From: Nitrospirota bacterium
GTDB lineage: Bacteria; Nitrospirota; Thermodesulfovibrionia; Thermodesulfovibrionales; SM23-35
DNA: 64,000 bases
Reading direction: 5' to 3'
Assembly: GCA_040754395.1 (NCBI GenBank)
Contig: JBFMCL010000001.1
Span: 103,634 to 167,633 of the forward strand
A model generated the notes under the pieces. The model made no database searches, was not told the origin of the DNA, and was given only the letters and a program-made list of their open reading frames with translations. The translations under genes and the position numbers were made by a program. Positions 1 through 64,000 of this stretch are shown in pieces; positions within the stretch are counted from its first letter, which is position 1, and each line of letters opens with the position of its first letter.

Positions 1-1
1 G

Positions 2-895
2 AAGCCTGTTGCGGTGGGTGCGGAAGCAAAACGGATGCTCGGGAAAACCCCCGCAAACATTATTGCGATACGCCCCATGAAAGACGGGGTCATTGCGGAT
101 TTCGACGCGACAGGCGAAATGCTCAAGTATTTCATCACAAAAGTCCACAACAGAAGGAGCTTTGTCTCACCGAGGGTCATCATCGGGGTACCTTCAGGCA
201 TCACACAGGTTGAGCAGCGCGCGGTCAAGGATGCTGCCCAGGTATCAGGCGCAAGAGAGGTATATCTGATAGGCGAGCCCATGGCTGCAGCCATCGGTGT
301 CGGGCTCCCTGTCGGCGAACCTTCAGGAAACATGATCGTTGATATCGGAGGCGGTACGACAGACGTTGCCGTCATTTCCCTTGACGGAGTCGTCTACAGC
401 AAGGCGGTGAGGGTCGGCGGCGACAAGATGGATGATGCAATCATGGCATTCATCAAGCGGAGATACAATCTCATGATCGGAGACATGACTGCTGAACAGA
501 TAAAGATTACCATCGGGTCTGCCTATCCCACAGAAGGCAGCGATGCAAGGACCATGGAAGTAAAGGGGAGGGACCTCATTTCGGGGATTCCCAAGACCCT
601 CACGATCAATGAAACAGAGATACGCGAGGCGCTCGCAGAGCCTGTGAATGTTATCCTCGACACCATAAAGGTAATCCTTGAGAATACCCCTCCCGAACTT
701 GCGTCAGATATTGTTGACAGAGGAATCATCCTCGCAGGCGGTGGAGCCCTGCTCAGGGGACTGGACCTGCTCATCCGTGAGGAGACCGGGCTGCCGGTAT
801 TGGTAGCCGAAGACCCCCTCACGGCAATTGTCCGGGGTGTAGGCAAAATGCTTGATGAAATTGATTTGCTGAAAAGAGTAGCTATTAATCTATAA
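2..895 (+). CDS. mreB: Rod shape-determining protein MreB (5' partial)
   Basis: C-terminal ~297 residues of the bacterial actin homologue that forms membrane-bound filaments and positions the wall elongation machinery. The reading frame is open from base 2, so the true start lies before the window; the GTG at 14 is just an internal valine. The actin-fold phosphate loop [12 protein letters not shown] is at about 341-373, and the adenosine-binding [11 protein letters not shown] near 727-760. Family identity is unambiguous along the whole visible length. The TAA stop shares one base with the mreC start (ATAATG), so translation is probably coupled. It is the first visible gene of a mreBCD-mrdA-rodA locus. 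Confidence 0.96.
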
Positions 896-1677
896 TGCCT
901 AAAAAGAGGCTTCTGCTTTTTCTGTTTGTCATCCTGTCTCTCAGCGTGATGACCTACCAGAGCAACAGGCAGCATTTCCTCCCTTTCAAATTCCTGAACG
1001 GAGTTTTCAACAAAGTCCATGATGCAAAACATGCGGTAAAGGAGTTTATTTCCTCTCCCTTCAGAAAAATGCTGCTGAGGGAACAGGAGAATGCTCGCCT
1101 GAAACAGGAAATCTCTCTGCTGATGCAGAAACAGCAGAAATGCCTGGAGGCCCTTTCTGAAAACCAGAGGCTCAGGGAGATTCTCGCGCTCCGGGAAAAA
1201 GAGCCGAAATACGTTACGGGCGCACGGGTCATCTCAAGGAATACCGACCAGTGGTCCAATACGCTCGTGCTCGACAAAGGGAGTGCGGACGGCGTGAAAA
1301 AAGACATGTCCGTCGTGACGGAAAAAGGCCTGGTGGGAAAGATCGCGGGAGTTTCCGGTTCCTATTCCTATCTCCTGCTCCTGAGCGACATCAACTTTTC
1401 CGTATCGGCAAGGCTCCAGGAAAGCCGGGCCGAAGGAGTCGTTTCAGGGACAGGGTTCAGAAAATGCCGGCTGAAATACCTCCCCTTTGAAGACGAGGTC
1501 AAGATAGGATCTGCAGTCATCACATCAGGACTCGACATGCTGTTTCCGCCGGGAATTCCGATCGGATATGTGACGAAGGTCAACAAAAAAGGGGTCGGGT
1601 TTTTTCAGGACATCGAGGTTCTCCCTTTTGCAGACAGCAACAAAATTGAGGTCGTTGCAATAATAAAAAAGGAATGA
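895..1677 (+). CDS. mreC: Rod shape-determining protein MreC
   Basis: Bitopic periplasmic scaffold of the elongasome (260 residues, a usual MreC length). A short cytoplasmic tail (MPKKR) is followed by one membrane helix at about residues 5-22. A Leu/Glu-rich coiled coil lies at about 50-100, and then comes the beta-rich MreC domain with the conserved V-x-G-x-V-G type segment (KGLVGKIAGVS). MreC dimerises and activates the PBP2-RodA pair, whose genes lie just downstream. The start overlaps the mreB stop by one base and the end overlaps the mreD start by four bases (ATGA), so the three mre genes are one transcription and translation unit. Confidence 0.95.
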   Translation: MPKKRLLLFLFVILSLSVMTYQSNRQHFLPFKFLNGVFNKVHDAKHAVKEFISSPFRKMLLREQENARLKQEISLLMQKQQKCLEALSENQRLREILALREKEPKYVTGARVISRNTDQWSNTLVLDKGSADGVKKDMSVVTEKGLVGKIAGVSGSYSYLLLLSDINFSVSARLQESRAEGVVSGTGFRKCRLKYLPFEDEVKIGSAVITSGLDMLFPPGIPIGYVTKVNKKGVGFFQDIEVLPFADSNKIEVVAIIKKE

Positions 1678-2126
1678 CCTACTTTATCTGGGCAGTCATA
1701 ATATTTCTCACGTTCATCCTGCAGGCCAGCTTTTCGCTGTTTGATGTCACCCCGAATCTCACGGTCATTCTGGCGTTTTATGCGGGGATCAGGAAGGGAG
1801 AGGTCAGGGGATTGCTGATTGGCGCGCTCATCGGCATTATCGAGGACAGTCTTTCCGGCGCGTTTCTCGGGCTGAATCTCCTGAGCAAAGGGCTGGTGGG
1901 ATATTTTTCCTCTCTCATGTACAGCAGATATTTCATCTGGACTCCTTTGCTCGGAATCATCAGTATCATGGCATTTACCCTGATTGACAGTTTCCTTGTG
2001 TTTGCATCAAGAAGCATATTCGAGAGAATGCCGGGCACGCCGGGCTCCGCGGTATTCATCTTCCTCATACAGGCAATCATGAATGCCTTATTCGGGCTCC
2101 TGATAAAACCGGCAAAAAAAGAATGA
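1674..2126 (+). CDS. mreD: Rod shape-determining protein MreD
   Basis: Small polytopic membrane protein (150 residues) of the elongasome. About five hydrophobic helices span the sequence, with the typical MreD segment LNLLSKGLVGYFSSLMYSR near the middle. MreD sequences are poorly conserved, so the call rests on length, topology and exact position between mreC and mrdA. The ATG overlaps the mreC stop (ATGA). Only 12 bases separate its stop from mrdA. Confidence 0.92.
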   Translation: MTYFIWAVIIFLTFILQASFSLFDVTPNLTVILAFYAGIRKGEVRGLLIGALIGIIEDSLSGAFLGLNLLSKGLVGYFSSLMYSRYFIWTPLLGIISIMAFTLIDSFLVFASRSIFERMPGTPGSAVFIFLIQAIMNALFGLLIKPAKKE

Positions 2127-2138
2127 GGGAACCACTGC

Positions 2139-3905
2139 ATGAAGAACGGCTCTGAAAAAATATCGCTTATCAGCTATCTCGTGATCATAGCCTTTCTTCT
2201 GCTCGTGATGAGGTTGTGGCAACTGCAGATACTGCAGGGAGACGAGTACAGAAAGCTTTCAGAAGCCAACAGGCTGCGGATCATAAGCGTACCTGCCCCC
2301 CGCGGCATCATCTTCGACAGGAATGGGATACCGCTCGTGAAAAATGCCCCATACTATTTCGCATCAATAATCCCGGACCAGTTTGACAGAAACAGGATTG
2401 ACCAGCTGGCAGCGGTCATTGCGATCCCGGCCGCGGAGATCACAGACAAGCTGGACAGAATGGAAGCGAGCCCGTTTGTCCCGATACGATTAAAAGAGGA
2501 GCTGTCCGTCCGCGAAATCGCATTTATCGAAGCGAGACGTTCAGACTTCCCCGGTCTTTTCATAGAAGTGCAGGTCAACAGGGAATACATGTTCGGAAAT
2601 GTCGGTGCACATCTCATGGGATATCTGGGGAAAATAAGTCCTTCACAGGCAAAAGATCCGTCATACAGGAATATCCCCCCTGATATGTTCATAGGGCAAT
2701 GGGGCATCGAAAAGCTTTTTGACAGTGTCCTCAGGGGGGCTCCCGGCAGAAGGATAATCGAGGTGAATGCACTCGGCAGGGAAATACGGCTGCTTGAGGA
2801 GGACCCGCCGGAAAAAGGGAATGATATCACCCTCAGCATCGATATCAATCTACAGAAGGGCGCTGAAAAAGCATTCGGGGACAGGGCAGGCGCACTTGTA
2901 GCCATTCAGCCCGATACCGGAGAGATACTCGGACTGGTCAGCAAACCTTCATTCGACCCGAACCTTTTCACGCGGGGGATACGCCAGGAGGACTGGACCG
3001 CTCTGGCAACCGACAAGAAATTTCCGCTTCTCAACAGGGCTCTCCAGAGCCAGTACCCTCCCGGCTCGACATTTAAAATCGTTACGGCAATCGCAGGGCT
3101 GGAGGAGGGGGTCATCACTCCCGACACGAAAGTGGACTGCAGGGGGAGCGTTTCTTTCGGCAAATGGCGTTTCGGCTGCTGGCGGAGGCAGGGCCACGGA
3201 GTGGTTTCTCTCCACAGGGCTATTGTCGAATCGTGTGATGTATATTTTTATGAGGTCGGCAAGCGTCTCGGGATAGACAGGATTCACGATTACGCGGTAA
3301 ACCTCGGCCTTGGGAAAAAGTCAGGCATCGAGCTCGGCCTGGAAAAGAGCGGGCTGATACCGGACACCGCGTGGAAACTCGAACACAAAAAGACCCCCTG
3401 GTTTCTCGGTGAGACCTTCATCGCAGCAATCGGTCAGGGATATGTGTCGGTCACCCCGATCCAGCTCGCAATGATGACAGGTGCCGTCGCAAACGGGGGA
3501 ATGCTCTACAAACCGGCTCTCATAAAAGACGCCCGGCCGGTAATCCTGCAAAACTTCAGCATCTCGAAACACCATCTTGAATCAGTAATAAAAGGGCTTT
3601 CCGGTGTGGTGAACGAGCCGTCAGGAACGGGGTGGGCTGCAAAATCCGAGATCACCGACACGGCAGGGAAGACCGGCACCGCACAGGTGGTAGCGATGAG
3701 AGGGGGAAAGCAATATGCCGGCGAACGGTTCAGAGACCATGCCTGGTTTGTCGCCTTTGCACCCGTGGATAGCCCGGAGGTCGCCATGGCTGTGCTCGTA
3801 GAGCATGGAGGGCATGGCGGCGCCGCTGCTGCACCCATCGCACGCATTGCGATCGAGGAATACATGAAATCACTCCGTTCCCTTGACCATTCAATACAGA
3901 GATAA
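2139..3905 (+). CDS. mrdA: Peptidoglycan D,D-transpeptidase MrdA (PBP2)
   Basis: Class B penicillin-binding protein that cross-links new peptidoglycan during elongation; partner of RodA. 588 residues. One N-terminal membrane helix (about 10-30) is followed by the pedestal/dimerisation domain (about 50-230) and the transpeptidase domain (about 245-575). All three penicillin-binding motifs are present: the nucleophile S310 in PGSTFK, an SCD triad in ESCDVYFYEVG, and KTG at 511-513. No frameshift or truncation. The RodA partner gene is separated from it by an unrelated cysteine synthase, which is unusual for this operon. Confidence 0.96.
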   Translation: MKNGSEKISLISYLVIIAFLLLVMRLWQLQILQGDEYRKLSEANRLRIISVPAPRGIIFDRNGIPLVKNAPYYFASIIPDQFDRNRIDQLAAVIAIPAAEITDKLDRMEASPFVPIRLKEELSVREIAFIEARRSDFPGLFIEVQVNREYMFGNVGAHLMGYLGKISPSQAKDPSYRNIPPDMFIGQWGIEKLFDSVLRGAPGRRIIEVNALGREIRLLEEDPPEKGNDITLSIDINLQKGAEKAFGDRAGALVAIQPDTGEILGLVSKPSFDPNLFTRGIRQEDWTALATDKKFPLLNRALQSQYPPGSTFKIVTAIAGLEEGVITPDTKVDCRGSVSFGKWRFGCWRRQGHGVVSLHRAIVESCDVYFYEVGKRLGIDRIHDYAVNLGLGKKSGIELGLEKSGLIPDTAWKLEHKKTPWFLGETFIAAIGQGYVSVTPIQLAMMTGAVANGGMLYKPALIKDARPVILQNFSISKHHLESVIKGLSGVVNEPSGTGWAAKSEITDTAGKTGTAQVVAMRGGKQYAGERFRDHAWFVAFAPVDSPEVAMAVLVEHGGHGGAAAAPIARIAIEEYMKSLRSLDHSIQR

Positions 3906-3913
3906 ATTATAAT
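3883..3913 (+). promoter_or_regulatory. Candidate internal promoter for the cysteine synthase
   Basis: A TTGACC (3883-3888), a 19-base spacer and a perfect TATAAT (3908-3913) lie across the end of mrdA. Only five bases separate the -10 box from the ATG at 3919, and no Shine-Dalgarno sequence precedes that ATG. If used, the transcript would begin at or within a few bases of the start codon and be leaderless. The spacer is two bases longer than ideal. Confidence 0.5.
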
Positions 3914-3918
3914 ACCCA

Positions 3919-4824
3919 ATGGGAATATTACAGTGCATCGGAAATACACCGATCTCCTCAATAGAGACAAATCCTAACCCCAAGGTAAAACTCTACGCAA
4001 AACTCGAAGGAAACAACCCCGGAGGCTCTGTGAAAGACCGTATCGCCCTTTACATGATAGAGGCTGCAGAGAAGGACGGAAGGCTCACGAGGGATAAAAT
4101 AATACTCGAGGCGACCTCTGGGAATACAGGGATCGGGCTCGCCATGGTTGCCTCAGCCAAAAGGTACCGTGTGAAGCTCACCATGCCTGCATGTGTCAGC
4201 ATCGAGAGGAGGCGGATACTCGAAGCATTCGGTGCAGAACTGATTCTGAGCCCGCCTGACGAGGCTACGGACGGCGCGATACGGCTGGCGCACAAGATAC
4301 TGGCCGAGGCTCCTGACCGGTATTTCATGCCAAACCAGTTCGACAACGAAGCCAATATCATGGCTCATTACGAAACCACCGGCAGGGAAATCTACGAACA
4401 GACCGGCGGAGAAATTACCCACTTTGTTGCCGGAATGGGAACTACAGGAACGCTGATGGGAGTGAGCAGAAGGCTCAAGGAATACCGCGAGGATATCCGG
4501 ATAATCGGCGTCGAACCCATTCTGCATCACAGGATACAGGGGCTGAAGAATATGACGGAATCGATCAGGCCGAAGATATTCGATCCCGCACAGCTTGACG
4601 AGAAATATTTCGTCAACGATGAAGAAGCATTTGACACCACGAGAATGCTCGCAGTGAAAGAGGGGATATTTGCAGGCATGTCAAGCGGCGCGGCAATGCA
4701 CATTGCCCTCAGGAAATCCAGTGAGATTAGGGAAGGAGTCATCGTCGTCCTCCTTCCTGACAGAGGCGACCGTTACCTCTCCACATCGCTCTTTACGTCT
4801 GTCTGCGCAAAGTGTCCTCCCTAA
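3919..4824 (+). CDS. cysM: Cysteine synthase, CysM/CysK-like PLP enzyme
   Basis: Pyridoxal-phosphate enzyme that makes cysteine from O-acetylserine (or O-phosphoserine) and sulfide or a sulfur-carrier protein. 301 residues, the usual size for the fold-type II family. The Schiff-base lysine is K39 in GGSVKDR. The substrate loop TSGNTGIG and the phosphate-binding GMGTTGT are intact. The CysM-like start (MGILQCIGNTPI) supports the ATG at 3919. It sits between mrdA and rodA with no functional link to wall growth, and may have its own leaderless promoter. A second cysteine synthase with a serine acetyltransferase lies at 39579-41510, so this one may use a different sulfur donor (inference). CysM versus CysK cannot be settled from sequence alone. 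Confidence 0.9.
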   Translation: MGILQCIGNTPISSIETNPNPKVKLYAKLEGNNPGGSVKDRIALYMIEAAEKDGRLTRDKIILEATSGNTGIGLAMVASAKRYRVKLTMPACVSIERRRILEAFGAELILSPPDEATDGAIRLAHKILAEAPDRYFMPNQFDNEANIMAHYETTGREIYEQTGGEITHFVAGMGTTGTLMGVSRRLKEYREDIRIIGVEPILHHRIQGLKNMTESIRPKIFDPAQLDEKYFVNDEEAFDTTRMLAVKEGIFAGMSSGAAMHIALRKSSEIREGVIVVLLPDRGDRYLSTSLFTSVCAKCPP

Positions 4825-4917
4825 AAGACCCGGTACAGGCAAAGGCTGATGCATGTGATATCCGTCCATATTTTTTGTGCACAGGGCCTTTCCTGAACCA
4901 GGGTGCCGAATGAATGT

Positions 4918-6039
4918 ATGCTGAAAATAGACCGCAGGCTCATTCAGAATTTTGACTGGATCACCCTCGCGGTCACGATCCTCATAGCCCTCATAGGGAT
5001 CATGACCATCTACAGCGCAACACGCCCCCTCGCAGAAGGAGAGCATCCGGTTTTCTATCTGAAGCAGATTTCATGGCTCGTCCTCGGAATCGTCGCCCTG
5101 TTCTTCATTACGAGCATTGATTATATCTGGTTCAGTAGATTCTCCCTTCCCTTCTATATCATGGGGGTTATCCTTTTACTCGCAGTCTTTATCTTCGGAA
5201 GGACAGGCATGGGAGCCCAGCGATGGCTGAGTCTTGGCCCCGTCTCTTTCCAGCCTTCAGAATTCTTCAAGCTGGTGTATATCGTCATGCTCTCGCAGTA
5301 CCTCAGCACAGTCAGAAACCCTATCGATGCGCTCTCACTCCTGAGGATATTTTTTGTCATCACCCTGTTTCCTTTCATTCTCCTTGTGAAACAGCCTGAT
5401 CTCGGTACCGCGCTGATTGTTCTTGCCATCTTTACTTCACTCATCATCGCCCGCGGTCTCTCGAAAAAGGTGATAATACTTTTGGTCCTGATAGGGCTCA
5501 TATCCCTGCCGTTTCTCGGGAACATATTCTGGGGAGGGCTCAAGGACTACCAGAAAAGCAGAATTGTCGCCTTTATCGAACCTGAGGTGGACCCGACCGG
5601 CATCGGCTACCACCTGAATCAGTCGAAGATCACGGTCGGATCAGGCAAGCTTGTCGGAAAGGGCTACCTGCAGGGGACACAGGGACCGTTCAGGTTCCTG
5701 CCTGAAAAACATACGGACTTCATCTTCGCAGTCTTTGCCGAAGAATGGGGGTTCTTCGGAAGCGTGCTCCTTTTCTTCTTCTATCTCGTTTTGATCCTGA
5801 GGGGCCTTGATACCGCAAGGAAGGCAAAAGATGATTTCGGCCGGCTTCTCGCCATCGGCATCACCTCAATGTTCCTCATCTACTTTTCGGTCAACGTGGG
5901 AATGACACTCGGGCTGATGCCGGTTGTCGGAGTTCCGCTGCCGTTCATGAGCTACGGAGGAACCGCGCTCCTTTCGAACATGCTGGCGGCAGGCATTCTT
6001 ATCAACATCAGAACCCGCCGCTTTGAACTCTTCCATTAA
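4918..6039 (+). CDS. rodA: SEDS peptidoglycan glycosyltransferase RodA
   Basis: Polymerises lipid II into glycan strands with MrdA during elongation. About ten membrane helices. The SEDS signature region with the catalytic aspartate is visible in EKHTDFIFAVFAEEWGF (about 5706-5756), and the C-terminal MSYGGTALLSNM motif is intact. I start it at ATG 4918 (MLKIDRR); a GTG five codons upstream at 4903 is also open. Total length of about 373 residues is typical. Last gene of the rod-shape locus; no clear terminator hairpin follows before the tRNA. Confidence 0.95.
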   Translation: MLKIDRRLIQNFDWITLAVTILIALIGIMTIYSATRPLAEGEHPVFYLKQISWLVLGIVALFFITSIDYIWFSRFSLPFYIMGVILLLAVFIFGRTGMGAQRWLSLGPVSFQPSEFFKLVYIVMLSQYLSTVRNPIDALSLLRIFFVITLFPFILLVKQPDLGTALIVLAIFTSLIIARGLSKKVIILLVLIGLISLPFLGNIFWGGLKDYQKSRIVAFIEPEVDPTGIGYHLNQSKITVGSGKLVGKGYLQGTQGPFRFLPEKHTDFIFAVFAEEWGFFGSVLLFFFYLVLILRGLDTARKAKDDFGRLLAIGITSMFLIYFSVNVGMTLGLMPVVGVPLPFMSYGGTALLSNMLAAGILINIRTRRFELFH

Positions 6040-6104
6040 AGAGTTTCCTTTTGTTATAATTTTTATCTGCCTTGCGGTTATTTCTGTCCTTTTGTCCGTT
6101 CAAA

Positions 6105-6181
6105 GGCGGTGTAGCTCAGTTGGTTAGAGCATGCGGCTCATATCCGCAGTGTCCGGGGTTCAAATCCCTGCACCGCCACCA
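6105..6181 (+). tRNA. tRNA-Met(CAT), elongator type
   Basis: 77 bases including the encoded CCA end. Acceptor stem GGCGGTG/CACCGCC, D stem GCTC/GAGC, anticodon stem TGCGG/CCGCA with loop CTCATAT (anticodon CAT), and T-loop GTTCAAAT closed by CCGGG/CCCTG-type pairing. The fully paired G1-C72 end argues against an initiator tRNA, which has a mismatch there. A tRNA-Ile2 with modified CAT is a less likely alternative. A transposase remnant begins right behind its 3' end. Confidence 0.96.
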
Positions 6182-6405
6182 CACTTTTTAAGTGCTCCAT
6201 ATGGCGTTGTCAGAAGCAGATGGTAATGGTTTCCCATGATGCAGTAGGCATAGAGGTCTATCCTGTATTTCTTGACTGCGATTTACAGTGTTTCGAGGAA
6301 GTATTCTTTGTCCTGATCCTCTGCGAAGATGTGTTCTCCCCTGTTGCCCCGCGATATGATGTGATATGCCGCGCCTTCATACTCTATCCTCAGGGGTCTT
6401 GCCAT
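6182..6405 (-). pseudogene. Remnant of a REP-associated (RAYT/IS200-like) transposase
   Basis: Reading the minus strand from the ATG at 6405 gives the N-terminal end of a Y1/HUH transposase: start MARPLRIEYEGAAYHI, then SRGNRGEHIF, then the metal-binding HUH box in GNHYHLLL near 6210-6235. An in-frame TAA at 6283-6285 interrupts it after codon 40. The frame then runs into the 3' end of the tRNA, so the catalytic tyrosine half is missing. Family identity rests on the HUH motif and the very typical N terminus. The element is dead: nonsense plus a large 3' deletion. Confidence 0.85.
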
Positions 6406-6551
6406 GAGGTCAATTATAAGAACCTATCGTCATATTCATGTAGGGTCAAGGAATGGCGAGTTGCTTTAGGATGCGCCTTGGCCGTGTCCGCCGTTTCCAG
6501 TTTCGTGCCCGTTTAGGTTATCCATAACACTTTTCCATCCCCTGCCTCATC

Positions 6552-6584
6552 AAACCGTACGTGAGGTTTTCCCTCATACGGCTT
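6552..6584 (-). ncRNA. Group II intron domain V
   Basis: 33-base hairpin on the minus strand: left arm AAGCCGTATGAGG, a GAAA-type tetraloop region, right arm CCTCACGTACGGTTT, with the catalytic-triad AGC near the base of the left arm and a short bulge (AC/GTA region) in the right arm. This is the most conserved element of group II ribozymes and fixes the orientation of the intron. Confidence 0.88.
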
Positions 6585-6614
6585 TCCTGTTCTCTTCGCA
6601 GCAAGGCATATTAC

Positions 6615-7916
6615 CTATCGCGCCGAAGCCGCTTTCAGGCTGATATACTCAATCCGGTAGTCATAAAACAAACCCCATTTCTGATATATATCTTCCTTAC
6701 TCCACCGCTGCCAGCCGAAGCCCTTCAGTTTCTTCCGCCTCATGACAAACTTCCTCACCCTCTTTTCTATGTAGTTTCTGACTTTACAGAAGGTACGGTG
6801 GCTGTTGCCCATCCTGAAATAATTCACCCAGCCACGTATTACTGCATTGACAGTGCTAATCACTTCGTTCAAGGGTTTAGCCCAGCTTGCCTTGAGCGCC
6901 GCTTTTATTCTCTTGCCGATTTCCTTGACCTTCTTTTTCCGGGGTGTCTTGCTGACATAGACTTTTCCTTCACGGTTCTTGTTCAACCGAAAGTCGAACC
7001 CAAGAAAGCTGAAGCAGCCTCCTTCTTTGAGGTTGACCACTTTCGTCTTTTCCTGGTTCATCTGCACTTGCAGTTTATCGAGTTCTTCACTCAACCGCCT
7101 CTGTACAGTACTCAACAGCCGGTCTTCATTAGGATGCCCGTGAACAAGTATTACCATCTCATCCGCACTCCGTATAAAAGCAAGATTGTCGTACCCTTTG
7201 CGCCGGGTTACGTCCCGCGCCCGTTCCATCATCTCATCCACATCGTTAAGGTAAAGGTTCGACAGCAATGGCGATATGATTCCACCCTGCGGCACTCCCT
7301 TCTTCCCATTTGCTTTGAGTATGAGTTTCAGAAGATGCATGATGTCGTCATCCTGCACCCTGCGGGCAACTTTCTCCAACAAGATATGATGTCTTATGTT
7401 GTCGAAGTATCCGCTCAGGTCTACGTCTACTACCCTTGTCAGCCCATGCAGTACTCCGGCAGTCACTTTGTCGATTGCCTGATGTGCATGCCGCTTCGGT
7501 CAGTAGCCGTATGAACAATCCTTGAAGTCAGCCTCAAATATCGGTTTGAGTATGAGCTTCAGCGCTCCTTGTACAACACGATCCTTTACAGTCGGTATCC
7601 CGAGGGTGCGGCTCTTTCCGTTTCCCTTCGGGATCTCTACCCGTCTGTTCGGCATCGGGCTGTATGTCCGGTTCAGGAGTTCCTGTCTTATCCCTTCCAA
7701 AAATCCTTCAACGCCCTCTGCTTCGATATCTGCAAAACTCTTTCCATCGATTCCGGGCGCTCCATCGTTGGCCTTTGCCAGCCGATAGGATTCTTCAAGG
7801 ATTTCTTGCTTGCAGATATGACAGTAAAGTCCCCAAAACCTCCAGTGCTTCTCGGTCTTCGCCTTCCTGTATATCTTTCTTCTCAGTTCCTGCAGTCCCA
7901 TGGAAGCCTTTGTCAT
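6615..7916 (-). pseudogene. ltrA: Group II intron reverse transcriptase/maturase, in-frame stop
   Basis: One continuous minus-strand frame of 434 codons from ATG 7916 to 6615, broken by a single TGA at 7500-7502 in the conserved block SYGY-stop-PKRHAHQAIDKV, where the family has SYGFRP; CGA to TGA would explain it. The upstream half holds the N-terminal RT blocks (GIDGKSF, LGIPTVKDRVVQ). The downstream half has PQGGIISPLLSNLYL, the palm and the maturase/thumb (RGWVNYFRMGN). The catalytic YADD box reads SADE (FIRSADEMVI), losing the tyrosine and changing the second metal-binding aspartate. No HNH endonuclease domain is seen at the C terminus. Both defects point to a non-functional polymerase; any remaining maturase role would need read-through. 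Confidence 0.9.
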
Positions 7917-8586
7917 TCTTCCCTGCCTTACCTATGTTGAAAGATTTAAGATACAGCAGAGCCCCTTTGCTCCGACAAGGTTGTGTTGTCCTTGCCATCG
8001 TCGCTCCTACGGACTCATCCGTCACCCTCTCGTCTGTCGGCACACTTCGTCGTGCAACTTATAGCGCCTACTCTTGCTCCCGATATTTCTGTCAGGGACG
8101 AGGAGGGTTTCCCCAGTTGACAGCGCTTCTTTCTATCCGTGTCGCCGCTGATACCCCGCCACCGTTCTTTTACCTGATAGCTGTTGTAGGTAAAAGAATG
8201 TTGCCTTCACCAATTATTGACAGGTTCGGCCAGTGGTACTCGTCTTTTACGAGGCTACATCTACGTTCACGTTAGTTACGACCCGGATATTTGCTCATCC
8301 CGCTATACGGAACTTTGTCGATGGGCTTCAGACGACAACGTTTCCATCACCCCCTGCCATCCAAGCTACATGGCCTCCGGCTTTTGCCATGACGGGACTC
8401 TCACCCGTTAGAGCGCGCTACCCTTCGCTGGGCACGCCACGATTCAAGGGCTGACCCCAGAGGTTTTATTGATGAGACCATGTGAAGCACGGGATATTGC
8501 ACACCCGGTCTTTCCTCGTCTCCCTTTTGTCCGATCTTCCGTCAACTGCACCGTCTCCTGCATGCAGGAACAGATCGGCAAAGCCC

Positions 8587-9780
8587 TCAGGATTCTCCCC
8601 AGTATGTCCTGAAGCCCGGGTGGATCAGCGCATACCCGATGCCGATGAGCATCCAGAACATCTGTCCCGGCCATCCATGATACATGTAGTCGAAAGTATT
8701 CAGGCACAGGAAACCGGCAAAGGAAGCGAATATCCCGGAAATGATCAGTCTTTTTTCCAGGATCGTTTCAGTCCTGACCGCCCGGACAAAGTCTTTCATG
8801 ATAATGCCAAGCATGGCGAGAAGAAGCAGCAGTCCCGGCACACCGTTCTCAACCGCGGTGTTGAGAAAAAGATTATGTGAATGCTTGACATATATGCCGG
8901 GGTAATACTTCTCAAAGGTTCCCTTTCCGTATCCGATGCCGGTCAGCGGATAGCTGCGGATTATTTCGGCAGAACGGATGATCGCGTCAATCCTCGGCTG
9001 CTCACTTCCCCGTTTGAACAAAGTCGGAGAAATAACCGATTTGTATGACAGCACAACGCCCGCCAGAGATACGGTGAGGACGGCCGCGAGGATCAGCATC
9101 CGGTACTTCTTCAAAAAGATAAATACAAGGATCAGGAGCTCGATCATGACCGCAATCCATGCTCCCCGCGTAAAGGTAAAAAACAGGGCAGCCAACGAGA
9201 CCGGTATGCTGAAAAGAATGATGCGCCTCAGCCAGCCATCAAAAGAAAAGCCAAGCACGGTAACCACAGGCAGCGCAAGGACAAGGAATGTTGACAGCCG
9301 GTAGAATGCACCGGTGAACCCGTGAACCCTGTTCACAAAGAAATCGGGCGAAAGGTAAAATTGATAGCATGCATACAGAGACATGAGCACAGCAGAAAAA
9401 ATCATGGGATAGAGCAGACCTTTCACTTTCCCCGGGAGAAATTCCCTCAGGCTGTAGTATGCAAAAAAATAGAGAAGGTACTGTTTGGACATTTTGGTCA
9501 GGACTTCCTCCAGGCTGTATGCCGGGTCTATTGCCTGCACCAGTCCGAAGAGCGCCCAGCAGAAAGAGACCGCCATCAACGCATGCAGCATGCTGTCCGG
9601 CGAAGAGGGTATGGGACCCTTCGCGCGGTTCGCGACCCGGTCTGCAATAAACGCGCCTGCCAGAAGGAAAAAAAGAATCTCCTTTATCGTGGTCATGCCG
9701 TTGAAAGGAAGAAGAAACAGAAGGCCGGACAGGCATATCACCTCGGTTGTCCTGAAATATGGAACTATTCGTGCGCTCAT
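8587..9780 (-). CDS. O-antigen ligase family membrane protein (WaaL-like)
   Basis: 397 residues with about eleven hydrophobic helices and one larger periplasmic loop in the C-terminal half (about 250-320). That loop holds the Wzy_C/ligase signature GYGKGTFEKYYPGIYVKHSH followed by NLFLNTAVENG, including the conserved arginine-rich entry and the HNxFL-type box. Such proteins transfer undecaprenyl-linked O-antigen to lipid A-core in the periplasm, or polymerise O units (Wzy). Its place as last gene of an LPS-core operon favours ligase. It follows a glycosyltransferase by 16 bases. The gene ends 150 bases before the group II intron and seems intact. Confidence 0.85.
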   Translation of the reverse strand: MSARIVPYFRTTEVICLSGLLFLLPFNGMTTIKEILFFLLAGAFIADRVANRAKGPIPSSPDSMLHALMAVSFCWALFGLVQAIDPAYSLEEVLTKMSKQYLLYFFAYYSLREFLPGKVKGLLYPMIFSAVLMSLYACYQFYLSPDFFVNRVHGFTGAFYRLSTFLVLALPVVTVLGFSFDGWLRRIILFSIPVSLAALFFTFTRGAWIAVMIELLILVFIFLKKYRMLILAAVLTVSLAGVVLSYKSVISPTLFKRGSEQPRIDAIIRSAEIIRSYPLTGIGYGKGTFEKYYPGIYVKHSHNLFLNTAVENGVPGLLLLLAMLGIIMKDFVRAVRTETILEKRLIISGIFASFAGFLCLNTFDYMYHGWPGQMFWMLIGIGYALIHPGFRTYWGES

Positions 9781-9796
9781 GCCCTGATCCGTCCGC

Positions 9797-10933
9797 TTAC
9801 CGGTTATTCAGTACTGATTCATACAGCTCGGTCAGTTTTTTAATCATGACATCAGCCGTGAATTCCTCTTCAATCCTTGTGCGTCCATTAGCCCCGAGAT
9901 TTTTTTTCAGGTCGTTGTCCAGGTAACTGATTTCGATCATTGCAGCAGCCAGTGATCTGACATCTTTCGGCTTGACAAGTTTACCACATTTGCAGTTCCC
10001 GAACACTTCGGGAATCCCTCCCACTTCAGAGGCAATGATCGGCAGCCCCGATGCCATCGCTTCAAGCAGTGCGATGGAAAGCCCCTCTGCAAGAGAGGGA
10101 AGCACGAATATGTCAAAGGCTCTCAGCATCTCGAAGACATTGTTTCTGTATCCTGTAAACAGTACCCTTGAAGCTACACCAAGATTCGCAGCCTTTTTTT
10201 GCAGTTCCCCGAATAACGGCCCGTTTCCTGTAATGACAAGGCGTGCGTTTGGAATTCTTTCCTTCACAAGGGCAAATGCTTCAATCAGATATGATTGTCC
10301 CTTTGTTGCGACAAGCCTTCCCACCGTGCCGAAGACAAACTCATCCTCTGCAAGGCCGAGTTGTGCACGGGATTCCCCTTTGCTGATCCGTATGCTGTCG
10401 ATTGTGGAAAGATCAATGCAGTTCTTCACCGTAATCACCTTATACGGGTCCAGTCCCCAGTTGTTTTTGATAACATCTTTTCGCACGCTTTCAGAAACGG
10501 CAACGATTTTTTTCACGCCGCGCAAAAGGAACCAGTTTGTGAGTTTTCGCTTCCATGAACGGGTCCGGGCAAGACCATGGACGTGAGCGATTACAGAGAT
10601 ATTTCCGGAAACAAGCGCTGCCAGTGAACCGTAAATGGTGGGTTTATGTTTCTGGCAGTGGATTATGTCAATATTTTTTCGTCTGAGGATTCCGGAAAGT
10701 TTTGTGATGACAAAAGGATTAAAGACCTCCAGAGACTTCTTGCTGAACCCGAGATGGATAACCTCATACCCGAGATCGGTCAGGGTATTGTGATATCCGT
10801 GGTCTTCTCCGAGATAGCAGACAATATGGATAAACCGGCGGTTATCCACTCCCCGCACAAAGTTTATGAAAACAGGGAGATTTCTCTCAAATGCTTTTCT
10901 GAGGTGGAGGATGCAGTATTTCCCCTCTCTCAT
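9797..10933 (-). CDS. Glycosyltransferase family 4, LPS core type
   Basis: About 378-residue GT-B retaining glycosyltransferase. The N-terminal acceptor domain includes HCQKHKPTIYG and HVHGLARTR. The C-terminal nucleotide-sugar domain (about 195-350) has GTVGRLVATKGQ and the EGLSIALLEAMASGLP donor motif with both glutamates. I start it at ATG 10933 (MREGKYCI), which has a GGAG eight bases upstream and begins four bases after the preceding kinase stop; a longer frame reaches 10960. Third gene of the four-gene minus-strand operon (12930 to 8587). Donor and acceptor sugars cannot be read from sequence. Confidence 0.88.
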   Translation of the reverse strand: MREGKYCILHLRKAFERNLPVFINFVRGVDNRRFIHIVCYLGEDHGYHNTLTDLGYEVIHLGFSKKSLEVFNPFVITKLSGILRRKNIDIIHCQKHKPTIYGSLAALVSGNISVIAHVHGLARTRSWKRKLTNWFLLRGVKKIVAVSESVRKDVIKNNWGLDPYKVITVKNCIDLSTIDSIRISKGESRAQLGLAEDEFVFGTVGRLVATKGQSYLIEAFALVKERIPNARLVITGNGPLFGELQKKAANLGVASRVLFTGYRNNVFEMLRAFDIFVLPSLAEGLSIALLEAMASGLPIIASEVGGIPEVFGNCKCGKLVKPKDVRSLAAAMIEISYLDNDLKKNLGANGRTRIEEEFTADVMIKKLTELYESVLNNR

Positions 10934-10937
10934 GGGG

Positions 10938-11747
10938 TTATCTCCGAACCTTGCGCACATGTCGTTTTCTGGTCATCCGGATAATTTCATGGATCAGGCC
11001 TCTCTTGCGGGAAAGAAGTCCCGGATTTTCCATGACATAGGCATTGAAAAACCTTAACCTGTCGGTTCTCGTAATATGCGGCAGGAGCACCATATTAAGC
11101 TGCACGAGATTCTTCAGTCTTTCCCTTTCGGGAATGGTCAGGTACGCCCGGGTCCTTTCATTGTCAATAAAGAAAAACTCCGCCGCAGAACCGGTGCCGC
11201 TGATGATGATATTGCCGACTCTCAGGTCTCCGTGACAGATACCCATTCCGTGGAGGCGTCCGATTGCATGGCCTGCGGCTTCAAGAAGGGACCGCTTCTC
11301 CGCCACTATCTGCGCCGTGACCGGCAGCGGGAAATGCGCCTGAAAATACTGATATGTCCTTTCTCCGGGGACTCCCTTGGTGATCAGGAAATTTCTCCGG
11401 ACAAGACAGCAGGTCTTTTCAATGCCGTGGGCAACCGGAACAGGCGTCAGAAAACCCTTTTCGAGGAGCATCCATCCTGCCCTGTATGCGCGCTGACTCC
11501 TGGCAACCCCCAGAAGTTTCATCAGTTTGTCCTTTATTCCTCTGTTCAGGTACTCTTTAAAATAGAAGAATTCCCCGGTCTCCGGGTGCTGAAACCTCAG
11601 GACATTCGAAAACTGGGAACTTTTCATCTGCATGCCCTCCTTCCGGCTGAGAAGAAAGGGTATCTTCTCCTGAAGCCAATCTCTGTCACACTTCTCTGCA
11701 AAAAGGATACTCAGTGATGCGCCTTTTCCCGGCGTCATTTTTACCAT
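10938..11747 (-). CDS. Lipopolysaccharide kinase, Kdo/WaaP (InaA-like) family
   Basis: 269-residue eukaryotic-like kinase fold that phosphorylates sugars of the inner LPS core. The catalytic loop reads CHGDLRVGNIII and the metal-binding segment is FFFIDNERTRAY. An N-terminal lysine-containing strand (FYFKEYLNRG) fits the ATP site. The frame is open far upstream into the preceding gene. I choose ATG 11747 (MVKMTPGKG), 13 bases after the glycosyltransferase stop and preceded by GGCGAG. It lies between two GT4 genes, as WaaP/WaaY-type kinases do in enteric core operons. Two more members of the family are in the right-hand cluster (60833 and 62815). Confidence 0.85.
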   Translation of the reverse strand: MVKMTPGKGASLSILFAEKCDRDWLQEKIPFLLSRKEGMQMKSSQFSNVLRFQHPETGEFFYFKEYLNRGIKDKLMKLLGVARSQRAYRAGWMLLEKGFLTPVPVAHGIEKTCCLVRRNFLITKGVPGERTYQYFQAHFPLPVTAQIVAEKRSLLEAAGHAIGRLHGMGICHGDLRVGNIIISGTGSAAEFFFIDNERTRAYLTIPERERLKNLVQLNMVLLPHITRTDRLRFFNAYVMENPGLLSRKRGLIHEIIRMTRKRHVRKVRR

Positions 11748-11760
11748 CTCGCCGGCAGCG

Positions 11761-12930
11761 CTATTTTTTCCGGTAGTCTGCATGAACCGACAAGAAGAAA
11801 GCAGAGAGCTTCTCTGCCCTTTTCTCCCAGCTGAATTCATCGGCTGATGTATACGCGCCGATTGCAAGAGATTCTGCAAGGGCACGGTTATCCAGCACAA
11901 GGGAAATCTTTTCCGCAAGATCTTTGGGATCCTCCGGTCTGGCAAGGATTGCATCCCTGCCTTCCGTGACTTCCTCCCGGACCGACGGCAGGTCAACAGC
12001 GACGATAGGTTTTCCCATTGCCATGTATTCATACAATTTTGTATGCGCAGCATACCGCCTTTTCCCCCTGTCCAGTGCGCAGATAACCATCACGTCCGAC
12101 TTCATGGCTTTTTCCATTGCCATGCGCGGACTGACAAAGCCGTGAAAATCGACTCTTTCTGCAACGTGAATCTCGGCCGCAAGCATTCTCAGCCTGCGCA
12201 GATCCTTTTCGCCGCCGCCGATAATACTCAGCCGCGCTTCGGGTATATATCTCAGTGCCTCGATGAGGATATCAGCACCCTGCATCGGATACAGCTGCCC
12301 GATGTAACCAATGATGCGCTGAGCAGACTGCGCATGCCGAAACGGGATTTTTTCGGCTGCCAGGGGAACCTTTGCAACCGGTATCCCCTCAATCCCGTAG
12401 GTCTCCCTGAGGATATCCGCGAACGTATTCAGAAGGACAACAATGCCGTCTGCCCTGCGGAATACATAGTGTTCGTTCGGGTCCTTTTCGGGGCAGGTGT
12501 CATAGAATTTCTTTATCTTCATATCATGCACTTCAATGACAAAGGGCAAATTCAGAAGTTTTTTGAATCTCAGAAGGAAACGGGCAAGCTTGATCTCCCT
12601 CAGGTAAATGATATCAGGAGCCTGCGCGCCTTTTTTGAGAGACAGGATTTTCAGGAGAGAGAAATAATTGAAGATGGCATGCCAGGAAAAAGGCTTTCCT
12701 CTCAGCATCGGAACCTGCACAATTTCCATTTCAGGGACAGGCGCTATCCCGTAATAGGAAAAAATGTCGTCATGTCCTGCGGGTCTTCCGGTGATGATCT
12801 TTACCCTGTGACCAGCCCGTGCAAGGGCATAACACGTTCTCATGATAACAATATCATGAGCCTTCCCTCCCATAAGACGCTGATTGTGAAGATAAATGAT
12901 GGATAAAGGCTGTTGTAATCCTATTTTCAT
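11761..12930 (-). CDS. Glycosyltransferase family 4
   Basis: 389-residue GT-B glycosyltransferase and first gene of the minus-strand LPS operon. N-terminal domain with a glycine-rich loop (NQRLMGGKAHD) and VIEVHDMK. C-terminal donor domain with IGYIGQLYPMQGADILIEAL, then HTKLYEYMAMGKPIVAVDLPSV, in which the usual E-x7-E is present in modified form. A TATAAT on the minus strand at 12988-12983 lies 53 bases before the start but lacks a good -35. Likely substrate is a core or O-antigen sugar, by context only. Confidence 0.87.
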   Translation of the reverse strand: MKIGLQQPLSIIYLHNQRLMGGKAHDIVIMRTCYALARAGHRVKIITGRPAGHDDIFSYYGIAPVPEMEIVQVPMLRGKPFSWHAIFNYFSLLKILSLKKGAQAPDIIYLREIKLARFLLRFKKLLNLPFVIEVHDMKIKKFYDTCPEKDPNEHYVFRRADGIVVLLNTFADILRETYGIEGIPVAKVPLAAEKIPFRHAQSAQRIIGYIGQLYPMQGADILIEALRYIPEARLSIIGGGEKDLRRLRMLAAEIHVAERVDFHGFVSPRMAMEKAMKSDVMVICALDRGKRRYAAHTKLYEYMAMGKPIVAVDLPSVREEVTEGRDAILARPEDPKDLAEKISLVLDNRALAESLAIGAYTSADEFSWEKRAEKLSAFFLSVHADYRKK

Positions 12931-13080
12931 AGAATCGGGTTCGCAGGCAGTACTGCGTGTATAGCCTGATTTGAACGGTTCAATTATACTATAAAGGATA
13001 TTGTATTTGCATAATCACGCGTTTTTTATCCATAATGGAGAGTTCATGAGCGAAACTCTCTCAGTAAGATACGGGATATT

Positions 13081-14019
13081 GTGTTACCGGTTTTCATAAG
13101 CGGACATCCCCGGAGCGGCACGACCCTGCTGGGGGCGATGCTGGGGGCTCATCCCCGGTGTATCTGCACGCCGGAGTCCCCTTTCAAGGCGCGGGTCTTC
13201 CGGAACTTGGGGAAGAAAGGGAGTGCGAAAATTGACATTGCCACCGCCTTCGCCATGATCAGGAACAGCTGGAGATTCAGGGTATGGAACCTTGAAATAC
13301 CCCCCCCTGTTCCGGGCCCTGAGGTCGGTTCTTATCCTGACCTCATACTCTGGCTTGTGAAGGGCTATGCAGAAAAAGCGGGCAAGCCGGACGCTCATGT
13401 CTGGATTGACCATACCCCCGCGAATATTGAGCATGCGGATATCCTTACCGGGCTTTTTCCTGATGCAAAATTCCTGCACATCGTTAGGGACGGAAGGGCA
13501 GTTGCAGCCTCTATTATGCGCCTGGACTGGGGTGCAAATACCATAGACAGGGCCGCTGTTTCCTGGGTCAGAAAGGTCTCTCACTACCTTGCGGCGGAAT
13601 CTGTCCTGGGACATGAACGGATCATGCAGGTGAAATATGAGAAACTGATCCGGCAGCCTGAACAGACCCTCACAGATATATGCCGGTTTGCCGGCATTGA
13701 CTTTCAGGACGGGATGCTCAGGGGGACCGGATTCAAGGTGCCGGCGTATACCGCATCACAGCACTCACTCCTCGGCAAAGCGCCTGAGGTCGAAAGGATA
13801 CACGCATGGGAAAAAGATTTGACGCCGAGGCAGGTCGAGATATTTGAGAGTATCGGGGGGAACCTGCTCCAGTCACTCGGATATTCCCTGCGATACGGAA
13901 CGGCCGCAAGAAAAATGAACATCGCGGAGCACGTTGTCTCCGGCATCGAGGAGACCATCCGGGGGAAAATAGTCAACAAACTCAAGCGCCGCAGGAGGAT
14001 CAGGAAGGGGATTGCCTGA
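13081..14019 (+). CDS. PAPS-dependent sulfotransferase
   Basis: 312 residues of the sulfotransferase P-loop family, which moves sulfate from PAPS to a carbohydrate, lipid or protein. The 5'-phosphosulfate loop SGHPRSGTTLLG is at about residues 7-18. The 3'-phosphate-binding motif HIVRDGRAVAASIMR is near 137-151. The frame has no ATG before this motif, so the GTG at 13081 (GGGA six bases upstream) is the likely start. A 7-base hairpin (GAGAGTT/AACTCTC, about 13038-13060) stands just upstream. The C terminus is very basic (KLKRRRRIRKG). The APS kinase gene begins 57 bases later, which strongly suggests they work together. Confidence 0.87.
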   Translation: MLPVFISGHPRSGTTLLGAMLGAHPRCICTPESPFKARVFRNLGKKGSAKIDIATAFAMIRNSWRFRVWNLEIPPPVPGPEVGSYPDLILWLVKGYAEKAGKPDAHVWIDHTPANIEHADILTGLFPDAKFLHIVRDGRAVAASIMRLDWGANTIDRAAVSWVRKVSHYLAAESVLGHERIMQVKYEKLIRQPEQTLTDICRFAGIDFQDGMLRGTGFKVPAYTASQHSLLGKAPEVERIHAWEKDLTPRQVEIFESIGGNLLQSLGYSLRYGTAARKMNIAEHVVSGIEETIRGKIVNKLKRRRRIRKGIA

Positions 14020-14076
14020 ACTCCCGCAAGATGGCGACATCATACTGCATGAAAGGAGGCTTCCCGTAACAGAGAT

Positions 14077-14682
14077 ATGGAGAATACGACACACAATACC
14101 ATCACACACAAAAGCAAGGTAACCAGAGAAGACAGATGGAAACTGAACAGACACCGTTCTTCCCTTGTCTGGATCACCGGGCTGCCCGGTTCCGGAAAAT
14201 CGACCATTGCACATGAGCTTGAGCACAGGCTCATGCAGGAAGGCGTGAGGACATTTGTGCTTGACGGCGATAATGTCAGACAGGGCCTGTGCAGAGACCT
14301 GGGGTTTTCGGCTTCTGACCGGAAGGAGAACCTCAGGAGGATCGGGGAAGTCGGAAAACTGTTTGCGGATGCAGGGATACTGACGATAGCTGCATTTGCC
14401 TCACCCTACAGGGCCGACAGGCTGATGGTAAGACGGATGTTCGGGGAAGGTGACTACATTGAGGTGTATCTGAAATGCCGCCTTGAGGTATGCGAGTCGA
14501 GAGACCCCAAGGGAATGTACCGGAAAGCCCGCTGCGGTGAGATTCAAAACTTTACCGGGGTATCAGACCCCTATGAACCACCGGAGAACCCGGAGATACT
14601 CCTTGAGACGGATACGCTGAGTGTGGGGGAGAGCGTAGCCAGAATACTGCATTTCCTGCAAGAGAAGGAACTGATACGCTGA
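14077..14682 (+). CDS. cysC: Adenylylsulfate (APS) kinase CysC
   Basis: Phosphorylates APS to PAPS, the donor used by sulfotransferases. 201 residues, normal for stand-alone CysC. Walker A GLPGSGKSTIA lies at about residues 29-39. The APS-binding DGDNVRQGLC and the phosphoserine-type motif FASPYRADR (FISPYR in most family members) are present. Its neighbour is a sulfotransferase, so the pair probably supplies and uses PAPS to sulfate a surface glycan or lipid. No ATP sulfurylase is in the window. Confidence 0.93.
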   Translation: MENTTHNTITHKSKVTREDRWKLNRHRSSLVWITGLPGSGKSTIAHELEHRLMQEGVRTFVLDGDNVRQGLCRDLGFSASDRKENLRRIGEVGKLFADAGILTIAAFASPYRADRLMVRRMFGEGDYIEVYLKCRLEVCESRDPKGMYRKARCGEIQNFTGVSDPYEPPENPEILLETDTLSVGESVARILHFLQEKELIR

Positions 14683-14687
14683 CCCCG

Positions 14688-16397
14688 CTAAGAAAATGCG
14701 TTGTACAGTTCCCTGTATGTGGCATTTTTTTCGATCAGGTCTTCATGCCTGCCGATGTCCGCTATTTCCCCCTTATCAAGGATCAGGATTCTGTCCGCGT
14801 GCCTGATTGTGGACAGCCTGTGTGCAATGACTATAGTTGTCCTGCCCTTCATGAGCATATCGAGCGCCTTCTGAACGAGGGCCTCCGAAACCGAATCGAG
14901 CGAGGACGTTGCTTCGTCAAGGATGAGGATCGGGGGGTTCTTCAGGATTGCCCTTGCGATCGCAATCCTCTGCCGCTGGCCGCCTGAAAGCTTCAGCCCT
15001 CTATCCCCGATAACAGTATTGTATTTTTCAGGCAGTTCCCGGATAAATTCGTCTGCGTATGCCATTTTCGCGGCATACAGTATTTCTTCTTCTGACGCTC
15101 CCTGTCTGCCGAACGCAATATTTTCCTTTACCGTGTCATTGAAGAGGATAACGTCCTGGCTCACGATGCCTATCTGTTCCCTGAGAGAACGGAGTTCGAT
15201 TTCTTCGATATTTATCCCGTCTATCTTCAGCACACCGCCTGAGGGACTGTGAAATTTCGGGATCAGATCAACCATGGTTGACTTGCCCACACCGCTCCGT
15301 CCGACGATTGCAATGATCTCTCCCCTGTGTATTTCCAGATTCACCCCTGTCAGCACCGGGATATTATTCCCGGGAAAAAGAAACGAGACGTTTTCGAACG
15401 CTATGGACTTCCTGAAACTGTCCAGTTTTTTTGCGCCTCCCTGCTCGTGCTGCACGTCAGTAAGCGCATCAATCCTCTCGATGGACGCCCTTGATTCCTG
15501 CAAGGTGCTGTAAGCCTCTCCCAGCTTTTTAATCGGTGAAAACATCAGATAGACCGCGGCAAGGATAGACCCGAAATCGCCTGCGGTCATCACCCCGTCC
15601 CTGATCATCATTCCGCCGTATGCGAGAACCGCAGCTATTCCGGTCCCGGTTACCACATCAATGACAAGTTTGGTGAATTCCTTCAGTCTTATCACCCGCA
15701 GAAGCTCCCGGTAATATCTCTGGTTGTCAGCCCTGAATCTTTCGCTCATGGTTTGTTCCCGGTTAAAAATCTTGATGATCCTTGCACCGAAAACGCTTTC
15801 TCCTATTCTGTGAGTGAGAAATGAGAGCTTTTTCTGTGCCTCTTTTCTCTGCTTTTTTACCCCTCTACCGAACTTTCTGGTACTGTAGGCAACGAGCGGC
15901 AACAGGATGAGGCTCAGGAGCGTCAGATCCCATTTTCTGTAAAGCGCTACACTCAGGAGAAACAGGACCGTGGGGACTTCAATAAAAAATGTTTTCATGA
16001 CATCAGAGATCAGCCCGTTGAGCAGCTCGACATCATACATGACTTTTGATGTGATCACTCCCGAGGATTCCCTGCTGAAATATCCTACCGGCAGGTTCAG
16101 GATATGGTTATACAGTCGCGTCCTCGTTTCCCTGACAAGTTTCATCCCCGCAGACTTCATTAGGTAGGACTGGCCGAAACTCAGGAACCCCTTTATCGTG
16201 AAAAGCAGAAAAACCCCTACCGCAAGGAGTATGAAGTACTCGTACTTTTTCCCGACTATTACTTCGTCGATTGCAGGCTTCACCAGCCACGCAATCGCAC
16301 CGGTTATTCCGGATACCGTTACGCTCAGGAGAATGCCGGCAAAGATTCTCGGCCAGTAGGGTCTTGTAAGTTGAAGGATCTTCTTCAGAATCTGCAT
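14688..16397 (-). CDS. msbA: ABC exporter, lipid A flippase MsbA-like
   Basis: 569-residue half transporter: six membrane helices in the first ~310 residues, then an ATPase domain. Walker A GRSGVGKST, signature LSGGQRQRIAIARA, Walker B ILILDEATSSLD and the H-loop VIAHRLST are all intact. MsbA flips lipid A-core to the outer leaflet, and the position next to LPS genes fits this, but drug exporters share the same architecture. Convergent with cysC (five bases between stops), divergent from nothing close. Confidence 0.88.
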   Translation of the reverse strand: MQILKKILQLTRPYWPRIFAGILLSVTVSGITGAIAWLVKPAIDEVIVGKKYEYFILLAVGVFLLFTIKGFLSFGQSYLMKSAGMKLVRETRTRLYNHILNLPVGYFSRESSGVITSKVMYDVELLNGLISDVMKTFFIEVPTVLFLLSVALYRKWDLTLLSLILLPLVAYSTRKFGRGVKKQRKEAQKKLSFLTHRIGESVFGARIIKIFNREQTMSERFRADNQRYYRELLRVIRLKEFTKLVIDVVTGTGIAAVLAYGGMMIRDGVMTAGDFGSILAAVYLMFSPIKKLGEAYSTLQESRASIERIDALTDVQHEQGGAKKLDSFRKSIAFENVSFLFPGNNIPVLTGVNLEIHRGEIIAIVGRSGVGKSTMVDLIPKFHSPSGGVLKIDGINIEEIELRSLREQIGIVSQDVILFNDTVKENIAFGRQGASEEEILYAAKMAYADEFIRELPEKYNTVIGDRGLKLSGGQRQRIAIARAILKNPPILILDEATSSLDSVSEALVQKALDMLMKGRTTIVIAHRLSTIRHADRILILDKGEIADIGRHEDLIEKNATYRELYNAFS

Positions 16398-16459
16398 GGC
16401 TGCTACATAGTATATACAATTGCCTGATTATAGAAAAGTAACCGGGGGGACAGGAAACC

Positions 16460-17197
16460 TTAGTATATGCCCTGAACCAGGGTTGCGGTGATATGTCCTA
16501 CCGCAACTTTTGTCTGCATCATCACGGGGATATGCTTCGCGTCATCGGTGAGCCAAATGTATATTTCGCCTTTCCTGGAGAAGATCCCTTCCGACTGCAT
16601 TAAGGGCTGGACCACAACGGTGTTGAATGTCCCGACGGGCAGGCGTACTTTTTCTTTCCTCAGAACCTTTACTTCGACATTCCAGACTTTCTTGCTATCG
16701 AAAACGGTTACGTAGACAGACTCTCCCACCACAAGCCTGAGGGTTCTGAGGTAATAGAAACTCGCTATCGGATCCAGCACAGAGGCCGGCACCGTATACT
16801 CCTTTTTCTCTTTCTTGAGATAGTCAGTGTAATAGGCCCTGTTATGCTTATGGTTGAAAATTACCTCCTTGTCCCTCCTGTGTCTCCCCTCCCTGATTTT
16901 TATTCGGTAGTTTTCGGACTGTCCGAAAGACGAAACCGAGGGGTTCACGGCGAGTGTGCTCTCGATTCTGTCATCAACCGTATAAAAGACCGATACCCAT
17001 TGTGCTGACCGTGCGGTGGAGATGATTTTCATCTTTTCCCCGGTATTCTTCATTTCGAGTGAGGCGGTACCCGCCTTGATACCTGTCCAGGTAAGGTCAT
17101 ACACAAATCGTTCAGGAATCTGAAACGGTTCGGCGGACGCGGTCACAGCAATCATTGTCATGAATAACATGCAGAATACCATCGTTCTTGAGAACAT
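16460..17197 (-). CDS. DUF3108 secreted protein
   Basis: 245-residue protein with a clear signal peptide (hydrophobic about 4-20, cleavage after TASA). The rest is beta-rich and starts FVYDLTWTGIKAGTASLEM, a hallmark of DUF3108. Family members are periplasmic or outer-membrane-associated, with no established biochemical role. It lies 62 bases upstream of the msbA-like gene on the same strand, so envelope-related work is plausible but unproven. Confidence 0.8.
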   Translation of the reverse strand: MFSRTMVFCMLFMTMIAVTASAEPFQIPERFVYDLTWTGIKAGTASLEMKNTGEKMKIISTARSAQWVSVFYTVDDRIESTLAVNPSVSSFGQSENYRIKIREGRHRRDKEVIFNHKHNRAYYTDYLKKEKKEYTVPASVLDPIASFYYLRTLRLVVGESVYVTVFDSKKVWNVEVKVLRKEKVRLPVGTFNTVVVQPLMQSEGIFSRKGEIYIWLTDDAKHIPVMMQTKVAVGHITATLVQGIY

Positions 17198-17247
17198 GTG
17201 CTCCTCCGGTTGTCAAAGACTGTATTTCTTTTATGTTATATTAATTG

Positions 17248-17970
17248 ATGCGCGTTATTCCAGCGATAGATTTGAAAGACGGCAATTGCGTAAGGCTGCT
17301 CCAGGGAAAAAAGGATGCGGTCACGGTGTATTCGGATAACCCGGCAAATACCGCACAAAAGTGGGAATCCTGCGGGGCGAAGCTGCTTCATGTCGTGGAT
17401 CTTGACGGCGCGTTTTCAGGCAGTCAGAAAAACCTCAGCGCGATCACGCAGATCAGGAAGTCGGTAAAGATTCCCCTGCAGGTCGGGGGCGGAATCAGGA
17501 ACATGGGCAACCTCATGAACCTTTTCTCGGCAGGCATCGACCGGGCCATCATTGGAACCGCTGCAATAGAAGACCCTGAATTCCTGACGGATGCATGCAC
17601 AAAATATCCCGGCAGGGTGCTGATAGGCATCGACGCAAAAGACGGCATGGTCGCAATTAAGGGATGGGAGGAAGTTACCACGCTCAAGGCAGGCGAATTG
17701 GCGAATCGTCTGGAGACCATGGGAGTGGCCGGCATTATCTATACGGACATCAGCAGGGATGGAATGCTTACCGGTCCGAATATAGAAGCTACACGGGAAA
17801 TGGTCAAAAGCGTCGGAATCCCTGTCATCGCATCAGGCGGAATCTCCGGAATAGAGGATATCAGGAATTTGCTGCAGATAGAGGGACTTTGGGGCGCGAT
17901 CACCGGCAAGGCAATCTATACGGGATCACTTGACCTCAGGGAAGCCATCAGTATCGCAGAGGGCGCGTGA
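17248..17970 (+). CDS. hisA: Phosphoribosylformimino-AICAR ribotide isomerase HisA
   Basis: Converts ProFAR to PRFAR in histidine biosynthesis. 240-residue (beta/alpha)8 barrel with catalytic Asp in [10 protein letters not shown] and the second in GIDAKDG; phosphate-binding GGGIRN and ASGGIS are present. I start it at ATG 17248; an upstream TTG three bases earlier is possible. No Shine-Dalgarno precedes it. A TTGTCA (17210-17215), a 16-base spacer and TATGTT (17232-17237) put transcription start close to the ATG. hisF follows with overlapping stop and start. The rest of the his operon is not adjacent in the window. Confidence 0.95.
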
Positions 17971-18851
17971 TGTTGGCCAAACGCATCATACCGTGTCTTG
18001 ATGTAAAGGATGGCCGTGTGGTGAAGGGGGTCAGTTTCGTCAACCTCCGCGATGCAGGTGATCCGGTCGAGAATGCAAAATTTTATGATGATCAGGGTGC
18101 GGATGAGCTGATATTTCTCGATATTACCGCGTCGCATGAAAAAAGAGAAATCATCCTCGAAGTTGTCAGGAAAACCGCAGAGGATGTATTTATGCCACTT
18201 ACCGTCGGAGGAGGCATCAAGACGCTCGATGACATCAGGGCCCTCCTGAATGCAGGATGTGACAAGGTGTCAATCAACACAACAGCGGTGAAGGACCCGC
18301 ATTTTATCAGCAGGGCTGCGGAAAAGTTCGGAAGCCAGTGTATCGTTGTCGCAATTGACGCAAAAAGGGCAGGTGCTGATTTCTCTGACGCAACCGGTGA
18401 AGACTGGTTTTCCGATCCTTCCCTTCAGGAAGTCTGTCTCGGTCCGGCCGCCTCCCCCCCCGTCGTCTCTGTGCTTTCTGGAAAAGGGGAAACGAACGGA
18501 TTGACATGGGCCATCTCCACGCACGGCGGAAGAATGATGAAGATGATCGACGCAGTGAAATGGGCAAAGAAAATGGAAGAACTCGGTGCCGGGGAGATCA
18601 TGCTGACGAGTATGGACAAGGATGGCACAAAGGACGGATATGATATCGAACTCACCCGTGCTATTTCCGAATCAGTGTCTATCCCGGTAATCGCTTCGGG
18701 CGGGGCAGGCAATCTTGAACATCTCTACGAGGCGCTGGCCGAAGGAAAGGCAGATGCGGTACTTGCTGCATCCATTTTTCATTACAGGGAATATACGATA
18801 AGAGAAGCAAAGGAATTTCTGCGTGCAAGGCGAGTTCCTGTGAGGCTGTAA
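17970..18851 (+). CDS. hisF: Imidazole glycerol phosphate synthase cyclase HisF, with internal insertion
   Basis: Cyclase subunit that, with HisH, makes imidazole-glycerol phosphate and AICAR. Catalytic aspartates D11 (CLDVKDG) and D130 (AIDAKR) are both present, as are GGGIK and ASGGAGN. At 293 residues it is about 40 longer than the usual ~253. The excess lies at residues about 135-178 (18372-18505), between AIDAKR and STHGGR, where other HisFs have only a few residues. The insert is in frame and includes an eight-C run in the DNA. Start chosen at the ATG whose first base is the last base of the hisA stop (TGATG); the GTG one codon earlier is also open. hisH is not in the window. Confidence 0.94.
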
Positions 18852-18858
18852 CGCTCTC

Positions 18859-19860
18859 TTATGAGATGCGCAGTCTTTCAAGGGTCTCCCTGCCCGCCGG
18901 AGAGACTTTCATCCTGACCGTCATCCCCTCCTTCGTGATTGTCACTTCCACCTCAGGGAGATGTTTTGCATCAGAGTATCGTGCGCAAATGCCTGCCGCA
19001 GTCTTCAGGGCCTCATCGGAAAGCTTTCCGGTCACCAGAGTTGTCGGACTTCCGGCTGCCTCTACTTTCATAATACAGTCGTGATCTGACGATAAAGACT
19101 CAATGACGGAGTTTTCGGTCGCATCCCGTCCGACAATGATTTTGCATTCAGGGGAGAACCTGAAATGTCGCCCTGTCCTCAGGAGGTCAATCTCTCTCCT
19201 TGCAGGAAAAGGCGAATGCAGCAGCAAATCTCTGAGTTTTCGGGCATAGTTCTGCTCCGTGAGAAGACAGCCGCCGGCGGGTGCCGGATAATCCGTAAGG
19301 CCGAACTCCTCTGCAAGCGCCATCTGCGGCTTTCTCGACCGGCCGCTGAAACCGTAAAGCTTTTCTCTGTCAACTACCCCCCTTGCCTCCGGCAGGGTGA
19401 TTTTCAGAAGATGCGCACTGAGCGGCCTCATCACAAGACCGGGAACCCCTGCCTCTTTGTCGATATGATACAGTATTTCCTTTCTCTGGCTCATCGGCCT
19501 CTGGCCGAGCACCTCGCCGGTGACGATAAAATCCGCTTCCACCTCAGCGAGGAGTTCTTTCGCCTCTCTGAGCATAAGGATCCTGCAGTCGATACACGGG
19601 TTCATGTTCTTTCCATACCCGTGCGACGGGTTCCTGACCATCTCGATAAACTGCTCACCTAAACGGCATGTCCTGACATGAAAATCATATTTCGCTGCAA
19701 CTGCCGATGGGTCTCTCAGCGGCGAGGCTCCATCAGAGACCGCGCAGTCAAACGGTGTCAGAAATTTTATCGCTTCTATCCCGATCCCCTGTCTTCGCAT
19801 GATCAGTATCGCAAGGGTACTGTCGAGGCCACCTGAGAGTAATGCGATTGCTTTTCCCAT
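18859..19860 (-). CDS. PP-loop ATPase of tRNA-thiolation type (ThiI/MnmA-like) with C-terminal DUF814-like region
   Basis: 333 residues. The N-terminal PP-loop LLSGGLDSTLA (about 7-17) binds ATP for adenylation. A conserved CIDC near residue 93 and a CLL in GGCLLTE (about 197) could carry persulfide chemistry, as in tRNA 2- or 4-thiouridine synthases. The C-terminal part, with RTGRHFRFSPECKIIVGRDA, looks like the DUF814/NFACT-R domain that co-occurs with this ATPase type. There is no THUMP domain, so it is not a standard ThiI. Function as a sulfur-transfer RNA-modifying enzyme is inferred. Convergent with hisF, seven bases between stops. Confidence 0.78.
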   Translation of the reverse strand: MGKAIALLSGGLDSTLAILIMRRQGIGIEAIKFLTPFDCAVSDGASPLRDPSAVAAKYDFHVRTCRLGEQFIEMVRNPSHGYGKNMNPCIDCRILMLREAKELLAEVEADFIVTGEVLGQRPMSQRKEILYHIDKEAGVPGLVMRPLSAHLLKITLPEARGVVDREKLYGFSGRSRKPQMALAEEFGLTDYPAPAGGCLLTEQNYARKLRDLLLHSPFPARREIDLLRTGRHFRFSPECKIIVGRDATENSVIESLSSDHDCIMKVEAAGSPTTLVTGKLSDEALKTAAGICARYSDAKHLPEVEVTITKEGMTVRMKVSPAGRETLERLRIS

Positions 19861-19896
19861 AATAAATTATTAATTAATGAATCGGACGAGAAAGCG

Positions 19897-20892
19897 TCAG
19901 GCGAAAGAAGATTCTCTGACCTGCAACCCCTGATAGGTTTTCAATGAGCTTTTCAACTGATCCGGAGTGACTACTGCTGTTCCGACTTCACCAACCACTA
20001 TCCCGGCTGCATGATTTGCGATGACTGCAGATTCTTCCATGCTCGCGCCTGCTGAATACGCAAGAGTAAATGTTGCGATGACAGTATCTCCGGCACCCGT
20101 GACATCGAATACATTCTTTGCTGCGGTAGGGATATGGACTGCCCTGTCCTTCTGAAAAAGACTCATGCCATGCTCGCCCCGTGTAATCAGTACCGCGCCG
20201 CATCCGAGTTTTTTCAGGAGTGCCTTCCCTGCCTTTATCAGGGACTTTTCATCCCTGATCTCTATGCCCGAGGCACTGGACGCCTCATGCAGGTTCGGCG
20301 TGACGAGAGACACTTTCCGATAGCAGTGGAAATGGCCGATCTTCGGGTCGACCGCGACAAAGATTTTTTCCGGCTTCGCCCTTTTCAGCACTGCCTTGAC
20401 AAGTTCAGCCGAAACCACCCCCTTTTTGTAGTCAGAGACAATTACTGCATCATGCAGAGGAATTTCCCTCTGCAGATATTCCATGAGATTATTGAGGAGT
20501 TTTCCCTCTACCCTGTTTTTGTCCTCCCTGTCGAACCTCACAACCTGCTGGCTGTGCGCAATGACCCGCGTTTTCATTGTCGTGGGCCGTGAGCCGTACA
20601 ACACGCCCTCACTCCTCAATCCTCGTTCTGCAAGCATACCGCTGAGGATTTCACCGCCCCGGTCACGACCTGCCACACCCGCTACGGTTGCGTGGCCACC
20701 GAGTGAGGCGATATTATGCGCCACGTTTGCTGCCCCGCCAAGGAGATAATTTTCACTGGTTACCTCCACAATCGGCACCGGCGCCTCCGGGGATATCCTG
20801 CTGACCCTTCCCCAGATATACCGGTCAAGGATCAGGTCTCCGATAACCAGTATCTTCCTGTTTTGTATCCCGCTAAGGATTCTGCTGTACAT
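19897..20892 (-). CDS. rfaE1: D-glycero-beta-D-manno-heptose-7-phosphate kinase (HldE domain I)
   Basis: PfkB-family sugar kinase that makes heptose-1,7-bisphosphate for the LPS inner core. The carbohydrate-binding start is KILVIGDLILDRYIWG; GGAANVAHNIASLGG follows; the catalytic C-terminal motif is DVTGAGDTVIATF. Only the kinase half of the bifunctional HldE is present, so the adenylyltransferase (RfaE2) must be a separate gene. I start it at ATG 20892 (MYSRILSG), with GGGAG immediately upstream; the frame is open to 20979, adding residues without domain content. It links functionally to the LPS-core genes at both ends of the window. Confidence 0.92.
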   Translation of the reverse strand: MYSRILSGIQNRKILVIGDLILDRYIWGRVSRISPEAPVPIVEVTSENYLLGGAANVAHNIASLGGHATVAGVAGRDRGGEILSGMLAERGLRSEGVLYGSRPTTMKTRVIAHSQQVVRFDREDKNRVEGKLLNNLMEYLQREIPLHDAVIVSDYKKGVVSAELVKAVLKRAKPEKIFVAVDPKIGHFHCYRKVSLVTPNLHEASSASGIEIRDEKSLIKAGKALLKKLGCGAVLITRGEHGMSLFQKDRAVHIPTAAKNVFDVTGAGDTVIATFTLAYSAGASMEESAVIANHAAGIVVGEVGTAVVTPDQLKSSLKTYQGLQVRESSFA

Positions 20893-21145
20893 ACTCCCTT
20901 TCGTTACGCTCACTGCATACGAAAATCTTTCCCGGATTTGCAGTTCGGCAAATGGCGGCACTGATTGACAGCATGTCATTTCTCATATTCGTCCGGTGAG
21001 AAGTCCCGAATCCGAAAGATTCCGAACATTTCCGGGACAGCACCTTGCACATGCCCTATCCGCCATGTTTACCATACAATTTCATGAATGACACTGCGGG
21101 GTAAAAGCAAAATTCAGTTTATCAGAAAAGAATCGGAAAAGACAA

Positions 21146-21174
21146 TAAAAAGGGCGGGTCTGCACGACCCGCCC
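21146..21174 (-). terminator. Rho-independent terminator of the outer-membrane porin gene
   Basis: Perfect nine-pair GC hairpin (GGGCGGGTC/GACCCGCCC at 21152-21160 and 21166-21174, five-base loop) followed on the minus strand by TTTTTATTG. It stands 28 bases after the porin stop. Confidence 0.92.
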
Positions 21175-21201
21175 CTGTCAAACAGCTACATGACGCAATG
21201 A

Positions 21202-22614
21202 TTAGAAAGTAAGCGATAATCCGTGAACTGCCATTGTGGTGGTCTTTTCACTGATGTCAAATGCGTCCTGGTAAAAATCGTTCGGCTTGAATACACCGGC
21301 TTCGATGAAGTAGGTGAGGTTCTTGGCAAGCTTGTAGGATATCTTGGTGTCAATTTCCCAGCCGATATTCTTGTTTACGCTCTCGCCTGTTTCAGCTTCC
21401 CAGAGATCGGTCTTTGATGCCCTGAGGAGGTACCCGTCGAGCGAGATGCTGAGCTCTTTGAGCGGCTTAATATCAAAGCCGAGGTTGTAAAACGTGGTGT
21501 TGGCAATTCCGGTGCCAAGCTCGTTTCCGGTGAGCACCTGGTTGTGTGCTGCGGTTTTGATCAGGCGCTCATAAATAGATGTGTAATGGGCAAACCTTGC
21601 GACCGGTCCGGTCCCGTCACCAGGAGTTGTTACCACAGTCTGGAACTCTTTGATGTCGTTGTCTTCAGCATCACTGTCACCACTACCATAGGCAAAAGAT
21701 GCCCTGATATTGACCGGGTCGAGCATATAGCCGAGCTTCGCGATCGCGCCCCATCCCTTGAATTTCATATCTTCTTCGGTCGTCATTTTGATCTTGCCGA
21801 ACTGGAAATCAGCCTCTGCTGCATAGCTCAGACCTGCAATTTTACCATTGCCATGCACTGCAAAGTTGTAAATATTGAGTTCTTCAGGATCTTCGCCTGC
21901 GACATCGCTCTTCACCCAGGTGAAATGCATGCCAAGGGTATTGTCCTTGTCAAGCATGTAGGAACCGACAATACCGTATGCATCAAGGTCATCGGAGTGG
22001 CTGATCGTGCCGGGAGATACAGAACCTTCGTTCAGCTTCAGAGTGTGGAGTACGAGATGAAGTTCTTTCATCGGGTCTACCCACACGAGGATCCCGTCTG
22101 TACCGAACCTTGAAGTGTCGAACCAGATTTTCTCACCAAGGGTAATAAGGGTATGGCCGAGTTTTACACCGGCTGGCATGCCAAGAAGGCCTGAACCGGT
22201 ATACTGCATCCATGCCTGACGGATAACGACCCTTGAATTCGGTTTTGAATCCAGGGAGCCCCAGTAATACACGCCACTGGTGTCTGAGGTATCGCCTGCC
22301 GCAGTTTCGAGTTCCACATATGCCTGAACGTTGTCGGTGATTTTTGCATCAACCATCAAGTATACGTTAGTAAAATAAATCGCCTCAGAATTTGATTCAA
22401 CCGGGAGGAGATAATCGCCTGAGTCTGTCTCAACTATGCCTACATTGTGGTCGTACCATCCCCTTGAGATGATTTTACCGCCCAGGGTAATCTTAGAACC
22501 GCCCGCGGAGATTACTGTCTCCTGGGGCTGATCCGGTTCATGGATCGCATAGGCAGTAACAGACAAGCTTAAAATAAAGATTACTCCAAGTAATACTGCC
22601 AGATATTTTCTCAC
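21202..22614 (-). CDS. Outer-membrane porin-like beta-barrel protein
   Basis: 470 residues. Signal peptide (residues 1 to about 23, cleavage after AYA), then alternating hydrophobic/polar strands throughout and a terminal phenylalanine (HGLSLTF), as the Bam machinery prefers. Segments such as GGKIISRGWYD and RQAWMQYTG resemble alginate-export or phosphate-type porins; I cannot assign the substrate. GTG start with AAGGAGGG eight bases upstream. It has its own strong promoter (22861-22832), a leader of about 210 bases and a strong terminator, which suggests an abundant single-gene transcript. Confidence 0.82.
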   Translation of the reverse strand: MRKYLAVLLGVIFILSLSVTAYAIHEPDQPQETVISAGGSKITLGGKIISRGWYDHNVGIVETDSGDYLLPVESNSEAIYFTNVYLMVDAKITDNVQAYVELETAAGDTSDTSGVYYWGSLDSKPNSRVVIRQAWMQYTGSGLLGMPAGVKLGHTLITLGEKIWFDTSRFGTDGILVWVDPMKELHLVLHTLKLNEGSVSPGTISHSDDLDAYGIVGSYMLDKDNTLGMHFTWVKSDVAGEDPEELNIYNFAVHGNGKIAGLSYAAEADFQFGKIKMTTEEDMKFKGWGAIAKLGYMLDPVNIRASFAYGSGDSDAEDNDIKEFQTVVTTPGDGTGPVARFAHYTSIYERLIKTAAHNQVLTGNELGTGIANTTFYNLGFDIKPLKELSISLDGYLLRASKTDLWEAETGESVNKNIGWEIDTKISYKLAKNLTYFIEAGVFKPNDFYQDAFDISEKTTTMAVHGLSLTF

Positions 22615-23139
22615 TTGTTAACCCTCCTTAATTTAGATTGCAGAGTTTTTAATCCTCTTCATTCTATCGCCGCCAATGACGGCCTTACTCTGTATATCTT
22701 CTCTGAAATTATGATAACTCGATTTATCACCTCCTCTTCAAATAGTTGGGGCCTTCACCGAAGGCCGTCTGCCATCTGAATGCTCTTCTATGCTTCCTAA
22801 CGTCTTTTTTTTTCAAAATAAATCTGCAAAATTTATATCATTACTCGCACAAATTTGTCAAGAAATTTCTCTCACTCCCTGACAGGTTTGTCAAGCTTTT
22901 CCGGAAATAAAAGCAAGAAAGAGGCCAGATGTTTCATGCCATTCAGGGGCGCCGCAGCAACGTTACAATATATTGAAATCATTAGAAAAAAGTATTTGCT
23001 CAAGAAAATAAGCATCTGCATGTATGCATACATGCGATCAGACGGTTCTGTATCCTTTTTACCACAGGTGTGTAGATTATATGTCTCATCAAAAACCCTT
23101 GTTCTGCCAGCAGAAAAAATGGATATGCTACAATGATAA
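22615..23139. other. Intergenic region: porin leader and divergent starts
   Basis: 525 bases without a long gene. The minus-strand leader of the porin (about 22825-22615) contains a GGCCTTC/GAAGGCC hairpin (about 22749-22766) and, just after it, AGAGGAGGTGATAAATC, a near-complete complement of the 16S 3' end about 110 bases before the real start. It contains tiny open frames, including a 23-codon GTG frame, that I do not call as genes. The segment 22870-23100 shows two TTGACA-like boxes facing left and otherwise nothing I recognise. The DUF401 gene starts at its right end. Confidence 0.6.
22832..22861 (-). promoter_or_regulatory. Sigma-70 promoter of the porin gene
   Basis: Minus strand TTGACA (22861-22856), 18-base spacer, TATAAA (22837-22832). 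Transcription would start near 22825, giving a leader of about 210 bases. A second TTGACA-like hexamer lies about 30 bases further upstream. Confidence 0.75.
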
Positions 23140-24330
23140 ATGCAGGATTTACTAAAGATATCCCTTATCTTTGCGCTCATACTGATACTGCTGAGAAAAA
23201 AAATCCACATTGGTCTCGTTATGCTCATTGCCTCTGCCGGACTGTTTCTGTTTTACCGTATGCCATTCGCCTCGATAGGTGAAACAGTGCAGCAGGCTAT
23301 CCTCAGTCCAGTTACAATCAAATTGCTCCTTGCCCTGTCGTTCATCAGGATTTTCGAGATGATCCTCAGGGAGCATGCCGTACTTGCGGATATGATGAAT
23401 GCCGTGAAAGCACTATTCAGGAACAGAAAGATCGTTACCGTTTCGATGCCTCTGCTGATAGGGCTTATGCCTTCAGTAGGAGGAGCGTATTTTTCCGCCC
23501 CGATGGTTGCAGAAACAACGAGTGACATCAGCATAAGCCCCGAGGAAAAAGGATTCATCAACTACTGGTTCCGACATCCATGGGAATTTATCCTTCCGTT
23601 GTATCCCGGGATACTCCTTGCGTCAGCCATATCCAGAATAGAGTTGTACGACCTCATTACCGTCAACCTCATTTACGCAGTACTCATGCTCATCACCGGC
23701 TTTGTCTTTTCAATGCACGGGATGAAGGGTTCGGTTGAAGCGGCAGAACATGCACCAGGAAAAAACCTGTGGAGTTTCCTGCCGTTCGTTGCTGTCCTGC
23801 TGCTTGTGGTGGCATTCCGCATTGAGCTGCATTATGCCCTAATAGCTGTTGTCCTGCTGTTGCTCATCTTTTACCGTTACAGTCTGAAGGCTATGTTTGC
23901 GGCTTTCAGACACGGGTTCTCTGCTGACGTCATCTTCCTGATAATCGGGGTGATGTTGTTCAAGGAAGCGATGGAGCATTCAGGCGCTGTCATCAACCTG
24001 AGCAGGTTCTTCCTCAATGAGGGGATTCCTGTAATGCCGATTCTGTTTCTCCTTCCTTTTATTACCGGGATACTTACCGGCATAACAGTTGGTTTTGTGG
24101 GTGGAACCTTTCCCCTCTTAATAAGCATTGCGGGACATGCTTCGGCCGGTGCAATATCTTTTGCATTCGTATCCGGATTTCTGGGCGTCCTTCTCTCTCC
24201 CGTGCATATCTGCCTTGTGCTGACAAGGGAATATTTCAAGGCCGATCTGTGGGGAATGTACAGGCTGATGATTCCGGGATGCATCGTGATTTTCGCAAGC
24301 GCCGTTCTGGCATACCTCATACTGCAGTAA
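23140..24330 (+). CDS. DUF401 family membrane protein
   Basis: 396 residues with about eleven hydrophobic helices. The motif LIGLMPSVGGAYFSAPMV near residue 110 and the C-terminal GFVGGTFPLLIS and SPVHICLVLTREYF are typical of DUF401, a family within the ion-transporter-like superfamily (related to GntP/TRAP-type permeases). The substrate is unknown. The ATG at 23140 has no Shine-Dalgarno; a TACAAT (23129-23134) lies only five bases upstream, so a leaderless transcript is possible. Confidence 0.85.
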   Translation: MQDLLKISLIFALILILLRKKIHIGLVMLIASAGLFLFYRMPFASIGETVQQAILSPVTIKLLLALSFIRIFEMILREHAVLADMMNAVKALFRNRKIVTVSMPLLIGLMPSVGGAYFSAPMVAETTSDISISPEEKGFINYWFRHPWEFILPLYPGILLASAISRIELYDLITVNLIYAVLMLITGFVFSMHGMKGSVEAAEHAPGKNLWSFLPFVAVLLLVVAFRIELHYALIAVVLLLLIFYRYSLKAMFAAFRHGFSADVIFLIIGVMLFKEAMEHSGAVINLSRFFLNEGIPVMPILFLLPFITGILTGITVGFVGGTFPLLISIAGHASAGAISFAFVSGFLGVLLSPVHICLVLTREYFKADLWGMYRLMIPGCIVIFASAVLAYLILQ

Positions 24331-24374
24331 AGAAAAAAAAGGAACCCGTATCCGGCTATCCTGATGCGGGTTCC
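24331..24374 (-). terminator. Rho-independent terminator between convergent genes
   Basis: Hairpin with arms GGAACCCG (24341-24348) and CGGGTTCC (24367-24374). On the minus strand it is followed by eight T residues, so it mainly terminates the outer-membrane gene at 24420-25355; it could also slow transcripts of the DUF401 gene. Confidence 0.85.
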
Positions 24375-24419
24375 TTCAGCAAAACAACTGATTAATTCCC
24401 GTGCCCGTTCCTTCCCAGA

Positions 24420-25355
24420 TTAAAAGGCATACACCAGTTTAAACCAGACTTTGTCGCCTTCCGGCTTGTTCTCGACACTCATCTCTTTCTGATACTTGAG
24501 GTTCAGGGTCACATTCTTGTGGTCATACTTGATCGACGGACCGACAGCGAACACCTGCCCTTTGAAGCCGCCCGGGACCTCGTCTCCGTCAATTTCATCA
24601 TCGGTGATCTGTTTGTAGTAATACCCGCTCAGACCAATTCCCCATGAATCAAACTTATACCCGACGAGATAGTCAAAATGGAATTCCTGCCCGGATTTGT
24701 AATCAGTGTCACTGTTTTCCGTATTGAAGTCATACATGAACTTGCTTGATACCTCGAACCCGCCGTCACTGACATAGGTAAAGGCAATGATTGGTTCAAA
24801 CGTCCAGTAATTCCTTCCGACATTTGCCAGGTCCTTTTTGTCGAACTTCCCGGTCGGGATATAGACATCAACTCCTGTGGCGGCATGGAAGTTCTTTGAA
24901 TGCCAGGAGAGAATAAACGGGTTCACAATAATGTCTCCGAGGCTGAACTGGTCATCGCTTGTTCCCATCATTTCAACATCCATATACACGAGCGGAACAA
25001 ACACATGCATTCCCCAGAAACCGCCGAGGATCTGATGTTTGGTGACATGGATCAGGCGGAAGGTATTGGCGACAACACTCAGATCGAAATCCGGGTCCGG
25101 GCCGTCCTCGACCTTGAACTTGTCGGCAGAATAATACGTGAGATAGTTCAGGAAATAGGTGCCGGGAGGAGGAACAGCTCCGGCCATAAAACACTCGGCC
25201 CCGTTTGGATAGGCGCCACCGCCAAATTCAGTGGCGGATACGTCTTTCTGCGTCATGAGCAGGACACAGAAAGCTGAAAACACGATGCACAGCACTGTCA
25301 GATATTTTCTGAATTCCTGAGAAAAGATTGCTTTGCTTGCGAATGATCGTTTCAT
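24420..25355 (-). CDS. Outer-membrane protein, Phenol_MetA_deg/SphA-like family
   Basis: About 311-residue secreted beta-barrel protein: hydrophobic export segment at about residues 17-36 (VLCIVFSAFCVLL, cleavage near VSA), then GGGAYPNGAECFMAGAVPPPGTY, a typical opening of the MetA-pathway/SphA-like family. Long alternating strands and the terminal aromatic (KLVYAF) follow. Members of this family are found near pathways for hydrophobic compounds, but transport is not demonstrated here. ATG 25355 chosen because AAAGGAGG precedes it by five bases; the frame is open to a GTG at 25424. No operon partner. Confidence 0.8.
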   Translation of the reverse strand: MKRSFASKAIFSQEFRKYLTVLCIVFSAFCVLLMTQKDVSATEFGGGAYPNGAECFMAGAVPPPGTYFLNYLTYYSADKFKVEDGPDPDFDLSVVANTFRLIHVTKHQILGGFWGMHVFVPLVYMDVEMMGTSDDQFSLGDIIVNPFILSWHSKNFHAATGVDVYIPTGKFDKKDLANVGRNYWTFEPIIAFTYVSDGGFEVSSKFMYDFNTENSDTDYKSGQEFHFDYLVGYKFDSWGIGLSGYYYKQITDDEIDGDEVPGGFKGQVFAVGPSIKYDHKNVTLNLKYQKEMSVENKPEGDKVWFKLVYAF

Positions 25356-25636
25356 TATGCCTCCTTTGATTTTGTTCCAGAAAACCGCCTCTCTCCGGTA
25401 CGTATACTTTCCTGAGATCTTCACCTCCCTCCCCTTTGAGGGGCTTGAATTGTCTGAATATTTTTCAAGGAAGGTAACATAGATTATCCGGAACGGTCTA
25501 ATAAGATTAATTAATAAATTTATAACATAAGATATAAGAAGAGGTTTTGCAGATACTGCGGACTGCGGGTTTCGTGCAGATATATCCTGCGGAAAACGAT
25601 AAGGAGAGGCAACAGGAGAGACAGAAAGATTTTTCG

Positions 25637-27082
25637 CTATCCCTTGATCACACCGAGAGGCCTGAGCCTTACAACTTTTCTGGAAATGCCTGCATTATGG
25701 ACAACATCCACGACATTCGAGATGTCCTTGTACGCCTCCGACATCTCCTCTGCGAGTGTTTCACGACCGGCGGCCCTGACAATTATCCCCTTGTCTTCCA
25801 TTTCCCTCCAGATCGCGCGTCCTTTTGCCTTTTTTATCGCCTGGTGCCTCGACATAACTCTGCCCGCCCCGTGGCAGGTCGAACCGAACGTCTCCTGCAT
25901 CGCCTTCTCGGTGCCAAGGAGCACATATGATGCTCTTCCCATATCACCCGGTATCAGTACCGGCTGGCCCGTGGCCTTATAGATTGCGGGTAATTCAGGG
26001 TGGCCGGGAGGGAATGCTCTCGTAGCACCCTTTCTGTGGACAATCAGTTTCATGGGTTTTCCGCTTACGGTATGTTCCTCTATTTTTGCGATATTGTGTG
26101 CAACATCATACACGAGTCCCATCCCGAGCTGTCTCGGAGAAAGACTGAATACCCGGGAAAACGTCTCCCTTGCCCAGTGCATGATACACTGTCTGTTTGC
26201 CCAGGCATAGTTTGCCGCAGCTCGCATTGCCGCAAGATAATCCTTTGCCTCGGGACTTTCAAACGGAGCGCATGCAAGTTCCTTGTCAGGCAGTGTTATG
26301 CGGTATTTGCCCGCAGCCCTCTCCATCACCTCGAGAAAGTCCGTACAGACCTGATGACCGAAACCACGCGAGCCCGTGTGAATCATTACAGTAACCTGAT
26401 CCCTGAAAAAACCGAGGCTGCCAGCCGCTTCTTCATCATAGATCTCATCGACGTACTGTATTTCGAGGAAATGATTTCCTGATCCCAGGGTCCCCTGCTG
26501 TGCCCTGCCCCGCTCATATGCCTTTTTGCTGATCAGGGAGGGGTCCGCTCCATCAATGCATCCGTTTGATTCTGTCTTTTCGAGGTCTCCGGCATCTCCA
26601 AACCCCTGTTCAACAGCCCAGCGAGCGCCTTTCCGCAGTATCTTTTTTTCGTCTTCCGCATTGAGCCGCACCTTGCCTTTTGAGCCGACACCTGACGGAA
26701 TCTCATTGTACAGGACACTTATAAGGTCTTTCATCTTCGGCAGGACATCTTCCTTATTGAGGCTGCTTCGCAACAGGCGAACCCCGCAGTTGATATCGTA
26801 TCCGACGCCACCCGGCGAGACGATTCCTTCCTTCAGATCAAATGCTGCAACCCCGCCGATCGCAAACCCGTAGCCGGTATGGACATCAGGCATCGCCATT
26901 GATGCCCCGACAATCCCGGGCAGCATTGAGACGTTCGCAACCTGGTCTACCGACTGGACTTCCAGTTCCTTCTCAAGAACATCATCGACGTAGATGATTC
27001 CCTTAACCCGCATTCCCTGCCGGTAGTCAACCGGAATCTCTATCCTTGTACCGTCTATTCTCCTCAGTTTCTCAAAAGACAT
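25637..27082 (-). CDS. rtcB: RNA-splicing ligase RtcB
   Basis: 481-residue GTP- and Mn-dependent ligase joining RNA 2',3'-cyclic phosphate (or 3'-phosphate) and 5'-OH ends; roles in tRNA and rRNA repair. Metal-binding and catalytic motifs: GGVGYDINCGVRLL, GTLGSGNHFLEIQ, IHTGSRGFGHQV, and the HGAGRVMSR loop near the guanylation histidine. Start taken at ATG 27082 (MSFEKLRR) with AGGGA upstream; the frame is open to 27148. The archease that activates RtcB lies 2.1 kb away (29217-29663), beyond a PAS-GGDEF gene. Confidence 0.95.
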   Translation of the reverse strand: MSFEKLRRIDGTRIEIPVDYRQGMRVKGIIYVDDVLEKELEVQSVDQVANVSMLPGIVGASMAMPDVHTGYGFAIGGVAAFDLKEGIVSPGGVGYDINCGVRLLRSSLNKEDVLPKMKDLISVLYNEIPSGVGSKGKVRLNAEDEKKILRKGARWAVEQGFGDAGDLEKTESNGCIDGADPSLISKKAYERGRAQQGTLGSGNHFLEIQYVDEIYDEEAAGSLGFFRDQVTVMIHTGSRGFGHQVCTDFLEVMERAAGKYRITLPDKELACAPFESPEAKDYLAAMRAAANYAWANRQCIMHWARETFSRVFSLSPRQLGMGLVYDVAHNIAKIEEHTVSGKPMKLIVHRKGATRAFPPGHPELPAIYKATGQPVLIPGDMGRASYVLLGTEKAMQETFGSTCHGAGRVMSRHQAIKKAKGRAIWREMEDKGIIVRAAGRETLAEEMSEAYKDISNVVDVVHNAGISRKVVRLRPLGVIKG

Positions 27083-27167
27083 GGGGTCCCTTTCTGAAAA
27101 TTCAGGAATTCCTTGTGGTTGTAATAATTCATTTTTTATTATATACATTAATCATGAGAAAAGGCAT

Positions 27168-29126
27168 ATGCATGAAAAGATTCCTGCCATGAAAGAAGCC
27201 GCGCATCCGGACACTCAACCTTCAAAAACAACTAAACGGAAAGTGAAATGCTGGCAGGTATTCCGGTGTGGCATGAAACAATGTCCGGCTTACAGGGCGA
27301 GAAACCTGAATTGCTGGCTTGTTTCCGGCACCTGCTGCAGGGATGCGCTCCAGGGAAAGTTCATCGATAAGTTAGAGATATGTATCGACTGCACGGTATT
27401 CAAAAAGAATCTGGACGCTGCCGGCCTGAAAAAAACCTACAAGATTTTCAGCACACAGTTCCGGGAATACAGGAAGATGGCCGCACATGGCACCCAGCAA
27501 CTGAACGAGATAAACAGAGAGCTGGAATCCGGGATGTCGGAAGTCTTTGAAGCGCTTGACAGGATAGCAGCAGGAGACCCTTCGGTGAGGGTTTCCGAGA
27601 TTTCAAAGATTGAACTGATCAGAATACTGAAACATGCGGTGAATACCACAGCCCGGAAGATCGGGCAGATTGTGGACCAGTCCCATGAATTTGCCATCTC
27701 CCTTGCGGAACACTTTGATGTGATGCACAGGGTCTCAAAAGGGGACCTGAGCGCACGGGTGACGGGAAGTTCGGAGGTTGAACTGCTGGAAGCGCTGAAG
27801 CATGTCTACAATGAAATGATAGAGAGTGTGAACAAGGAAATCACTCATCGCAGGGAAGTCGAGAGAGAACTGAAAGAAAGCGAGGAGCGTTTCAAGGATA
27901 TTTCCTTCAGTATGGCAGATTGGGTTTGGGAGGTGAATGAAGAAGGCAGGTATACGTACTGTTCAGACAAGGTAAAAGATGTTTTGGGATATGTCCCGGA
28001 AGATATCCTCGGCAAGACTCCTTTCGATTTCATGCCTTCGGATGAAGCCGAAAGGGTGGGCAAAATATTCTCGGAAATAGTCAGGAACAAGGATATGATC
28101 AGGGATCTGGAGAACTGGAACATCCGCAAAGACGGCAGAAAAGTATGTCTTCTCACCAATGGCGTCCCGGTCATCGATGAATCGGGGATATTTAAGGGAT
28201 ACCGGGGGGTTGACAAGGATATCACTAAGAGCAAAGAGGCGGAGATGGCACTCAGGGAGAGCGAGGAGAAGTTCAGGACCATCAGTTCCTCTGCCAAAGA
28301 CGCGATTATCATGGTTGACGATGAGGGAACCATTTCATTCTGGAACAATGCCGCAGAGCAGATATTCGGCTATACAACAGAGGAAATCGTCGGGCAGAAA
28401 ATACATGAGCATCTCGTTCCCGTTCAGTATCGGGAGGCTTCCAGAAAAGGTATCAGCAGTTTCCAGTTAACGGGATTTGGCCCGCTCATCGGGAAAACCT
28501 CTGAGTTGTCGGCGATCCGGAAAGACAGCACTGAATTCCCGATATCCCTGTCAATCTCATCAGTAAGACTGAACGAGAAATGGAATGCAATCGGCATACT
28601 GAGAGACATAACCTCACGGAAAAAAGCGGAAGAAGAACTGAAGGCTATGTCGCTTCATGACGAGCTTACCGGGTTGTACAACAGGAGGGGGCTCATGGCC
28701 CTTGCCCAACAGCAGCTCAGGATAGCCGACCGGATGAAGAGGGGAATGCTGATGCTCTTTGCAGACCTGGACGGCATGAAACAGATCAACGATACCCATG
28801 GTCACCACGAAGGCGACCTTGCCCTGAAGAAGACCGCACGTATCCTGAAGGAGACATTCCGGGATTCCGACATCGTTGCCAGGGTCGGCGGGGATGAATT
28901 TGTCGTCCTTGCACTGGAGACGAATGAGTCATACTGCGATCTGCTTGCAAACCGGCTGAAGGAAAATCTGGATTTGCATAACAGGGCGTCACAAAGGCAC
29001 TATGCACTCGCTCTGAGTATCGGTATCGCTCATTATGATCCTGAATTCCCCTGTTCTGTGGAAGAACTGATATCCCAGGCCGACACGCTGATGTATGAGC
29101 AGAAAAAAAGAAAGCTGCAACATTAG
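27168..29126 (+). CDS. Diguanylate cyclase with Cys-rich N terminus, HAMP-like and PAS domains
   Basis: 652 residues. The first ~65 carry a cysteine cluster with two CW pairs (CWQVFRCGMKQCPAY, NCWLVSGTCC, CIDC), a probable metal or Fe-S site seen at the start of many sensor proteins. Two HAMP-like segments follow (IAAGDPSVRV, VSKGDLSARV), then two PAS domains (about 215-340 and 345-475) and a GGDEF domain (about 480-650). The active-site GGDEF is intact and is preceded by RDSD five residues earlier, the product-inhibition I-site. No membrane helix is seen, so it is likely cytoplasmic. Start at ATG 27168; an ATG in another frame lies at 27154. It is divergent from rtcB with 85 bases between. 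Confidence 0.88.
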   Translation: MHEKIPAMKEAAHPDTQPSKTTKRKVKCWQVFRCGMKQCPAYRARNLNCWLVSGTCCRDALQGKFIDKLEICIDCTVFKKNLDAAGLKKTYKIFSTQFREYRKMAAHGTQQLNEINRELESGMSEVFEALDRIAAGDPSVRVSEISKIELIRILKHAVNTTARKIGQIVDQSHEFAISLAEHFDVMHRVSKGDLSARVTGSSEVELLEALKHVYNEMIESVNKEITHRREVERELKESEERFKDISFSMADWVWEVNEEGRYTYCSDKVKDVLGYVPEDILGKTPFDFMPSDEAERVGKIFSEIVRNKDMIRDLENWNIRKDGRKVCLLTNGVPVIDESGIFKGYRGVDKDITKSKEAEMALRESEEKFRTISSSAKDAIIMVDDEGTISFWNNAAEQIFGYTTEEIVGQKIHEHLVPVQYREASRKGISSFQLTGFGPLIGKTSELSAIRKDSTEFPISLSISSVRLNEKWNAIGILRDITSRKKAEEELKAMSLHDELTGLYNRRGLMALAQQQLRIADRMKRGMLMLFADLDGMKQINDTHGHHEGDLALKKTARILKETFRDSDIVARVGGDEFVVLALETNESYCDLLANRLKENLDLHNRASQRHYALALSIGIAHYDPEFPCSVEELISQADTLMYEQKKRKLQH

Positions 29127-29216
29127 CTGCGAAACACACCCCCGCATAGTTTGATCGCTGTCTTTATGCGGATTATTCATAATTACCTTGCACAGCAGCG
29201 CCCGGAAAAGACAAGA

Positions 29217-29663
29217 CTATATATCAAAGATTACGTCGATTTCCCAGATGTCCGCGGGCTTTTCTACTCTGAGCATGTGGTAGGTTGCTGCCTTAATGAG
29301 AAGCTTTCCGTCATGTCGTTCAGGATCAAATTTTTCCCCGGATATGACAGCTGTGAGCCTGCAGGTCTGTTCGCTCTCCGGCTGGCCATCTTCGCAGACC
29401 AGCTCATTGATGTGGATGGTCTTTCCTATAAAGCCATACGCATCGAAATGAAATATCAGTTCATTCAGCCATGAAACCAGGAGCCCGTCGAGGGAATGGC
29501 TTTCAACCGCCGGCGTGACTGTTTCTTTTTCTTTTATAAAATCGGGGTCTGTAATCAGGCTGTACATGCCGGCTGCGGCATTAACGAACGCCTCTTTGCT
29601 GCTCCTCCCGAACGCTCTGAGTCCGACATCACCTGATATATCAAGGACGGTATATTTCTCCAT
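29217..29663 (-). CDS. Archease (RtcB activator)
   Basis: 148 residues, normal archease length. The N terminus has DISGDVGLRAFG, equivalent to the D-x-T-A/G-D-x-G metal site. The C-terminal signature KAATYHMLRVEK precedes a final IWEIDVIFDI carrying the last acidic ligand. Archease loads RtcB with GTP and allows multiple turnover. It shares strand with rtcB but is separated by a gene on the opposite strand, so it has its own transcript or the one coming from 30640. Confidence 0.93.
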   Translation of the reverse strand: MEKYTVLDISGDVGLRAFGRSSKEAFVNAAAGMYSLITDPDFIKEKETVTPAVESHSLDGLLVSWLNELIFHFDAYGFIGKTIHINELVCEDGQPESEQTCRLTAVISGEKFDPERHDGKLLIKAATYHMLRVEKPADIWEIDVIFDI

Positions 29664-29722
29664 GAATAAAATATCATCCCGGGAATCCGGGACAATAAAC
29701 GAATGCCCGGGGATGGCGATCC

Positions 29723-30640
29723 CTATTTCTTGCCTGTTTCCTGTTTCGGCTTCTGTTGCGGTTCAGCTTCCTGACCCGGTTTTTCCTGCTTTTCCTCCGC
29801 TGCGCCGAGTTTGGAAACCGCGTCCCTGTTTATCTCAACCTTGTAGGCTTTTTTCAGGTCCTCGATATACGTATCAAAAAACTCTTTCTGTTTTTCGGCG
29901 GAAAGTCGCTGCATCAGCACATGCTGAATCTTGTCAAACTCTACCGGTTTCCCCATTTTCTTGTCTGTTGTCTTGATGAGATGGTATCCGAACCTTGTTT
30001 TCACAGGCCCGCTTACTTCTCCGGGTTTCAGTTTTGCCGCTGCTGATTCGAACTCCGGAACCATCTGGCCTGCGGAGAAGAATCCGAGATCCCCGCCATT
30101 GGGCGCGGAACCGGGGTCTATCGAAAGCTTCTTTGCAAGTGCGGAAAAATCCTCACCTTTCTTGAGTCTTTCCTGTACCTTTTTCGCTTCCTCTTCGGTC
30201 TTTACCAGGATATGGCTGGCCCTGATCTGGCTGACAGATGCGAGTTCCTCCTTGTGTTTTTCATAATAATCCTTTACGTCCTTTTCCGTAACCTTTGTCT
30301 TCTCCTCGATCTCTTTTTCGAGGAGCTGGCTGATGAGCGTCAGTTTCCTGAACTCTTCAACCTTTTTCTGGAATTCAGTGTCTTTGTCAAGCCCCCTCTT
30401 TACCGCCTCCTGATACAGCATTTCCTTCTTGATAAGCTCGTCGAGAAACTGCTCCTTGCCCTTACTGTCCTCGAACATCTTCTGTGCAAAATCGGGAAGA
30501 TTCTTGAATTCCCTTTCGAGATCATTCTGTGTGATTTTTGTATTTCCGACCTTTGCGAGATAAGGCCCTTTCTGTTCCCCCTTTTGTGCACACGCAGCAA
30601 GGAGGGAAATGCTGAAGACAAGAACCAATAACTTTCTCAT
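29723..30640 (-). CDS. Lipoprotein peptidyl-prolyl isomerase (PpiC/SurA-like)
   Basis: 305 residues. Signal peptide with lipobox LLAAC (Cys about residue 17), so membrane-anchored in the periplasm. An alpha-helical SurA-N-like chaperone region follows (about 40-140), then one parvulin domain (about 145-245) with [28 protein letters not shown] and RFGYHLIK. The tail after residue 275 is rich in Lys, Glu, Gln and Pro. Start ATG 30640 chosen because AGGAGGAG lies five bases before it and the signal peptide begins there; the frame is open to 30745. Role: folding of exported or outer-membrane proteins. Confidence 0.92.
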
Positions 30641-30692
30641 GAACTCCTCCTGTTCGATGAATTTTACTTTTATAGCATAAGATACATTCTTT

Positions 30693-30721
30693 TTGACACA
30701 TAAAAATTTTTGTGATAGAGT
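30693..30721 (+). promoter_or_regulatory. Promoter of hemL
   Basis: TTGACA (30693-30698), exactly 17 bases, TAGAGT (30716-30721). Predicted start about 30728, 16 bases before the ATG at 30744. This argues against a longer hemL frame starting at the TTG of the -35 box. Confidence 0.75.
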
Positions 30722-30743
30722 AACTGAATTTACCGGTATTCCC

Positions 30744-32030
30744 ATGGTGCGGAAGAAATCTCATACATTGTTCCAAAAAGCAGGCACGCTAATCCCGGGC
30801 GGTGTCAACAGCCCTGTCCGGGCTTTCAGGGCTGTCGGAGGAAATCCGGTATTCATCCGGAAGGCAAAAGGATCAAAGCTCTATGATGTGGACGGCAATG
30901 TCTACATAGACTATGTGCTTTCCTGGGGTCCCCTTATCCTCGGGCACGCGCACGCAAAGGTTGTCAGCGCCCTCAAGAAGGCTGTGGAAAATGGCACAAG
31001 TTATGGTGCGCCCACTTCCCTCGAAATCCAGCTTGCTGAACTGGTCCTGAAAGCCTATCCTTCAATGGACAAGGTGAGGATGGTAAATTCCGGCACAGAG
31101 GCAACCATGAGCGCCATTAGGGTTGCGCGCGGATTTACCGGAAGGGATAAGATAATAAAATTTGAGGGATGCTATCACGGACATGCCGACGGACTGCTCG
31201 TAAAAGCCGGCTCCGGTGCAACAACCTTCGGTGTTCCGGATAGTCCGGGTGTCCCGAAATCATATGCAAAAAATACAATAACACTGCCTTTCAATGATAT
31301 CAGCGCGCTCACCTCAGTTATCAGGAATGAATGGAAATCCCTTGCCTGTGTCATTCTTGAACCTGTCGTCGGAAACATAGGCTGCGTGCTCCCGAAGCCC
31401 GGGTTCCTCGAATCTCTCAGGAGATTGACCAATGATCACGGCATTGTCCTGATATTTGACGAGGTGATGACAGGGTTCAGGGTATCATATGGAGGAGCAC
31501 AGGAATCCTTCGGAATCACGCCTGATATGACCTGCCTTGGCAAGGTTATCGGAGGCGGTCTTCCTGTCGGTGCGTATGGCGGGAAAAAGGAGATCATGTC
31601 AATGGTGTCACCTGAAGGCCCTGTATACCAGGCAGGCACACTCTCCGGGAATCCGCTCGCGATGACTGCCGGGATTGAGACCCTGAAGATTCTCGCCAGA
31701 AAGGATACATACAGGAAACTTGAAAATACCGCCGCACTCCTTGAGCGCGGACTCAGAGATGCTGCAAAATCATCCGGAGTCAGTACCCGATTCTACCGTG
31801 CCGGCACTATGTTCTGCACCTATTTTACCAACACCGATGTAGTCGACTATGCAACTGCAAAGACTTCCGACACTGCGCGGTTCTCCAGGTTTTTTGCTTC
31901 CATGCTCGAACACGGTGTATATCTCGCACCGTCACAGTTTGAGTCCGGATTCATATCCCTCGCCCATACCCCGCACGATATCGAGAAAACCGTGAAGGCC
32001 GCATACAGGTCATTCACTGCACTCAGGTAA
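30744..32030 (+). CDS. hemL: Glutamate-1-semialdehyde 2,1-aminomutase HemL
   Basis: PLP enzyme making 5-aminolevulinate in the C5 route of tetrapyrrole synthesis. 428 residues. Family signatures: [13 protein letters not shown] at the N terminus, [43 protein letters not shown], and the PLP-lysine in [17 protein letters not shown]. Start at ATG 30744 ([13 protein letters not shown]) after a good promoter; no Shine-Dalgarno is visible. No other heme gene in the window. Confidence 0.95.
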
Positions 32031-32118
32031 GCACTCCCTTTGTAATTATGTCGTTTCAGTCGTTTTATCCGGTTTATTTATTCCATGCCTGTGCTAAAAT
32101 CTTAGAAAGGAAAAGAAT

Positions 32119-32364
32119 ATGGGTTTTTCTAATTTCAGGGAGTATATGCAGGCATGGATTGTCGGGCTGCATCTTGTCTTATCCACCTTTATCGGCCTCG
32201 CAATGGGGTATGGCCTCGATTATCTTATGGACAGATGGTTCGGCTGGCATACAAAGCCCTGGCTGACAGTCATTTTTCTCATATTCGGCATCATTGCAGG
32301 GTTTAAAGAACTCTACCTGATGGCCAGGAAAGCAGACCGTGATTCAGATAAAAAGAATTTATAA
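32119..32364 (+). CDS. atpZ: AtpZ/AtpQ-like small membrane protein (ATP synthase gene 1)
   Basis: 81 residues with two membrane helices. The second half fits pfam 'putative F0F1-ATPase subunit': GLAMGYGLDYLMDRWFG, then a hydrophobic helix ending in a basic tail (LYLMARKADRDSDKK). Such proteins are usually encoded first in F-ATPase operons, with AtpI, and have been linked to c-ring assembly or Ca/Mg transport. AGGAAAAG is five bases before the ATG. The atpI-like gene overlaps its end by 26 bases. None of the other ATP synthase genes follows. Confidence 0.8.
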   Translation: MGFSNFREYMQAWIVGLHLVLSTFIGLAMGYGLDYLMDRWFGWHTKPWLTVIFLIFGIIAGFKELYLMARKADRDSDKKNL

Positions 32365-32728
32365 GCAGGGCATCCCCATTCTCGTTGCGCTGGCCTCTCT
32401 CTCAGCGCTCATGGAATGGAAAAAGTTTCCGGTCAGTATTCTTGTCGGAGGCATCCTCGGTCTCGCAAACCTGAAAGGACTCGCCTGGGGACTGAGGGAT
32501 TTCGGCAGTCACCCCAGTCCGAGCGGCAAGGTGATTTTTCTAAGTCTGGTCAGGTTTTTTATCCTCGCCTGTATCCTGATTGTGCTGGTCATAGCAAAAC
32601 TGATCAATCCTGTGGGAGTCCTGATAGGATTCACCGTAGTATTTGTGCTGGTCTTGATTGAGGGGCTGCGTATCGCACGTGAGTCATCTAGACAAAGCAT
32701 CCATGATGACGGGAACCCGCAGCCATGA
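32339..32728 (+). CDS. atpI: AtpI-like ATP synthase accessory protein
   Basis: 129 residues with four hydrophobic helices. Architecture and position after atpZ match AtpI/ATP synthase subunit I proteins, which help assemble the c-ring. GTG start at 32339 with AGGAAAG upstream, overlapping atpZ by 26 bases. The family is divergent, so the call depends on context. Normally followed by atpB; here a 216-base spacer and a TPR gene follow, so the pair is detached from the synthase operon. Confidence 0.7.
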   Translation: MIQIKRIYKQGIPILVALASLSALMEWKKFPVSILVGGILGLANLKGLAWGLRDFGSHPSPSGKVIFLSLVRFFILACILIVLVIAKLINPVGVLIGFTVVFVLVLIEGLRIARESSRQSIHDDGNPQP

Positions 32729-32896
32729 ATCAGATGCTTCTGGAAGGACCGTTTATCCCTGTCATTTTTGAAATCTGATATCACTCAGTCTGTTTTTTTC
32801 ACATGTATATGATATGCACTTTAAGGATGCTAACCCGTTGCACCATTTGCAGTGCGTACCATCGATGCATGCGTTTCTTGTTTTATTAAAATCTTA

Positions 32897-32914
32897 TATG
32901 TTTATATAAACATA
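32897..32914. promoter_or_regulatory. Perfect 18-base AT palindrome upstream of the TPR gene
   Basis: TATGTTTATATAAACATA reads the same on both strands. It stands 31 bases before the ATG at 32945 and overlaps the expected promoter, so it may be an operator or simply an AT-rich promoter core. Confidence 0.45.
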
Positions 32915-32944
32915 CTTAAATAAAAGTTTTAAAGGAGGCGTATT

Positions 32945-33505
32945 ATGGATTCCCAGGAACTGCTGAAGCAGGCGCAGGTGCTTCTCGCTGAAGGCAAGGA
33001 TGCAGAAAGCGCTGATGCCTTTACAAAAGCTCTCGAAGCAGGGGCAGACCCGTATATATGCTATTTGAGCCGCGGAGTCGCCTATATCAAAATGCAGGAA
33101 ATAGACAAGGCGGTTGATGATTTCAGTCAGGCTGCAAACGCCAACAGTCAAAGCCCGAGGGCCTATTTGTATCGCGGCATGGCATACATGATGAAGGTGG
33201 AATTTGAAAATGCAGTGGCAGATTTTACGAGGGCACTGGAACTCAAGACCGACTTTGGCATGGCAATGTTTGCACGGGGGGTGTCCTATGCGAGACTTGG
33301 CAGATTCGAAGAGGCATCACGCGATATGATGACTGTTATGCCGCAGATGGAACAGAACCTCCAGAGTTTTGCCGATTCCTACGGGATTGTGAGAACAGAA
33401 ATGTGGAAAGTAATGGCACAGCTTTCGGGGGAGGCAAAGACACCGACACTTGACCTGAATGAGAAAGACATGAACACCCTGAAAAAGTGGCTTGGTGATG
33501 CATAG
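32945..33505 (+). CDS. Tetratricopeptide-repeat protein
   Basis: 186 residues, soluble, no signal peptide. About four TPR helix pairs from residue 5 to 125, with typical G/Y/A/P positions (AYIKMQEIDKAVDDFSQA, AYLYRGMAYMMKVEFENA, FARGVSYARLGRFEEA). A TPR-free tail of about 60 residues follows. Probably a protein-interaction adaptor; no partner is obvious from the neighbours. AAAGGAGG lies seven bases upstream of the ATG. Confidence 0.85.
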   Translation: MDSQELLKQAQVLLAEGKDAESADAFTKALEAGADPYICYLSRGVAYIKMQEIDKAVDDFSQAANANSQSPRAYLYRGMAYMMKVEFENAVADFTRALELKTDFGMAMFARGVSYARLGRFEEASRDMMTVMPQMEQNLQSFADSYGIVRTEMWKVMAQLSGEAKTPTLDLNEKDMNTLKKWLGDA

Positions 33506-33511
33506 AAGCTG

Positions 33512-33826
33512 CTAATTCTGCAAAGATTTCATGAACTCAGAGAATCTTGGGTCTCCCTGGGTCAGTTCAATACCCATCCCGTTTTTGCGTTCTATCAAAT
33601 TGACATTGCGGACATATTTGACTATGCCGTGCAACCTGCACACACTGTCATCCAGCAGTCTTAGGTTGATTGCGACTGATGTCCCTACAGGAAAGTTTCT
33701 CTGAGATCTGATAAAAAAGCCTTTTTGAGATACCCTCACGGTGATTCCCTGAATCATATAATCCCGGAAGTGTATTTCTGCGGGCAGTTTCACCAAATAC
33801 CGTTGATGCTGCCTTTTTATTCCCAC
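33512..33826 (-). CDS. PilZ domain protein
   Basis: 104 residues, a single PilZ domain, the cyclic-di-GMP-binding beta barrel. RQHQR at residues 5-9 is the RxxxR ligand motif. The second motif, normally D/NxSxxG, reads RVSQKG, so the Asp/Asn is lost and binding may be weaker. GTG start at 33826 with no Shine-Dalgarno. Convergent with the TPR gene, six bases between stops. Confidence 0.8.
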   Translation of the reverse strand: MGIKRQHQRYLVKLPAEIHFRDYMIQGITVRVSQKGFFIRSQRNFPVGTSVAINLRLLDDSVCRLHGIVKYVRNVNLIERKNGMGIELTQGDPRFSEFMKSLQN

Positions 33827-34148
33827 AATGTAATACTATCAACTTTTGCGTGCCGAAACCAGTAAATTGTGGGGGGGCTAGTGGCAGGCAGTCTCGCTCC
33901 GATTATTCAAAAACTGTGTGTACGATGACAGGAGAGAGTATTTTCGCCCAGGCCCGTTTTTCACAACGAGATCGACACGGCCTCATTTCACTCTTCCTTG
34001 CGATGGCAGCATAATAAAACAAGCGCCTGTTATGCAACAGGTATTAAACAGTTGAAATGCGTATCCCCTATTTGGGACATTCAGATTTGAACGGATCCGG
34101 TTTTTGCGTTATAGTTGTTCCTGGAAATCGATTCCGCAATGAATACTC
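33827..34148. other. Intergenic region upstream of the 5-oxoprolinase remnant
   Basis: 322 bases, no gene seen. It holds a run of seven G (about 33869), a CCTGTT/AACAGG hairpin with four-base loop (34026-34041), a TCCCctattTGGGA near-palindrome (34064-34078), and the promoter listed at 34087-34115. Confidence 0.6.
34087..34115 (+). promoter_or_regulatory. Promoter left in front of the broken 5-oxoprolinase gene
   Basis: TTGAAC (34087-34092), exactly 17 bases, TATAGT (34110-34115). It would start transcription near 34122, 27 bases before the ATG of the remnant. If still active it would read into the insert antisense to the gene at 34388-36223. Confidence 0.6.
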
Positions 34149-34250
34149 ATGACTGAACAGAAACACAGATGGCGGTTTGCGATCGACAGGGGCGGGACTT
34201 TTACCGACATCGTTGCCCTCCATGCCAGTACCCGGCAGCTTGCCCAGTCC
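34149..34250 (+). pseudogene. 5-oxoprolinase/hydantoinase A, N-terminal fragment
   Basis: The ATG at 34149 begins MTEQKHRWRFAIDRGGTFTDIVALH, the invariant start of the hydantoinase A/5-oxoprolinase family (DRGGTFTD is the ATP-binding loop). The match stops after about 34 codons at about 34250, where the sequence becomes a transposase fragment on the other strand. The corresponding C-terminal half is at 36553-37507. Confidence 0.85.
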
Positions 34251-34375
34251 ATGATCGCTATAAGATAGCAGAATCCCCTATACATCGGCAGATACGTTAT
34301 ATCTGCTGCCCAGCACTGATTGGCTTTAGTGATTTCAGAGCTGGCTGGGAAAAACTGGACAGGTGTTGAATCTTC
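34250..34375 (-). mobile_element. IS3-family transposase (OrfB) scrap
   Basis: Minus-strand translation gives SEITKANQCWAADITYLPM then YRGFCYLIAIM, the first-aspartate block of the IS3 rve/DDE domain. Only about 40 codons survive, ending exactly at the join with the 5-oxoprolinase fragment. No terminal repeats are recognisable. It marks one edge of the inserted segment. Confidence 0.75.
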
Positions 34376-34387
34376 TTAGTAAATTCA

Positions 34388-36223
34388 TTATCTGTTGAAA
34401 CTCCAAAAGAAATTTCCATAAACAGGACCATTGTATGGATAGTTGGTATACCCTCCGCTACACAACCTATAAGGTGAGTAATCAAGCTTCTTTACAACAG
34501 GACATATCACTCCTCTTTCTTTCCAGCAATTAATACCGCAGTAGGCACCCGTTGGTGAATACATTGGAACAAATCTATAACAACCATCAGTTCCCCACTG
34601 CGGGTTCCAATACCACTCAAGTTTACCTGCTCTAAATTCTTGTCCACTTTGAGAAGCCCAAAAAGAATTCCAGATTCCAGAAGATGTGCATGTTCCATTG
34701 CATTTTTCACCACTCATAGTTCCATAAAGGCATTTCCCAGCAATAGGGTCTGGTACTCTACCATTAAATACATCCTCATATACTTTTGCGGAGCCCGAAG
34801 TGTAACTGCCAATCTTCAATCCCTCATAGACTCCTTTCTCTATAACGTAATAATAACGCTTGTGTAGAGCAGTTACATCACCAGCAGGAATTGTATAGCC
34901 AGGTGCGTTATGGAAACAATATTGAGTCCCAACGCAATCTATGGTACCACTCAAAATATTTACCCGGGTTCTGATATTCCAGCCGACTGCACGCATCATC
35001 CCAACAGTACCTGAACCGAAGGAACCAGCCTTTTCAGCCTCTCCATTAATAGTCCAGACCATATAGTATCTAGCTTTACATGCCCAATCGGTTGAACTGC
35101 AATATGGAGATGTGTCTCTTATATCTGCAGCTGATACTGTACCAGATTTCAAACTCTCACCATCTTTTGAATTTTCACTTTTAAAAAAGATATCCTTTTG
35201 AAGCTTACTCCCAGGAATTTTATATTTTGTTGGTAAAGGTGCTCTATAGCCGCCAGTATCACTGAATTTCAAGTATTTTTTGTATTCCTCTTCTGCCTTT
35301 TTGAGCTTGCCCATTCTTTCCAATGCAAAGCCCTTGAGAAAGTAAGTATAAGAATAATCTTCAGAAGGGTTAAGTTGTTGCAGTATACATAATGCCTCCT
35401 TATTTTTCCCTCTGTCTAACAGATACTCTGCATATTCCACGACGGGATTAATGTCCCCATCCTGCCTTATGGTTAAAACCTTCTCAAAAAATTCTTCCGC
35501 CTTTGGATCATTTAGCTTGGAAAGTACCTTAGCATAATTGAGATATGTGTAGGTTATAGTTGGGGTTATCAACCGAGAAAAATATTTATCCACCCGTTTG
35601 CGATCACCCACGATGGAAAGGACTTCGGTCATCTCATCTACGTAGTGCATCCCTATAAAGGGGTTGCCCTCTATTGCATGCACAGCTCCCAGATCCTCAG
35701 CCTGTGTAAATGCATCAGCCGCCTTCTCCAGGTATTCTTTTCTCTGGCTATGGTAGTATAATTCCCTATAGATTCTACCTAACCCTTCATAAAGATGGCG
35801 ACTTTCAGGATACTTATCTCTCATAGAAAGCAATCGTCCCACTGACTTCTCAAGCCATACTACTATAGACTCGCCTTCTGTATCTATCGGCTCACCAAAA
35901 CCCCGGCGCTTAATTGAATGTTTTACCTTCTCAACTTCTTCGAGGTACGCACGTAACGCTTCAACTGATTCATTCCTGTCTGGAAGATTGCTTGCCTTAA
36001 CAAATTCAGTGTTCTCAATAAATGCTTCAACTTCCGGTGAGAAAGGCGATGGCATTTGGGCAACCTCTTTCTCTTCCTCAACAACCTTAGGCGTTGTTAC
36101 TGCAAAGCCATCTGCTATTCTTTCCTCAGTTACTTCCGCTGCTATAACCTGTTGGTTGGGAAACAGTACAAGACAAACGATAGTTATTACTGCTTCCAAA
36201 AGCCAATGTCTTTTCGTAAACAT
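34388..36223 (-). CDS. Secreted TPR protein with SleB-like C-terminal region
   Basis: 611 residues. Signal peptide about 1-28 (cleavage after VIAA). Helical TPR-like repeats from about 95 to 335 (EYLEKAADAFTQAEDLG, KAEEFFEKVL, GKNKEALCILQQL, GKLKKAEEEYKKYLKF). After a linker, residues about 380-520 recall the Hydrolase_2/SleB lytic fold: NGEAEKAGSFG in place of GEA-x-GE, GWNIRTRVN in place of VxxNRV, and GRVPDPIAGKCLYG in place of the DPTGGA motif. The last 90 residues are rich in Cys, Trp, Tyr and Gly. A wall-degrading role is a suggestion from these motifs only. Codon and base composition are clearly AT-richer than all neighbours, and the gene lies inside a disrupted locus, so it is probably acquired. 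Confidence 0.6.
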   Translation of the reverse strand: MFTKRHWLLEAVITIVCLVLFPNQQVIAAEVTEERIADGFAVTTPKVVEEEKEVAQMPSPFSPEVEAFIENTEFVKASNLPDRNESVEALRAYLEEVEKVKHSIKRRGFGEPIDTEGESIVVWLEKSVGRLLSMRDKYPESRHLYEGLGRIYRELYYHSQRKEYLEKAADAFTQAEDLGAVHAIEGNPFIGMHYVDEMTEVLSIVGDRKRVDKYFSRLITPTITYTYLNYAKVLSKLNDPKAEEFFEKVLTIRQDGDINPVVEYAEYLLDRGKNKEALCILQQLNPSEDYSYTYFLKGFALERMGKLKKAEEEYKKYLKFSDTGGYRAPLPTKYKIPGSKLQKDIFFKSENSKDGESLKSGTVSAADIRDTSPYCSSTDWACKARYYMVWTINGEAEKAGSFGSGTVGMMRAVGWNIRTRVNILSGTIDCVGTQYCFHNAPGYTIPAGDVTALHKRYYYVIEKGVYEGLKIGSYTSGSAKVYEDVFNGRVPDPIAGKCLYGTMSGEKCNGTCTSSGIWNSFWASQSGQEFRAGKLEWYWNPQWGTDGCYRFVPMYSPTGAYCGINCWKERGVICPVVKKLDYSPYRLCSGGYTNYPYNGPVYGNFFWSFNR

Positions 36224-36552
36224 AGTTATTCCTCCTCCTGAACTATTGATGTTTTTTAAAGTTCCAAATCATCTTTTTTTGGATACTATAATATTCTTAC
36301 TAAATCTTATGGGATATTTAACAAATTCTTGAATTATTCGTGAAAGCATAATTAACCTATTATATGATTAGTCACAGATTAGAAATAAATTACCAAAATT
36401 CAGCGATAAATAACTCAAACGTCTGGTAAACAGGTCATCTCTGAAAGGTGTGTGACAATCTCAGATGATAAGACGAGATTCTTTCTGCTTCGGTCGTTCC
36501 AGCGACTCGCTGATGAGGGCGGACCCACTAAGGAAGATGCTCCGTCCTGACT
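36224..36552. other. Right part of the insert in the 5-oxoprolinase locus
   Basis: 329 bases. 36224-36415 is very AT-rich and would carry the promoter of the TPR/SleB-like gene. 36415-36552 has normal GC and an open minus-strand frame (to 36657) containing RKNLVLSSEIVTHLSEM that I do not recognise; its upstream part overlaps the hydantoinase remnant. The join to the remnant is near 36552. Confidence 0.5.
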
Positions 36553-37507
36553 GAGTACATGGGACACATTCAGGATAATGCCGAGTACGCGGTTAAAAAA
36601 GCTCTTCAGAAGTTTCTTGGGCACGATAACAATTTCTTCGGAGCATTTGCAGATCATCTGGACGACGGGACTCCTGTGAAGGCAACAGTATCAATTGACG
36701 GAGGGGATGACCCTCCTTCCACGCTCACGATCACCGTAGATTTTACCGGCACCGGTACGCAGCATCCGGAACGATAATCTGAACGCACCGGTCTCTGTTA
36801 CCCGTTCTGCAGTCCTGTATGTGCTCAGGGTGATTACGGGTGCTGACATCCCGCTGAACAGCGGTTGCCTCAATCCTGTTGAAATGATTATCCCCGCGGG
36901 AACATTACTTGCCCCTGCATATCCGTCTCCTGTGGCAACCGGCAATGTGGAAACTTCCCAGCGGGTCGTTGATGTCCTTCTCGGTGCATTCGGCATTGCT
37001 TCGGCATCCCAGGGAACGATGAATAACCTGCTTTTTCAGGTCAACGGGGAGCAGCCATATTATGAGACCATAGCCGGAGGAGCCGGGGCAATCGATGGAT
37101 GCAGGGGAGCCTCAGGTATCCAGGTACATATGACCAATACGAGGATTACCGACCCTGAAATCCTGGAATTCCGGCATCCGGGGGTAAGGCTCGAACGGTT
37201 TACCCTGCGGAAAAATTCCGGTGGCAACGGGAAGTTTCCCGGCGGTGACGGGGTAATCAGGGAGATACAGTTCCTAAGGCACGCAATCGTTGCGATTCTC
37301 TCCGAAAGAAGAATTTATCCTCCTTACGGAATCAGAGGGGGAAAGCCGGGCAAAAAAGGCGTGAATATGCTGAAAAAGGCTGACGGCAGCAGTGAAGTTC
37401 TTGGTCACAGGGCTGTTCTTGAAGTCTGTCCGGGAGATGCGATAATTATTGAAACACCGGGGGGAGGAGGGTACGGACCCCCCGGGAATACGATGAATCA
37501 GGAATAA
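36553..37507 (+). pseudogene. Hydantoinase B/5-oxoprolinase, frameshifted C-terminal fragment
   Basis: Two frames read on as one protein end: EYMGHIQDNAEYAVKKAL ... [10 protein letters not shown] in the first (to about 36770), then [19 protein letters not shown] ... [11 protein letters not shown] in the next frame to the TAA at 37505. The join around 36768-36775 needs one indel to restore NLNAP. About 315 residues remain of a family usually well over 1,000 (5-oxoprolinase) or about 550 (HyuB alone), so it is truncated at the front as well. With the N-terminal scrap at 34149 it shows one ancestral gene whose middle was lost. Stop lies three bases from the end of the convergent sigma factor gene. 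Confidence 0.88.
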
Positions 37508-37509
37508 TC

Positions 37510-38964
37510 CTATGAGGCATTCAGAACTTTAAGGTTCCTCAGCCGGTTTGGATGCTTGAGTTTTCTCATGGCTTTTGCCTCTATCTGCCTGACCCGCTCA
37601 CGGGTAATAGAGAGACGTCTCCCGACTTCTTCAAGCGTATGGTCTCTTTCAGCGCCGATACCGAATCTCATCCTGATCACTTCCTCTTCCCGTGGTGTGA
37701 GCGTGTGCAGGACTTCGAGGATCTGTTCGGTAATGTTGTTCTTTTCCATATCAGCGTATGGAGACGGAGTATTGCTGTCCCCGATGAAATCCTCGAGCGT
37801 TGCGTCTTCATCTCCGATAATGGTCTGAAGGGCTACCGGGTCCTGCATCGCCCTGAACACCTCCTCAATTTTCCTGGAAGGCACCTCGAGTCTTTCGGCA
37901 ATTTCTTCAACAGAGGGCTCCCTGCCGAGATACGTCACAAGGTCTTTGGACGTCCTGGTAATCTTGTTGCAGAGTTCCATAACGTGGACAGGAACCCTAA
38001 TGGTCTTTGTCTGATCAATGAGCGCCCTTGTGATCGACTGCCGGATCCACCAAGTAGCATAGGTGCTGAACTTGAAGCCGCGCTTGTAGTCGAATTTGTC
38101 TATCGCCTTCATGAGGCCGATATTTCCCTCCTGGATGAGATCGAGGAGCGAGAGGCCCCTTCCGAGATAATGCTTGGCAATATTGACCACCAACCTCAGA
38201 TTGTGGGTTATCAGCGCATTCTTCGCCTCATCAACAAGGGCCCTTGCCCTTGAGATTCTCTCATATGTTGTTTTCAGTTCTTCAAATCTGCTTCCTGACT
38301 CTGTCTCAATGCGTTTTCTGACATCATGAAATGCCTTCACAATATTCTTTATCTTGTCACCGCCTGCAGCTGTTTTTCTTTTTCCCCTCACGAATCTCCT
38401 GACATCCTGCAGATCCCCGTTTCCGCCGAGGAGTCTTTCCGTATTGCGCACTTCAAGCATAAGAGCGTCAAGTACTTCCAGGCTTTTTCTGAGCGCCTCA
38501 TCCGCCAGTTCCTCCGGTGTCTGATATGTATCCCTGTGATCCCAGTCTTCCAGATCCTTTTTTATTCTCCTGTACATCGGAAGCGAGGCAATCGTTTCCC
38601 GGAGTATCTTTTTTCCCTGTTCTATGCTCCTTGCGAGTTCCCCCTCTTCATCCTTGGAGAGCACAGAAATATCTCCCATGGAGCGGAAATATGCCTGGAC
38701 GAGGTCTTCGGTCTTTTCATCACCTTCCCGCTCCCCTACAGCATCATCCTCTTCATTTTCCGTTACCGTATCATGACTCTCCACGACCTGCACGCCCATA
38801 TCACTGAGAAGAGCCAGAAGGTCCTCCAGTTCGTCCTGCGATGCAAATTCCGAAGGAAATGCCTCGTGTATTTCATTGTAAGAAATAACCCCGCGTCTTT
38901 TTCCCAGATCTATAATCTCTTCAAAAATATCCCAGTCTTTCATGGCCATATTCCCCTCTTTCAT
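37510..38964 (-). CDS. rpoD: RNA polymerase sigma-70 factor, RpoD type
   Basis: 484 residues. A region 1.1-like N-terminal segment (about 8-65) is followed by region 1.2 (VQAYFRSMGDISVLS), a short non-conserved stretch, region 2 (NLRLVVNIAKHYLGRGL, LIQEGNIGLMKAIDKFDY, FSTYATWWIRQSITRALID), region 3 and region 4 (EEVIRMRFGIG, TLEEVGRRLSITRERVRQIEAKAMRKLKH). The -10 and -35 recognition helices are those of a housekeeping sigma factor. It is shorter than the ~610-residue E. coli protein because the non-conserved region is small. Start taken at 38964 since the ATG overlaps the stop of a 48-codon upstream ORF (ATGA); a second ATG at 38949 follows GAGGGG. Confidence 0.94.
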   Translation of the reverse strand: MKEGNMAMKDWDIFEEIIDLGKRRGVISYNEIHEAFPSEFASQDELEDLLALLSDMGVQVVESHDTVTENEEDDAVGEREGDEKTEDLVQAYFRSMGDISVLSKDEEGELARSIEQGKKILRETIASLPMYRRIKKDLEDWDHRDTYQTPEELADEALRKSLEVLDALMLEVRNTERLLGGNGDLQDVRRFVRGKRKTAAGGDKIKNIVKAFHDVRKRIETESGSRFEELKTTYERISRARALVDEAKNALITHNLRLVVNIAKHYLGRGLSLLDLIQEGNIGLMKAIDKFDYKRGFKFSTYATWWIRQSITRALIDQTKTIRVPVHVMELCNKITRTSKDLVTYLGREPSVEEIAERLEVPSRKIEEVFRAMQDPVALQTIIGDEDATLEDFIGDSNTPSPYADMEKNNITEQILEVLHTLTPREEEVIRMRFGIGAERDHTLEEVGRRLSITRERVRQIEAKAMRKLKHPNRLRNLKVLNAS

Positions 38965-39107
38965 TCCTTATCCCTGGATGGTCTCGTATCTTCCGGAATC
39001 AGAATGGGAACGAATTCCTCGTGTCTGACAAGCGCCTTCTCGATGTCAAGCCGGTTCCATATATCCGCAAGGGCCCTCGCTATTTTCTGGAGAATATTAT
39101 TCATCAT
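38961..39107 (-). CDS. 48-residue ORF translationally coupled to rpoD
   Basis: From ATG 39107 on the minus strand: MMNNILQKIARALADIWN, RLDIEKALVRHEEFVPIL, ending RPSRDKE, with a TGA that overlaps the rpoD ATG (ATGA). The predicted protein is helical and amphipathic in its first 35 residues, with good codon usage throughout. I do not recognise a family. The tight overlap suggests real translation and coupling with the sigma factor, but the Shine-Dalgarno is weak, and it could be a leader only. Confidence 0.5.
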   Translation of the reverse strand: MMNNILQKIARALADIWNRLDIEKALVRHEEFVPILIPEDTRPSRDKE

Positions 39108-39578
39108 AAATTGTTTTTGCAATATTCGTACCACCTGATCCCTGCATTTCCTATATTCTGCGAGTTGTATTACTCTTATTTTATACTATATCTATATTAT
39201 TTAATATGCAAATCGTATACCACATTCTTGCTATGTGTACCAGCCATAAGCAGCCGGAGTAATGATGATCTGCAATCGCGCATCAACACACAGCCCATGT
39301 ATTCACAATTTCTTGCTCAATACAGAAGAGATGCAATATCATCGCTCATTCTCGGTCCGCGTTGCAGACCTCCGAGGTACAGAGTGTTCTTCGCTTTATG
39401 GCATCGAACACTCTGTAAATCCGCGCTGATACCGCATCTCTTCTGTTATTCCACGCTTCAGTAATACTCTGGGCTAGGAATGTTCCTCTGAAATTGTGTA
39501 GCGGACTTCCTATGAATAGGTAATTTGCGTTATATTCTGTGGAGTATAGTGTTCTGCGATTCTGGAGGAGAGTATCTG
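39108..39578. other. Intergenic region with a long imperfect inverted repeat
   Basis: 471 bases. 39160-39215 is AT-rich and probably holds the promoter of the small ORF and rpoD. 39322-39446 forms a nested inverted repeat listed separately. No protein frame with recognisable content is seen. Confidence 0.6.
39322..39446. repeat. Nested imperfect inverted repeat, about 125 bases
   Basis: Outer arms ACAGAAGAGATGC (39322-39334) and GCATCTCTTCTGT (39434-39446) are perfect over 13 bases and extend inward with mismatches (AATATCATCGC against GCGCTGATACC). A second perfect 12-base pair lies inside (TACAGAGTGTTC 39378-39389, GAACACTCTGTA 39406-39417). It could fold as one large hairpin RNA or be a small non-autonomous element. 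No target duplication is obvious. Confidence 0.65.
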
Positions 39579-40505
39579 TCAGTCCTGAAACAGATCCGTG
39601 CTCAGATAGCGTTCACCGGTGCTTGGAAGAATTACCACAATCTGCTTCCCGGCATTTTCCGGCCGTGCGCCAATCTGAAGGGCAGCCCGCACAGCTGCAC
39701 CAGAAGAGATGCCGCACAGGATTCCTTCTTCTTTTGCCATCATCCGCGCGGTTTCGAACGCCTGAGCATTTGATATCGTGACAATTTCATCAATGATGCG
39801 GGTATTCAGCACCTTGGGAATAAAGCCCGCCCCTATCCCCTGAATCTTATGGGGACCGGGTGCACCGCCGGACAATACAGGAGAATCTGCCGGTTCAACG
39901 GCAACGGCCCTGAAGGACGGTTTGCGCTCTTTGATCACCTCGGAAACACCGGTAATAGTCCCTCCAGTCCCAACCCCTGCAACAAGAATATCAGCCGCAC
40001 CACCGGTATCCCGCCAGATTTCTTCTGCAGTGGTTTTCCGGTGAATATCTGGATTTGCCGGGTTGCTGAACTGATCCGGCATGTAGGCATGCGCTGTCGC
40101 CGCAACAATCTCTCCGGCCCGCCTTATCGCACCCTTCATCCCCTCACTTCCCGGGGTCAGCACTATCTCTGCGCCGAGGTGCTTCAGGAGCTTTCTCCTC
40201 TCAATGCTCATGGTCTCCGGCATGGTCAGGATAAGCCGGTATTGTCTGGTTGCACATACAAAGGCAAGTGCAATGCCCGTATTGCCGCTGGTCGGCTCAA
40301 CGATTACCGTATCGCTGTGTATCAGGCCCTCTGCTTCTGCAGATATGATCATGGACAACCCGATTCTGTCCTTTACGCTTCCGAGTGGGTTTCTGAACTC
40401 CAGTTTTGCCAGGATGGTTGCATCTGTATCCTTGGCAATCCTGTTCAGACGGACAAGCGGGGTAGCGCCTATCGTCTGTGCAATATCCAGAAAAATCTCA
40501 GACAT
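39579..40505 (-). CDS. cysK: Cysteine synthase A
   Basis: O-acetylserine sulfhydrylase, 308 residues. PLP lysine in GSVKDRIG, substrate loop TSGNTGIA, phosphate-binding [10 protein letters not shown], and the CysE-binding C-terminal region with [10 protein letters not shown]. It lies 63 bases after the serine acetyltransferase on the same strand, so both steps from serine to cysteine are co-transcribed; the two enzymes usually form the cysteine synthase complex. Closest match is CysK rather than CysM. Confidence 0.94.
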
Positions 40506-40568
40506 GGCGATTTCTCCATTCTCTCATGCGGTTCCTGATACAGCATTATTGAGATGCGGAACCACGTG

Positions 40569-41510
40569 TTATTTGTATACCAGTTCGGGTTTTTTCATAA
40601 ACACTTTTGTATCAGGCGGCACAGATTCGGTGAGCCATACATTGCCGCCGATCACAGAGCGTGCCCCGATCACTGCTTCGCCACCGAGTATGGTCACCCC
40701 GGCATAAATCACTACGTCATCTTCGATGGTTGGATGACGTTTTTGGCTCCTGAGACGTTCCACCGCGTCCTTGGGCAGCGAAAGGGCCCCGAGTGTCACT
40801 CCCTGATAGATCCTCACCCGGTTGCCAATGCTCGTCGTCTCCCCTATCACTACTCCGGTACCATGGTCGATAAAAAAACTTTCACCTATCCGTGCGCCCG
40901 GATGTATGTCAATTCCCGTCATACTGTGGGCATATTCTGTCATTATCCGGGGAATCAATGATACGCCCTGGTTGTGAAGCAGATGGGCTATCCGGTATAC
41001 GGTAATCGCAAAAAGCCCCGGATAACTGAAAATGACTTCATCATAGCTCTTTGCTGCCGGATCCCCCTCGTGTGCAGCACGAATATCTTTTGCAAGGAGC
41101 CTTCTCAGCTGCGGAAGTTCCTTCAGGAAATTTGCGGTGATCTCCTGCCCACGCTCCTCACAGTTTACACAGACCATATCATGCCGGCGGCATTCATGAC
41201 GCATTGCGAGGGTAATCTGGTCGGAAAGCCCTTCAAAAAAGTTGGTTATTTCCTGACCGAAAAAGTACGGGATATTGACTTTGTCGATGCGGATCTGTGA
41301 AAAATAGCCCGGGTAGAGAATCCGGCAGGCCATATGAATGATGCCGATGACTGCTTCTCTTGAAGGCAAAGGCTCCAGGTCCACATGATCAAAGCACTCC
41401 TCGGTATTGCATGAAAGTACAAGCTGACTGACAATATCAGGGATTTCTTCCCTGAATTTTTTTACTTTTTCCCTTTCTATTTTACATTGTTCAAGTTTTG
41501 ACTCTTCCAT
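40569..41510 (-). CDS. cysE: Serine O-acetyltransferase (EpsC-type)
   Basis: Acetylates serine with acetyl-CoA. 313 residues: helical N-terminal domain of ~190, then a left-handed beta-helix of hexapeptide repeats (MTGIDIHPGARIGESFFIDH, GVVIGETTSIGNRVRIYQGVTLGA) with the catalytic His in IDHGTG, and the C-terminal loop. The long N-terminal domain is that of EpsC-like enzymes rather than short CysE. A CVNCEERGQE segment adds two cysteines that could bind metal. Start chosen at ATG 41510 (MEESKLEQ), preceded by GGGAGG about ten bases upstream; the frame is open to 41606. Confidence 0.92.
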   Translation of the reverse strand: MEESKLEQCKIEREKVKKFREEIPDIVSQLVLSCNTEECFDHVDLEPLPSREAVIGIIHMACRILYPGYFSQIRIDKVNIPYFFGQEITNFFEGLSDQITLAMRHECRRHDMVCVNCEERGQEITANFLKELPQLRRLLAKDIRAAHEGDPAAKSYDEVIFSYPGLFAITVYRIAHLLHNQGVSLIPRIMTEYAHSMTGIDIHPGARIGESFFIDHGTGVVIGETTSIGNRVRIYQGVTLGALSLPKDAVERLRSQKRHPTIEDDVVIYAGVTILGGEAVIGARSVIGGNVWLTESVPPDTKVFMKKPELVYK

Positions 41511-41699
41511 GGCAGGCGTTTCCTCCCTGCAGTAGTAGTGTACACCTTCATAGGTGACGTAAATAAGAAATATATTTTTATTGTAGCGTATCCTGCACCC
41601 GTCCACAAGGGCACCCCGGCAGGATCTATGGTAAAACAGCTACTTATCATATCCCTGGCAAAGGTGTAGAATATATAATCTGGTACAGGAACTGAAAAG

Positions 41700-41984
41700 A
41701 TGATTATTCTGGACGAGTTTGAGGGAAAGACGATCAGTCTTGATCTTTATGACGGCGAGCTATCTCACGTCCTGTCGCTCCTGGCAGATGCTGCCCGACA
41801 GGATGGATTTTTTCTCGTGGTTGATAAACAGATAAAAGGGAAAATCCAGGTACAAATGGATGAACCGTGGAACATCATTCTTATAGAAATACTGGCAGGT
41901 GTCAATTTCATGACAATGCTGGTCAATAACAAGATACTCATCTCTCTGATGGATGGCATACAGGAAGAACCTGCCGAACAGTAA
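41700..41984 (+). CDS. Small protein with a secretin-type STN domain
   Basis: 94 residues, almost entirely one secretin and TonB N-terminus (STN) domain: ISLDLYDGELSHVLSLLAD followed by GFFLVVDKQIKGKIQVQMDEPWNIILIEIL, which matches the PilQ/GspD entry domain. It has no signal peptide and no secretin barrel, so it is either a cytoplasmic relic or a fragment that kept its frame. AGGAA stands eight bases before the ATG and TATAAT at 41674-41679, so it looks expressed. Confidence 0.7.
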   Translation: MIILDEFEGKTISLDLYDGELSHVLSLLADAARQDGFFLVVDKQIKGKIQVQMDEPWNIILIEILAGVNFMTMLVNNKILISLMDGIQEEPAEQ

Positions 41985-42105
41985 TGCCTGCCTGCAGATA
42001 CACGCATGCTGCCTGATATTCAGTATGCGACAATCCCCGTCAGGGAATGTGTCACATACTGTGAGGCATTCTTTGTAGTTGCATATCCGGCATTCCGATG
42101 TCCGG

Positions 42106-42459
42106 TTACATATCACTGAGGGAACAGCCCAGGAGAAGCCTTACCCTGCAGTTTCCGTCTGAATCTACAGCTTTGAACTCTGAATATGTGATCGGGCCTC
42201 TGCAGTATGGTGTATGGCAGGTGAAATCGGTAAACAGTTCGATAGTATCTCCCTGAAGTATGTCAACCATATAATTGCGCTTCAGAATGGTGCAGTCATT
42301 ATTGTTTTTTTTGTAACGAAGGTCGACCAAGGTAAGGTTTTTCATCACTATTCCCTTGCCTTCGCAGGTGTCCCTGCCGGTTTCCGCGAATACGGCCGGT
42401 ACTGAAAAGAACAGGGGCACCAGAATCGTACAGAGCAGAAACTCTGTTTTCCCGTACAT
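42106..42459 (-). CDS. Small secreted cysteine-containing protein, unknown
   Basis: 117 residues. Signal peptide of about 25 (cleavage after VFA), mature part of about 92 residues with six cysteines (CEGKG, DCTIL, TCHTPYC, NCRVRLLLGC), probably paired in the periplasm. No family recognised. Shine-Dalgarno weak. Isolated on the minus strand, divergent from the tandem PilZ gene by 142 bases. Confidence 0.65.
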   Translation of the reverse strand: MYGKTEFLLCTILVPLFFSVPAVFAETGRDTCEGKGIVMKNLTLVDLRYKKNNNDCTILKRNYMVDILQGDTIELFTDFTCHTPYCRGPITYSEFKAVDSDGNCRVRLLLGCSLSDM

Positions 42460-42601
42460 AGTTCACACTCTACCAGCAACTCCGGGTTTTGTCAATGAGA
42501 TGCGGATATCTTTTCAGGATATCATTTCCCGCATTTCATCTCTGTCAATATGAGTATTTTCTGGCTATAATATATGAGGAGTTGCACCCTATATCTTCCA
42601 T

Positions 42602-43324
42602 ATGAAGGAAAGAAGACGCTATAAACGGTTCGTCGTTGATATTCTGGATATCAGCACGACCATGACATTCGCAAAGAATGTAAAAATTTATGATATCAGT
42701 ATCGGCGGGGTTGCGCTCAAGGTCAACAAACGATTGGATATCGGTAGTGAATATGACCTGAAAATAGAGGGAAAGGGGAGAATATTATCCCTGAGAGGGG
42801 TCGTCATATGGTCTTTCCTGAGCGAAAGCCTGGTCGACACCTCCGGCAATATCATCCCGGTTTACCGGGCGGGAATGAAATTCATCCCTGTCACCAATGA
42901 CATGAAGGCTGAAATTGAACATTTCATTGACACCCACAAAAAACAGCTGCATAAGCAGGTGAACGTATCTGAGATCAAAAGCACCCGACTGCATGTGCGG
43001 TTCACGATCGAAGATCCGGAAATGGCCCTCCTGAGTTTTCACGAGAGGTTCAAAGTGAAAACAATCGGCCTCGGCGGAATGCTTGTGGAAAGTGAGCAGC
43101 CGATCGAAAAAGAACAAATATTTCCGATAGAAATCGCGTTTACCGAAGACAAGGCAATCAAATGTAGCGGTCGTATTGCATCATGCAATGAGATACCACA
43201 TGGGGATATGCGGCGTTACCAGATCGGGATAGAATTTCTTGATATCTCGGAAAGAAACAGGGCTGTCCTGCACGAATTCGTCCGCCTCCTTGACAATATG
43301 GAGAGATGGACCGCATCCACATAG
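42602..43324 (+). CDS. Tandem PilZ domain protein
   Basis: 240 residues with two PilZ-like modules. The first (about 1-110) has RRYKR (RxxxR) and DISIGGVAL (DxSxxG). The second (about 125-235) has RLHVR and TIGLGGML, where the serine is lost. Both may bind cyclic-di-GMP, the first more convincingly. Soluble, no other domain. A TATAAT lies at 42566-42571, and GAGGAG is 20 bases before the ATG, too far for a normal ribosome site. Confidence 0.78.
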   Translation: MKERRRYKRFVVDILDISTTMTFAKNVKIYDISIGGVALKVNKRLDIGSEYDLKIEGKGRILSLRGVVIWSFLSESLVDTSGNIIPVYRAGMKFIPVTNDMKAEIEHFIDTHKKQLHKQVNVSEIKSTRLHVRFTIEDPEMALLSFHERFKVKTIGLGGMLVESEQPIEKEQIFPIEIAFTEDKAIKCSGRIASCNEIPHGDMRRYQIGIEFLDISERNRAVLHEFVRLLDNMERWTAST

Positions 43325-43497
43325 CAGATTTTTCAGCGTTGTGGGGATTATCAGAAACAGGGGAACAGATGCCGAAGCCGGATCCTCCTCCCGCCTGTCG
43401 GGAGATAATTGTCTGAGTAAACACCCGGGCCCGCTCCCATGCAATTGACAGTTGGCAAAGAAGATTGTAGCATTAACAGAAGAGGCCCTGTGCAACA

Positions 43498-43701
43498 ATG
43501 CTCATAACCGTCAAATACAGGAATGGCAGAACCGGAAAGGTTCATGCATACCAGCTTGAGGAGATGATCTCAGCGAATAAGATCACGCAGTTTCTCCGCT
43601 CGGAAGGCTGGGTTACTATCGGTGTCGATCCGATAAGGCAGAACGGGCAGAAGAATATGCTGTCAGGAAGTGCAGACTCGGACAAGCAGACCCTGCGATA
43701 A
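43498..43701 (+). CDS. Small conserved hypothetical protein (GSU3473-like)
   Basis: 67 residues: MLITVKYRNGRTGKVHAY, LEEMISANKITQFLRSEGWV, IGVDPIRQ. The pattern of a short beta strand with a basic turn, a helix, and a final GWV-x-x-G-DP-x-R matches the small GSU3473-type family of Geobacter and relatives, whose function is unknown. It stands alone between the PilZ gene and a periplasmic protein. Confidence 0.7.
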   Translation: MLITVKYRNGRTGKVHAYQLEEMISANKITQFLRSEGWVTIGVDPIRQNGQKNMLSGSADSDKQTLR

Positions 43702-43877
43702 CCTTTCATTATTTCCCGTCCTTACCGGGATTTTCAGTCCCTTCGTTTCCCTGCACAGGATACCCTGCACCGGCCCTTTTTAAAATATTCATGGGTTCTT
43801 CATATTGTCTTCATCATTTCTTCACAAGCGTTCCTGTATTCTAAAATCAAGAGTACAATTCATTTGGAGGTTGGGCA

Positions 43878-44261
43878 ATGAAAAAACTAATCGCGGTATT
43901 GGCAGGAGCAACGCTTCTCATATTTGCAGCAGTCGCCTATGCACACGGCCCGGGATGGTTCGGCAAAGACCAGGTCTGTCCGGTGTATGGTGAGAAGCTC
44001 CCGATGAAAGGTCCGGGTTATCACGGTCACGGACCGGGCAAGAGGGACATGCTTGACCAGAAGTTTCTTGACAGCACTGCAGACCTGAGAAGGGAACTCC
44101 ATAATAAGAAGTTCGAATTTTTTGAAGCACAACGCAACCCTGATACCCCGCCGGATACCATCGCAGATCTGAAGGATGATATCCGCCAGCTCAGGTTGCA
44201 GATACGGGAAAAGGCAAAAGGCAGGACATTTGGAAGACCTGGCAGATATGGTTGCATGTAA
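43878..44261 (+). CDS. Periplasmic heavy-metal sensor-type protein (ZraP/CpxP-like)
   Basis: 127 residues. Signal peptide 1-22 (AYA), then a His-, Gly- and Pro-rich stretch (HGPGWFGKDQVCPVYG, GPGYHGHGPGKR) that could bind metal. Two helices with LDSTADLRRELHNKKFEFFEAQ and DLKDDIRQLRLQIREKAKG follow, the hallmark of the LTXXQ/ZraP family of periplasmic chaperones. GGAGG lies eight bases before the ATG. No partner two-component system is adjacent. Confidence 0.8.
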   Translation: MKKLIAVLAGATLLIFAAVAYAHGPGWFGKDQVCPVYGEKLPMKGPGYHGHGPGKRDMLDQKFLDSTADLRRELHNKKFEFFEAQRNPDTPPDTIADLKDDIRQLRLQIREKAKGRTFGRPGRYGCM

Positions 44262-44333
44262 CAGCCGGCAAGTCGTATTCTCACTTTCCCTCCGGACAGC
44301 CAGCCCCCCCTGGCTGTCATCTCACTATCCTTC

Positions 44334-44367
44334 TTAAGGCAGCCGGTTCTCCTTCCGGCTGCCTTAA
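44334..44367. terminator. Perfect 13-pair hairpin between convergent genes
   Basis: TTAAGGCAGCCGG (44334-44346) and CCGGCTGCCTTAA (44355-44367) with an 8-base loop. There is no long T-run on either side, but its place between two convergent genes suggests a bidirectional terminator. A second hairpin (ACAGCCAG/CTGGCTGT, 44296-44317) lies just before it. Confidence 0.6.
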
Positions 44368-44423
44368 GTATTTGGAGCAGACAGTGGCCTTGATTATTCA
44401 CCGCATTCCTGTCGCCCCACATG

Positions 44424-44894
44424 TCATACCCTGAGCGTTGCGATAAGACGCTTGGGAAAGAGAAGAAGGTCAATTGCGTCTTGAGGGGATTTGACAAAAA
44501 CCCGTGAAGCTTTAAGGGCTTCAGCCGAACAGCCTTCTGCGAGACAGAGGCAAATCCCTAATCCCGCAGCCCTGAGCATGGCGGCGTCATTGTTGCCGTT
44601 GCCGAGGGCAACGACCCTGTCCGGACCAAGTGCGAATACATATTGCTCTTTCTGGTACAGGTGCCCTTCTCCCTCCAGCACATGCAGGATACAGTTTACC
44701 CCTGCAAGTTCGGCTTCTGCCTTCCCGAATGTGTCCGATGTCAGCACATGGATGCTGAGACGCTGCGAGAGCATATTCAGTTTTTCTCTCAGTCCGTGCA
44801 GCACTTTCCCGTCTTCGGAAAGCGTGCCCGAAAAGTCGGTAACAAAATACTCAAGCACAAGAAGTCCGTATCCGGGGATATCGATCGTAATCAT
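44424..44894 (-). CDS. HAD-superfamily phosphatase-like protein
   Basis: 156 residues resembling the soluble P-type-ATPase-like HAD proteins. The nucleophile motif is TDFSGTLSEDG (first Asp kept; the usual DxDGT is D-F-SGT, so the second Asp is replaced by Ser). The threonine motif is VLTSDTFG, and the last motif GNGNNDAAML supplies the acidic pair. Small size without a cap domain fits that group. With the second Asp missing, catalysis may be altered. Substrate unknown. Confidence 0.75.
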   Translation of the reverse strand: MITIDIPGYGLLVLEYFVTDFSGTLSEDGKVLHGLREKLNMLSQRLSIHVLTSDTFGKAEAELAGVNCILHVLEGEGHLYQKEQYVFALGPDRVVALGNGNNDAAMLRAAGLGICLCLAEGCSAEALKASRVFVKSPQDAIDLLLFPKRLIATLRV

Positions 44895-45051
44895 GGCGTT
44901 TCAGGAGTATTGTACCAGTTTTTCCCCTGAGATTCCCTGTACTGGCACTGACAGTCCACCAACTGAGATGAGAATACCGGGACATTATTTACTTGCACAT
45001 TCCCCGGTCTCGGTTGCAGCAATCCGCAGTGTATTGCTCGTTTCCTTCTTC

Positions 45052-45069
45052 CCTTGACTTAAGTCAAGG
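45052..45069. promoter_or_regulatory. CRP/FNR-type operator upstream of hcp
   Basis: CCTTGACTTAAGTCAAGG is a perfect 18-base palindrome with the TTGAC-N4-GTCAA core used by HcpR/Dnr-type regulators that control hcp genes. Its centre (45060.5) is 41.5 bases before a predicted start near 45102, given the -10-like TAAATT at 45090-45095. This is the classical class II activator spacing. The regulator gene is not in the window. Confidence 0.8.
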
Positions 45070-45158
45070 ATATTCTCTTCTTTCTCCGGTAAATTTTCTG
45101 TAAGAGGAAATTGCACCAAACGCACATACTTTATTATTCCTGAAAGGAGGAACGTAAA

Positions 45159-46784
45159 ATGTTTTGTTATCAATGTGAACAGACCGCAAAAGGGCAGGGG
45201 TGTACGAATGTCGGGGTATGCGGAAAACAGCCTGACGTTGCAGCGCTTCAGGATCTTCTGGTATATGCACTGAAAGGCGTTTCCCTGTACGCAATCGAGG
45301 GAAGGAAACTGGGAATCAGTGACAGGAAAGCAAATGTCTTCACTGTTGAGGCGCTGTTTTCCACTCTGACCAATGTGGATTTTGATCCGCAAAGATTTGT
45401 TGCGCTCATCAACACCGCGGTGCAGCTCAGGGAAGACCTTAAGAAGAAGGTCGGCGCAGCAGGAGGGAAAATCGATTTCCCTGATGCACCTGCACATTTT
45501 CAGCCAGAACCCACCTTGGAGGGGATGGTAAGACAGGGTGAATCTGTGGGGCTGCACTCAGATGATACCGATCCTGATATCCGCTCCCTCAAGCATATAC
45601 TTCTGTTCGGGATAAAAGGAGTTGCGGCATATGCAGACCACGCACAGATCCTCGGACAGGAAGATGAGGCAGTCTACGCGTTCTGCCAGGAAGCGCTGGC
45701 AGCCATGCTGAGGAAAGACCTCGCGCTCGGGGACTGGCTGAACCTCGTGCTGAAATGCGGAGAAATCAACCTGAAAACCATGGAGCTCCTCGATGCAGGC
45801 AATACCGGCACCTATGGACACCCGGTTCCGACACAGGTGCCGCTTGGAGTGAAAAAAGGCAAGGCCATACTCGTCTCAGGGCATGATCTGAAAGACCTCG
45901 ATGCGATACTCAGGCAGAGCGCAGGAAAGGGGATATTTGTATATACCCATGGAGAAATGCTCCCGGGCCACGGCTATCCTGAACTGAAAAAATACCCCCA
46001 TTTTTACGGACATTACGGGACCGCGTGGCAGAACCAGCAGAAGGAATTCTCCGAGTTCCCCGGAGCGATTGTCATGACCACGAACTGCCTCCAGAAACCG
46101 CGTGAGGGGTATCAGGACAACTTATTCACCACCGGGCTTGCAGGGTGGACAGGGGTGAAACACATCGCAGACAAAAACTTCGCGCCCGTCGTCGAAAAGG
46201 CACTCTCACTTCCGGGCTTTCCTGAGGACGTCAACGGCAAGTCGGTTATGGTAGGTTTTGGAAGAAATACCGTGCTTGGCGTTGCGGATCAGGTAATTGA
46301 AGCGGTAAAGAACAGGGATATACGGCACTTTTTCCTGGTTGCCGGCTGCGACGGAGCCAAGGCCGGGAGAAACTACTATACCGAATTTGTGGAAAAGGTT
46401 CCTGCAGACTGTGTGGTCCTTACCCTCGCCTGCGGGAAGTTCCGTTTCTTTGACAAAGACCTCGGGAACATCGGGGGTATCCCGAGGCTGCTTGACATAG
46501 GCCAGTGCAACGATGCGTATTCGGCAGTCCAAATCGCGCTCGCCCTATCGAAGGCACTCAACGTCGGGGTGAATGAGCTCCCCCTTTCGCTCGTGCTCTC
46601 CTGGTATGAACAGAAGGCGGTTGCCATTCTTCTTACGCTCCTGTATCTCGGCATAAAGAATATCAGGCTCGGCCCCTCATTGCCGGCCTTCGTGTCGCCG
46701 AATGTGCTTGATGTCTTGGTGAAGCAGTTCGGGATTCAACCGATTACCACTCCTGATAAAGATTTGACGTCAATTCTGGGGTAA
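45159..46784 (+). CDS. hcp: Hydroxylamine reductase / hybrid cluster protein
   Basis: 541 residues. The N-terminal cluster motif C-x2-C-x8-C-x5-C (CYQCEQTAKGQGCTNVGVCG) holds the [4Fe-4S] or [2Fe-2S] cluster. Hybrid-cluster ligands are visible in EMLPGHGYPEL, TTNCLQKP, LVAGCDGAKAGRNYYTEF and LACGKFRF. Hcp reduces NO or hydroxylamine and protects against nitrosative stress. AAAGGAGG lies close to the ATG. Regulation by an NO-responsive CRP/FNR factor is inferred from the upstream palindrome. No hcr reductase gene is adjacent. Confidence 0.96.
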   Translation: MFCYQCEQTAKGQGCTNVGVCGKQPDVAALQDLLVYALKGVSLYAIEGRKLGISDRKANVFTVEALFSTLTNVDFDPQRFVALINTAVQLREDLKKKVGAAGGKIDFPDAPAHFQPEPTLEGMVRQGESVGLHSDDTDPDIRSLKHILLFGIKGVAAYADHAQILGQEDEAVYAFCQEALAAMLRKDLALGDWLNLVLKCGEINLKTMELLDAGNTGTYGHPVPTQVPLGVKKGKAILVSGHDLKDLDAILRQSAGKGIFVYTHGEMLPGHGYPELKKYPHFYGHYGTAWQNQQKEFSEFPGAIVMTTNCLQKPREGYQDNLFTTGLAGWTGVKHIADKNFAPVVEKALSLPGFPEDVNGKSVMVGFGRNTVLGVADQVIEAVKNRDIRHFFLVAGCDGAKAGRNYYTEFVEKVPADCVVLTLACGKFRFFDKDLGNIGGIPRLLDIGQCNDAYSAVQIALALSKALNVGVNELPLSLVLSWYEQKAVAILLTLLYLGIKNIRLGPSLPAFVSPNVLDVLVKQFGIQPITTPDKDLTSILG

Positions 46785-46789
46785 CCCAC

Positions 46790-46816
46790 AAGGGGGGCGA
46801 ACCCTGCCCCCCCTTT
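46790..46816 (+). terminator. Terminator of hcp
   Basis: Hairpin AAGGGGGGC/GCCCCCCCTT with a seven-base loop, starting five bases after the hcp stop, followed by a short T-run (TTTATAGG). Confidence 0.7.
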
Positions 46817-46921
46817 ATAGGATTATCTCTCTTTCGCATTTTCCCCCGCCCGAAAATACTGCCTATGGCAAAACACAAAATCATGCATTAACCCATATTA
46901 TTCATAAAAATAGGAAGAGTG

Positions 46922-47046
46922 GCTGAGGATAGCGTATTTGCGCGGATTCTTTTGCTGATAGTCAAATACACTATGTGAAAATAAAGAGGCAAAAGCCTTG
47001 CAGGAAGGAACGACCGAGAATGAGAAAAAAATACGCTGTCCTCAGC
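46922..47046. repeat. Inverted repeat, about 125 bases
   Basis: Arms GCTGAGGATAGCGTATTT (46922-46939) and AAATACGCTGTCCTCAGC (47029-47046) pair over 18 bases with one mismatch (a G-U pair in RNA). An AGGC-AAAA-GCCT hairpin lies inside (about 46987-46998). It may be a small non-autonomous element or a structured RNA. Confidence 0.6.
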
Positions 47047-47249
47047 ACAATCAGAAAAATGTATGAATAATATGGGGCAAGCGGGAGTTCCCCCGTATGC
47101 CGCGTGTCGGAAGCAGGAACAAGGGCTGACGCTGACTGCGCGACAATCCGGGTTAAGTACGCTATAATTCCCTCGTACTCTGCAGCATGGCAACCACCGG
47201 ACATATCCGGGCGGGAAAGCCGAATACCTTTTCACGGAAAGGAGCAGCC

Positions 47250-47876
47250 GTGGGTGACGCGATCTCATTTCTCATATCAGGTATCATCCTTGGTCTTGCT
47301 GCAGGCATTTCTCCTGGTCCCCTGCTGACTCTGGTCATATCTGAAACACTGAAACACGACAGGAAAGCCGGCATCGCTGTCGCCATGGCACCGGTCCTGA
47401 CCGACCTCCCGATAGTGGTCATATCCCTCTATTTCCTCGCGAAAATTGCCCATTCCCATCTTCTCCTTGGCGCCATGTCAATTATGGGAGCGTGTTTCAT
47501 AGGATATCTGGCATACGAGAGCATTACTGTCAAAGGGACAGAACCCCTGCTCCCCCGGTCGGAAAAAAGATCTCTCCGCAAAGGAATAATTACAAACTTC
47601 CTGAGCCCCCATCCCTACCTTTTCTGGATCATGGTAGGGGCTCCGACAGTTCTCAGGGCGTATGCGATCAATTTCATGTCCGCAGTGTTGTTCATATCAG
47701 GATTCTATGCCTTTCTGGTGGGATCCAAGATCGCGGTTGCCCTGATCGTGCATACCTCAAGACCTTTTCTCAACAGTCATCAGTACCTTTTCACTATTCG
47801 GGCGCTCGGGGTCATTCTCCTCGTGCTTGCGCTGATATTTCTCAAAGACGGGCTGCAATTTCTCGGAATTCTCTGA
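47250..47876 (+). CDS. LysE/RhtB family exporter
   Basis: 208 residues, six membrane helices. Opens with FLISGIILGLAAGISPGPLLTLV, the conserved G-x-SPGP motif of the LysE/RhtB amino-acid exporters, and carries TNFLSPHPYLFWIMVGAP in the middle. Substrate unknown, probably an amino acid or small metabolite. GTG 47250 is chosen because GGAG lies five bases before it; an in-frame ATG at 47187 would add 21 residues without membrane content. Confidence 0.85.
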   Translation: MGDAISFLISGIILGLAAGISPGPLLTLVISETLKHDRKAGIAVAMAPVLTDLPIVVISLYFLAKIAHSHLLLGAMSIMGACFIGYLAYESITVKGTEPLLPRSEKRSLRKGIITNFLSPHPYLFWIMVGAPTVLRAYAINFMSAVLFISGFYAFLVGSKIAVALIVHTSRPFLNSHQYLFTIRALGVILLVLALIFLKDGLQFLGIL

Positions 47877-48053
47877 GGTGATCTGCGTGTGCCATACGTT
47901 ATTCGTCTGATGATCCAGATTCTTTGTACGGGCTTTTGGAAGTCATAGAAAATTTTTTTGATAGTGTATTTCTGCAGTTCAAGGCTACCATTATGAAAAA
48001 CGCTGAGCATACAGGTTTTCATACAGATTTTGCTATAATTTTCACAAGAATCC

Positions 48054-48818
48054 ATGCTGTCATCCACACAAGGCGATCTGAGGAACTGCTGTGAGCTGCT
48101 GAAAAAAGCAATTGAGGCTCACGGGGGAATCGGGACATGGCGCTCGGTTCAGGAATTCGTGGTTCGCGTTCATACAGGCGGGATCGCCCTTCCGTTGCGA
48201 TTCCAGTCTTCTGCGTTCAAATCTGTAGAAGTAATCGTTTCCACAACAGAAGCGAGGACTGTCATACATCCGCATCCTGTCGAAGGGCAGAAAGGCATAT
48301 TCGAGGGAGACATTGTCAGAATTGCCGACAGGAATAACAGAGTATTACAGGAGAGACATGACCCGCGCGCATATTTTGGCAGCCTGAAGAGAAACATCCT
48401 CTGGGACGAACTTGATGTGCTTTACTTCGGAGGATATGCCTTATGGAACTATCTGAATCTGCCTTTCCTCCTTGCAGGTCCCGGCTTCTCTGTCACAGAG
48501 ATTGCGCCCTGGAAGGAAAATGGGAAAACCCTCAGAAGGCTTCATGCGGTTTTCCCCCCGAATATTCCTACGCATTGCAGGGAACAGGTATTCTATTTTG
48601 ATCCGGAATATCTCCTTGTGCGCCATGATTACACTGCGGAAGTATTCGGGCAATGGGCAAAGGCTGCGCACTACAGCGGGAATCACAGGGACTATGAAGG
48701 GATCATCATCCCCACCAGGCGGAAAGTCTTTCCCCGGCTTTCATCGAACAATCCGCTCCGCTTCATCACTCTCGTATCGGTTGATATCGAAGTGACCAGG
48801 GTAGTCAAGAAACATTAA
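48054..48818 (+). CDS. Conserved hypothetical protein
   Basis: 254 residues, no signal peptide, no membrane helix. The opening AIEAHGGIGTWRSVQEFVVRVHTGG resembles the start of outer-membrane lipoprotein-sorting-like proteins, and the alternating beta pattern to residue 230 is compatible with a LolA/LppX-like fold, but I recognise no motif with a function. The C-terminal half has HCREQVFYFDPEYLLVRHDY. TATAAT at 48034-48039 is 14 bases before the ATG and there is no Shine-Dalgarno, so the leader is very short. Confidence 0.65.
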   Translation: MLSSTQGDLRNCCELLKKAIEAHGGIGTWRSVQEFVVRVHTGGIALPLRFQSSAFKSVEVIVSTTEARTVIHPHPVEGQKGIFEGDIVRIADRNNRVLQERHDPRAYFGSLKRNILWDELDVLYFGGYALWNYLNLPFLLAGPGFSVTEIAPWKENGKTLRRLHAVFPPNIPTHCREQVFYFDPEYLLVRHDYTAEVFGQWAKAAHYSGNHRDYEGIIIPTRRKVFPRLSSNNPLRFITLVSVDIEVTRVVKKH

Positions 48819-48876
48819 CCCGGAGAACGTGTGATGCAACAGTTGCAGTATCATCACTCGGGTCTCACGGGTAAGG

Positions 48877-49842
48877 TCAGGATGCGATGCTATTTTTCTG
48901 TACGCTTTTCCGGCCTGTCTGGAGAAATACGATTGAGGAGATGACGAGGCCCGCGCCAACAACCTGCCACAGTTCCATGGTTTCGCCCAATAAAATATAC
49001 GCAATAAATGCGGCGGTAATCGGCTCAAGGGTAGCAGTAATGCTTGCATGGGTCGGCCGGATGAGGCGTATCCCTTTGTTATAAAACCCGAAGGGCAGGA
49101 TAGTCCCCACTATGCCGATAAACAGTATCCACCACCATTGCACAGTGGTATAGGAGAAGGTAAAGGCCTGAAGCGGAGGGATGAGGATGTTCCATGCGCA
49201 CGCAGCGAACACAAGGGCATAGCAGAGAACGGTCCACGGCGAATAGGTCCGCATCCCGATATCACTCTGCACGGCGTACCAGGCAAAGGCGACTGCAGAA
49301 GCCACCCCCGAGAGAATGCCGGCACTGTTCAAATGCAGGAGGTCCATGCTGTACGCGCCGACCACAAGATAGCAGCCGGAGAGCGCTCCTGCCATTGCAG
49401 CAAGAGTCCTGGCCGTAATCTTCGTACGGGTAAAGGCAACCATATAGAGTGCCACAAAGAGGGGTGCCTGGTACTGCAGGAGAATTGCTGCTGCCACCTG
49501 AATCCTGCTGATCGCATAGAGATACGTAAACTGTGCACTGGCGAGGCTCATCCCGAGGAAGACAAAAAAGGCAAGGTCTTTACGGCTCACTCTCAGGAGA
49601 GAAGGCCGTCGGACCGCAATCCACAGCAGGAGTGCAGCCGCTGCCATCGTGGTTCTGAGCTGTATGAGCTGGAAAGGGGTTACGCCGCTGTTGAAGAGAA
49701 ACTTGGCAGCAGACCCTGAGCATGCCCACAATACCGCAGCAAACATCACAAAGACATATCCGGACCTGTTCGTGCGGAATGTGGCGTGATGCGGGAAGCC
49801 GGCTTCCCCTGCCCCGCGATAATTGTCAGCGTTCCTTTTCAT
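48877..49842 (-). CDS. EamA/DMT-family transporter
   Basis: About 321 residues with ten membrane helices in two EamA repeats; the C-terminal repeat ends GLVISSIVFLQTGR. DMT permeases export amino acids, nucleosides or other metabolites; the substrate is not predictable. ATG 49842 (MKRNADNYRG) is taken as start; an upstream frame to 49911 is open. It converges with the gene at 48054, 58 bases between stops. Confidence 0.88.
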   Translation of the reverse strand: MKRNADNYRGAGEAGFPHHATFRTNRSGYVFVMFAAVLWACSGSAAKFLFNSGVTPFQLIQLRTTMAAAALLLWIAVRRPSLLRVSRKDLAFFVFLGMSLASAQFTYLYAISRIQVAAAILLQYQAPLFVALYMVAFTRTKITARTLAAMAGALSGCYLVVGAYSMDLLHLNSAGILSGVASAVAFAWYAVQSDIGMRTYSPWTVLCYALVFAACAWNILIPPLQAFTFSYTTVQWWWILFIGIVGTILPFGFYNKGIRLIRPTHASITATLEPITAAFIAYILLGETMELWQVVGAGLVISSIVFLQTGRKSVQKNSIAS

Positions 49843-50005
49843 GAATGAAAGATGGTAACCCAAAAGACGATTTTTATCAAAGGAACGTGGGAGAGTCAGT
49901 CTGCAAAGCATGGAGTACTGGCATAGAGTATAAAAAAAGAGTGCCGGGAAAAGGCCGGGTTCTTACCTCCGGAGACAGTGGTATCAGGCCCACACTGAAG
50001 CGGAA

Positions 50006-50413
50006 TCAGATGATCTCGTACTTCAGCTTTTGCCTTCCAAAAACAACTGCTTCAGAATACTCCCACATATAGATGTCAAAATTCTCACATCCGTACCGGC
50101 GGTTCATCCTGTCCTGAATTTCGAAAATCCTGTCATTCACCCTGATCTTCGTTCCGAACGGAAGGCAGTTATTGGCAGCGATTCCGTCTCTTACTTTCTG
50201 ATTGCTCGCAGTTATCGTAGGGGTGCTGTCGGTTTCGGCGGCGGTTGCGGTATACGCGGTGAAGATGCCGGTCTGTTCAAGCGCTTCTGTCTCGACTCGA
50301 AACTCATACCGCAGGGAAAATGCCAGCAGCCCTATGACCGCGAATTTCAGGAAAAACAATGTTCTGAGAGTACGTTTCTTATTCATTTCTCTATTATTTT
50401 TCTGCTTGAACAA
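50006..50413 (-). CDS. 3D domain (RlpA/double-psi barrel-like) exported protein
   Basis: 135 residues. A membrane segment (about 22-37) acts as uncleaved anchor or signal. The rest is a 3D domain: FTAYTATAAETDSTPTITAS, then IAANNCLPFGTKIRV and NRRYGCENFDIYM. The three conserved aspartates of the name are partly kept (D-S in the first, D in IQDRMN, D in FDIYM). Such domains occur in lytic transglycosylases and wall-acting proteins. It has a promoter with TTGACA-17-ATTAAT (50476-50448). Confidence 0.75.
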   Translation of the reverse strand: MFKQKNNREMNKKRTLRTLFFLKFAVIGLLAFSLRYEFRVETEALEQTGIFTAYTATAAETDSTPTITASNQKVRDGIAANNCLPFGTKIRVNDRIFEIQDRMNRRYGCENFDIYMWEYSEAVVFGRQKLKYEII

Positions 50414-50857
50414 CTCAAGACGGGGTTATGTAGTTTAAGGATTCTATATTAATAAAAGGGTTTATATTTTTGTCAAGTATTTTCTGAATGGGGTGTTTTC
50501 TGCACGAATGCCTCCACGTCAGTCCCGCGCGCCCAACTATGTAATTCATTACATACTTCATAACACAAATTACCCATATTGCTTTCCCGCATCCACGGGA
50601 TCAGCAAGTTCCCGGATACGTTACAAGCAAGGGAATTATGCGTGTAACACAAGGCAATCACGCGGTTTTCTGCAAGATTGCCCCCTCCTTTCAGGCGAAC
50701 GCGATAAAACAGGGATCAACCGCCTGAGATAGTTGCCGCCTGATTTCGGGAAGCTGCAGAATGGCACAGGAATTGCTTCTCTTCCTGATGTGTCTTATAT
50801 GTATTGCATGAAAAAAAATACACCGTTTTTGAACAATGAATCTCCACGAGGTGCCTT
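50414..50857. other. Intergenic region before pilY1
   Basis: 444 bases. It contains the leftward promoter of the 3D gene (50448-50476), a short near-palindrome ATGTAAT-TC-ATTACAT (50539-50554) and AT-rich sequence before pilY1. A minus-strand frame of 62 codons (50473-50661) has no recognisable content. I looked for a cyclic-di-GMP riboswitch here and did not find its conserved core. Confidence 0.55.
50448..50476 (-). promoter_or_regulatory. Promoter of the 3D-domain gene
   Basis: On the minus strand TTGACA (50476-50471), 17 bases, ATTAAT (50453-50448), 35 bases before the GTG/ATG region of the 3D gene. Confidence 0.6.
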
Positions 50858-53800
50858 ATGAAGACTGGAAGCAAAGCATTTCTGTGTCTGTTATGTTTCG
50901 TTTGCATACCCCTTTCCATACTGCCCCCCGCTGACGCGGCCATGAACGATTACTGTATCGTGCCTCCTTTTGTCATCGCAGGGGTGAAACCCAACCTTCT
51001 CCTCATGATCGACAATTCAGGCAGCATGTTCGACCTCACGTACATCGATCTGGGCACTGCCACCCGAAAACCCTTTTACTGCTACGACAAAACGTATAAA
51101 TTCGCAAACCACTATACGGGATATTTCCAGGATACCGTAGCTCCCCCCAATCCTACAAATCCTGCCTGGTATGTATATTATGAATATGATTTTACCAATG
51201 ACTACTTCTACAAGGTTTCCGAACCGACATGGGCAAGCTGCAACGTCTATATCCCTGGCACACTCTGTATAAACGGCACCAACCTTACCAATACCAGCAC
51301 GCCGAAAACCCTCACAAAATTCGTTGCGGAAGGGAATTATCTGAACTGGCTCACCTCATCCAAGTTCGATATCCAGAAGCACATACTGACAGGCGGCAAA
51401 TACGATACCGCTACCAATAACCTGATTTCCGAAGGAAGGGGATGTGTCGGGAGGAAGTTCATTAAAGAGCCGATTGTGAACCAGTCGTATGTGGAGGGAG
51501 GCGCCAACACCGGGCTGGGGGTGACCTTTGCGATAAAAGGCCCGGACCATCCCTACAGTGAGACATTAGTCTCACCCGGCGGCCAGACATATATAGAAAT
51601 ATATGCGGGAGACTACACCGAGAGCAACTGCCAGAAGGCAGTGACAGATATCATCAATCAGGAGAACAAAAATACCATAACCAACGATATCGAGCTTTGC
51701 CTGAATTATGATTCCAAGGGGAAATACTGCTCTCTCGATATGTTCACGAGCTGTACGAGCGACACGGATTGCGCCGGGACTCCGGGCACCTGCGCGATAG
51801 TAAACGACGGTGTGTGCACAGCCGCAAGCAACGGCATATGTACTGTCTCCACTACCGGGACATGCACCTCCAATGACGGAACCTGTTCGGGAAGCAAATA
51901 CTGCATTGGCGGAAGCAACGCCGGCGCAGCATGCAATAACAATAATCAGTGCAACAGCGGGGTCTGCTCCAAGAGATGCAACGGCGGCGGCAAGGACGGA
52001 GCGACATGCAATAACAACAACGACTGCAAATTCAAATCGTGCACGACCGGAAAAGTCGGAAGCACGTGCAGCGCGAACGCAGACTGTGACGTGAAAACAT
52101 GCTCGGCAGGCCTTGTGGGAAACCTGTGCATTGCAAACTCTGACTGCAATACGAAAGCCTGCTCGGCTCCTGCTGCGAAGGTGGGAACCGCATGCGCGGT
52201 CAACACGGACTGCAATTCGGGTTCAGGCACCTGCACTGCAGGCAACATCGGCGCCGCATGCCTTGTCAACACAGACTGCGCGATAGGCTATAAAGGATAC
52301 TGCCAGAAGCCGGTCACGCAGCAGATCAAATCCACCTTCGGCCAGAGCATACACGAGTGCTATCAATACTGGAACACCGGCTCCCTTGTTGGAAACAACT
52401 GGTGGACAATGATGACCAACCCGCAGGGATGCAACCAGATATACAAGGAGCTCTATACCTGTAACGGAGGTGCGAGAGACGCAAAAACATGTGTGGTCGC
52501 TGCTGACTGCCCGGGCGGCACATGTATCAACGGCCCGGCAGCAATACGGCAGGGGAGTCCGATACTGGTATGCGGCCTCGGGTTTGTCGGGTATTGCGCC
52601 GGTTCTACCGATAACTGGCAGACCACCAACTGGTATGCCAGGGAGTATGCAACACCGGAAGCATGCGTGAAGGCGAAATTCGAGGCATTCTGCGCAGGCG
52701 CACAGGTGCCGCCGGTCATCGACCCGACCGACGACCCGTCCACGACGGAGAACTTTGACAACCTGCCGGCAATTATCGGCGATATGGGGATCGGCGCGCA
52801 GCTCGGGAACCCCATTGACGTGCTTACCGTAAAACTGAACACCGCGACAGTCCCGAAAGGGTTGATGCAGGACTTCCAGAACCTCATCCACTTCGGGGCC
52901 ATGACCTTTGACGCTTTTGGTTCATATACCGAATGTCCCGCAAATATCCCCTGTTCGAAAAAATGCGCAACCGCCCTCTCTGTCTGTATGGTAGACGCAG
53001 ACTGCCCCATTGGTGACACCTGTGTCGTCGCAAACAACCTGGACGGCGGCTATATCCTTGACAGCGGCAATAAGGAAGGGTATATTTTGGGCAGATGTTC
53101 GGTTACCAGTTCAACGACATGTGCGTTTGATTCCCAGTGTCCTGTAGGGGAAAGCTGCGTATTTTCCGTCGGCAGCCACAGTTCCGGTCTGATCAATGCG
53201 ATCGGCAATATCTTTGCCAGCACGTGGACGCCTTTTTCCGAAGGGTTTTACAATGCGATCGGCTACTTTGCCCAGAGAACGGACAGGCGGCTGAACGCTA
53301 CCGATTTCATTACGGAAGCAGAGAATGCTGCCTACAAGAAGCCTGTGCAATACAAGTGTCAGAAGAACAATATCCTCCTCATAACCGACGGCATGTCCAC
53401 GGCAGACCTGCATCCGGACGTCACCAGTCTTGTTTCTATGTATAACGAGGGTGACGGCCAGATCGACACGTCGGCTTCCGCAACCTGTCCCAAGTTTGCC
53501 GGAAGCAGAAACCTTGACGATCTCGCGTGGCTCGCAAAGAATAGAAATATCAAGAACTTCACCGAAACACCGGCAGCATCAGATCCGGAACTGAACAGCA
53601 AGACAATCACTACCTTTGTGGTGTTCAACGGAGTCCCGAGTACCGATCCCGGCGAATGCAATCCTGACACCCTGTTGAGGGAGACCGCAGAAAACGGCTG
53701 CGGGACTGCCGCGGGATGCTATCAAAGGGCTGAAACCCCGGACCAGCTGAAGAACGCGCTCCGGCAGGCCTTTCTGACCATCTCTGCGAAGGCCGCATCC

Positions 53801-56221
53801 GGAACCGCTGCATCGGTGCTTGCATCGGGCGAGGGGAGCGGCGCAAACCTCCTGCAGGCGGTCTTTTATCCCAAGCGTTTATTCGGCACAACAGAGATAG
53901 AATGGACCGGCGCACTCCAGAACTACTGGTATTATATCGATCCCCTGCTGAACTACAGCTCCATTCGCGAGGACTCAGCAACCACCAATATCCTCGACCT
54001 GAGGACCGATTATATCATGAGCTTCTTCTTCGACACCGATAACCAAACGAAGGTGAAGCTCTTTGCTGACGCGGACGGCAACGGCATACCTGACAGTGCG
54101 ACACCGGTCCAGATAAAATACCTCGATGAGACGATCGATCCTGCAAACAGGATAAAGTATATCTGGGAAGCAGGCAGGCTGCTCTGGGACCGTGACCCCG
54201 TAACAAGAACACTCTATACCTTTGATGGAACAGGCAGGGTGCAGATCCCGAATACCACGACTCCCGTTGCTGCGGGCTCGCCGCTGATCTCGCTTCTTCA
54301 GGCTGCTGATGTGAATGAGGCAAATGCGATCATGCGGTACGTACGCGGCGAAGACACGCCCTTCAATCCTGCGATCGCCGGCTTCACCCCGACCTACAGG
54401 AACAGGACTGTTACCATCAGCGGTACCACCCGCACATGGAAGCTCGGGGACATCATCAGCTCAACGCCCAAGGTGTCTTCATGGATACCGCTGAACGTCT
54501 ATCATCTCCTCTACAACGACAGCACTTATGGGCCTTTGGGGCAGAACCCGAAGCTGAACGACCCGGTCAACAACAACCATTTCATCACGACCAGCGCCTA
54601 TAAGGGAAGGGGGATGGTCTTTGTCGGCGGAAACGACGGCATGCTCCATGCCTTCAAGCTCGGGTCTATTGAGCTTTCTGACGACAAGTTCACGAAGGCA
54701 ACCCTGACCGGTGCGAATATCGGGCAGGAGGCCTGGGCGTACATTCCCCAGAATGCCCTGCCGTACCTGAAGCATCTGGCAGATCCCAATTACTGTCATC
54801 TGTATTATGTCGATGCGGTTCCCGCAGTCTTCGATGTCAGCATCGGCGGGAACCCCGGTGACGTGAAGACCGCGAGCAGCTGGCGGACCGTGCTGGTCGG
54901 CGGCATGCGCTTCGGAGGCGCATGCAAGGACGCGGCATCAACGTACGGGGTGCAGACGCCTGCAGCCGGCCTGGGGTATTCCTCGTACTTTGCCCTCGAT
55001 ATCACAGACCCGAATAATCCGCAGGTGCTCTGGGAGTTCTCGAATGCGAACCTGACCGCTGCAGAGAAGGCAACGGGCGGACTCGGGTTCGCCACTTCAG
55101 GGCCTGCGATCCTGAGGGTCGGGGAAAAGGACAAGAACGGCAGATGGTTTGCGGTATTCGGCTCCGGCCCGACAGGCCCGATCGACACGACTGCACACCA
55201 GTTTAAGGGCTACTCGGACCAGCCGCTGAAACTCTTCATTGTAGACCTAAAAAACGGTCCTACAGGCGGGAATTTCTGGGTAGTCAATACAGGGATTCAG
55301 AATGCATTTTCCGGTTCGATGGTCGGCGCGCCGATAGACCTTGACCAGAACAATCCCGGCGGAACAGGATACTACCAGGATGACGCCATGTATTTCGGCT
55401 ACACACAGGCCGAAGAGAATCCGCTCACGGCCAACACCAAATGGACAAAGGGAGGCGTCATACGTCTCGTCACAAAGGAAAATGCAGATCCGACCCAGTG
55501 GACATGGAATAAGGTTATGGAGAATATCGGGCCGGTCACCGCGCCTGTCGCCAAACTGCAGAATTACAAGGCCGGGAATGAAAACATATGGCTGTATTTT
55601 GGCACCGGAAGGTACTTCTTCAAGATCGCTTCGGTGATTGATGACTCTGACAGCCTGAGGACAATGTACGGGATAAAAGATCCCTGTTTCAACAGCCCGT
55701 CGTATCCGCTGAAACTCGATCCGAACTGCACTGACACGCCTGCCTGGATAACCGATGCAACCGCATCCTCTTCAGCTTCCGCAGGCAACTGGAAGATCAA
55801 CCTCGACCTCTGCACAAACGCATCGGGTGCTTTGGTTGCATGCAACGATGCGAGTGTCCTGTTCAGGGCAGAGCGCGTGGTAACCCCGCCTGTCGTCTCC
55901 CCAACCGGTGCGGTCTTCTTCACTACCATTAAGCCGTCCGCAGATGTCTGCGAGTTCGGCGGCGTCTCACACCTCTGGGGCCTGAAATATGACACAGGAG
56001 GTTCGGTAAACAGGGGGCTGCTGAAAGGAACCGCGCTGATGCAGGTTTCAACAGGCAGCATTGAGGAGAAGAAACTCAGCGAGATATTCACCGAGAAGGT
56101 GGATTCAACCACTGGCGAAGGAAGAAGATCCACCGCGATTATCGGTGAAGCTTCATCAGAGCCGGTGATTCCTGTGCCGCCGAAGCCTGTCAACAGGGTG
56201 CTGCATATACGGGAGAGATGA
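50858..56221 (+). CDS. pilY1: PilY1-like type IV pilus tip/biogenesis protein with cysteine-repeat insert
   Basis: 1787 residues, much longer than the ~1,160 of Pseudomonas PilY1. Signal peptide 1-27 (ADA). A von Willebrand A-like region begins LLLMIDNSGSMFDL (MIDAS DxSGS). Residues about 295-475 are an array of cysteine units of the form C-x5-C (CTSDTDC, CNNNNQC, CSANADC, CIANSDC, CAVNTDC, CLVNTDC), with three more further on, about ten in all. The C-terminal ~750 residues form the PilY1/PilC beta-propeller with GRGMVFVGGNDGMLHAF; a calcium loop DADGNGIPD is encoded at about 54067-54093. GAGGTG lies before the ATG. It heads an operon with minor pilins and probably sits at the pilus tip for adhesion and assembly. 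Confidence 0.92.
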   Translation: MKTGSKAFLCLLCFVCIPLSILPPADAAMNDYCIVPPFVIAGVKPNLLLMIDNSGSMFDLTYIDLGTATRKPFYCYDKTYKFANHYTGYFQDTVAPPNPTNPAWYVYYEYDFTNDYFYKVSEPTWASCNVYIPGTLCINGTNLTNTSTPKTLTKFVAEGNYLNWLTSSKFDIQKHILTGGKYDTATNNLISEGRGCVGRKFIKEPIVNQSYVEGGANTGLGVTFAIKGPDHPYSETLVSPGGQTYIEIYAGDYTESNCQKAVTDIINQENKNTITNDIELCLNYDSKGKYCSLDMFTSCTSDTDCAGTPGTCAIVNDGVCTAASNGICTVSTTGTCTSNDGTCSGSKYCIGGSNAGAACNNNNQCNSGVCSKRCNGGGKDGATCNNNNDCKFKSCTTGKVGSTCSANADCDVKTCSAGLVGNLCIANSDCNTKACSAPAAKVGTACAVNTDCNSGSGTCTAGNIGAACLVNTDCAIGYKGYCQKPVTQQIKSTFGQSIHECYQYWNTGSLVGNNWWTMMTNPQGCNQIYKELYTCNGGARDAKTCVVAADCPGGTCINGPAAIRQGSPILVCGLGFVGYCAGSTDNWQTTNWYAREYATPEACVKAKFEAFCAGAQVPPVIDPTDDPSTTENFDNLPAIIGDMGIGAQLGNPIDVLTVKLNTATVPKGLMQDFQNLIHFGAMTFDAFGSYTECPANIPCSKKCATALSVCMVDADCPIGDTCVVANNLDGGYILDSGNKEGYILGRCSVTSSTTCAFDSQCPVGESCVFSVGSHSSGLINAIGNIFASTWTPFSEGFYNAIGYFAQRTDRRLNATDFITEAENAAYKKPVQYKCQKNNILLITDGMSTADLHPDVTSLVSMYNEGDGQIDTSASATCPKFAGSRNLDDLAWLAKNRNIKNFTETPAASDPELNSKTITTFVVFNGVPSTDPGECNPDTLLRETAENGCGTAAGCYQRAETPDQLKNALRQAFLTISAKAASGTAASVLASGEGSGANLLQAVFYPKRLFGTTEIEWTGALQNYWYYIDPLLNYSSIREDSATTNILDLRTDYIMSFFFDTDNQTKVKLFADADGNGIPDSATPVQIKYLDETIDPANRIKYIWEAGRLLWDRDPVTRTLYTFDGTGRVQIPNTTTPVAAGSPLISLLQAADVNEANAIMRYVRGEDTPFNPAIAGFTPTYRNRTVTISGTTRTWKLGDIISSTPKVSSWIPLNVYHLLYNDSTYGPLGQNPKLNDPVNNNHFITTSAYKGRGMVFVGGNDGMLHAFKLGSIELSDDKFTKATLTGANIGQEAWAYIPQNALPYLKHLADPNYCHLYYVDAVPAVFDVSIGGNPGDVKTASSWRTVLVGGMRFGGACKDAASTYGVQTPAAGLGYSSYFALDITDPNNPQVLWEFSNANLTAAEKATGGLGFATSGPAILRVGEKDKNGRWFAVFGSGPTGPIDTTAHQFKGYSDQPLKLFIVDLKNGPTGGNFWVVNTGIQNAFSGSMVGAPIDLDQNNPGGTGYYQDDAMYFGYTQAEENPLTANTKWTKGGVIRLVTKENADPTQWTWNKVMENIGPVTAPVAKLQNYKAGNENIWLYFGTGRYFFKIASVIDDSDSLRTMYGIKDPCFNSPSYPLKLDPNCTDTPAWITDATASSSASAGNWKINLDLCTNASGALVACNDASVLFRAERVVTPPVVSPTGAVFFTTIKPSADVCEFGGVSHLWGLKYDTGGSVNRGLLKGTALMQVSTGSIEEKKLSEIFTEKVDSTTGEGRRSTAIIGEASSEPVIPVPPKPVNRVLHIRER

Positions 56222-56751
56222 GCGTGCTGCGCGCAGAGTATAATCAACGCGGTGTCACACTGGTGGAACTGATGGTGATTGTAAGCATCATCAGTGTGCT
56301 GGTCGTTGCCCTCGGATTTTCCTACGAGGGGTGGATAGGGAACTATAAAATCGAAAGCCAGACGAGACAGCTCTACTCTGACCTTATGGATGCCCGGACC
56401 AGGGCGATCACACAGAACAGGATGCATTTTGTCGTGCTGAATGCCGGCAACTATGCGGTCTATGCAGATACGAACGACAACACTGCAGCGGACCCGGGTG
56501 CAGGCGATATTCCGCTTCCCGAATTCCGGGACCCCGGCACCCTGAACGTCAAACCGAAGAACGTAGAGTATACGCTGGGATGGACTGGGACAATACCGTT
56601 TAATACGAGGGGACTTACGACGTCTGCAGCAGAAATTACCATCCCCCTCACCCTTCCTTCCGGAACACATCCGGACTATGACTGCGTCCTTGTACACCAG
56701 TCAAGGATTCGGACAGGGCTGATGACAGGAGGTGTATGTGTATCTAAATAA
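56218..56751 (+). CDS. fimT: Prepilin-like minor pilin, FimT/GspH type
   Basis: 177 residues. The type III prepilin signal ends in RG, followed by VTLVELMVIVSIISVLVVALG with Glu at +5, cut by PilD before V. The globular part has a GspH/FimT-like pattern and an acidic loop (ADTNDNTAADPGAGD). It overlaps the pilY1 stop by four bases (ATGA), which shows a coupled operon. Confidence 0.88.
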   Translation: MSVLRAEYNQRGVTLVELMVIVSIISVLVVALGFSYEGWIGNYKIESQTRQLYSDLMDARTRAITQNRMHFVVLNAGNYAVYADTNDNTAADPGAGDIPLPEFRDPGTLNVKPKNVEYTLGWTGTIPFNTRGLTTSAAEITIPLTLPSGTHPDYDCVLVHQSRIRTGLMTGGVCVSK

Positions 56752-57166
56752 CAGGGGCGTTACCCTCATTGAGGTCATGCTCGCGCTGGTGGTGCTCCTT
56801 CTCGTCTTTGTGGGGCTGGTCCAGACCGCGTTGCTGAGCATCGACAATAACCTCCGAAATATTTATCGCGACGAAGCGGTGGCCATCGCGACAGAGCGGA
56901 TGAGCGAGCTGAAGACCATGTCGTTTGACGCACTCACCGCACTGGCAGGCACAGGTTGCCAGACAGATACAAAAGACTTCAGAAATATAAAGAACAAGCA
57001 GTTTACCACCTGTGCACGCATCGATGCGCTCGATGCGGATACCAACAGGATACGGATAACAGTAGGATGGGACCACAGACTGGAAACCGCTGCACCTCCG
57101 GTCAGCCAGGACCATCCTACCGGCAGGGAATTTGATTTCAGTATCGCATCAGTGAGGAGACGATGA
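56732..57166 (+). CDS. pilV: Minor pilin PilV
   Basis: 144 residues. Prepilin motif RG/VTLIEVMLALVVLLLVFVGLVQ with Glu5, followed by the PilV-typical helix (ERMSELKTM) and short globular domain. Its start overlaps fimT by 20 bases, and its end overlaps pilW by four bases. Confidence 0.88.
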   Translation: MYVYLNNRGVTLIEVMLALVVLLLVFVGLVQTALLSIDNNLRNIYRDEAVAIATERMSELKTMSFDALTALAGTGCQTDTKDFRNIKNKQFTTCARIDALDADTNRIRITVGWDHRLETAAPPVSQDHPTGREFDFSIASVRRR

Positions 57167-58329
57167 AAAACAGACAATCCGGATTCACGATGGTCGAACT
57201 CCTGATCACCATGGCAGTATTTGTGCTTACCATCGCTGCGGTGGCAGGCATATTTGTCCCGCTGCTCACCCAGTTCAAGCAGCAGAGCAAGATCGCAGAG
57301 ACCCAAATCGAGGGACTCGTCGGGCTCGGCATTCTGCGCCGGGACATTGAACACGCGGGCTTTGGTATTCCCTGGGAAATACAAACAGGGGTTACCTACC
57401 AGGAAGCAGCAAACGCTCCCGGCAGTACGTACAATGAGCCTACCGCCGGAGGGACAACCGCGCCGCCAAGGGCGATCCTGAGCGGAAATGACATCGCCAT
57501 TGCCGGCATTGTGAACAGGTCCGATTATCTGGTGATCAAGGCAACAAACGTTGCTCCATTCAACGCGGCAACAAAGTGGACTGATGTCCTTACCATGCCC
57601 GACGGTTCACGGAGGGTACGGGTCTGGGGTTCTGCAATCGAGGATTTGAATGCAAACGACAGGGTGATTGTGATGATACCGAGCCTCGGTGAAACCCGCC
57701 AGAGAATTCTCGTGAACGACGGAGCGACTTTTTTCACGAGGTTTAACCAGGCAGCATTCCCTGCGGCATTTGCAGCAGGAACAACAGGGGCCGTGAACCT
57801 GGTATACGGGGTTACCGACCCGGACAACACCCCCCTGAGAATGCCGTTCAACAGGGCTGATTATTTTATCAGGACGGGAAACGCTCCCCAGAGGTGTGCG
57901 CCCAACACCGGTGTCCTTGTGAAGGCAGTGCTGCGGCAGGCAGACGGGGTGTATGATGAATGGCCCCTCCTTGACTGTGTCGCAGACATGCAGTTCGTGT
58001 ACTGCATTGACAACGACAATGACGGAGACTGTGAACCGGGCGCTGCCGGCAGCACAGATTTTTATACAAACGACCTTCCGGGTCTCGGGTACGATGCCCA
58101 GCAGACAAGAACCCGGGTAAAGGAGGTAAGGGCGTTTATCCTTGCCCATGAGGGCCAGAGGGACTGGACGTATACCTTTGCCCCTCCGGTTGCGCCGAAC
58201 TCGATCACTGTCGGAGAGTTCGGGTTGGGCAGAAATTTTAATCTTGCTACATCCATAGGAACCGGGTGGCAAAATTTCCGGTGGAAAGTATTTTCCTTAG
58301 TGATACAGCCGCGGAATCTGATGAGGTGA
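57163..58329 (+). CDS. pilW: Minor pilin PilW
   Basis: 388 residues. Prepilin motif SG/FTMVELLITMAVFVLTIAAVAG with Glu5. The large globular part includes ILRRDIEHAGFGIPW, typical of PilW (LRRDLRSAG-type), and an acidic CIDNDNDGDCEPG loop that could bind calcium. The start overlaps pilV by four bases. It is part of the tip complex with PilV, PilX and PilY1. Confidence 0.9.
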   Translation: MKNRQSGFTMVELLITMAVFVLTIAAVAGIFVPLLTQFKQQSKIAETQIEGLVGLGILRRDIEHAGFGIPWEIQTGVTYQEAANAPGSTYNEPTAGGTTAPPRAILSGNDIAIAGIVNRSDYLVIKATNVAPFNAATKWTDVLTMPDGSRRVRVWGSAIEDLNANDRVIVMIPSLGETRQRILVNDGATFFTRFNQAAFPAAFAAGTTGAVNLVYGVTDPDNTPLRMPFNRADYFIRTGNAPQRCAPNTGVLVKAVLRQADGVYDEWPLLDCVADMQFVYCIDNDNDGDCEPGAAGSTDFYTNDLPGLGYDAQQTRTRVKEVRAFILAHEGQRDWTYTFAPPVAPNSITVGEFGLGRNFNLATSIGTGWQNFRWKVFSLVIQPRNLMR

Positions 58330-58337
58330 GAGCGACC

Positions 58338-59078
58338 ATGAAATATACAAACAACATAGCGCACAGAACAAAAAAGAAAAGACACTCGACCGAACATCTT
58401 TCCGGCATGCACATCCTACGGTCTGAAAAGGGCATCGCACTCGTGATGGTGCTTGTGCTTGCGCTGATCGCGCTTGCGGTGGTGTCCACCATGATATATC
58501 TCGTGATTCAGGGAACGAAGTATTCGGGATATTCAAAGAGATATACCACCGCCCTTGATGCCGGACACGGGGCTTCCGAGATTACCACCGCGCTCATCAA
58601 CAACCGGGGCAATCTGGTAATCGGCGGGCTGGGGATAAACCTCTCTCCCCAGTGTGTATGCGGGTTTGATGCGAATCCGCTTGATGATCTCTATCCTGAT
58701 CCGTCCCCGAACACCTGCCTGTGCAGGAAACTCTGCATGCCGCCCTATTCCGGGGCTATCTACAACTGGGGACAGGGGCCGGCCCCGTGTAACGCAGACG
58801 GTGCGAACATGGACCCGACCGCAAGCCCTGACATGCAGTTCGACCTCACCGGTTTTGGCACAAACTACCGGGTCACCACAAAAATCGTGGACACTACCAT
58901 TGGCGCAACTGATCTTAGCGGAGAGCAGCTTTCCTGCGGAACAGGCGTAGGCTATCAGTGCGGTTCACTGGAAGGGATCCCGACGCCATACCTGTACCGG
59001 GTAGAAATCAATTCACAGGATGCAAACCCGTTGAACGTGAGAGAAAGATCGCGCCTGTCGGTCCTTTATGCATATTAG
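58338..59078 (+). CDS. pilX: PilX-like minor pilin/assembly protein
   Basis: 246 residues. A basic leader of ~30 residues ends in EKG, then IALVMVLVLALIALAVVSTM, the PilX_N pattern (no Glu5). The mature region has cysteine clusters (CVCGFD, CLCRKLCMPP). ATG 58338 (MKYTNN) is chosen as start, with GAGGTGAG upstream; the frame is open inside pilW to 58266. It overlaps the lipoprotein by eleven bases. Confidence 0.82.
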   Translation: MKYTNNIAHRTKKKRHSTEHLSGMHILRSEKGIALVMVLVLALIALAVVSTMIYLVIQGTKYSGYSKRYTTALDAGHGASEITTALINNRGNLVIGGLGINLSPQCVCGFDANPLDDLYPDPSPNTCLCRKLCMPPYSGAIYNWGQGPAPCNADGANMDPTASPDMQFDLTGFGTNYRVTTKIVDTTIGATDLSGEQLSCGTGVGYQCGSLEGIPTPYLYRVEINSQDANPLNVRERSRLSVLYAY

Positions 59079-59835
59079 GAGACAGATAAAATACCTTGCT
59101 CCGGTAGCTCTAATGCTGCTCTGCACCGCAATGCTGTGCTGGGGATGCCGGGGGAAGGAGGAAAAACAGGCAGCGCTTCCCGTTTCACCCGGGCCAGGGC
59201 AGCAGGAATCTGTTCCTTTGCCTGCTCCTTCCGGAAGACCTTCCGGCGAATCCCCGGCAATTCCTCCTGAAGTAATGGCCGATACCCCTCCGCAGGTGAC
59301 TTCCATTAAGGTCACACCGGGAACACCAACCCTGAAAGACCCCATTAAAGCCCTAATCGGCGTATACGACAAGGAGGGGGACAACATCACCCTTGCCTAT
59401 TATTGGTACAGGAACGGTGAACTTCTCCCTGAGACATCCGACACCCTGTCCGGGGGCTTCAGGCGGGGAGACAAGATAACCCTGACTGTTGTCCCGGATG
59501 ACGGAAAAAGAAAGGGGAACCATGCCTCAGTCCTTGTAACCATCGCCAATTCACCTCCCGCGATAAAGGCATCCGCAGACACCCATGCATTCAATGGCAG
59601 GGAATACACCTACCAGGTGAAGGCAACGGACCCCGACGGTGATCCGCTTACGTATTCTCTTAAATCCGCACCGGCAGGAATGACCATTGATCCTGCGACC
59701 GGTCTGGTACGGTGGAAGATTACCCCGGACTACAGCGGGACTATCCCGTACATTGTGGCGGTTGCTGACGGCAGCGGCGGAGAAGGCTTGCTGGAGCTTT
59801 CTTTCGAAGTCAGACGAAGCCTTAAAACAAAATAA
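59068..59835 (+). CDS. Lipoprotein with cadherin/Ig-like domain
   Basis: 255 residues. Signal with lipobox LCWGC (Cys about 27), a Pro/Glu-rich linker to about residue 70, then two beta-sandwich repeats. The second has the He_PIG/cadherin-like pattern YQVKATDPDGDPLTYSLKSAP ... GMTIDPATGLVRW. It probably anchors the pilus or presents a binding domain at the outer membrane. It is the last gene of the pilus operon. Confidence 0.8.
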   Translation: MHIRRQIKYLAPVALMLLCTAMLCWGCRGKEEKQAALPVSPGPGQQESVPLPAPSGRPSGESPAIPPEVMADTPPQVTSIKVTPGTPTLKDPIKALIGVYDKEGDNITLAYYWYRNGELLPETSDTLSGGFRRGDKITLTVVPDDGKRKGNHASVLVTIANSPPAIKASADTHAFNGREYTYQVKATDPDGDPLTYSLKSAPAGMTIDPATGLVRWKITPDYSGTIPYIVAVADGSGGEGLLELSFEVRRSLKTK

Positions 59836-59880
59836 CTCCATTCTTCTGCATTCATTGCTGGCACATTCGAGTGAAAAACG

Positions 59881-60663
59881 TTACTTCTTCCTGTACATTA
59901 CCAGCAGATACGGACTCCAGTATTGTGAAGGGAATCTTCTCAGGAAGCTCATCCGGCCGGTCACACGGGTCAGGATCTTGAAAAATACCCTGATTATCCT
60001 GTTCAGCAGGGTTCTTCTTTCACATCTCCGGCAATTGTGCAGATCAAAGCCTCCCAAATAGCCCTTAAAGATCGGCTGCAGGCGATATTTTTTTTCAAGA
60101 CGTTCCCATGTATGCAGATCCATTGCACGGAGATTGTGCGTGGAAAGAATCCGCGGGGCCGTCCTTTTCAGGATGCGATGCGTAATCCCGAGGAAATTCG
60201 GCATGCCCACCATAAGAATGCCTTCCGGCCTGAGCATTTCGAGATGTTTTTCAAGGATCAGATCCAGATCATCGAAGTGCTCGACAAACCCGAATGAGTA
60301 GACAATATCAAAACGGGGAAGCGCTGAAAGGTCATCGGTCAGGATATTGTTATTGAAGACAGACGCCCTGAGCTGCAGCAGGTCGAAGTTCTCCTGCATC
60401 TTCCGGCACCCGGTCGGGGAATAGTCTATTCCGGCGATATCATAGTGAAAATTCTTTTTGAAATAGGCGAGCCACTTGCCGGGGGCGCCTCCTATTTCCA
60501 GAATCCGGAGGCTATTTCCTTTCGGCAGGTATTTGTCAAACAGCCCGATGAGATCCCTGGTCACAAACTTCATGGAGTCCCTCGTCACCTCTGCCGGGAG
60601 TTCGACCTTTTCCCAGCGACTGTCCCAGTATTCCCGTTCAGTCAGTTCCTGTCTTTCCACCAA
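59881..60663 (-). CDS. Class I SAM-dependent methyltransferase
   Basis: 260 residues. SAM motif I is LRILEIGGAPGKWLAYF (about 53-69). The following acidic residue is in IAGIDYSP, and motif post-I is in FDIVYSFGFVEHF. Similar to methyltransferases found in surface polysaccharide and LPS clusters, so an O- or C-methyl sugar transfer is likely, but the substrate is unknown. It lies at the boundary between the pilus operon and the LPS genes and faces left, 169 bases from the next gene. Confidence 0.85.
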   Translation of the reverse strand: MVERQELTEREYWDSRWEKVELPAEVTRDSMKFVTRDLIGLFDKYLPKGNSLRILEIGGAPGKWLAYFKKNFHYDIAGIDYSPTGCRKMQENFDLLQLRASVFNNNILTDDLSALPRFDIVYSFGFVEHFDDLDLILEKHLEMLRPEGILMVGMPNFLGITHRILKRTAPRILSTHNLRAMDLHTWERLEKKYRLQPIFKGYLGGFDLHNCRRCERRTLLNRIIRVFFKILTRVTGRMSFLRRFPSQYWSPYLLVMYRKK

Positions 60664-60832
60664 TCTTCCTCTTTCATGGCTCTATCGCAGCGCTACCGGA
60701 TGACCGGGCATATGCGCACCATTCTGCACCGCAGAGTATAAATAACTGACTTCTCATTATATAATAAAAAAACACTGAACGTCTTTTGGATACCATGTAT
60801 CCCTGATCAATACAAGAAATGCAGAGAAGAGC

Positions 60833-61591
60833 ATGTCCAGCGGACCACGATATTACGTAAGGGTACAAAACCCGGAACTGAATGCGATTGTCGAAAGGAG
60901 CGAATCATTCATGCTGAGGAAGCATGATGTGTCGACCACGGTCGGCATTGTGAAAGGCCGTGAACTCGGTCTGACCCCCGATGTACTCATCAAGCGGTTC
61001 AATGACCGGGGGTTTTTTGATTTTCTGATCCATACGTTCAGCAAGAGCAGGGCAAGGCGCCTTTGGGATACCAATGTAAGACTTTATCAACGGGGACTGC
61101 CTGTCCCGGAACCTGTTGCGTATACAGAGCCGCTATTGCGCGATAGGGTCTCTTTTCATCTTTCAGTTGCTGTCGAAAATGCGGAAAAGCTCAGCACACG
61201 CTACCGGGAAGGGCTTTTCAGGAACAACAGGGAACTGCTGCTGCCCCTCGCCCGGACGATCGCAGAATGGCACCTGAAAGGCGCGGTGCACGGCGACCTC
61301 AAGTGGCCGAATATCCTTGTGCAGGAAAAAGAGAACGGATATGCCTTTTTTTTCATAGACCTTGATCAGTCGAGGCTGTATTCGGCCCCGTGCACTGCGG
61401 GCATGAAAAAAGACCTGAAACGGTTCTGCCGTTTCGGCCTCGAAATGGGCGCAGAATCATGGGTCGAATCAGAATTCTTTCCCGCTTACCTGTCTTTTCT
61501 GCCTCAGGAAATCAGAAAGAAGATCGACCCGGTTCAGATCAGGAACGAAGCACGCAGGGAATGGATCAGGAAAGGAAGCAAAAAGTGGTAA
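60833..61591 (+). CDS. Lipopolysaccharide kinase, Kdo/WaaP family
   Basis: 252 residues. The kinase-like catalytic motif is VHGDLKWPNILVQ and the metal motif FFIDLDQSRLYS. The N-terminal part has DVLIKRFNDRGFFDFLI. Likely phosphorylates a core sugar, and resembles WaaY/RfaY or Kdo kinases more than WaaP. First gene of the rightward LPS-core cluster; the WaaG gene follows after 94 bases. Confidence 0.84.
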   Translation: MSSGPRYYVRVQNPELNAIVERSESFMLRKHDVSTTVGIVKGRELGLTPDVLIKRFNDRGFFDFLIHTFSKSRARRLWDTNVRLYQRGLPVPEPVAYTEPLLRDRVSFHLSVAVENAEKLSTRYREGLFRNNRELLLPLARTIAEWHLKGAVHGDLKWPNILVQEKENGYAFFFIDLDQSRLYSAPCTAGMKKDLKRFCRFGLEMGAESWVESEFFPAYLSFLPQEIRKKIDPVQIRNEARREWIRKGSKKW

Positions 61592-61685
61592 CAACGAGGA
61601 ACGGAAGACCGGTCAGGGAATTTGTCATGCACATGGAAACTTATTATCAGAAAAAGGTCGGAAATATGTGTGAACGACTCTCACG

Positions 61686-62813
61686 ATGAAACTGGCATTC
61701 TGTCTGTTTAAGTATTTCCCGTTCGGAGGGCTTCAGCGCGATTTCAGCCATATCGCGCAGGCCTGCAATGTCCGCGGGCACTCGATCCGGGTATTCACCA
61801 TGTCGTGGGAAGGCGGGATTCCCGAAGGATTTCAGGTCTCCCGCGTAACAGGACATGGCATAACCAATCACCGGCGCTGCTGGAACTTCTCAAAAAAGGT
61901 CAATGAACACCTGGGAAAAGACCCTCATGACCTGGTAATCGGATTCAATAAAATGCAGGGGCTGGATGTGTACTATGCGGCTGATCCGTGTTACAAAGCC
62001 AGAGTAATGGCCGAAAAAAGCCTGCTCTATCGGCTGGGGCCCCGTTGCCGGACATACCTTTCCATGGAAAAGGCGGTGTTTTCACCTTCTTCGGCTGCAC
62101 ATATCCTGCTCATTTCCGAGAAGGAAAAAGACAAATATATCCGGTATTACCACACACAGGAAAACCGTTTTCAAAATCTCTCGCCGGGCATTTCTGCTGA
62201 CAGGGTCCTGCCGGGAAACCCCCGTGAGGTCAGAGAAAAGGTCCGCACCGAACTGGGTGTCGGCAGGGATGAATTATTGCTTCTCATGGTCGGTTCGGGA
62301 TTCAGGACCAAGGGACTCGACCGCGCGCTTCAGGCACTGGCAGGCCTGCCGGAGACACTCAGAAGCAGGACAAGACTTTTCGTAATCGGCAAAGGGAAGG
62401 CTCAGCCGTTTGCATCGATCGCACAAAAACTGCGGGTCGACAGGCAGGTGCATTTCCTTGGCGGCCGAGACGACGTCCCGCGGTTTATGGTGAGTGCCGA
62501 TCTCCTGCTACATCCTGCATATTCAGAAAACACGGGGACCGTGCTGATTGAAGCAATGGCGTCCGGACTGCCGGTGCTTGCAACCGACATCTGCGGATAT
62601 GCCTTCCATGTGGAAAAGGCAGGCGGAGGCCTGCTGATACCGTCGCCTTTTGCACAAAAGGTACTTGACAGGCTTCTGCTGCACATGCTCACCTCCCCTG
62701 AACGCACGACATGGGCACAGAACGGCATGCACTACGTAAAAGTGAATGATTTTTTCCGCATGCCGGAAAAGGCTGCGGATATTATCGAAGCCCTGGCTTC
62801 AAAAGGAACCTGA
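61686..62813 (+). CDS. waaG: LPS core glucosyltransferase WaaG
   Basis: 375 residues, GT4. Extended identity to E. coli-type WaaG is visible: FCLFKYFPFGGLQRDFSHIAQ at the N terminus, then VIGFNKMQGLDVYYAADPCY, LLLHPAYSENTGTVLIEAMASGLPVL with the two donor-site glutamates, and AVCGYA-like DICGYAFHVE. WaaG adds the first outer-core hexose to heptose II. The waaP gene starts one base after its stop, so the pair is co-translated. Confidence 0.93.
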   Translation: MKLAFCLFKYFPFGGLQRDFSHIAQACNVRGHSIRVFTMSWEGGIPEGFQVSRVTGHGITNHRRCWNFSKKVNEHLGKDPHDLVIGFNKMQGLDVYYAADPCYKARVMAEKSLLYRLGPRCRTYLSMEKAVFSPSSAAHILLISEKEKDKYIRYYHTQENRFQNLSPGISADRVLPGNPREVREKVRTELGVGRDELLLLMVGSGFRTKGLDRALQALAGLPETLRSRTRLFVIGKGKAQPFASIAQKLRVDRQVHFLGGRDDVPRFMVSADLLLHPAYSENTGTVLIEAMASGLPVLATDICGYAFHVEKAGGGLLIPSPFAQKVLDRLLLHMLTSPERTTWAQNGMHYVKVNDFFRMPEKAADIIEALASKGT

Positions 62814-62814
62814 A

Positions 62815-63669
62815 GTGATCGATCTCCGCACAGATTTCCGGGAGTATTTCAAGGGGGACGATGTATTTGATCAGATACTGCACCTTCAGGGCAGGGTATT
62901 CCGGGAACACAAGAACCGCAAGACCCTCCGCATCGTGAAAGACGGAAGGGGGTATTTCGTGAAGATCCACCGCAAAACGGGATTAAAGGAAATCTTCAAG
63001 AATATCATGAATCTCCGCCTGCCTGTGCTTGGAGCCAGAAACGAGCTGAATGCCATCAAAAGGATGGAAGAACTTGGCATTGATACCATGAAAGTGGCCG
63101 GATTCGGCGAGCGGGGGATTGCCCCTGCCTGGCAGGACTCCTTTCTTATCACCGAGGAACTCGAAAACACCGTCAGTCTCGAAGACCTTGCCCGAAGGTG
63201 GAAGACCGATCCCCCCGAATTGCGCCTGAAGCGCGCTATAATCGCAAAAGTCGCAGACATTGCACGTGTCCTTCATCAGAATGGAGTAAATCACCGCGAC
63301 TTTTACCTCTGTCATTTCCTTCTTGAGCTGACCGGAGACCCCCGCTCGCGTACCAGTCAGAAAGGCGGGGGTACCGAAAAAGACCGTGTGAAGATCTACC
63401 TCATTGACCTGCACAGGGTCCAGATCCGCGATCGCACCCCTTCACGATGGATAGTCAAGGATCTCGCAGGTCTTTACTTTTCAGGAATGGATGCCGGTCT
63501 CACCCGGCGGGATCTGTTCAGGTTCATGAAAGCTTACCGCGGGAAGCCCCTGCGGACTCTTCTGAGAGATGAAAAGGAGCTCTGGGGTCGGGTTTCCCGG
63601 CGTGCCTTCAGGTTATACAAGAAGCATTTTCATCGGGTTCCCGGATTTTCCGGCAAGTATAAGGGCTGA
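62815..63669 (+). CDS. waaP: LPS core heptose(I) kinase WaaP
   Basis: 284 residues matching E. coli RfaP along most of its length: LQGRVFREHKNRKTLRIV, FVKIHRKTGLKEIFKNI, LRLPVLGARNELNAIKRMEELG, NHRDFYLCHFLL (catalytic Asp) and VIDLHRAQ-type LIDLHRVQ. Phosphorylates the first heptose, which is important for outer membrane stability. GTG start at 62815 with AAAAGGA eight bases upstream, one base after waaG; the frame is open inside waaG back to 62746. Confidence 0.93.
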   Translation: MIDLRTDFREYFKGDDVFDQILHLQGRVFREHKNRKTLRIVKDGRGYFVKIHRKTGLKEIFKNIMNLRLPVLGARNELNAIKRMEELGIDTMKVAGFGERGIAPAWQDSFLITEELENTVSLEDLARRWKTDPPELRLKRAIIAKVADIARVLHQNGVNHRDFYLCHFLLELTGDPRSRTSQKGGGTEKDRVKIYLIDLHRVQIRDRTPSRWIVKDLAGLYFSGMDAGLTRRDLFRFMKAYRGKPLRTLLRDEKELWGRVSRRAFRLYKKHFHRVPGFSGKYKG

Positions 63670-63693
63670 CCCTTTGACTGCCGATTCCCTTCA

Positions 63694-63723
63694 TTGACCG
63701 CCGTATTTATAACATTCTATAAT
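63694..63723 (+). promoter_or_regulatory. Promoter of the UDP-glucose dehydrogenase gene
   Basis: TTGACC (63694-63699), 18 bases, TATAAT (63718-63723). The start would be near 63730, 45 bases before the ATG. It shows the gene is transcribed separately from waaP. Confidence 0.72.
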
Positions 63724-63774
63724 CGTAACGATCGGAGAAAATACCATGACAGATTCCAATTTAACGGAGGATGT

Positions 63775-64000
63775 ATGCATATCGGAATAATCGGCACAGG
63801 GTATGTAGGTCTTGTAACAGGCGCATGTTTTGCCGAATTCGGCTTATTCGTGACCTGTATGGACAAGGATGAAAAAAAGATCAGTGCGCTCAAGAAAGGC
63901 GATATCCCGTTCTATGAACCGGGCCTCGCTGAGCTGGTGAAGAGGAATCTCGCTCAGGGAAGACTCTCCTTCACGACAAAAATCGCAAAGGCAGTCGAAT
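63775..64000 (+). CDS. ugd: UDP-glucose 6-dehydrogenase (3' partial)
   Basis: First 75 residues of the UDP-glucose/GDP-mannose dehydrogenase family. The N-terminal Rossmann motif [18 protein letters not shown] binds NAD, and [12 protein letters not shown] is the typical sugar-nucleotide dehydrogenase motif. It makes UDP-glucuronate for capsule or LPS sugars. GGAGG lies close before the ATG. The gene runs off the window. Confidence 0.93.

Follow-up and report, generated by a model that had tools for sequence, protein, structure and literature searches.

The substrates to which type IV pili adhere, and the way in which cells sense surfaces, are determined by PilY1 heads, and how these heads have diversified is poorly known. 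The 64,000-nucleotide stretch of DNA analysed here (the window), from a group of uncultured bacteria allied to Nitrospira, carries a pilY1-like gene whose product contains a tandem array of cysteine-rich units, and it raises the question of where this array sits in the head and what it could do there. The gene (50858–56221, plus strand, from the open reading frame listing) encodes 1787 residues with 70 cysteines, has a ribosome-binding-like GAGGTG just 5' of its start and begins with a signal peptide (aa 1–27; 50858–50938, plus strand). The PilY1 of P. aeruginosa has 1161 residues, and the window protein exceeds it by ~620, in agreement with the roughly 600 additional residues claimed by an earlier note on this DNA. 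It is also ~470 residues longer than the genome's two other PilY1 paralogues (1315 and 1309 aa; L061 and L062, contigs C5 and C27), both of which lack the array. The C5 paralogue carries one cysteine module ahead of its YRNRTV motif. With three PilY1 heads in this genome, the cell may switch among tip heads.

The assignment to the PilY1 family rests on several features. The beta-propeller (54590–55264, aa 1245–1469, plus strand) matches Pfam T4P_PilY1 (PF05567) with an E value of 2.7e-7 and 30.3 bits, above the cutoff of 28.1, and a vWA fold with the MIDAS pattern DxSxS...T...D occupies the N terminus. Downstream on the plus strand lie a GspH/FimU-like minor pilin (56218–56751; GspH and N_methyl, both E 1.1e-6), a PilV-like minor pilin (56732–57166; N_methyl) and a PilW-like minor pilin (57163–58329; N_methyl E 6.5e-7, with PilW at 23.2 bits, below its cutoff of 26), so that the gene adjoins minor pilins as expected for pilY1. 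They are followed by a PilX-like protein (58335–59078, plus strand) named from its position and hydrophobic N terminus, with no family match. Judged from sequence, this is the PilY1-type head gene of a minor-pilin operon, and membership of the family would place its product at the pilus tip. A sequence search with the whole window protein returned no homologue of solved structure, and a literature search on PilY1 in Nitrospirota found nothing relevant. Stretches resembling DxDxNxxxD, putative calcium sites, are present in the sequence. Directly 3' of the operon, window positions 59068–59835 encode an Ig/cadherin-like domain protein (He_PIG, E 6e-10) that could be part of the pilus system, and upstream of pilY1 a small exported 135-residue ORF (50006–50413, minus strand) putatively resembles a 3D/RlpA-like domain.

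The tandem array (51728–52303, aa 291–482, plus strand) consists of about eight units of the form C-x5-8-C-x5-C-x4-6, each of ~20 residues, with 28 cysteines within aa 282–482. The earlier note had placed a cysteine-unit region at 51752–53140, and these limits are exact: the first is the opening base of CTSDTDC (aa 299) and the second is the base at which CAFDSQC ends (aa 761). All the C-x5-C motifs that it named are present, and its count of about ten holds for those of the CxxD/NxD/N/QC kind; the whole protein has 15 C-x5-C motifs, 14 of them at aa 299–767. In the cluster, at aa 299–474, there are eight motifs rather than seven, mostly 20–25 residues apart. Composition-matched shuffling of aa 281–482, which holds 29 cysteines and eight C-x5-C motifs, gave eight such motifs in 1 of 5000 trials and seven typed units in none of 5000. 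Some of the tandem units have three cysteines, and these would need pairing across units. Beyond the array lie an isolated unit, CNGGARDAKTCVVAADCPGGTC (52460–52525, aa 535–556, plus strand), and two isolated four-cysteine units on the plus strand, CATALSVCMVDADCPIGDTC (52964–53023, aa 703–722) and CSVTSSTTCAFDSQCPVGESC (53096–53158, aa 747–767; profile A2, E 4.6e-10). The site of the last of these is empty in the relative G100.

A repetitive region in a draft genome of 75 contigs could in principle be a product of misassembly or sequencing error. The DNA copies are, however, different enough for unique assembly, and the same array recurs, unit by unit, in three independent genomes; these orthologues in effect refute an artefact, to which we give practically no weight. 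A tandem repeat at the DNA level was rejected, the only such feature being two 53-nucleotide copies at 75% identity with no tandem array, and the units are old and diverged. No independent copy of the array was found elsewhere in the genome, the sole second match lying within the same gene; a match at 20122 in the window is antisense to a sugar-kinase-like gene and was dismissed as chance. Searched against Pfam and NCBIfam, the tandem array gave zero matches up to an E value of 10.

The earlier note put the array after the vWA region and before the propeller, and this proved to be wrong. In an alignment of 19 sequences the MIDAS residues are invariant, and the array falls between the DxSxS motif (D52, S54 and S56; 51011–51025; D26, S28 and S30 of A1, offset 26) and the MIDAS threonine (T791; 53228–53230; T765 of A1) and aspartate (D844; 53387–53389; D818 of A1), all on the plus strand. 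A vWA core strand, LIHFGAMTFD, with the loop that follows it (52883–52936, aa 676–693, plus strand) also lies C-terminal to the array. In an AlphaFold model (AF2, aa 27–1010) the vWA core has pLDDT values mostly of 70–95, and VIA-align recovered a single vWA fold over model residues 14–959 (Z 15.4, 222 aligned residues); its best matches were PilB, a minor pilin with a vWA domain from Streptococcus sanguinis (7ba2/7b7p), and the tip protein PitA. Plain Foldseek gave weak matches, none with E < 0.1, mostly to vWA/I domains. Since MIDAS residues stand on both sides and one vWA fold spans the region, the array lies within the vWA domain, which with all its insertions extends over 50969–53812 (aa ~38–985, plus strand). 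The alignment and the model together indicate a helix-flanked insertion, in a variable slot bounded by C258 and C501 (51629–52360, plus strand) that is the base of an alpha-hairpin. The array itself has pLDDT values mostly of 20–40 in both AlphaFold models, too low for its shape, compact finger or other, and its disulfide pairing to be read from either.

We compared this slot in 21 proteins of the same PilY1 class, including the window protein. It is empty in 10 (41–48 aa, three cysteines, or four in one case), contains two units in five (115–120 aa, 11 cysteines), three units in one (145 aa, 15 cysteines), about six in another (216 aa, 23 cysteines) and about eight in four (244–263 aa, 31 cysteines; 244 aa in the window protein). 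On a tree built from the rest of the protein at least eight changes of copy class are needed, and the eight-unit G100 is the sister of the two-unit G548 with full support; this pattern implies recurrent shifts in copy number, whether through gain, loss or exchange. Besides its eight-unit slot, the G100 protein (L050; 2069 aa, 101 cysteines) has modules in numerous further loops of the vWA domain and the propeller. The earlier note had proposed a comparison of repeat number among relatives, which does vary, and had held that relatives lacking the array with identical pilus function would speak against its reading. The first half of that case is found in ten relatives whose PilY1 is intact except that the slot is empty; the array is thus an added elaboration that the protein family can do without.

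The cysteines are far better conserved than their surroundings. All 28 of the window array (aa 282–482) are kept in the eight-unit relatives G007, G008 and G100, in which the non-cysteine positions are 60, 59 and 36% identical to the window protein. Together with slot counts that step by multiples of four (mostly 3, then 11, 15, 23 and 31), this conservation supports the disulfide-rich character proposed in the earlier note, and the steps make closed disulfide modules likelier than metal ligation. That note had also offered a metal-binding stalk, and a stalk that binds metal or mineral through cysteine thiolates and aspartates would suit a segment rich in Cys and Asp/Asn. Histidine and glutamate are absent from aa 291–482, however, the cysteines behave as paired residues, and the lone modules described below resemble the disulfide families TIGR04201, DUF7107, WAP and DPY, so that we regard metal binding as very unlikely. 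Thus the earlier observation of an array was real and its location mistaken, and of the accompanying interpretation a disulfide-rich array that varies in copy number among relatives survives, whereas its placement and metal binding do not.

Taken together, these data suggest that the relatives' module series in one slot reflects a stiff arm of adjustable length with which surfaces are touched. Our preferred reading, which we consider probable, is a disulfide-stabilized arm on the vWA head of a PilY1-type adhesin, with a reach set by module number. A helical hairpin would interrupt the vWA fold after the first MIDAS motif and before a later core strand, and its tip would bear about eight disulfide-closed mini-modules in tandem. 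After export, disulfides would form in each module to give the vWA head a stiff protrusion that resists proteases, and at the pilus tip this arm may position, shield or extend the head. Module number would then set the reach and possibly the binding specificity, comparable with the ComC finger and with the arms of vWA domains at Gram-positive pilus tips. The 0, 2, 3, about 6 or 8 modules found in one slot offer a natural length series suited to a direct test of what vWA arms do. Several observations count against this reading. The AlphaFold models give the array low confidence throughout, and its three-cysteine units would need pairing with their neighbours. The empty slot in ten relatives indicates that an arm is dispensable for the fold, and the disulfide-forming system of the genome itself is weakly evidenced, with no VKOR found and two marginal, partial DsbA matches.

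The modules might instead act as a disulfide-tunable spring in a mechanosensing vWA domain, unfolding or shuffling their disulfides under pilus tension. In P. aeruginosa PilY1 both surface signalling and the conformational change induced by force depend on the vWA residue Cys152, and twitching does not (PMC8806160), and the array sits in the same kind of domain. Closed modules with all their cysteines conserved should, however, resist extension, and a side insertion need not lie in the load path; we consider force sensing rather unlikely.

The arm is one of many settings in which the module occurs. In its lone form it has the consensus C-S-x5-7-C-xxDxD-C-PxGEx-C, with 21 residues and four cysteines. 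A DNA pattern for it matched 18 of 101 related genomes (a few of the matches lying outside open frames) and a reversed control none, and a profile matched 34 of the 101, the strong matches being mostly PilY1 ORFs. Further afield, 19 of 246 genomes across the phylum match at E 1e-5; for the phylum of UBA5730 the figure is 5 of 247. In 56 PilY1 proteins we counted 71 modules, against means of 0.08 in shuffled sequences and 0.33 with local shuffling. They occupy roughly 30 positions across the PilY1 of this order, which are approximate in the vWA loops and include about ten in the better-aligned C-terminal half; the site ahead of the YRNRTV motif holds a module in at least six PilY1 proteins. For 94 of 119 modules with usable flanks, at least one homologue aligns over the flanks once these are joined, any gap being small, and although many of these alignments are weak, the propeller cases are convincing (for example L050 offset 1622, L119 offset 501 and L121 offset 955).

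Modules are also present in minor pilins of the same operons, in C25-like proteases and in cytochrome-like ORFs. GspH/FimT-like minor pilins beside pilY1 carry one in-frame four-cysteine module in L048 (3160–3772, minus strand), L139 (6858–7491, plus strand), L142 and L091. Proteins of ~1800–2000 residues with a C25-protease-like C terminus have one or two (L132, 976–6403, and L137, 806–6803, both minus strand), and a small exported protein of 313–331 residues in genomes G031 and G086 (L096, L097 and L138) has one conserved module, CSLTLPRRSC.... Genome G023 (L134, L135 and L136) encodes exported proteins of 2824 and 2727 residues with eight four-cysteine modules each, adjoining very cysteine-rich ORFs, apparently multihaem cytochromes, that themselves contain modules; an extracellular complex of these proteins is possible.

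This wide scatter could reflect neutral proliferation, the four-cysteine module being a tolerated, non-adaptive insertion in exported loops and the array a local duplication. The number of occupied PilY1 positions, the flanks that rejoin in homologues and the spread to pilins, proteases and cytochrome-like ORFs are all compatible with that account. Against it stand the conservation of 28 of 28 cysteines and of their register across large divergence, the strong concentration of modules in PilY1 and the lack of any sign of recent copying at the DNA level, and we judge it quite improbable. Module codon identity within genomes is 0.503 against an expected 0.459, and between genomes 0.478 against 0.435; no recent within-genome copying is seen, and with no excess within over between genomes a mobile DNA element was rejected. 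A broader proposal, which we put forward tentatively and hold somewhat less likely to be right than wrong, is that the 21-residue two-disulfide mini-module is a reusable part with a history of many gains and losses, at dozens of loop positions in PilY1 and in neighbouring pilins, and was tandemly amplified into the length-adjustable arm of this vWA head, a case of modular evolution of pilus-tip binding heads. As a tiny domain repeatedly inserted in frame, the dispersed module makes a tractable case.

Among known repeats, the closest relative of the lone module is TIGR04201 (Myxo_Cys_RPT), the repeat of the Myxococcus TraA stalk, which is thought to present the TraA recognition domain (PMC3325183). 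The module shares three invariant cysteines in a repeat of ~22 residues with this family, and 22 of 24 lone modules match it, one of them (a G047 unit, 27.4 bits) above the cutoff of 25 bits; the lone units of the window score 16.1 and 14.4 bits, below that cutoff, and the tandem array has no match to it. Both systems are extracellular, with tandem and dispersed copies of a ~22-residue cysteine repeat, although TraA, a surface receptor, carries a PA14-like domain and MYXO-CTERM. The TraA stalk has been modelled as a disulfide-stiffened beta-hairpin shaft (PMC12045341), and by this analogy the rod or stalk shape that the earlier note suggested for the array is plausible (PMC3325183, PMC12045341). 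The Dumpy DPY module (PF21164, PDB 1oig) is likewise 21 residues long, and its C-x5-CP-x4/5-C pattern aligns at E 5.7e-4 over 16 residues, a very short similarity that does not establish homology. Its copies lie between the EGF modules of a very large extracellular protein (PMC2930355); this is an animal protein with EGF partners, whereas no EGF family matched the window protein.

Closer in architecture are other pilus-tip proteins. PF05567 PilY1/PilC proteins share the vWA domain with MIDAS, the propeller, the minor-pilin operon and the existence of long cysteine-rich forms. The myxobacterial PilY1 clades 1.5–1.7 are long and cysteine-rich, with medians of 30–41 cysteines, and repeats go unmentioned in the text on these clades (PMC13190605); the window protein has 70 and that of G100 101, with a tandem array in one vWA slot and stepwise copy number. 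In RrgA, GBS104 and PitA, inserted arms near the MIDAS of pilus-tip vWA domains have been proposed to form a ligand cradle (reviewed in PMC7893114), although these belong to sortase pili and have arms built of hairpins, helices and loops in place of a cysteine-module array. The nearest architectural precedent is ComC of Acinetobacter baumannii, whose vWA domain bears a finger-like protrusion; deletion of this finger and deletion of the vWA domain affected adhesion, twitching and transformation alike (PMC10374093). The ComC finger has ~90 residues and a tyrosine-rich motif, whereas the window arm is a ~200-residue array of cysteine modules, but in both cases a T4aP tip adhesin has the insertion inside its vWA domain.
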